Below the pieces are notes generated by a model that did not search any database, was not told where the DNA came from, and was given only the letters and a program-made list of their open reading frames with translations. The position numbers were made by a program, and so were the translations under genes. Positions 1 to 23,030 of a stretch of DNA of 23,030 nucleotides are shown piece by piece; position 1 is the first letter of the stretch; every line of letters starts with the position of its first letter. This stretch comes from Planctomycetota bacterium (lineage in GTDB: Bacteria; Planctomycetota; Phycisphaerae; UBA1845): NCBI GenBank assembly GCA_024278775.1, contig JAJRSP010000253.1:1-23030 (forward strand). Reading direction: 5' to 3'.

Positions 1-49
1 ATCACAAGAGGGCGTCACGCCCGGATCGAGCGCGACGCCCCGTCAACCC

Positions 50-94
50 AACCCGCGGGCCTGTCTTTGCACACCGGCCCGTGGGTTGCTTTTG
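50..94 (+). terminator. Intrinsic terminator of a gene upstream of the window
   Basis: The arms at 50-61 (AACCCGCGGGCC) and 76-87 (GGCCCGTGGGTT) pair over 12 bp with a single G-U pair and a 14-nt loop, followed by GCTTTTGT. This is the form of a rho-independent terminator on the + strand. A second, weaker inverted repeat (GGGCGTC at 10-16, GACGCCC at 34-40) lies just before it. The gene it would serve is outside the window. Confidence 0.7.
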
Positions 95-299
95 TCAAAG
101 GATTCTAGTCCGCGCAGCGGCGTGTTCAATAAAATTCCGTTTTTTGCGCACACGCCGCCGATGGTGTCATGCACTCTCGTTCTTCCCGCATGCTTGCCAA
201 TTGAGCCAAAACCCCTAGCTTTGTGGACGCTTGCGACGGGCTGAAGCGTCCTTTTCCGGGCGAAGCCATGCGTCGCGCGGTTTTGAGGTTTCTTGAGTT

Positions 300-2228
300 A
301 TGCGATATCGACCGACGCGTTTGGGCGGGATGCTTTGGGGTTGCGCTGCGGGGGTGCTTGGCCCCCTGGTGTCCGTTTACGCGGAAAATCCAGCTGGCAC
401 GCCGCTGCCTAAGGGTGCGATCCTGCGTTTGGGCGACGACATGCTTCGCCACGGCGATGATGTAACCGCCATCGCGTTCACGCCCGATGGCCGACAGCTC
501 ATTTCGACCGGCGCTGCCGCGGATGGGACGGTCCGCCGCTGGAGTCTGGATCCGCTGGCGGAAATATGGCGGTCGACCGCCGAGCACGGGCGCATCTCAG
601 CCATCGCCCTGACCCCGGACGGAAAACACATCATCACCGGAGGCGGACGCGATCACGCCTTGCACATCTGGAATACCGCCAACGGCGCTTTGCAAAAACA
701 ACTCGTCCTCGAACCCCGCTGGGCCAAGGTTTTTGACATCGCCGTCGCACCGGACGGAAAATCCTTCGCTACCGGAAACACCAACGCCACAATCAGCATC
801 TGGAGTGTGGAGAGCGGCCACGAGACGAATCGGTTGCAGGTCAAAGGGGATGCCGGCACACGATTGTCTTATTCCGCCGACGGCCAAATGCTGGCAAGCT
901 GGGGAGCGTACAGTCACAAAATCCGACTGTGGCGCACCGATTCAATGTCGCAGGCCTTCGAGGTTCCACGAACGGATTTTTCGACGGGTGTATCGTTCTG
1001 CCCAAACGGCATGTTCTTCGCCGCCGGTTGTGAGGACGGGGCTGTGCGCCTGTACAATTCCGCCACGGGCGACGAGGACTGCATCCTCACCGGACACAAG
1101 AAAAAAGTGCTCTCAACCGCGTTTCGTGCAAAAAGCAAAAGCCTCGTCACATCCGCCGAGGACGGCACCATTCGCGTTTGGGACATTATGGAACGCAAAT
1201 CATTGCGCACGATCGAGGTCGGCGGCCATCCGTTCGCAACACTGTCGCCCGACGGAAAACTCGCAGCCGTCCGCTTCAGGTATTCGCCCTCCATCGAACT
1301 GTGGAACATTGAAACCGGCGAGGCTGTCCGGGATACCGAACACGCGGAGAAGCCCTGGACTGTCGCGGTGCCGTTTCCCGATGGTTCGAAAGTGGTCGTC
1401 GGGCGGCTGAACCGCGTCGAAATATCTGACCTGAAAAGCGGGCAACTTGAGAATTCATTCGATCTTGATATCGCCCTGAACAGTCTTTCTCTGAGCGATG
1501 ACGGCGACACCATCACAACACTGCTCGGGCGCGCGTTGTCCGCCCGCGAATTCGAGACGACGGTGCGCGCCTACGACATCGCATCGGGAGAAAACAAACT
1601 CGTTTTTCGCAGCGTGGACCCCGGTGCGAAACTCTCACCCGACGGAATCAGCCTCGCACTGTGGGATCACAAGGGGCCTATTCGCATACGCAACCTGGAA
1701 AGCGGCGACGAGTCCACACTCCACGACACCGCCAACGGGCGAAAAATGCGCAGCACGTTTTCAGCCGACGGTTCACGGTTCGCAGCCGTATTGGGACACG
1801 GCGAAGTCCGCGCGTGGAGCACGTCCGACGGGCAGTTGAAGACGCGGTTCGTGGCTGAGCTTGATAAAATCCGCGCGTTGGCGATTTCCTCAGACGGCAG
1901 CCTCATCGCATGCGCCGGCAAGACAAAGAACAGCCCCATCCGCAACGTGGTGATTGTCTACGATGCAGGGCAGGCGGCACCGTTTCGCACGCTGGTGGGC
2001 CACGAGGACAGGATCACCCACGTCGCTTTCTCGCCCGACGGTCGCACGTTGGCCAGCGCGGGCGGCGACGGAACGGTCCGTTTGTGCAAACTCTCCACCG
2101 GAGATGTCTTCAAAACGTTCCACGAAGCCGGCAACACACCGGTTACCCTCACATTCACCGCCGACAGCCGACACCTCATCACCGGCATGTCCGGCGGCGA
2201 CGGCCTCGTTTGGCGCGTGACCGAGTGA
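300..2228 (+). CDS. Secreted WD40-repeat beta-propeller protein
   Basis: This encodes 642 residues with a putative signal peptide (about residues 1-28, hydrophobic WGCAAGVLGPLVSVYA) and then WD40-type repeats to the end. Clear units include VTAIAFTPDGRQLIS, ISAIALTPDGKHIIT, TIRVWDI and ITHVAFSPDGRTLAS followed by DGTVRLCKL. Repeat spacing suggests around 12-14 blades, probably two propellers. No enzymatic domain is visible. WD40 propellers are protein-binding platforms, and the signal peptide implies export from the cytoplasm, so it may act as a periplasmic or surface scaffold (inference). The ATG at 300 is chosen because it gives the signal peptide; the ribosome site is weak. About 205 bp upstream (95-299) carry no gene, only a 7-bp inverted repeat (118-124 with 151-157) around an AT-rich loop. 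The yigZ-like gene follows 79 bp downstream. Confidence 0.9.
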   Translation: MRYRPTRLGGMLWGCAAGVLGPLVSVYAENPAGTPLPKGAILRLGDDMLRHGDDVTAIAFTPDGRQLISTGAAADGTVRRWSLDPLAEIWRSTAEHGRISAIALTPDGKHIITGGGRDHALHIWNTANGALQKQLVLEPRWAKVFDIAVAPDGKSFATGNTNATISIWSVESGHETNRLQVKGDAGTRLSYSADGQMLASWGAYSHKIRLWRTDSMSQAFEVPRTDFSTGVSFCPNGMFFAAGCEDGAVRLYNSATGDEDCILTGHKKKVLSTAFRAKSKSLVTSAEDGTIRVWDIMERKSLRTIEVGGHPFATLSPDGKLAAVRFRYSPSIELWNIETGEAVRDTEHAEKPWTVAVPFPDGSKVVVGRLNRVEISDLKSGQLENSFDLDIALNSLSLSDDGDTITTLLGRALSAREFETTVRAYDIASGENKLVFRSVDPGAKLSPDGISLALWDHKGPIRIRNLESGDESTLHDTANGRKMRSTFSADGSRFAAVLGHGEVRAWSTSDGQLKTRFVAELDKIRALAISSDGSLIACAGKTKNSPIRNVVIVYDAGQAAPFRTLVGHEDRITHVAFSPDGRTLASAGGDGTVRLCKLSTGDVFKTFHEAGNTPVTLTFTADSRHLITGMSGGDGLVWRVTE

Positions 2229-2307
2229 CGGCCCACAAGCAGCCGCTGAACCGAGACGCTCACCGAAGCGCGACTGAGCAACACAACGCCCGTACCCGGG
2301 TTTCGAC

Positions 2308-2913
2308 GTGACCCGCCATCTCGTCCCTGCCAACCCCTGCCGAATCGAACTCCGCGTCTCGAATTCGCGATTCATCGCCACCATCGATCGCGCAAACTCA
2401 GCCGCAGACGCGCACGCTTTCGTGCGAAAACTTCGCAAAGAGTTCCCCGATGCCAACCACCACGTCTACGCATTCCGAATCGGGCATGGCGGCAGCATCA
2501 CCGAAGGAATGAGCGACGACGGCGAACCGTCCGGAACTGCAGGTCCACCCTCGATGGCGGTCCTGCGTGGTTCTGGCATCGGCGACGTCGTGCTGGTGAC
2601 CACGCGATTCTTCGGCGGCACGAAGCTCGGCACCGGCGGCCTCGTGACCGCGTACACGCGCTCCGCACAGGAAGCATTCAGCGCACTCGATACCGAGGAG
2701 AAAATCCACCGCGTCTCCTGCGAAATCCAGGTGCCCTACGATTGCCTCGCACGCGTGAAAATCGAGATGGACGCACACCAGTGTCTCACCGACCTCGAGG
2801 ATTTCGGCGAGAAGGTCTCTTTACGAATCCGTGTGGCCGACGATCGATTTGAGTCCCTGCGACAGGCCATTCTGGACACGACGGCGGGGCGGGTGTCGGT
2901 TCAACTCATCTGA
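2308..2913 (+). CDS. yigZ: YigZ/IMPACT family protein (UPF0029)
   Basis: This encodes 201 residues, close to the usual length of about 200 for bacterial YigZ. The conserved core is plain: HHVYAFRIG, then SDDGEPSGTAGPP, then TRFFGGTKLGTGGLVTAYTR (about residues 50-115). The C-terminal third fits the small ferredoxin-like DUF1949 domain. Eukaryotic IMPACT proteins regulate translation stress signalling through GCN1; the role of the bacterial members is not settled. The reading starts at a GTG (2308-2310); no upstream ATG fits better and the ribosome site is weak, so the first few residues are uncertain. It lies 79 bp after the WD40 gene on the same strand and may be cotranscribed with it. It converges with the large exoprotein gene beyond. 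Confidence 0.95.
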   Translation: MTRHLVPANPCRIELRVSNSRFIATIDRANSAADAHAFVRKLRKEFPDANHHVYAFRIGHGGSITEGMSDDGEPSGTAGPPSMAVLRGSGIGDVVLVTTRFFGGTKLGTGGLVTAYTRSAQEAFSALDTEEKIHRVSCEIQVPYDCLARVKIEMDAHQCLTDLEDFGEKVSLRIRVADDRFESLRQAILDTTAGRVSVQLI

Positions 2914-2979
2914 CCTCAATCGTTGCACGACCCTTGACGTCGATCGCCCCGGCTCCTCGCCCCGTTTCGCGCCGCGCAT

Positions 2980-3017
2980 AAAAAAAGCGGGCGATCGCCA
3001 CAAGGACGATCGCCCGC
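2980..3017 (-). terminator. Intrinsic terminator of the large exoprotein gene
   Basis: A perfect 11-bp stem (GCGGGCGATCG at 2987-2997 with CGATCGCCCGC at 3007-3017) has a 9-nt loop. Read on the minus strand it is followed by a run of T (A-run at 2980-2986 on the + strand). It lies 20 bp beyond the stop codon of the 1440-residue gene. The + side lacks a U-tract, so it mainly serves the minus-strand gene, although it sits between convergent genes. Confidence 0.88.
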
Positions 3018-3036
3018 ACAAAAATCACAATCGAAA

Positions 3037-6000
3037 TCAGTTGCCGGCGTCGAGTTTCGACGTCAGCCGTTCGACAACGAACTCGGTCGGCAGCTTGACG
3101 GCTTGAACAGCGTCCGTACCCAGGTCGAGGTATTCGACGATCGGACCGTTCGAGTCGGTCGCCATCAGGCGGCCATCCTCAAGAATCGTGATACCACCCA
3201 AACGCGGTCCCGGAATCAGGCCCTCCTGAGTGATCGGATCGTCGATCGTTCCGGCGAACGTCAAGGTCACGCTCAAACCGTCGCCAGCCAACTCCACGCC
3301 GAACTGGCAAATGCCGATGCTCGCGCCATTGTTCGAGCAGGCGACGAAAATGTTCGTCCCGTCGGTCGCGATATCGCCATCGACATCGTCGAAGTCAGTT
3401 TCATCCTTATCCGTGCCGCTCAGCGTCGTAAGGGCAACGGAGAGGCCGCCGCTCGCCGACGGGAACCCGAGCTTGTCCCAGAAGCGGAGCGTATCGTCCA
3501 CCGTATTCAACGCGTACAGGTACCCGCCGATTTCGACCATACCCGTCAGTTCCACATCTCCGTTAAGGCCTGCGATCGACCCGAACGGCGTTACGAAGCC
3601 GCTCTGTCCGATGGACAGGTCCGGATTCACCTTGAACAGCGGATTAGTGACTGTCTGGCAAGCACCGCCAGGCCCCGAGTTGCAACGCTCAGCCGTGACC
3701 CACAACGTGGTGCCGTCGTATGCAATCAACGGATTGGACGAAACCACGGCAGGACACACGGCATCCGGGACTGAGATGCACGTGTTGAGTGGGACGCGGA
3801 ACATCGAAAAGAAGCTCTGCTGAACCTCCAGAATCTTCGTCACCTCGCCCGTAGCCGGATCAAGCTCCAGAATCGGCGGATAACTCGCCGGCGTCGCATC
3901 AGCCGGGTCGTCAAGGAACGGCTCGGTATGGATTGCGTCGATGCCTCTGCGTGCGACGGCGAACACGCGATCATCCATCGAGTCCGCCTGCGGTGTCAAC
4001 CGCGTAATGGCGATATTGTAGTTGCGCGCAATGCTGACATTGGTCTCGAAACGACGCGAAAGCGTGGTACCCGGGAACGCCGCGTCAAACGGCGTATTCT
4101 CAGCCACCTCCATGTTGCCGTTGTCGATGCCCACCATCGCGTAGACAGCCCCCATCGGGTTGCCGGCTCCGGTGAACTGCGGAACCACACTGGCCACGTT
4201 GGCTGCGATTTCGTCCGAAATACTGTCCGTGATGAAAATATTCGTGTCGTGACGCTCAAGCGAATAGTCGTGCTCGGCAAAAATGAAGCCGTCAGCATCG
4301 TAAAGCGCCAGATAGGACCGAACGAAGTTATTCGTGTTGCCCGACGGCGTCGCGTCCGCCACATTCATCGACACGATTTGGCCCGGGCTGGCAGACACCG
4401 AATAGAAATCGACATCACCCTGGAAGCCACCGTAATGTCCGTTGCCCAGAACACGTGTCGTCGGCATCGAACTCGCCAGACTGTCGCCGGGCACGACCGA
4501 CCCAGCCGCATCCGGAATCGAGTCGTTTCCGTCCGGGCCGGCTATTTCGTCTACATCAGCCGAGCCTGTAATGCTCAACGGCTGAGACGACGTCGAAATG
4601 TTCAACCGGTAACATTGCAGCGTGTCGCTGTTCGGAAAAACGTTCGGATTCGGCGGCGTGCGACCCACGATCGGCGGCCCGGGCTTGTTCACGCGACCGC
4701 CGACGAACGGACGCAAGTCCGAATCGTTGGTGGCAGCCACCCGCGTGCCGTGCGGGAAGTTGAGAAGCGTCGGCGGAATCGCCGTCCGCAATGTATCGCC
4801 GTCCTCCTCGAATTGCTGACGGTCCGTCGCGAAAACCGCCAGATAGTACTTGCCGGGATCCAGCGACGGATTCTCGCAGTTCATGGCCGTACTGCCGCAA
4901 ATGTTGGCATTGAACTTGGGCCTCGTCTGATCCAGCGCCCCAAGCTCCTGCGACTGATCGCCCGTCGCGATTAACTCGCCGTCGGACGTGTACAACGCAA
5001 GCACCAGGTCGAACGTGGTCTGGAAACCGCCGCCGGCCAGTCCGCGGATGCTCGCACTCAGGCTGCGAGTGGTTGTCGGGAAATTCCCGCCGCTGAAGTC
5101 GAGAAGATAAAGGTCCATGTCCTGACCGATGTGTGCGAACGCTCCATCGCCGATGGCACCGAATATGATCGTGCTCGGCGCTGCGCCGCGGTCATCTGCC
5201 TGGTCGATCGTATCGTCTGGCTCGTGCTGAAATTCGCGACACGCGAACTGATTCCCGCCGGGGTCCGAGACGGAATTGGGGTCCGTCCTCCACACCGAAA
5301 GCGTGTACGCGCCAGCGTCCCGGCCGTCCGTCAGCGTGCGGATCGTCTCCGGATCGCTGGGGTCGTACCAGATGACCAGATCACAATCGCCCGACGTGCC
5401 GCACTTTCCGTCAGGCCCGAAAACCGACTGGCATTCCTCATCAGACGAGCAGGAAATATCGCACAGGCCGTTGCCGTCGCAGGGTGATTCACACGGGCAG
5501 AATCCGCCGCCGGCGCAGGTGTCCATCGGGTCCGCACATTCGAAATTCGAGTTGCACACCTCGCCGTCGTTGTCGCCGCCCGAACACGTGCCCGCGAAAC
5601 CCTCATTTACGCAGTCCTCACCGGTAACACAAGACGGAGCCTGAAACTTGATAATCTGCTCGGAGGCACTGATGCCGACGTAAAGCGCGTTCGCGCCGGC
5701 CGGAACCTCCACGGTTGTGAATGCGTCCAGGCTGCTTGGTTCATAGTCGTCGGAGATGCCCCCCACACCATTCGCGAACGGAATCTGATTGCCGTTGGCG
5801 TCGAACACGCGAAGGTAGGGATCCCACTTGGAATCGCCCAGCGAATCCCGCGTGCCTTCAACAAGAATGGAAACCACCTCATTGGCGGCGACTCCGCCGA
5901 TTCTGTAGAGGTCCAGATCCTGAAGCTGCACCGGGGGAGGAGGAACCTCGCCCATGCAAAGCACCGGGTCGTTGGGTGTGAAATTCGGCGTGCCCAATCG

Positions 6001-7359
6001 GTCGGTGAAACAGTCAAAGAAAGCATCGTAGTCATCCAGGTCGACACCGTTCGTGTCACCGTCATGCACGAGGCAATCCGCATCATCGCGGCCGAAGCAT
6101 CGCTGGTAGTCCCGCCAGTCGATAAGGTCGACATCGCCGTCCTCATCAACATCGAACAACGGGAAGGGCGTACCCGCACCGATCGGCGTACCATTGTCGC
6201 CGAGATAACCGGCGATCGAAGTCGTGGCCCCGTTGCCTACCGCCGGAGTGACGAGCGTGTCCGCCGTCAAAATCTCGTTGTTACCGTCAGAGTCCGAGAG
6301 TTCATCGCTGTTCGCGCCAATGTACAGGGTTAGTGCGGTTCCGAAAAACGGGCGATCGAGACTGCAAACATTGCCGCCGGTACAAGGCTGCGAGATGAAG
6401 CAAAGCTGGTTCTCCGGCGCATTCTTGGGGTCGGGTGCAATGCAGTCAGCCCCGATTCCGAATGCGTCCACGCATTCGGAATCCAGGTCGCAGAAAACGC
6501 CGGTGTTGCCCAGCGGGGCCCAGCCGTCGTTTTCGCAAAGTTGTGGATATTCCGCCGACGAGCAATTTTCAGTGGCTGCGTTGATGATATGCACGCCGTC
6601 CGCCGTCCCGTTTCCACCGCTGGCCAGCGCGACGCCCGCCTGCGGGGAAGGATCGCCGTCTTCGCAGATGTTGGCGATCTGAGTCAAGCGAACCTGAACG
6701 CCCACCTTGCCTTTGGGAAGCGAGAAAGATGCACGGCCAAAGTTGGTTCCGATCGGCTGATCGACCGGATTCAACTGCTCTTCAACAAGCACGCCGTTTT
6801 CTTCATAAAGGCCGACCAGGTTGTACGTTTGCGCATCGTAATCGACGCTGAAGCGAATGAGACGCGGCGTCCCATCGGGCGCTGTGTACACGGGAAGTCT
6901 CATCAGCGCCGGGCCACCGGCTGTGCGAAACTGCGCACCGGCGATGTTTTGGCCGAAACCCTGTTCGTCGGTCCCCTCCCAGAACGTGATGTCCACATGC
7001 GTGTCGACGTCACCAGAGTTCAAGAGGAACAGGTCAAAGCCCGAAACCGACCCGCCACCGGTCACAAACCAGTCGCGCACAGACAGCGGGCTTGAGGTTG
7101 CCGACGTCCTGCCGCCGACCGGCAGCGCCTGAACCGAAACAGTGCAAATATCCGTGTTGTCATACAGGCGCGGGCAGGTTGGGCAGGAAGAAAGATCCAT
7201 CCCCCCTCCAAGGACCGCTTCCATCGGTGCCGTGGTCATCAGGCGTAATGCCCCCGTTTCACTCGAAACGGTCGAAAAACTATCCTGAGCAGCGGCCGGG
7301 CCGCTCGTCAAAGCGACGAAAACCGCCAAAACTGCCAGGTTCATCCAGAATCTCCGCAT
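3037..7359 (-). CDS. Very large secreted mosaic protein (dockerin-like, PPC-like, Cys-rich, propeller-like)
   Basis: This encodes 1440 residues with a clear signal peptide (about 1-24, ending GPAAAQ). Parts visible in order: a beta-rich N-terminal region with scattered cysteines; about 401-450 a dockerin-like pair of calcium-loop motifs (DVDEDGDVDLIDWRDY and DGDTNGVDLDDYDAF); about 478-565 a PPC-like beta domain (LDLYRIGG...DPYLRVFD); about 575-658 a dense cysteine cluster; about 745-843 and 980-1076 two more PPC-like domains (DMDLYLLDF and GDVDFYSVS); and about 1140-1437 repeats such as LELDPATGEV that look propeller-like. No catalytic motif, PEP-CTERM or LPXTG-like anchor is visible. The ATG follows a strong AGAGGAG site (around 7367-7373). 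It is probably an extracellular adhesive or matrix component (inference). It is a single gene with its own terminator. Confidence 0.9.
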   Translation of the reverse strand: MRRFWMNLAVLAVFVALTSGPAAAQDSFSTVSSETGALRLMTTAPMEAVLGGGMDLSSCPTCPRLYDNTDICTVSVQALPVGGRTSATSSPLSVRDWFVTGGGSVSGFDLFLLNSGDVDTHVDITFWEGTDEQGFGQNIAGAQFRTAGGPALMRLPVYTAPDGTPRLIRFSVDYDAQTYNLVGLYEENGVLVEEQLNPVDQPIGTNFGRASFSLPKGKVGVQVRLTQIANICEDGDPSPQAGVALASGGNGTADGVHIINAATENCSSAEYPQLCENDGWAPLGNTGVFCDLDSECVDAFGIGADCIAPDPKNAPENQLCFISQPCTGGNVCSLDRPFFGTALTLYIGANSDELSDSDGNNEILTADTLVTPAVGNGATTSIAGYLGDNGTPIGAGTPFPLFDVDEDGDVDLIDWRDYQRCFGRDDADCLVHDGDTNGVDLDDYDAFFDCFTDRLGTPNFTPNDPVLCMGEVPPPPVQLQDLDLYRIGGVAANEVVSILVEGTRDSLGDSKWDPYLRVFDANGNQIPFANGVGGISDDYEPSSLDAFTTVEVPAGANALYVGISASEQIIKFQAPSCVTGEDCVNEGFAGTCSGGDNDGEVCNSNFECADPMDTCAGGGFCPCESPCDGNGLCDISCSSDEECQSVFGPDGKCGTSGDCDLVIWYDPSDPETIRTLTDGRDAGAYTLSVWRTDPNSVSDPGGNQFACREFQHEPDDTIDQADDRGAAPSTIIFGAIGDGAFAHIGQDMDLYLLDFSGGNFPTTTRSLSASIRGLAGGGFQTTFDLVLALYTSDGELIATGDQSQELGALDQTRPKFNANICGSTAMNCENPSLDPGKYYLAVFATDRQQFEEDGDTLRTAIPPTLLNFPHGTRVAATNDSDLRPFVGGRVNKPGPPIVGRTPPNPNVFPNSDTLQCYRLNISTSSQPLSITGSADVDEIAGPDGNDSIPDAAGSVVPGDSLASSMPTTRVLGNGHYGGFQGDVDFYSVSASPGQIVSMNVADATPSGNTNNFVRSYLALYDADGFIFAEHDYSLERHDTNIFITDSISDEIAANVASVVPQFTGAGNPMGAVYAMVGIDNGNMEVAENTPFDAAFPGTTLSRRFETNVSIARNYNIAITRLTPQADSMDDRVFAVARRGIDAIHTEPFLDDPADATPASYPPILELDPATGEVTKILEVQQSFFSMFRVPLNTCISVPDAVCPAVVSSNPLIAYDGTTLWVTAERCNSGPGGACQTVTNPLFKVNPDLSIGQSGFVTPFGSIAGLNGDVELTGMVEIGGYLYALNTVDDTLRFWDKLGFPSASGGLSVALTTLSGTDKDETDFDDVDGDIATDGTNIFVACSNNGASIGICQFGVELAGDGLSVTLTFAGTIDDPITQEGLIPGPRLGGITILEDGRLMATDSNGPIVEYLDLGTDAVQAVKLPTEFVVERLTSKLDAGN

Positions 7360-7952
7360 TTTCTTACTCCTCTAGCTCCTACCGGCTGAGTGCTACCAAA
7401 TGTCAATTCAGACCGCCGCCGCATCGGCGCCTGCCCAAGTCTAGCAACACGATTGGACAGGACCAAACATGTCTAAACAATTGTGTGGATTTTCGGGCCA
7501 AGGTCCGCCCGAAGCCCAATCGTCGTGTTTTTTGAAAAGAAAGGGGCGCCACGTCCGAAAACGTGGGTGGATTTGTCTACCCAATGCCTCTTTCCCGCTT
7601 CGACCGACTCCCTGAAGCCAGCCCAACCAAGCCCCCAAACCGCCCTCCGATGGCTGGGAGACCCTCCGATACTTCAACCGCGAAAGGTGTTTACAAGCAA
7701 TCCGCAGGCCAACCCCCGGTCGTAGGGCGTCGGAAACCGCAATAGAACCTGTATCACCCCCAGAATCCCTATCTTGGTGATTGCACCCTCCGCGTGCGGC
7801 GGCACCGTCCCCGCGTCAGACGACCAAAGGTCAGCCTGAAGGAGAGTCGCCACCCGTCCGGATCGTACAGCCAGCCGACGGCGATAGTCAAGCGCAAACC
7901 CCATCAGGACACATCGTTACGGGACGTTGGCGGGTGATCGCTCGGGTGGCAG
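7360..7952. other. 593-bp intergenic region with no supported gene
   Basis: This lies between two minus-strand genes. The part next to 7359 should contain the promoter of the large exoprotein gene; a weak minus-strand match (TTGGTC, 17 bp, TAGACT at about 7438-7443) is the best I can find and is not convincing. A small inverted repeat (CCACGT...ACGTGG) lies around 7549-7566. A 76-codon minus-strand reading at 7674-7904 and short + readings at 7483-7745 have no ribosome site or recognisable motif. A small RNA or leader could lie here but nothing shows it directly. Confidence 0.5.
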
Positions 7953-7992
7953 AGAAAAAAACGGGGACCGATTCGCGATGAATCGGCCCCCG
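7953..7992 (-). terminator. Intrinsic terminator of the prepilin-like gene
   Basis: The arms at 7962-7974 (CGGGGACCGATTC) and 7980-7992 (GAATCGGCCCCCG) pair over 13 positions with one mismatch and a 5-nt loop. On the minus strand the stem is followed by seven T (A7 at 7955-7961). It lies 24 bp beyond the stop of the gene at 8017. Confidence 0.88.
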
Positions 7993-8016
7993 ATAAATGT
8001 CCGAAGCGTTGAGTTG

Positions 8017-9069
8017 CTACTGAACCGGGTTGACGTTCACGCCGCTCGCGCCGCACGAAATCCCCGTCTGGACCGGCGCAGCGGGAAGCGTGTCCTGCTG
8101 CCAGTCCTTGCCGCGAAGGATGACGCATTTCCAGTTATCCCAAGTTCCGCCGCCGGGATAGGAGGACAGCCTGGGTTGGGGCTGGATGTGGCCTTGGATG
8201 TTTGTCATCGCCGCGTGGCCGTCGACGAAAGATGCCGCGAAGAGCCACGGCCGACCGTGCCAACCCTTGATGATGGATTCGACGTCACCCCCGAGCGGCC
8301 CCCCGTTCAGGAACGAACAGCCGTCGTCGCCATAAGTCTTACGCCATCCGAAACGCCCACAATTCTCGATGAAGTAAATCGTGTTGGCAGGGTTCGGCAC
8401 GCGCGTGATCGGCTTGAGGAAGGACGAGTTGCTTTGAAGGCGGCAATCCCCCCCCGAAACACCGATCCACGAAGTGCTGGCGGAGTAACTGTTTCCGTAA
8501 TGATCGTAGGAAGTCAAACCCGAATCACGCCAAGCGGAATAATGGTGACCGACATAGCCGGTGTCCGATGGTGCCTTGAAGATTCCAAGGTCGAGTTTCG
8601 TGTCGCTGATCCAATTCTCGTTCTCTGGCCCGGGAAGGAAGGTGTAGTTCGTAAAGCCCCCCTTGTACACGATGGTGTTCAGGCCACGAGTCGCAGGGCC
8701 TCTGCCCTCCTGTGTGCCCCACTTGGATGAGACCTCGTCATTGCCCGAAATCGGCTCACCGATACCCGACTTGCCTCCGTACTCGTACTCGCCGACCGCA
8801 CCGGGAATCAAGCCCATCAAATGATGGACGGGAATCGACATGTCTCGCTTGTCCTCCGTCGCAAAGGTGAGCGACGAAGTCGCGATACCTTTGAGGTTGG
8901 CCGATGAAGCGACCATCTTTGCCTGAGCGCGAGCGCGCTTCAGCGACGGCAGGAGGATGCTGACCAGCAGCGCGATAATCGCCACCACGACCAGCAGTTC
9001 AATCAGAGTAAACGCAAAGCGCCTGGGCGCGTACGTTGCTCGTCTTAGATTCACATTGTTTGCAACCAT
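8017..9069 (-). CDS. Prepilin-type protein with N-terminal methylation motif
   Basis: This encodes 350 residues from the ATG at 9069. The N-terminus has a short basic leader followed by FTLIELLVVVAIIALLVSIL, the class III/type IV prepilin signal, with the conserved Glu five residues after the processing site. PilD-type peptidases cleave and methylate such proteins before assembly into type II secretion or type IV pilus-like fibres. The C-terminal half is a large globular domain with many G, W and Y. Near the end SFVDGHAAM recalls the 'DGH' tail of planctomycete prepilin-like proteins (H-X9-DG type), but the His lies 11 residues before DG, so it is a variant. The start at 9069 is chosen over an upstream in-frame codon because GGAG lies 8 nt before it and the leader is of normal length. 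It is monocistronic, with a terminator 24 bp beyond and a structured leader. Confidence 0.92.
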   Translation of the reverse strand: MVANNVNLRRATYAPRRFAFTLIELLVVVAIIALLVSILLPSLKRARAQAKMVASSANLKGIATSSLTFATEDKRDMSIPVHHLMGLIPGAVGEYEYGGKSGIGEPISGNDEVSSKWGTQEGRGPATRGLNTIVYKGGFTNYTFLPGPENENWISDTKLDLGIFKAPSDTGYVGHHYSAWRDSGLTSYDHYGNSYSASTSWIGVSGGDCRLQSNSSFLKPITRVPNPANTIYFIENCGRFGWRKTYGDDGCSFLNGGPLGGDVESIIKGWHGRPWLFAASFVDGHAAMTNIQGHIQPQPRLSSYPGGGTWDNWKCVILRGKDWQQDTLPAAPVQTGISCGASGVNVNPVQ

Positions 9070-9098
9070 GACACCATCTCCACAAATGGTATGACAAA

Positions 9099-9124
9099 AT
9101 AAAAAAGCCGCGCCTTTCGGCGCG
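9099..9124 (-). terminator. Terminator-like hairpin in the prepilin gene leader
   Basis: Read on the minus strand, CGCGCC-GAAA-GGCGCG (9124 to 9109) forms a perfect 6-bp GC stem capped by a GNRA tetraloop, followed by GC and then TTTTTTATTTT (9106 downwards). This is the shape of an intrinsic terminator, yet it lies only about 30 bp before the ribosome site of the prepilin-like gene on the same strand. It could end a short upstream transcript or act as an attenuator. The structure is visible in the sequence; the role is inference. Confidence 0.6.
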
Positions 9125-9148
9125 AAATAACAATCCAAAACTTACCAA

Positions 9149-9170
9149 AGGTGTGCGACCACGCACACCT
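9149..9170 (-). promoter_or_regulatory. Perfect 9-bp hairpin in the prepilin gene leader
   Basis: AGGTGTGCG and CGCACACCT (9149-9157 and 9162-9170) are perfectly complementary around a 4-nt loop. It lies 24 bp upstream of the terminator-like hairpin on the minus strand, so the two would form tandem structures in the leader RNA. No riboswitch core I know is recognisable here. Confidence 0.5.
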
Positions 9171-9412
9171 GCCGACCACGTCCAGCCCGACACCTTCTAC
9201 ACGGACGGACACGTTTCGACAACAATTCTACAAACTTCCACATGGGATGATAAGGCATCCCTGTCAATTATTCTCGGATTTTCCGGGGCACAACCCCCAA
9301 GATTCCGGATAATTAAAATCCTGCTTTAATTTCCTCGTTAACGCAAGTATGGCCGATAGGGTCAACGGGCTGAAGGTGATCGTAGGCCATGCATCCTGGA
9401 GAGGGCGGCTGA
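9171..9412. other. AT-rich divergent intergenic region with inverted repeat
   Basis: This lies between the minus-strand prepilin-like gene and the + strand gene at 9413. It is much more AT-rich than its surroundings, as expected for promoters. GGATTTT (9276-9282) is complementary to AAAATCC (9315-9321), with CCGG on the inner side of both arms. A perfect TTGACA lies on the minus strand (9262-9267), but no good -10 hexamer sits 16-18 bp beyond it. GGGATG/CATCCC is a further small inverted repeat at 9244-9261. The exact promoters cannot be fixed. Confidence 0.45.
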
Positions 9413-9652
9413 ATGGAACATGCGAACGACGTTAAGAAGCTTGTGAGGCGAATTTGGAAGCTGCGAACACGAGATCTGTCGCCGATGGGGTTTGAGGCCC
9501 GTGCCGGTCATCAGCGCCGGTTGGAGGAATTGGAGCAACTTTATCGGAACATGACGGGCCGGGAGCCGACCGCAGACACGATCGGTGTCGGCACCGTCGG
9601 TGTCAGTACGGAAAGTACGGCCGTTGGATCGGCAGGCGCCGCCGACCTCTGA
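9413..9652 (+). CDS. Small protein of unknown function
   Basis: This encodes 79 residues and I do not recognise it. An ATG at 9413 follows a good GGAGAGG ribosome site (9398-9404, 8-nt spacing), the main reason to accept it. The first 50 residues are charged and probably helical (KKLVRRIWKLRTRD, then HQRRLEELEQLYRNMTGR), which could bind nucleic acid or a partner protein. The last 25 are rich in Gly, Ser, Thr and Val and look disordered. It lies 258 bp before the cystathionine beta-synthase start. A long antisense ORF runs opposite it. It could be a chance ORF, but the ribosome site and charged helix pattern favour a real gene. Confidence 0.5.
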   Translation: MEHANDVKKLVRRIWKLRTRDLSPMGFEARAGHQRRLEELEQLYRNMTGREPTADTIGVGTVGVSTESTAVGSAGAADL

Positions 9653-9910
9653 TTTCCCTCCCGCCGAGCGCGACCGGTTCCTGCATGGTCTGAACTGGAG
9701 CGCCTTTTTTTCACGCCGTTCGCTATTGCTCCCGGCTGATCGACGAATTGCCGGTCGCGGTTCTTGCATGTCCTGGGCGTCGGTAAGTATCATCACAGAA
9801 TGGCGGTCCGGTGCGGCGGTACGCTGTCGCCTTGCGGCGGATTCGCGAGGCACGTCCGCGACCGGTGCGGCAACCACAACTTTGATCGCAAAGCTCAGGA
9901 GTACGGCGGG

Positions 9911-11290
9911 ATGAAATATAGCGAGAATGTTCTCGGCCTGATCGGCCACACGCCGCTGGTCAAAATGCAGCGGATGGTGGACAGCGACATGGCCACCGTT
10001 TTGATGAAGATGGAGCACCTGAATCCGGGCGGGTCGGTCAAGGACCGGATGGCTGTGCATATGCTGCGGTGTGCCGTTGAAAAGGGCTTGATTAAGCCCG
10101 GTGCGACCATTGTGGAAAGCACGTCGGGGAATACGGGTCTGGGTTTGGCGATGGCGTCCGCGGTTATGGGTTTCCGTTGTGTTTTTACCATTCCGGACAA
10201 GATGAGCCATGAGAAGATCGACATGCTCAAGGCCTATGGCGCGGAAGTAGTGGTCACGCGGACGGACCTTCATCACGATCACCCGGACAGCTACGTGGAG
10301 ATTGCCAAGCGCGTCGCCCGGGAAACGCCCAACGCTTTTTACACGAACCAGTACTACAACATGGTCAACCCCGAGGCCCACTATCTGACGACAGGCCCTG
10401 AAATCTGGGAGGATACGGAGGGCAAGATCGACTGCCTGGTCGGGGGGATCGGCACGGGGGGCACGATCAGCGGTGCGGGCAAATATCTCAAGGAGAAGGC
10501 GGCGGAGGCTGGCAGGGAGATCAAAATTATTTGTCCCGATCCGCAGGGGAGCATTTACCCGGATGTGTTCAACAAGCGTGACCCCAAGGATCCCAGTTCG
10601 TACGTCGTGGAGGGTATCGGGCACGATTTCATGGTGGGCACACTCGACTTCTCCGTTGTAGATGAGGTGCGTGAGATCAGCGACCGGGATTCGTTCATCG
10701 CGGCTCGGCGGCTGGCGCGCGAGGAGGGCATATTCTGCGGCGGATCGACGGGGACGGCGGTCTTCGGTGCGTTGCAAGTCGCGCGGGAGCTTGGCCCGGG
10801 CAAGGTGGTGGTGGTGATTCTCTGTGATTCGGGGGACCGTTACATCAGCAAGTGTTTCAACGATGAGTGGATGAAGGATATGGGCTTTTTGGGCTTGGAG
10901 GACCGTTTGGGTACGGTACGCGACGTTCTTCAGTTCAAGGGCGGGCATGTCGAGTTCGCCGCCGCGGACGACACCATCAGCCAGGTTGTGAAGCGCATGA
11001 CCGATCTGGGCATCTCGCAAATGCCGGTCCGAAGCCCCAACGGACACGGGCACATGATGATTCATGAGGTGGACATTCTGCAATCGCTGATCCAAGGCCA
11101 ACACACCGGTGCTGACGCGATGATGTCGGCGGCGAAGCGACTGGAGGGAACCGTCAAGCCCTCCGACTCACTATCGAGGGTGCAGGCAGTCTTCGACGAC
11201 AACAACATCGCCGTGGTGATGGAACAGGATGAGATCATCGGCGTGATCGGAAAGATGGACGTGGTGGAGTATCTGGCTGCCAAGAGTTGA
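9911..11290 (+). CDS. cbs: Cystathionine beta-synthase-type PLP enzyme with CBS domains
   Basis: This encodes 459 residues. The fold-type II PLP domain fills about 1-325: NPGGSVKDR with Schiff-base Lys44, phosphate/carboxylate loop STSGNTG (70-76), GGIGTGGTISG (178-188), the CBS-typical YVVEGIGHDF (231-240) and CDSGDR with Ser307, expected to contact the pyridine nitrogen. The C-terminal part (about 335-459) is a pair of CBS modules. This layout is that of cystathionine beta-synthase (serine + homocysteine to cystathionine, transsulfuration) rather than plain CysK/CysM, which lack CBS modules. The haem-binding N-terminal segment of animal enzymes is absent. The reading frame is open for 49 codons upstream, but ATG 9911 follows AGGAG (9897-9901) and opens directly on family sequence, so it is the start. 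No cystathionine gamma-lyase gene is nearby. Cysteine synthase activity cannot be excluded. Confidence 0.92.
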   Translation: MKYSENVLGLIGHTPLVKMQRMVDSDMATVLMKMEHLNPGGSVKDRMAVHMLRCAVEKGLIKPGATIVESTSGNTGLGLAMASAVMGFRCVFTIPDKMSHEKIDMLKAYGAEVVVTRTDLHHDHPDSYVEIAKRVARETPNAFYTNQYYNMVNPEAHYLTTGPEIWEDTEGKIDCLVGGIGTGGTISGAGKYLKEKAAEAGREIKIICPDPQGSIYPDVFNKRDPKDPSSYVVEGIGHDFMVGTLDFSVVDEVREISDRDSFIAARRLAREEGIFCGGSTGTAVFGALQVARELGPGKVVVVILCDSGDRYISKCFNDEWMKDMGFLGLEDRLGTVRDVLQFKGGHVEFAAADDTISQVVKRMTDLGISQMPVRSPNGHGHMMIHEVDILQSLIQGQHTGADAMMSAAKRLEGTVKPSDSLSRVQAVFDDNNIAVVMEQDEIIGVIGKMDVVEYLAAKS

Positions 11291-11298
11291 TGCTTCGG

Positions 11299-11327
11299 TT
11301 GTCGATTTCAACCCAACCCGACAAAAT
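11299..11327 (+). promoter_or_regulatory. Possible promoter of the moxR cluster
   Basis: TTGTCG (11299-11304) and CAAAAT (11322-11327) are 17 bp apart and lie about 140 bp before moxR. The same hexamers give an inverted repeat (TTGTCG/CGACAA), which could also be an operator or a hairpin. Match to the consensus is moderate. Confidence 0.35.
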
Positions 11328-11405
11328 AGTGTGATCGCCGTCGGCTGCGCACGTATGTATCGTGGACGAAGTGCTGTAGGGTCGGCACGTGAAGTGTGGA
11401 TGGCG

Positions 11406-11432
11406 TCCGCGCGAACTGAAGTTCGCGGCTCG
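11406..11432 (+). repeat. REP-like palindromic repeat, family A, copy 1
   Basis: The core GCGAACT-GA-AGTTCGC is a 7-bp perfect hairpin. The whole 27-nt unit recurs as an exact reverse complement at 20995-21021, with no identity beyond the ends. It lies 37 bp before the moxR start, so it would be in the moxR leader RNA. Short dispersed hairpins with a RAYT gene nearby fit REP elements. Confidence 0.75.
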
Positions 11433-11469
11433 TTGGTTTGAGTGTGAACCCATAGGAAGGGAGCAGGCG

Positions 11470-12486
11470 ATGGCGGATATTGATCCGAATGTCGAGGCAG
11501 CTACCAAGGAATTTCGGGCCAAGTTCAATCTCGTTCGCGACGAGGTCGGCAAAGCCATCGTGGGGCACGAGGAAATCGTCAACGGCGTGCTGACGGCGCT
11601 GTTCGTGGGCGGGCACGTGTTGCTGGAAGGCGTGCCGGGGCTGGGCAAGACGTATCTGATTCGCTCCTTGGCGGACGCGTTGAGCCTTAATTTTTCGCGT
11701 ATTCAGTTCACGCCCGACCTGATGCCGGCGGACATCATCGGTACGAACATCATCAGCGAAGACCCCGCCTCCGGGAAACGATCGTTTGAGTTTCAGCAGG
11801 GGCCTCTGTTTGCGCAGATGGTTCTGGCGGACGAGATCAACCGGGCGACGCCGAAGACTCAGTCGGCGATGCTGGAGGCGATGCAGGAGCACAGCGTGAC
11901 GGTCGGTCGGTCGCACTTCAAGCTGGAAGAGCCGTTCTTTGTGATGGCCACGCAAAACCCGATCGAGCAGGAGGGCACGTATCCTTTGCCGGAGGCTCAG
12001 CTCGACCGTTTCATGTTCAAGCTCGTCGTGCAGTATTCGTCGCGTGAGGAGATGAAGACCATCATCGATCGCACGACGAGCGGATATAAGCCGGAGATCA
12101 AGCCGGTGATGACGGGTAAGGAGATTTTGGGGGCGCAGCAACTGGTGCGGCGGATTGTGATGGCTCCGCATGTGCAGGATTACGCGGTGCGTTTGACGAT
12201 GGCGACGCATCCGGGTGGGCCTTTCGCGGTGGCGTTCACGAATCAGTATGTGCGTTGGGGTGCGAGTCCTCGGGCTGCTCAGGCGTTGACGTTGGGCGCG
12301 AAGTTGCAGGCGATGCTTGACGGGCGGTTCAACACGAGTTTCAGCGATGTGCAGAAGGTTTTCGTGCCGGCGCTTCGTCATCGTATATTGTTGAACTTTG
12401 AGGGGCAGGCGGAAGGGTTGGACGCGGACGCGGCGTTGAAGGAGATTCTGGACAGGACTCCGACGATGGCGGAGGCGGCGGCGTAG
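11470..12486 (+). CDS. moxR: MoxR-family AAA+ ATPase
   Basis: This encodes 338 residues. Walker A is GVPGLGKT (54-61), Walker B LADEIN (119-124), sensor 1 ATQNP (160-164), and LPEAQLDRF (173-181) is the typical MoxR signature. The C-terminal lid domain follows. MoxR ATPases are chaperone-like and act with VWA-domain partners, consistent with the DUF58 and BatA-like VWA genes downstream. The ATG at 11470 is chosen because the family N-terminus begins there and a GGGAG site lies about 6 nt before it; a 27-codon upstream extension overlaps the repeat at 11406 and is unrelated to the family. It probably heads the cluster to 16589, although the RAYT gene lies between it and DUF58. Confidence 0.95.
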   Translation: MADIDPNVEAATKEFRAKFNLVRDEVGKAIVGHEEIVNGVLTALFVGGHVLLEGVPGLGKTYLIRSLADALSLNFSRIQFTPDLMPADIIGTNIISEDPASGKRSFEFQQGPLFAQMVLADEINRATPKTQSAMLEAMQEHSVTVGRSHFKLEEPFFVMATQNPIEQEGTYPLPEAQLDRFMFKLVVQYSSREEMKTIIDRTTSGYKPEIKPVMTGKEILGAQQLVRRIVMAPHVQDYAVRLTMATHPGGPFAVAFTNQYVRWGASPRAAQALTLGAKLQAMLDGRFNTSFSDVQKVFVPALRHRILLNFEGQAEGLDADAALKEILDRTPTMAEAAA

Positions 12487-12520
12487 TGACGACGGTGAAT
12501 ACTTTCGAGGATTGGGGTTT

Positions 12521-12620
12521 GTCTCAACGTGGAACGGTCTGCTAAACGACAAGTCTTTCTTGAACGTTGTTCGATGTGATCGCGTGTGTATAGCAATTCC
12601 GTGTTGGTTGAGACTTGTCG
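12521..12620. repeat. Inverted repeats upstream of the RAYT gene
   Basis: CGACAAGTCT (12547-12556) is perfectly complementary to AGACTTGTCG (12611-12620). An overlapping GTTGAGAC (12607-12614) is also complementary to GTCTCAAC (12521-12528). One right-hand segment can therefore pair with two left-hand segments. They lie between moxR and the RAYT start, where a transposase or its mobile unit might carry recognition sites. No matching copy was seen on the far side of the gene. Confidence 0.55.
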
Positions 12621-12649
12621 GTTAGCGGGTTGTTCGGAGTAGGCGAAAC

Positions 12650-13255
12650 TTGGTCATCGCGCATCATCTTATATTGACCGGGTATGGGCAGTGGTTGCCT
12701 AACGATCCGCGCGGTTCGACGTCCAAGTCCGTTCGGGCGGGGAAACTGGATCGACTTGGTCCGCTGCACGAGGGTAGAAAAACTGTTCAACCGGACCGCG
12801 AGACGCTGAAGAACTTTTACCGCGATGCGCGAACTCAGTTGGAATATCCCACGATTTGGTTCGATGAGCAGATGCGCGACGCGATTGCGGTCGGCATCCA
12901 TGAAGCGGTTCAAAAGTTCCGATACACGTGTTTCGCGTGTGCTGTTCTTTCCAATCACGCGCACCTCGTGATACGCAAGCACCGCGACCGCGCGGAATCG
13001 ATGGTCGAAAATCTGCATACAGCAACAATCACGCAATTGCGCGCTCGGCAACTCGTCCCGATTGGACACCCTGTGTGGTGCTCGAACCGGTTTAAGCAAT
13101 TCCTGTTCAACGGCGACGATGTACGCCGTACGGTTCGATACGTTCACGACAATTACGGCAAGGAGGGTCTGAGGCCGATTCAACATCCGTTCGTCGCCGC
13201 ATATCGCGGTGAGTGGGAATCGAAGGCTGGTCAAATCGGGCGCGAGGCTGTCTAG
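12650..13255 (+). CDS. rayT: REP-associated tyrosine transposase (RAYT, Y1/HUH)
   Basis: This encodes 201 residues. The N-terminus has GYGQWLPNDPRGS, typical of a RAYT subgroup common in planctomycetes. The HUH metal motif is SNHAHLVI (His103, His105), and the candidate nucleophile is Tyr164 in YVHDNYGKEG near the C-terminus, with Tyr169 as an alternative. Y1 enzymes nick and join single-stranded DNA; RAYTs act on REP hairpins scattered in the genome. All key residues are present, so it could be active. The start is a TTG (12650) following GGAG with good spacing; no ATG or GTG fits the family N-terminus. It lies between moxR and the DUF58 gene, which normally adjoin, so it probably inserted there. 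Two families of REP-like hairpins occur in the window. Confidence 0.9.
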   Translation: MVIAHHLILTGYGQWLPNDPRGSTSKSVRAGKLDRLGPLHEGRKTVQPDRETLKNFYRDARTQLEYPTIWFDEQMRDAIAVGIHEAVQKFRYTCFACAVLSNHAHLVIRKHRDRAESMVENLHTATITQLRARQLVPIGHPVWCSNRFKQFLFNGDDVRRTVRYVHDNYGKEGLRPIQHPFVAAYRGEWESKAGQIGREAV

Positions 13256-13293
13256 TGGTCATGTGGCAACGTCATCCGTAAATTACACCCGTT

Positions 13294-14193
13294 ATGATAC
13301 CAACACCGCAATCCAACGCACCGCTCCTTTCCCCCGAATTCATGGCCAAGCTCGATCAACTCGAGCTTGTCAGCCGGAAGATATTTGCGGGGGCGATGCA
13401 TGGGGAGCGACGCTCCAAACGGCGGGGTGAGTCGGTGGAGTTCGCAGATTATCGCAACTACACCGTGGGGGACGACCTGCGTTTTCTGGACTGGAACATC
13501 CTCGCACGACTGGACAAGCTGTTTCTCAAGCTGTTCCTTCAGGAGGAAGATCTGCACATCAGCCTGCTGCTCGACGTTTCGCGCAGTATGGACTTCGGGC
13601 AGCCGAACAAGGGTGTTTACGCCCGGCAAGTGGCGGCTGCCATCGGGTACATCGGGCTGGTCAATTACGATCGTGTGAGCATCTACCCGTTCGCCGACGG
13701 GCTGGTCTCGGAGATGGCGGGCATGCGCGGGCGGAACGTGACGCGCCGCCTGCTCGATTTCCTGGGATCGCTCGAATTCGACTCGACCAGCAACTTCACG
13801 CTGGCTTGCAAACAATATGCGATTCGCCATCCGCAGCGCGGCATTGTGCTGGTCATTGGCGACTTCTTCGAAAAGGGCGGGTACGAAACGGGCTTCAAGT
13901 ATTTGTTGGGGCGCGATCTGGACCTTTATGCGATTCAACTGCTCTCGCCGGAGGAGATCGATCCGCCGATCACCGGCGACGTGCAGCTTCAGGATATCGA
14001 AGACGCGGACACGGCTGAGGTGACGGTCAGCCGGGCGCTGCTCAAGCGGTACAAGCACAACCTGAGCGCGTATTGTCAGGAGCTGAAGGAATACTGCACG
14101 CGTCGCGGAGTGGCCTATCTGTTTACGAGCACGGAGGTTCCGTTCGATCAGATGGTGCTGGACTATCTCAGGCGGCGGGGGTTGCTAAGATAA
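13294..14193 (+). CDS. DUF58 domain protein of the MoxR/VWA cluster
   Basis: This encodes 299 residues. The DUF58 hallmark GESVEFADYRNYTVGDDLR then LDWN lies at about 45-67, followed by a VWA-like fold with a MIDAS-type DVSRSMD (94-100). The family commonly stands beside moxR and BatA-type VWA genes, where it is thought to be part of a MoxR-dependent assembly. No signal peptide or membrane segment is visible, so it is probably cytoplasmic or bound to the membrane through partners. The ATG at 13294 lacks a clear ribosome site; Met17 is an alternative, but SPEF just before it is family-like. The distance to moxR (807 bp) is unusual and is filled by the RAYT gene. The small gene at 14237 follows 43 bp later. 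Confidence 0.93.
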   Translation: MIPTPQSNAPLLSPEFMAKLDQLELVSRKIFAGAMHGERRSKRRGESVEFADYRNYTVGDDLRFLDWNILARLDKLFLKLFLQEEDLHISLLLDVSRSMDFGQPNKGVYARQVAAAIGYIGLVNYDRVSIYPFADGLVSEMAGMRGRNVTRRLLDFLGSLEFDSTSNFTLACKQYAIRHPQRGIVLVIGDFFEKGGYETGFKYLLGRDLDLYAIQLLSPEEIDPPITGDVQLQDIEDADTAEVTVSRALLKRYKHNLSAYCQELKEYCTRRGVAYLFTSTEVPFDQMVLDYLRRRGLLR

Positions 14194-14236
14194 TACGCGG
14201 GGGGCGTGTACCTGTCGATTTGTGCGGGAGGAAAAA

Positions 14237-14461
14237 ATGACTGTCGAACAACTAACCCAGGTGCAACATGCAAGGCCTTTTCGGCCTTACCGAATCCATT
14301 TGACTGACGGGCGACATCTGGATGTTGTGCATCCCGACTTTGTGGCGCGTTCACCCAAGGGCCGAACTGTTATTGTGTACAAATCCGATGAGTCGTTCGA
14401 GATCATCGATTTGCTGCTTGTCGTCTCGCTGGAAGTGTTGAACGGTCAGGAGCGAGGTTGA
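14237..14461 (+). CDS. Small conserved protein of unknown function
   Basis: This encodes 74 residues starting at the ATG 14237, which follows GGGAGG (14226-14231). The sequence resembles a family of short hypothetical proteins I recall from planctomycete genomes, marked by RPFRPYRIHLTDGRH, then HPDFVARSPKGRT and EIIDLLLVVSLE. It is likely a small beta-barrel or sheet-rich protein. There is no signal peptide and no membrane segment. It lies between DUF58 and the VWA gene, 43 bp after the former and 43 bp before the latter, so it is probably cotranscribed with them. No function is known to me, and placement in the cluster may be incidental. Family recall is from memory and unverified. Confidence 0.8.
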   Translation: MTVEQLTQVQHARPFRPYRIHLTDGRHLDVVHPDFVARSPKGRTVIVYKSDESFEIIDLLLVVSLEVLNGQERG

Positions 14462-14504
14462 GAATCGAATTGGACAGTGCGTGCGCGCTGCGTGAGTGCC
14501 TCTG

Positions 14505-16589
14505 ATGCAGTTCCTTTCACCGGGTGTTTTGGCGATGGCTGCTGCGTTGACGATTCCGCCGCTGGTCGCGCTCTATTTTCTCAAGCTGAAGCGGCAGATA
14601 CACCCGATTTCGTCGACGCTGCTGTGGAGGAAAGCCATTGAAGATTTGCACGTCAACGCGCCGTTTCAGCGGTTGCGCAGCAGTCTGCTGTTGTTGCTGC
14701 AACTGCTCGTGCTGATTCTGGCTGCGTTGGCGTTGGGGCAGCCTCTGCTCGCGCGGAGCAAGCCTTACGAGCAGACGCTTATCCTGATGATCGATCAATC
14801 AGCCTCAATGGGCGTGATCGAAAGCGACGGGCGATCGCGGCTGGAGCATGCCCGCGAGCAGGCCAAGAAGGTCATCGACAACATGGACGAGGAGGCTCGG
14901 GCGATGGTCATCGCTTTTTGTGACCGGGCTACGATGGTGTCATCGTTCGGCACCGATCGCGAAGCCATCAAACGCAGGATCGACACGATCGGGCAGACGG
15001 ACAGCACATCGACGCTGTCGGAAGCGGTTTCTCTGGCTGAAGCGTACTCTCAGAATCTCATCATCGGCGGTGAGACAGCCGGTACGGACATCCCGCCTCA
15101 ATCCGCAGCCGCACCAGCCAGCGTTGTGCTGTTTACGGACGGACGCATCGAGGACGCAGAATCCGTCGCGCCGCAGAGGCTGGACCTGTCGCGGATGGAT
15201 GTGGTGCGCATTGGCAAGCGGTTCGACAACGTCGGCATTTTAACGATGGACGCCCGCCGTAACTACGAAACGCCTGAAGTGCTCCAGGTGTTCGCGACGG
15301 TGCGGAATTTCTCCGACGCGACCATGACTTTCGACGCCACGCTGTACATCAACGGCGAGCATGTGGACGTGCAGACCGTGCGACTCGAACCGGGGGCAAT
15401 GGTCAGAAAATCCGCCGGCGACGGGTTCGGCGATGAAGATTCGGATGCGTCGGTTGCTGCGCAGCAAGTCGTGGCGGACGACCTCGCCCCGCCGAACAGC
15501 GTTGCTTCGGTCGCGTTCGACGAGATTGAATATGTTGACGGCGGGTTGGTGGAGGTGCGGCTGGACGTTGACGATGCGCTGCAGGCTGACAACCGTGCGT
15601 GGACGGTTATCGAGCGTCCGCGTCGCGTGGATGCGCTGCTCGTGACCGACGGGAACCACCTGCTCGAAAAGGTGCTCTCGCATCTGAACGTGTCTGCCAC
15701 CCTGATGACGCCCGACGAATACGAAGCGGCGGATGAGGAGGCGATTACCGAACGCAAGCGGGCCAAGTACGACGTGGTCGTTTTCGATCGCCATTCGACG
15801 GATCGCCTTCCGCCGGGCAACTACATGTTCTGGGGGGCAGCCCCCAAGCTGGAAGGTATCGAGGAACTCGACTGGACCGAGGCTGAAATCATCATCGACT
15901 GGAAGCAGCAGCATCCGGTTTTGCGTCATACGAACGTGGGGTCGGTCAATGTTTTCTCCTGGAAGCGCATGCGACTGCCGGAGGATGCGGTAAGACTGAT
16001 TGAAGGCGAGACGGACGAATCGACCGTGTTGGCCTACTTCACGCGGAACGGCAGTCAATTTCTGGTCAGTGCGTTTCCGCTCTTTGTGGAGGACGCGGAG
16101 AGCGGTACGCTGATTCTCAATACCGACTGGGCGTTGCGTTGGGATTTTGTCACGTTTATGTACGACGCGGTGCAGTTCCTCGCGTCCACGGTGACTACGG
16201 GAACGCTCGCCAGTCTTAGGCCCGGTGAGCCGCAGGTCGTTTCGATTCCGCCGGGTACGAAAAACGTCACCGTGCGGCGGCCGAGTGGCGAGATTGACAT
16301 TGTTCCGTCGGCGGGGGCGTCTGCCATCACGTACGCCCGAACGCGACGTGTCGGCACGTATGAAATCGAGCCGGCGGTGGAGGGTCAGGAAACGCTCGCG
16401 GTGAATCTTCTCAGCGTTTCGGAGAGCAACATCGCCCCGCGCGACACGGTGGTCATCGGGTCGTCGCCCGTCACGACGGGTACGGGTGAGAGCCTGATTA
16501 ACGAGCCGCTTTGGCCTTACGCGGTGATGGTGCTCGTTGTTTTTCTGATGATCGAGTGGGTTGTCTACAACAAACGCGTGTCTGTTTAG
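14505..16589 (+). CDS. BatA-like membrane protein with VWA domain
   Basis: This encodes 694 residues. The N-terminal BatA region has a membrane segment at about 7-27 (LAMAAALTIPPLVALYFL) and the LKLKRQ...SSTLLWR motif, with a second segment at about 59-80. A VWA domain follows with MIDAS DQSASMG (97-103). A long soluble part extends to about 665, and a last hydrophobic segment (YAVMVLVVFLMIEWVVY) lies near the C-terminus. The VWA domain should face the periplasm or envelope side after the second span, but the topology is inferred. BatA-type proteins partner with MoxR and DUF58. The frame opens at a GTG (14496); ATG 14505 (MQFLSP) is chosen because it matches the usual start of this family. 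Neither has a strong ribosome site. Confidence 0.92.
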   Translation: MQFLSPGVLAMAAALTIPPLVALYFLKLKRQIHPISSTLLWRKAIEDLHVNAPFQRLRSSLLLLLQLLVLILAALALGQPLLARSKPYEQTLILMIDQSASMGVIESDGRSRLEHAREQAKKVIDNMDEEARAMVIAFCDRATMVSSFGTDREAIKRRIDTIGQTDSTSTLSEAVSLAEAYSQNLIIGGETAGTDIPPQSAAAPASVVLFTDGRIEDAESVAPQRLDLSRMDVVRIGKRFDNVGILTMDARRNYETPEVLQVFATVRNFSDATMTFDATLYINGEHVDVQTVRLEPGAMVRKSAGDGFGDEDSDASVAAQQVVADDLAPPNSVASVAFDEIEYVDGGLVEVRLDVDDALQADNRAWTVIERPRRVDALLVTDGNHLLEKVLSHLNVSATLMTPDEYEAADEEAITERKRAKYDVVVFDRHSTDRLPPGNYMFWGAAPKLEGIEELDWTEAEIIIDWKQQHPVLRHTNVGSVNVFSWKRMRLPEDAVRLIEGETDESTVLAYFTRNGSQFLVSAFPLFVEDAESGTLILNTDWALRWDFVTFMYDAVQFLASTVTTGTLASLRPGEPQVVSIPPGTKNVTVRRPSGEIDIVPSAGASAITYARTRRVGTYEIEPAVEGQETLAVNLLSVSESNIAPRDTVVIGSSPVTTGTGESLINEPLWPYAVMVLVVFLMIEWVVYNKRVSV

Positions 16590-16711
16590 GCGGCGACGGG
16601 GAATCCCGGTCTAACAGCCGAGTCTTTATAGGCGATTGGTGTCCAGCGGGGACTGGCGAATACCATGCTGATCCGCGGGGTGTTTTCCGTAAACACATTT
16701 GCGGAGGGGGG

Positions 16712-16740
16712 TTGCGGACGTATCCGGGGGGTGGTACACT
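16712..16740 (+). promoter_or_regulatory. Promoter of the TPR/alpha-CTD gene
   Basis: TTGCGG (16712-16717) and TACACT (16735-16740) are separated by 17 bp, a good sigma70-type match, 70 bp before the start codon at 16810. The 120 bp before it (16590-16711) hold no gene. Confidence 0.6.
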
Positions 16741-16809
16741 CCGGCGTTACAGCGTGGTTTGGCTTGCCAATTCGATTTTCAAAGTACACGGACACAAGAA
16801 GAGGCCATT

Positions 16810-17775
16810 ATGGTTGCTACCGTCGAGCGCGTGAATGAACTGATTGAGAAGCGTGATTGGGCTGCGGCGCGCAAGTCGCTTGATGAGGCTGCCCAAGGCA
16901 CGATCGCTGCGGACGAACGCTATTATTACCACGGCGTGATTCTGGAGCGGCAGGGCGAGTGGTCGCAGGCGATCGATGCGTACACGCGGGCGCTCGAGTC
17001 GAATCCGGAAGACGTGGACTCCGCGTTTCGTCTGGCCTACCTGTGTGATCTCCGTGGCGACGACGAGCAGGCGATGGAGCTTTACGAGCAGATTACGGAT
17101 GACGCTCCCGCACACGTTAACGCACTCTTGAACCTGTCCGTGCTTTACGACGACCACGGGCGCTACGCGGATGCTCATTCCTGCATCGATCGCGTTCTGG
17201 AGGAGCACCCGAATCACGCGCGGGCGCGGCTGTTTCGCAAAGACGTTGAGGCGTCGGAGGACATGTTCTACGACGAGGACACCGAGCGCAACCGCGAGAA
17301 GCGCTACGCGATCCTCGAAACGCCGGTTTCCGACTTCGAGCTTTCAGTGCGCAGCCGGAACTGCCTCCGCCAGATGGACATCAACTCGCTCGGTGATCTG
17401 CTTCGGGCCACGCCTTCGGAATTGCTTTCGTACAAGAATTTCGGCGAAACGTCCCTGCACGAAATCGAGAACATGCTGACGCAGAAGGGCCTGCGATTGG
17501 GGCAGCTTCTCGAGGACAAGGGTGAGGACATGTCCCAGTTTACCGTGCCGCCGGGCACGGACCCCAAGGTTGCGAACATTCTGAATCGCAGCGTGTCGGA
17601 ACTGGAGCTGTCCGTGCGCGCCCGAAAATGTCTCATGCGGCTGGGGGTGGCCACCATCGGCGAACTCACGCTGCGCAGCGAATCCGAGATGCTGAGCATC
17701 AAGAATTTCGGCATGACGTCGCTTTCGGAAATCAAAATCCGTCTGACGGAAATGGGCCTTTCGCTCAAGCAGTAG
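16810..17775 (+). CDS. TPR protein with two tandem RNA polymerase alpha-CTD-like domains
   Basis: This encodes 321 residues. About 5-145 is helical with TPR-like units (AIDAYTRALESNPEDVDSAF, then LYEQITDDAPAHVNALLNLS). Two alpha-CTD-like domains follow: 172-234 (LSVRSRNCL...KNFGETSLHEI) and 261-321 (LSVRARKCL...KNFGMTSLSEI). Against E. coli alpha, domain 1 keeps Arg265, Asn268, Cys269, Gly296, Ser299 and Glu302 (here Arg181, Asn184, Cys185, Gly212, Ser215, Glu218). Lys298 is Thr in both, and Asn268 is Lys in domain 2. These residues contact UP-element DNA in alpha, so DNA binding is plausible. No assembly domain of RNA polymerase is present, so it is not rpoA. The ATG follows GAGG (16801-16804). 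A promoter lies 70 bp upstream, and the SpoIID gene 19 bp downstream is probably cotranscribed. Confidence 0.92.
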   Translation: MVATVERVNELIEKRDWAAARKSLDEAAQGTIAADERYYYHGVILERQGEWSQAIDAYTRALESNPEDVDSAFRLAYLCDLRGDDEQAMELYEQITDDAPAHVNALLNLSVLYDDHGRYADAHSCIDRVLEEHPNHARARLFRKDVEASEDMFYDEDTERNREKRYAILETPVSDFELSVRSRNCLRQMDINSLGDLLRATPSELLSYKNFGETSLHEIENMLTQKGLRLGQLLEDKGEDMSQFTVPPGTDPKVANILNRSVSELELSVRARKCLMRLGVATIGELTLRSESEMLSIKNFGMTSLSEIKIRLTEMGLSLKQ

Positions 17776-17794
17776 CCAAACGGGATATCACCTT

Positions 17795-19075
17795 ATGGGC
17801 GGACGTCGGTCACCGATGGGAACGGTGTTTTCGGTAAGTCGCGCCGCGATCTGCATCCTCGCGTTCATCTTTACCGGATGCCAGCAGCCGAACCGGGCAT
17901 CTTCGCCGTCCGTCTCGGGCGATTCCACGCCCGTCGTCGCGCGCGACATCCGTGTGCTGCTGTCCAAGCGTCATGCGAAGTGCCGGGTTGGGTCAGATGG
18001 TCCCTTCACAATCATTAACGAAAACGGTCGCGTTGTGTACCGGGGTAAGTCGGCTGCCGGAGCGGTTGTTTCCGTGGACCGCAACCGGCGCGTTTTGTTC
18101 GGGAAAACCGTGCTGGGGACGGGCTTTTTCGACATCGTTCCGGGGCGTGCAGGCCCGCTGGAATTGTCTTATCCGGTGGAATCGGGGTGGTCGCCCGGGC
18201 GACGATACGGTGGAAAGTTTCGCGTGTCAGCCGGCGACTCGGGCCGCCTTCGTGTCGTAAATTATGTCGATCTGGAAACGTACATTGCGTGCGTGCTGCC
18301 GGCGGAACTGTTCCCGCATTTCGAGACAGAAGCCTATCGAGCACAGGCGATCGCAGCCCGGACGTATGCGCTGTACCAGATGGCTCAGCGGTCGTCGAGA
18401 TCGTACGACGTCGTTGCGACGGAAGCGTCGCAGGTTTATCCGGGCCTGCAAAAGAGCGGGGCGGCTGATCGGGCGCGCGAAGCGACGCGCTACACGCGCG
18501 GGATTGTTGCGACATGGACCTCGCCGACCGGTGAGCAGATTTTCTGTACGTTCTACAGTTCCTGTTGTGGCGGGCGGACGCAGCCCGTGTCGCAATGTCG
18601 GCCTAACTACGTGGAGATTCCCCCGTTAAGCGGCAACGTGCCGTGCAATTGCGGGCGCGTGTCGACCAGTTACCGTTGGAAGCGGGACACGCGCCTGTCC
18701 AAGAGCGAGTTGGCGGGCAAATTGCGCTCGCGGTTTCCCAAGTCGGCGGAACTTGGCGATGTGCGTGCGGTTGAAGTGGCGAGTCGATCGCAATGGGGCA
18801 GGCCTACGCTCCTGCGCATTTACGGCAGCCGTGGAAAGCAACTCGACATGCCGGCTGAGGAGTTTCGCCTCGCCGTCGGCAGTCGCGTCCTGCGCAGCAC
18901 GCAATTTCGAGCGATCGACCGCGGCCGGGATGTGGAATTCGTCGATGGCAGGGGGTTCGGTCACGGGATGGGCCTGTGCCAATGGGGCATGCAGGAAAAA
19001 GCCCTGATCGGCTGGGACGCCTCCGCGATCCTGAAACACTACTACCCAACGATGCACCTGACCCGCGCGTACTGA
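17795..19075 (+). CDS. SpoIID/LytB-type lipoprotein (peptidoglycan-processing family)
   Basis: This encodes 426 residues. The N-terminus is a lipoprotein signal (AAICILAFIFTGCQQ, acceptor Cys29). The SpoIID domain is clear: YVDLETYIACVLPAELFPHF, then EAYRAQAIAARTYALYQMA, then FCTFYSSCCGGRT, and near the end GFGHGMGLCQWGM. SpoIID of Bacillus is a lytic transglycosylase acting on denuded glycan strands, and LytB enhances amidases; the Glu in PAEL is the expected catalytic residue. Zinc-binding cysteines are known in this family, and this protein has several near SSCCGG. A role in peptidoglycan turnover outside the inner membrane is likely. The start is the ATG at 17795; the ATG eight codons on is an alternative, both with weak ribosome sites. 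It lies 19 bp after the alpha-CTD gene and converges with the glycosyltransferase gene. Confidence 0.93.
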   Translation: MGGRRSPMGTVFSVSRAAICILAFIFTGCQQPNRASSPSVSGDSTPVVARDIRVLLSKRHAKCRVGSDGPFTIINENGRVVYRGKSAAGAVVSVDRNRRVLFGKTVLGTGFFDIVPGRAGPLELSYPVESGWSPGRRYGGKFRVSAGDSGRLRVVNYVDLETYIACVLPAELFPHFETEAYRAQAIAARTYALYQMAQRSSRSYDVVATEASQVYPGLQKSGAADRAREATRYTRGIVATWTSPTGEQIFCTFYSSCCGGRTQPVSQCRPNYVEIPPLSGNVPCNCGRVSTSYRWKRDTRLSKSELAGKLRSRFPKSAELGDVRAVEVASRSQWGRPTLLRIYGSRGKQLDMPAEEFRLAVGSRVLRSTQFRAIDRGRDVEFVDGRGFGHGMGLCQWGMQEKALIGWDASAILKHYYPTMHLTRAY

Positions 19076-19117
19076 GCGACAGGGCGCAGCGTAGCCATGA
19101 GTACACCGTGGACGCAA

Positions 19118-19142
19118 CATGCCCGCCTTCGAGGCGGGCATG
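19118..19142. repeat. REP-like palindromic repeat, family B, copy 1
   Basis: CATGCCCGCC (19118-19127) and GGCGGGCATG (19133-19142) form a perfect 10-bp stem with loop TTCGA. It lies in the 88-bp gap between the convergent SpoIID and glycosyltransferase genes, a usual place for REP elements, and may also help end transcription. Its core recurs near 23001. Confidence 0.7.
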
Positions 19143-19163
19143 CCACCCGGCAAATGGAATGTG

Positions 19164-20939
19164 TCAACGCACTGCGAGTGCGCTGAGAATCGTGTCCAGC
19201 CGGTGTCGGAGTGTGTGTCGCTGTCGGATCGAGTCGGCTGCGTGTGCTCGCGCCGTCTCCCATTCGCGGTTGCCGCGAAGAGCAGCCAAGACGTGATCGC
19301 GCATCTCGCCGAGGTCCGCCATTGCGGGCAGTTTGTCGAGAACGTCGCACAATTGAGGATGGGCTGACGACAACGGTTCGTTCGGGCGACGAAAGATGAC
19401 CATCGCGCCGGCCAGCGTAGCTTCCATCGCCGTTTGCACGGACGCGCTGGAGTAAACCGGGCAAAGGACCGCACGGGTCGAAGCGTAAATCGCCGCCCGC
19501 TCGGTTGCGTCGTTCGGCGGTTCGTGAACACGGTCGTTCGGCATGCGACTGTGTTGCCAGCCGCGACCGTACACGCGCACGTCGACGCCCGCGTCGAGCA
19601 ATGCCGCCACCGATGCCCGCAGGATCATTGTCGGCATGACCTTGGATTCGATGAGATTGAGCACGTGTCCGCGAAGCGTTTCGTCGGCGATTTCCACGTT
19701 GCAGCTTCGCTCCGCCGCTTCCAGAACTTCAGCCGGAGCGGCGTACAGGTGCGTTGCCGCCTGCATGCAGACCGCTTTCCACATCGCGATCTGGCTGGCC
19801 AACTGAATGCCGATTGATTCGTATTGCAGGTCGGCGATGTCGGCCAAACAGACCACGTCTACCGTCGGCGATCTCGGATCGGTGCGATCGAAAACGTCGC
19901 CGCACCCGATTTCGAGCAGGCGTGTGCGTTCCGGTTTCGCGCCGCATGAGATGGCTGATTCGCAGGCCGTCTTGGACGCTCCGAACACGACCTGACGTTC
20001 CGAAAACCCATCCGTGTAGCCAGCCACAATGCGCGCTTCAGGCCAAAGCCAGGCGGCCGACGGCATGTTGTCTGGAACATGGCCCGCGAGCGTGCCCCAG
20101 CCGGAGTTGATGACAAGGGCTGCGTCCGATTCCGCGAGTGCGCGCATGCGTGCCAGGATGTGGCACTGATCGGGCTGATTCGGCACGCTGACATGAACCG
20201 CGATGGCGTCGCCGGTCGCACGACTCAACGCATGGGCTGTCTCGATCGCGTTTTGTCGCGGGTCCACGCCGACAATCGCCAGTACGCCCGGTGAACGCGG
20301 GAATGACTTGCCGCGCAGTCTTGTTTCGATTTCGCTGACGCGTCTGGTTTGCGAGGTGTTGACCTGGGCGGCTGCACGCTCGATCGCATGCCGCAACGTT
20401 TCGGTCTCCGCGCGTTCGATATGCGGCGGGGCCAACAGTTTCTGAGGGAAATCGTAAGTCGGATGATCGTCGAAGAATGCTTCGATCGCAGTTTCGATGT
20501 TTTCGCCGATCAGGAAAGCCAGTCGCGATTTTTCGATATCGTCGGAAAAATCATGCAGTGTGAGTGCCAGTCTCACGTCACGCAGGTCCGAGTCGTACAG
20601 CAGCACCGCACCATGAGGCCCGATGCGTTCGAGCACGGCCCGTGCTTCGGCTGCTCCGCCGATCGGCGTGACCAGCACGTTGCCTGTCTCGATTGTGAAA
20701 TCATCCACGAGGGCCTTCGCCCGCGCACGCGGTACGGAAGTTCTGCCCAGCCAACGACGCCCCTTTTCGTCTTCGACCCGGTACGTCGGTTCGCCGTCTC
20801 GCGCGATGACGTAGTACGCCGTCGTCGGCACGTCGATCGTGGATAATTGCTCAGCCACGCCGGGCTGTCGTGCGCGCAGCGCCGACAGGTTGGCTTGAAA
20901 TATTTGATCGACCGTAGGTTCGTGGACCGCCGACGTCAT
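19164..20939 (-). CDS. Maf/CgeB-like glycosyltransferase
   Basis: This encodes 591 residues from ATG 20939. The first 170 resemble the N-terminus of motility-associated (Maf, DUF115-type) glycosyltransferases: FQANLSALRARQPGVAEQL, then GPHGAVLLYDSDLRDVRLAL. The middle (about 200-310) has a Rossmann-like pattern. The C-terminal third recalls CgeB/GT-B proteins: VDVRVYGRGWQH (about 450-465) then SSASVQTAMEATLAGAMVIF (about 495-515). The likely role is sugar transfer onto a surface protein or polysaccharide, with donor and acceptor unknown. No signal peptide is seen, so it is cytoplasmic. In-frame ATG (20969) and TTG (20972) alternatives exist; all have weak ribosome sites. The repeat at 20995 stands right upstream. 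Family assignment is moderate. Confidence 0.82.
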   Translation of the reverse strand: MTSAVHEPTVDQIFQANLSALRARQPGVAEQLSTIDVPTTAYYVIARDGEPTYRVEDEKGRRWLGRTSVPRARAKALVDDFTIETGNVLVTPIGGAAEARAVLERIGPHGAVLLYDSDLRDVRLALTLHDFSDDIEKSRLAFLIGENIETAIEAFFDDHPTYDFPQKLLAPPHIERAETETLRHAIERAAAQVNTSQTRRVSEIETRLRGKSFPRSPGVLAIVGVDPRQNAIETAHALSRATGDAIAVHVSVPNQPDQCHILARMRALAESDAALVINSGWGTLAGHVPDNMPSAAWLWPEARIVAGYTDGFSERQVVFGASKTACESAISCGAKPERTRLLEIGCGDVFDRTDPRSPTVDVVCLADIADLQYESIGIQLASQIAMWKAVCMQAATHLYAAPAEVLEAAERSCNVEIADETLRGHVLNLIESKVMPTMILRASVAALLDAGVDVRVYGRGWQHSRMPNDRVHEPPNDATERAAIYASTRAVLCPVYSSASVQTAMEATLAGAMVIFRRPNEPLSSAHPQLCDVLDKLPAMADLGEMRDHVLAALRGNREWETARAHAADSIRQRHTLRHRLDTILSALAVR

Positions 20940-20994
20940 GCGAAACTCGCTGCGGACAGCCGACAGCATCAAGAATGTTTCAGCACAAGCACAG

Positions 20995-21021
20995 CGAGCC
21001 GCGAACTTCAGTTCGCGCGGA
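20995..21021 (-). repeat. REP-like palindromic repeat, family A, copy 2
   Basis: This is the exact reverse complement of the 27-nt unit at 11406-11432. Just beyond it, GTTCGCGCGGAT is repeated directly (about 21011 and 21027). It lies between the 59-residue membrane protein gene and the glycosyltransferase gene, in the likely leader of the latter. Confidence 0.75.
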
Positions 21022-21098
21022 TTCCGGTTCGCGCGGATGCCCGCATTGTCACGACCCCGCGCGACGCAGGAGCAGCGTATCGTGAGTCGATCGCCCCG

Positions 21099-21278
21099 CT
21101 ACATCGACAACGCGATGCAGACGATCATCGTCGTCCACGCTCCCCAAGCCGCGATCGACACCCACAAAGGCCAAGCGGGAAGGGGCGGCGAGTTGCCGGG
21201 CGGGATCGACGGGTCGCCCCAGTCCGGTCCAGCCGTGCTCGATTCGTTCTTGCGTTCGGTTTCGTCCATCGGTTTCAT
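21099..21278 (-). CDS. Small single-span membrane protein
   Basis: This encodes 59 residues. The N-terminal 35 are polar (MKPMDETERKNESS, then DWGDPSIPPGNSPPLPAWP), followed by a hydrophobic segment (LWVSIAAWGAWTTMIVCIAL, about 38-57) that runs to the end. This is a typical small membrane protein of a type I recall from planctomycetes, with a Pro-rich PPLPxWP stretch before the helix. The start at 21278 follows AGGAG with a short 3-nt spacing; Met4 (21269) would have 12-nt spacing. It lies 50 bp after the DUF1573 gene in the same direction and is likely cotranscribed with it. The function is unknown. A shadow frame of 80 codons overlaps it and lacks any such pattern. Confidence 0.75.
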   Translation of the reverse strand: MKPMDETERKNESSTAGPDWGDPSIPPGNSPPLPAWPLWVSIAAWGAWTTMIVCIALSM

Positions 21279-21328
21279 CGACTCCTGACAAGGTTGGCCT
21301 GCAATGTAAACGAACGGGCTTGATTCGG

Positions 21329-22657
21329 CTATCGAACCCGCACCAAGACCGCGACGCTCACCTTCTCCGCCCCCGCAACGTTGGTCCCCACGACGATCAT
21401 GGCAGTGTGTTCCCCGGGCGGGGCGTTCTCGGCGGCGCTGACGGTGACGAATGCGAGCGATCCAACACGCTCGGGCGAAATCTCGACCGTTACGTAGGGC
21501 GAATCCGAGTCCGCCGAGACCAGCTTGAGATCGTCCCGAGCGTACGTCTCGAATTTCACCACTCTGTGCGTTCGCTTGGTGGAATCGAGGTAGACGATCG
21601 GCGGGTCCGTTTCGACCGGTGGCCGCACGTTCGCGAAGATCGGCACGCGGATGACCGGCTGCTCAACCATGTTCGTACGTACAACGAGCGTCGCCCCGAA
21701 AGGCCCGTAGGCTGCGTCCTCGCGAATCTTCAGCTTGATCGTGTAGCCGGACGGCGAATCCTTCTTGACCTCCGCCTCAAGGTTGGAACCCGCGTCAGCG
21801 CCGAGAATCTCAAACGGCACGCGACCGCTCGACGACACGCTCACCGGAGCCAGCGACGTTCCGGGCAGGCCCGCGTGAAGTCTTTTCACGACCAGAGGCC
21901 TGAACGTCAGCACACCGACAACGTCCCCGTTCAACGCAAGGCTGGACTCCGCCGTCTCGTCACCGATCTGTGCCGTCACCACAATGCTGGTCGAAATTCG
22001 GCCTATGGACGCATTGTCGCTCAGGCTCAGTTGGATGCTTTGGCCTGTGCGGTCATCTTTTTGGAACGGCTTGAGCGTGTGGATGATTTCCGGCTGCCGA
22101 AGATCGATCGAAATGATTTCCAGATTCTGCCCCGGCTCGGTCGGCAAAATATCGACAGACTGCGTGAGCGATTCCCCCGGACGAATACTGCCGAACGAGT
22201 AACGTCGCGTCGGCCTGTCCGATACGAGCATCTCGAACAGTTGCACGACTTCCGCCCTCAAGAACAGCTTCACGTTCGGTTCGTTGGGGTCGTTTGTGTA
22301 GACGTTTACCGTCTTGCGCTGCTTGCCCATGCGGTTGGCAGAGTTGAACTTCGCGACGATCTTCACGCTTTCGCCCGGCTCGACTTTTTTCTCATCCGGC
22401 GTGAGCTTGCGCGGTATCGTGCAGCCGCAACTGGCGCTGACGTCGCGGATAATCAGGTCAGCCTCACCCTTGTTCTCAATCACGAACGTAGCCGACACCA
22501 CATCGCCCTCGCGAACTCGACCCAGATCAACCTCACGCTGAGCGACGACGGTTTTCGGTTGTTTGTCGGCGGCTTCGGCGGGTGCAAGCCGATCCGAAGC
22601 CAAGATTGCGACGGCCAACAGAAGCACGCGGAAGCGTTTTGTCAGATTGAAACTCAC
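21329..22657 (-). CDS. Exported DUF1573 domain protein
   Basis: This encodes 442 residues from a GTG at 22657 with GGAG nine nt upstream; starting here gives a clean signal peptide (about 1-29, FRVLLLAVAILASDRLAPAEA). The DUF1573 domain (about 35-130) is clear: VDLGRVREGDVVSATFVIEN, then DVSASCGCTIPR with the conserved CGC, then PGESVKIVAKF and the tNDPNEP segment. Three or so further Ig-like beta domains follow to the end. DUF1573 proteins are widespread exported proteins of unsettled function, probably structural or adhesive in the periplasm or on the surface. Longer upstream in-frame extension (23 codons) has no signal-peptide character. A minus-strand promoter lies about 55 bp upstream, and the 59-residue gene follows 50 bp later. 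Confidence 0.92.
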   Translation of the reverse strand: MSFNLTKRFRVLLLAVAILASDRLAPAEAADKQPKTVVAQREVDLGRVREGDVVSATFVIENKGEADLIIRDVSASCGCTIPRKLTPDEKKVEPGESVKIVAKFNSANRMGKQRKTVNVYTNDPNEPNVKLFLRAEVVQLFEMLVSDRPTRRYSFGSIRPGESLTQSVDILPTEPGQNLEIISIDLRQPEIIHTLKPFQKDDRTGQSIQLSLSDNASIGRISTSIVVTAQIGDETAESSLALNGDVVGVLTFRPLVVKRLHAGLPGTSLAPVSVSSSGRVPFEILGADAGSNLEAEVKKDSPSGYTIKLKIREDAAYGPFGATLVVRTNMVEQPVIRVPIFANVRPPVETDPPIVYLDSTKRTHRVVKFETYARDDLKLVSADSDSPYVTVEISPERVGSLAFVTVSAAENAPPGEHTAMIVVGTNVAGAEKVSVAVLVRVR

Positions 22658-22709
22658 GTTGTGACACTCCAAAGCACTGTGCAAAATCCGATCGCCCGAC
22701 GGCATGCCA

Positions 22710-22737
22710 ATTGTAAGACCCACCACGGGCAGGGCAA
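22710..22737 (-). promoter_or_regulatory. Promoter of the DUF1573 gene
   Basis: Read on the minus strand, TTGCCC (22737-22732) and TACAAT (22715-22710) are 16 bp apart, about 53 bp before the GTG start at 22657. This is a fair sigma70-type match and diverges from the promoter at 22776. Confidence 0.5.
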
Positions 22738-22775
22738 CGTAACCGGATTGTCACGAACACGTCCCCAGCCTGCCT

Positions 22776-22803
22776 TTGCGGTGACCGACTGCGTTCGTAT
22801 AAT
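22776..22803 (+). promoter_or_regulatory. Promoter of the aminotransferase gene
   Basis: TTGCGG (22776-22781) and a perfect TATAAT (22798-22803) are 16 bp apart, about 50 bp before the ATG at 22853. The -35 hexamer equals that of the promoter at 16712. Confidence 0.65.
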
Positions 22804-22852
22804 CAGCCCGCTTCGAAAGCGTTTCAACCCTGGTTTCGACGGAGTATCAGCC

Positions 22853-23030
22853 ATGCCAAAGCTACGATTGTTCACCCCAGGCCCCGCAATGGTCCCGGAA
22901 GACGTTCTCCTCGCGATGGCCCACCCCATCGACCACCATCGTACGGCTGCGAGATCGTCTGTCCGTGACCGATGGGAAGGGGGGTGTCGTCGTAGGCATA
23001 CCGCCGCCTCGAGGCGGGAACGAAGCGATG
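22853..23030 (+). CDS. Start of an alanine-glyoxylate/serine-pyruvate aminotransferase, possibly disrupted
   Basis: Only the N-terminus is in the window. [20 protein letters not shown] and [10 protein letters not shown] match the opening of the class V aminotransferase family that transfers amino groups between serine or alanine and pyruvate or glyoxylate. The ATG has GGAG eight nt upstream (22841-22844) and a strong promoter, so it is a real gene start. After about residue 26 the family sequence is lost: the expected continuation after HHRT is not found in any frame, and the reading becomes Arg-rich and ends in a palindrome like that at 19118. Either a repeat-bearing piece has interrupted the gene, or the assembly is joined wrongly at a repeat near the window end. 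The frame stays open to 23030. Confidence 0.7.
23001..23018. repeat. REP-like palindrome, family B, copy 2 (within aminotransferase ORF)
   Basis: CCGCCTCGAGGCGG (23004-23017) is a perfect 14-bp palindrome, nearly identical to the core of the repeat at 19118-19142 (GCCCGCC-TTCGA-GGCGGGC). Its position inside the start of the aminotransferase gene coincides with the loss of family sequence upstream of it. Confidence 0.55.

What the first reader, a model, noticed from the sequence alone, without database searches (positions are those of the whole stretch)
16810..17775. Tandem alpha-CTD domains fused to TPR: candidate transcription factor mimicking RNA polymerase alpha
Two alpha-CTD-like domains sit on a TPR module with no polymerase assembly domain. 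The first keeps nearly all UP-element contacts of E. coli alpha (Arg265, Asn268, Cys269, Gly296, Ser299, Glu302 equivalents); the second has Lys for Asn268, and both have Thr for Lys298. Two spaced DNA-binding units plus a protein-binding TPR suggest a factor that binds AT-rich promoter DNA or competes with polymerase alpha. I know of no described function.
Basis: partly seen in the sequence, partly recalled or inferred. Interest (0 to 1): 0.75.

Follow-up and report, generated by a model that had tools for sequence, protein, structure and literature searches.

The report
Phylum-wide stand-alone polymerase alpha-tail protein
Nearly every sampled bacterium of the phylum Planctomycetota carries a gene for a protein that joins a protein-binding repeat module to copies of the DNA-gripping tail of RNA polymerase; the first copy has changed less than the tail of the polymerase itself, which suggests an unstudied core gene regulator.

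Summary
Window 16810-17775 (+) encodes a 321-residue protein: about four TPR repeats, a conserved linker, then two RNA-polymerase alpha-CTD domains, with no alpha-NTD detected. A full-length profile finds it at E<=1e-60 in 287 of 292 Planctomycetota genomes. In the same 28 genomes CTD1 is more conserved than RpoA's own CTD (mean identity 0.75 vs 0.57; higher in 374 of 378 genome pairs), and all seven 265-determinant positions are fixed in CTD1 (30/30). CTD2 is more diverged: position 268 is Lys/Arg in 21/24, and CTD2 is missing in five genomes, one Kuenenia-like. Thr298 is not a loss, because these genomes' RpoA has it too (28/28). The gene heads a ruvA-ruvB-queH-spoIID-tgt string: ruvA, spoIID or tgt follows within 900 bases in 58 of 68 loci, spoIID in this window. 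Best explanation, inferred: a core factor that grips minor-groove DNA, probably upstream of promoters beside sigma, through CTD1, while the TPR holds an unknown partner. DNA binding, partner and effect on transcription are untested. Nine paper searches listed no description of it.

The parts
16810..17775 (+). TPR / alpha-CTD / alpha-CTD protein, 321 aa, ATG start to stop
   Evidence: homologues of similar length and start
16810..17259 (+). TPR module, residues 1-150, about four helix pairs plus a capping helix
17260..17310 (+). Conserved helical linker, residues 151-167 (M152, Y154, D155, E156, E159 invariant in the 26 sequences of A1)
   Evidence: in the wider set A2 M152, D155, E156 are invariant in 26 of 26
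17311..17511 (+). CTD1, residues 168-234; R181 N184 C185 G212 T214 S215 E218 correspond to E. coli 265, 268, 269, 296, 298, 299, 302
17512..17577 (+). Probably flexible inter-CTD linker, residues 235-256
   Evidence: pLDDT below 50 at residues 238-243 and in residues 88-99 of the CTD-only model
17578..17772 (+). CTD2, residues 257-321; R270 K273 C274 G301 T303 S304 E307
17795..19075 (+). SpoIID-domain protein directly downstream (gap 19 bases), read as a remnant of the conserved downstream gene string
   Evidence: Pfam SpoIID E=7.3e-22; same neighbour in relatives

Best explanation
It is a core, chromosomal, mostly single-copy Planctomycetota factor made by detaching the alpha-CTD of RNA polymerase from the polymerase and putting it on a TPR scaffold, with an internal duplication. 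Shown: the domain make-up, the folds by prediction, phylum-wide retention, constraint on CTD1 above that on RpoA's own CTD, fixation of the 265-determinant in CTD1, drift of CTD2 to a basic 268 and its absence in five genomes, and a conserved gene-string position. Inferred, in order: (1) CTD1 inserts the R265-type arginine (R181 here) into the minor groove of A/T-rich DNA as alpha-CTD does; (2) because the acidic 259/261 pair (the sigma region 4 contact of E. coli alpha; recalled) is kept in CTD1, it can sit beside sigma just upstream of the -35 element, acting as an alpha-CTD supplied in trans; (3) CTD2 adds a looser, more basic second DNA grip on a flexible tether; (4) the TPR holds a conserved partner, an RNA polymerase subunit, a sigma factor or a regulator, so that the protein tunes initiation at many promoters.
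Against: No DNA-binding, RNAP-binding or expression evidence exists here. CTD1 has Glu at 297 (30/30), where RpoA of the same genomes has Lys, Gln or Arg and E. coli has Lys: a charge change next to the DNA face. Many conserved alpha-CTD residues may be kept for the fold. The gene neighbours (ruvA, ruvB, queH, spoIID, tgt, yajC) are not transcription genes. The pTM of the full model is 0.49, so the placing of the domains is unknown. Five genomes lack CTD2, so two DNA grips are not required everywhere. Three of 292 genomes gave no family protein (G032, G109, G235).
Confidence: 0.48

Rival explanations
1. Competitor or brake: the free CTDs occupy UP-like DNA, or the alpha-CTD-binding faces of activators, and so keep polymerase alpha away; the TPR controls when.
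For: Same DNA-contact residues as alpha but no assembly domain detected, so CTD1 should not be built into polymerase.
Against: Kept in 287 of 292 genomes with very strong constraint, more than a decoy would seem to need; the activator-contacting position 287 is not conserved in CTD1 (commonest residue Ala in 14 of 30).
Confidence: 0.15
2. Recombination or repair factor: the gene travels with ruvA and ruvB, and the CTDs bind DNA near Holliday junctions or stalled polymerases while the TPR recruits RuvAB.
For: ruvA follows within 900 bases on the same strand in 40 of 68 loci; ruvA-ruvB-queH-spoIID-tgt follow in that order in L088-L092 and in many of the added loci; RuvA also carries helix-hairpin-helix domains (Pfam HHH_5).
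Against: The string also holds unrelated housekeeping genes, and where ruvA is not there the gene can still head the string (spoIID first in 13, tgt first in 5 of 68); ruvC lies elsewhere in 12 of 12 genomes checked. Order may be inherited without function.
Confidence: 0.12
3. Protein-only adaptor: the alpha-CTD folds serve as protein-docking modules (for sigma, activators, ribosome or NusA-like factors) and the DNA face is kept for fold or partner reasons.
For: alpha-CTDs also bind proteins such as Spx (1z3e matched); E297 and M273 are typical of CTD1 (30/30 and 29/30) but not of RpoA (0 and 4 of 28); the linker is strongly conserved.
Against: R265 and E302 are retained even in diverged CTD2 (24/24 each) while its overall identity falls to 0.526, and 268 changes to basic residues, as for nucleic acid contact.
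Confidence: 0.17

Closest known systems
C-terminal domain of RNA polymerase alpha (RpoA alpha-CTD, PF03118)
   Same: Fold and DNA-contact residues of both domains; Thr298 as in the RpoA of the same genomes.
   Different: No alpha-NTD detected, so it should not enter the polymerase core; tandem; CTD1-typical R267, M273, E297; CTD2 mostly basic at 268.
Small alpha-CTD-like proteins (NCBIfam NF005841, PRK07758, 'hypothetical protein')
   Same: alpha-CTD outside polymerase; matched at E=1.1e-10, below cut-off (41.7 vs 115 bits).
   Different: Model of 95 positions, no TPR, no tandem; function unknown.
SARP-type activators such as AfsR (PMC10936776; only the title and start of abstract seen)
   Same: A TPR domain in a protein that acts at promoters; its complex with polymerase was matched through the alpha-CTD chain (8hvr_K).
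   Different: AfsR activates through its SARP domain; the protein here contains alpha-CTDs itself.

Membership tests
alpha-CTD domain family (PF03118) | Score above the curated cut-off (23.8 bits) | tested here: met
   135.9 bits for the protein in two stretches; each domain alone matches solved alpha-CTDs
alpha-CTD domain family (PF03118) | alpha-CTD fold | tested here: met
alpha-CTD domain family (PF03118) | 265-determinant residues for UP-element DNA (list from the finding and recall) | tested here: met
   CTD1 has all but K298 (Thr, as in local RpoA), fixed in 30/30; CTD2 differs at 268 in 24/24
alpha-CTD domain family (PF03118) | Actual binding to A/T-rich DNA | not testable with these tools
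   Needs gel shift or ChIP-seq
RNA polymerase alpha subunit (RpoA) | N-terminal assembly domain and RpoA equivalog score | tested here: not met
   No alpha-NTD family among the 25 best of 30 Pfam hits; best equivalog 139.4 of 302 bits
TPR proteins | TPR repeats and fold | tested here: met
RuvAB-linked recombination proteins | Physical or functional link to RuvAB | tested here: inconclusive
   Gene neighbourhood only: ruvA within 900 bases downstream in 40 of 68 loci

The most novel reading that the evidence does not exclude
Planctomycetota run transcription with a detached alpha-CTD: a near-universal, possibly essential factor that supplies extra alpha-CTDs in trans to sigma and upstream promoter DNA, more constrained than polymerase's own alpha-CTD, so that part of the polymerase's promoter recognition has moved to a separate TPR protein.
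Probability: 0.33. Interest if true: 0.85.

Novelty: new variant of a known kind. Interest (0 to 1): 0.66.

Why it matters
Promoter recognition in Planctomycetota, which include the anammox bacteria, is poorly known (own knowledge). A protein found in 287 of 292 sampled genomes, whose alpha-CTD changes less than that of RpoA in the same cells, is a prime candidate for an overlooked general transcription factor, and gives a single gene to tag, delete and footprint. Sources name it a TPR protein or an RNA polymerase alpha C-terminal domain-containing protein, and many entries simply 'DNA-directed RNA polymerase subunit alpha', which hides it. It would also matter if it turned out to link transcription with RuvAB repair.

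Tried and rejected
Loss of DNA binding through Lys298 to Thr: rejected, since RpoA of the same genomes has Thr (28/28). Mobile gene: 82 plasmid and 17 phage records match part of it, none with a place covering 80%; of the 8 rows shown for each, those with an annotation are named RNA polymerase alpha. Lineage-specific oddity: rejected. The whole-protein fold search showed only TPR-type hits, because the TPR fills the list; a CTD-only model was therefore made. Promoter scan around the gene: 2 promoter-like and 4 terminator-like sites against means of 0.8 and 2.4 in shuffles; nothing to build on. ruvC and yebC as neighbours: both lie elsewhere in 12 of 12 genomes (positions). Nine answered paper searches listed no study of this protein, judged by titles and starts of abstracts; searches listed none at all, one search showed 20 of 482 and 20 of 29. 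PMC10632474 (P. limnophila essential genes) and PMC8567305 (T. immobilis proteome) were seen only as passages; the word searches there gave no mention; supplements were not readable. Spread outside Planctomycetota was not fully tested: only the best 120 hits of each of three protein searches were seen, most without names, some names cut off.

Full report
WHAT IS THERE. Window 16810-17775 on the + strand is an open frame of 321 codons plus stop. Pfam gives RNA_pol_A_CTD (E=3.7e-40, two stretches) and TPR families. NCBIfam's RpoA models stay far below their cut-offs (139.4 of 302 bits at best), with best stretches in their C-terminal parts. CTD1 (residues 168-234) and CTD2 (257-321) each match solved alpha-CTDs. 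The ATG at 16810 agrees with relatives of similar length; an in-frame TTG at 16699 exists but is not needed.

HOW WIDESPREAD. PF03118 occurs in 292 of 292 sampled genomes of the phylum of G001 (a Phycisphaerae MAG). By my hand tally 244 have exactly three matches, 37 more, 11 fewer: one in RpoA plus two here is the norm where I looked at the loci. A full-length family profile gives E<=1e-60 in 287 of 292. Of the other five, G155 and G130 have what looks like the gene cut by a contig end, and in G032, G235 and G109 it was not found; these may be incomplete assemblies. Names include Brocadia, Kuenenia and Scalindua. Relatives come in a short form (about 320 aa), a long form with extra N-terminal repeats (mostly 435-465 aa) and the single-CTD form (about 370-380 aa).

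CONSTRAINT. CTD1, CTD2 and RpoA's CTD were compared in the same genomes. Mean pairwise identity: CTD1 0.753 and RpoA 0.568 in 28 genomes; CTD1 0.766, RpoA 0.575, CTD2 0.526 in the 22 genomes with all three. CTD1 is the more conserved in 374 of 378 genome pairs, with one tie; pairs are not independent, and the genomes were ones whose alpha-CTDs ranked high or that had few matches. In CTD1 (30 sequences with the window), R265, N268, C269, G296, T298, S299 and E302 are each 30/30; R267 is 29/30, M273 29/30 and E297 30/30, which sets CTD1 apart from most RpoA (R267 in 5, M273 in 4, E297 in 0 of 28). In CTD2 (24 sequences), R265 and E302 are 24/24, G296 and T298 23/24, S299 22/24, while 268 is Arg 12, Lys 9, other 3. 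In RpoA T298 is 28/28. In a tree of about 63 columns the 30 CTD1s form one group (support 0.95) and the 24 CTD2s another (0.80); the join of the two has only 0.39, so the duplication is placed before the spread of the phylum but its root is not settled. Five genomes (G171, G081, G203, G221, G268; L088-L092) have CTD1 only, and G160 (L054) has a decayed CTD2. On this tree single CTD is loss. CTD1 is the part that is always there in the complete genes seen.

GENE ORDER. In L088 the order is this gene, ruvA, ruvB, queH, spoIID, tgt, yajC (Pfam), then a long ORF that I read as secD/secF from its sequence (not profiled); L089-L092 have the same clusters in the same order. In 70 loci (30 with the window from the first rounds and 40 more that I picked down the list), 68 had enough downstream DNA. 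Within 900 bases downstream on the same strand the first of the profiled genes is ruvA in 40, spoIID in 13 including the window, and tgt in 5: 58 of 68. Among the 40 added loci it is 22, 6 and 5: 33 of 40. Ten loci do not fit: L045 (ruvA convergent), L060 (ruvA at 901 bases), L172 (ruvA at 2067), and L061, L163, L164, L166, L174, L176, L187 (none of the profiled genes seen downstream). Many loci come from related genomes, so these are not independent events. The pattern is that intermediate genes drop out while this gene stays at the head; the SpoIID gene at 17795-19075 in the window is the remaining neighbour. In other phyla a like string begins with yebC and ruvC (recalled, no call); in 12 of 12 genomes checked here those two lie elsewhere.

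HOW IT MOST LIKELY WORKS. Shown: domains, predicted folds, spread, constraint, gene position. Inferred: CTD1 binds minor-groove DNA as alpha-CTD does. The acidic 259/261 pair that touches sigma in E. coli (recalled) is kept in CTD1 (259 D or E 30/30, 261 E 29/30), where RpoA of the same genomes varies at 259, so a seat beside sigma at promoters is plausible. CTD2, on a flexible tether, may add a less specific grip. The TPR and the invariant linker residues point to a conserved partner, which I cannot name. I put about one half on this reading. A brake on polymerase, a RuvAB-linked repair role and a protein-only adaptor share most of the rest.

AGAINST IT. Glu at 297 in CTD1 replaces a basic or neutral residue next to the DNA face; conserved alpha-CTD positions may be kept for fold; the neighbours are not transcription genes; there is no experiment.

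LITERATURE. Nine answered searches of the held library listed no work on the protein, judged by titles and starts of abstracts. In PMC10632474 (passages) the four RNAP core subunits are essential in P. limnophila; the main text has no occurrence of 'TPR', 'tetratricopeptide' or 'rpoA'. PMC8567305 (passages) has none either. Most subscription papers are not covered.

VERDICT. New variant of a known kind: known domains in a phylum-wide arrangement for which I found no study. Interest 0.66.

Noticed in passing
window 11389-16586: MoxR AAA ATPase, DUF58 protein and BatA/VWA protein in a row (with a 201-aa ORF without a Pfam hit at 12650-13252 between), just upstream of the gene.
   Followed up: no
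window 3037-7359 (-): A 1440-aa ORF with no Pfam match at 1e-5.
   Followed up: no
G220:C138:42643, G257:C1:4695196, G110:C4:337088, G271:C184:1304: Some Planctomycetota have extra short ORFs (113-141 aa) with a strong alpha-CTD match; several also have long ORFs (583-1503 aa) with one to three weaker alpha-CTD-like stretches.
   Followed up: no
L045, L047, L049, L055, L058, L059, L060, L094, L177: A MurA gene lies upstream on the opposite strand of the TPR/alpha-CTD gene in these loci (Pfam for L045).
   Followed up: partly
G109:C9:37158-37337: A 176-aa ORF with a weak alpha-CTD match in one of three genomes where the family protein was not found.
   Followed up: no
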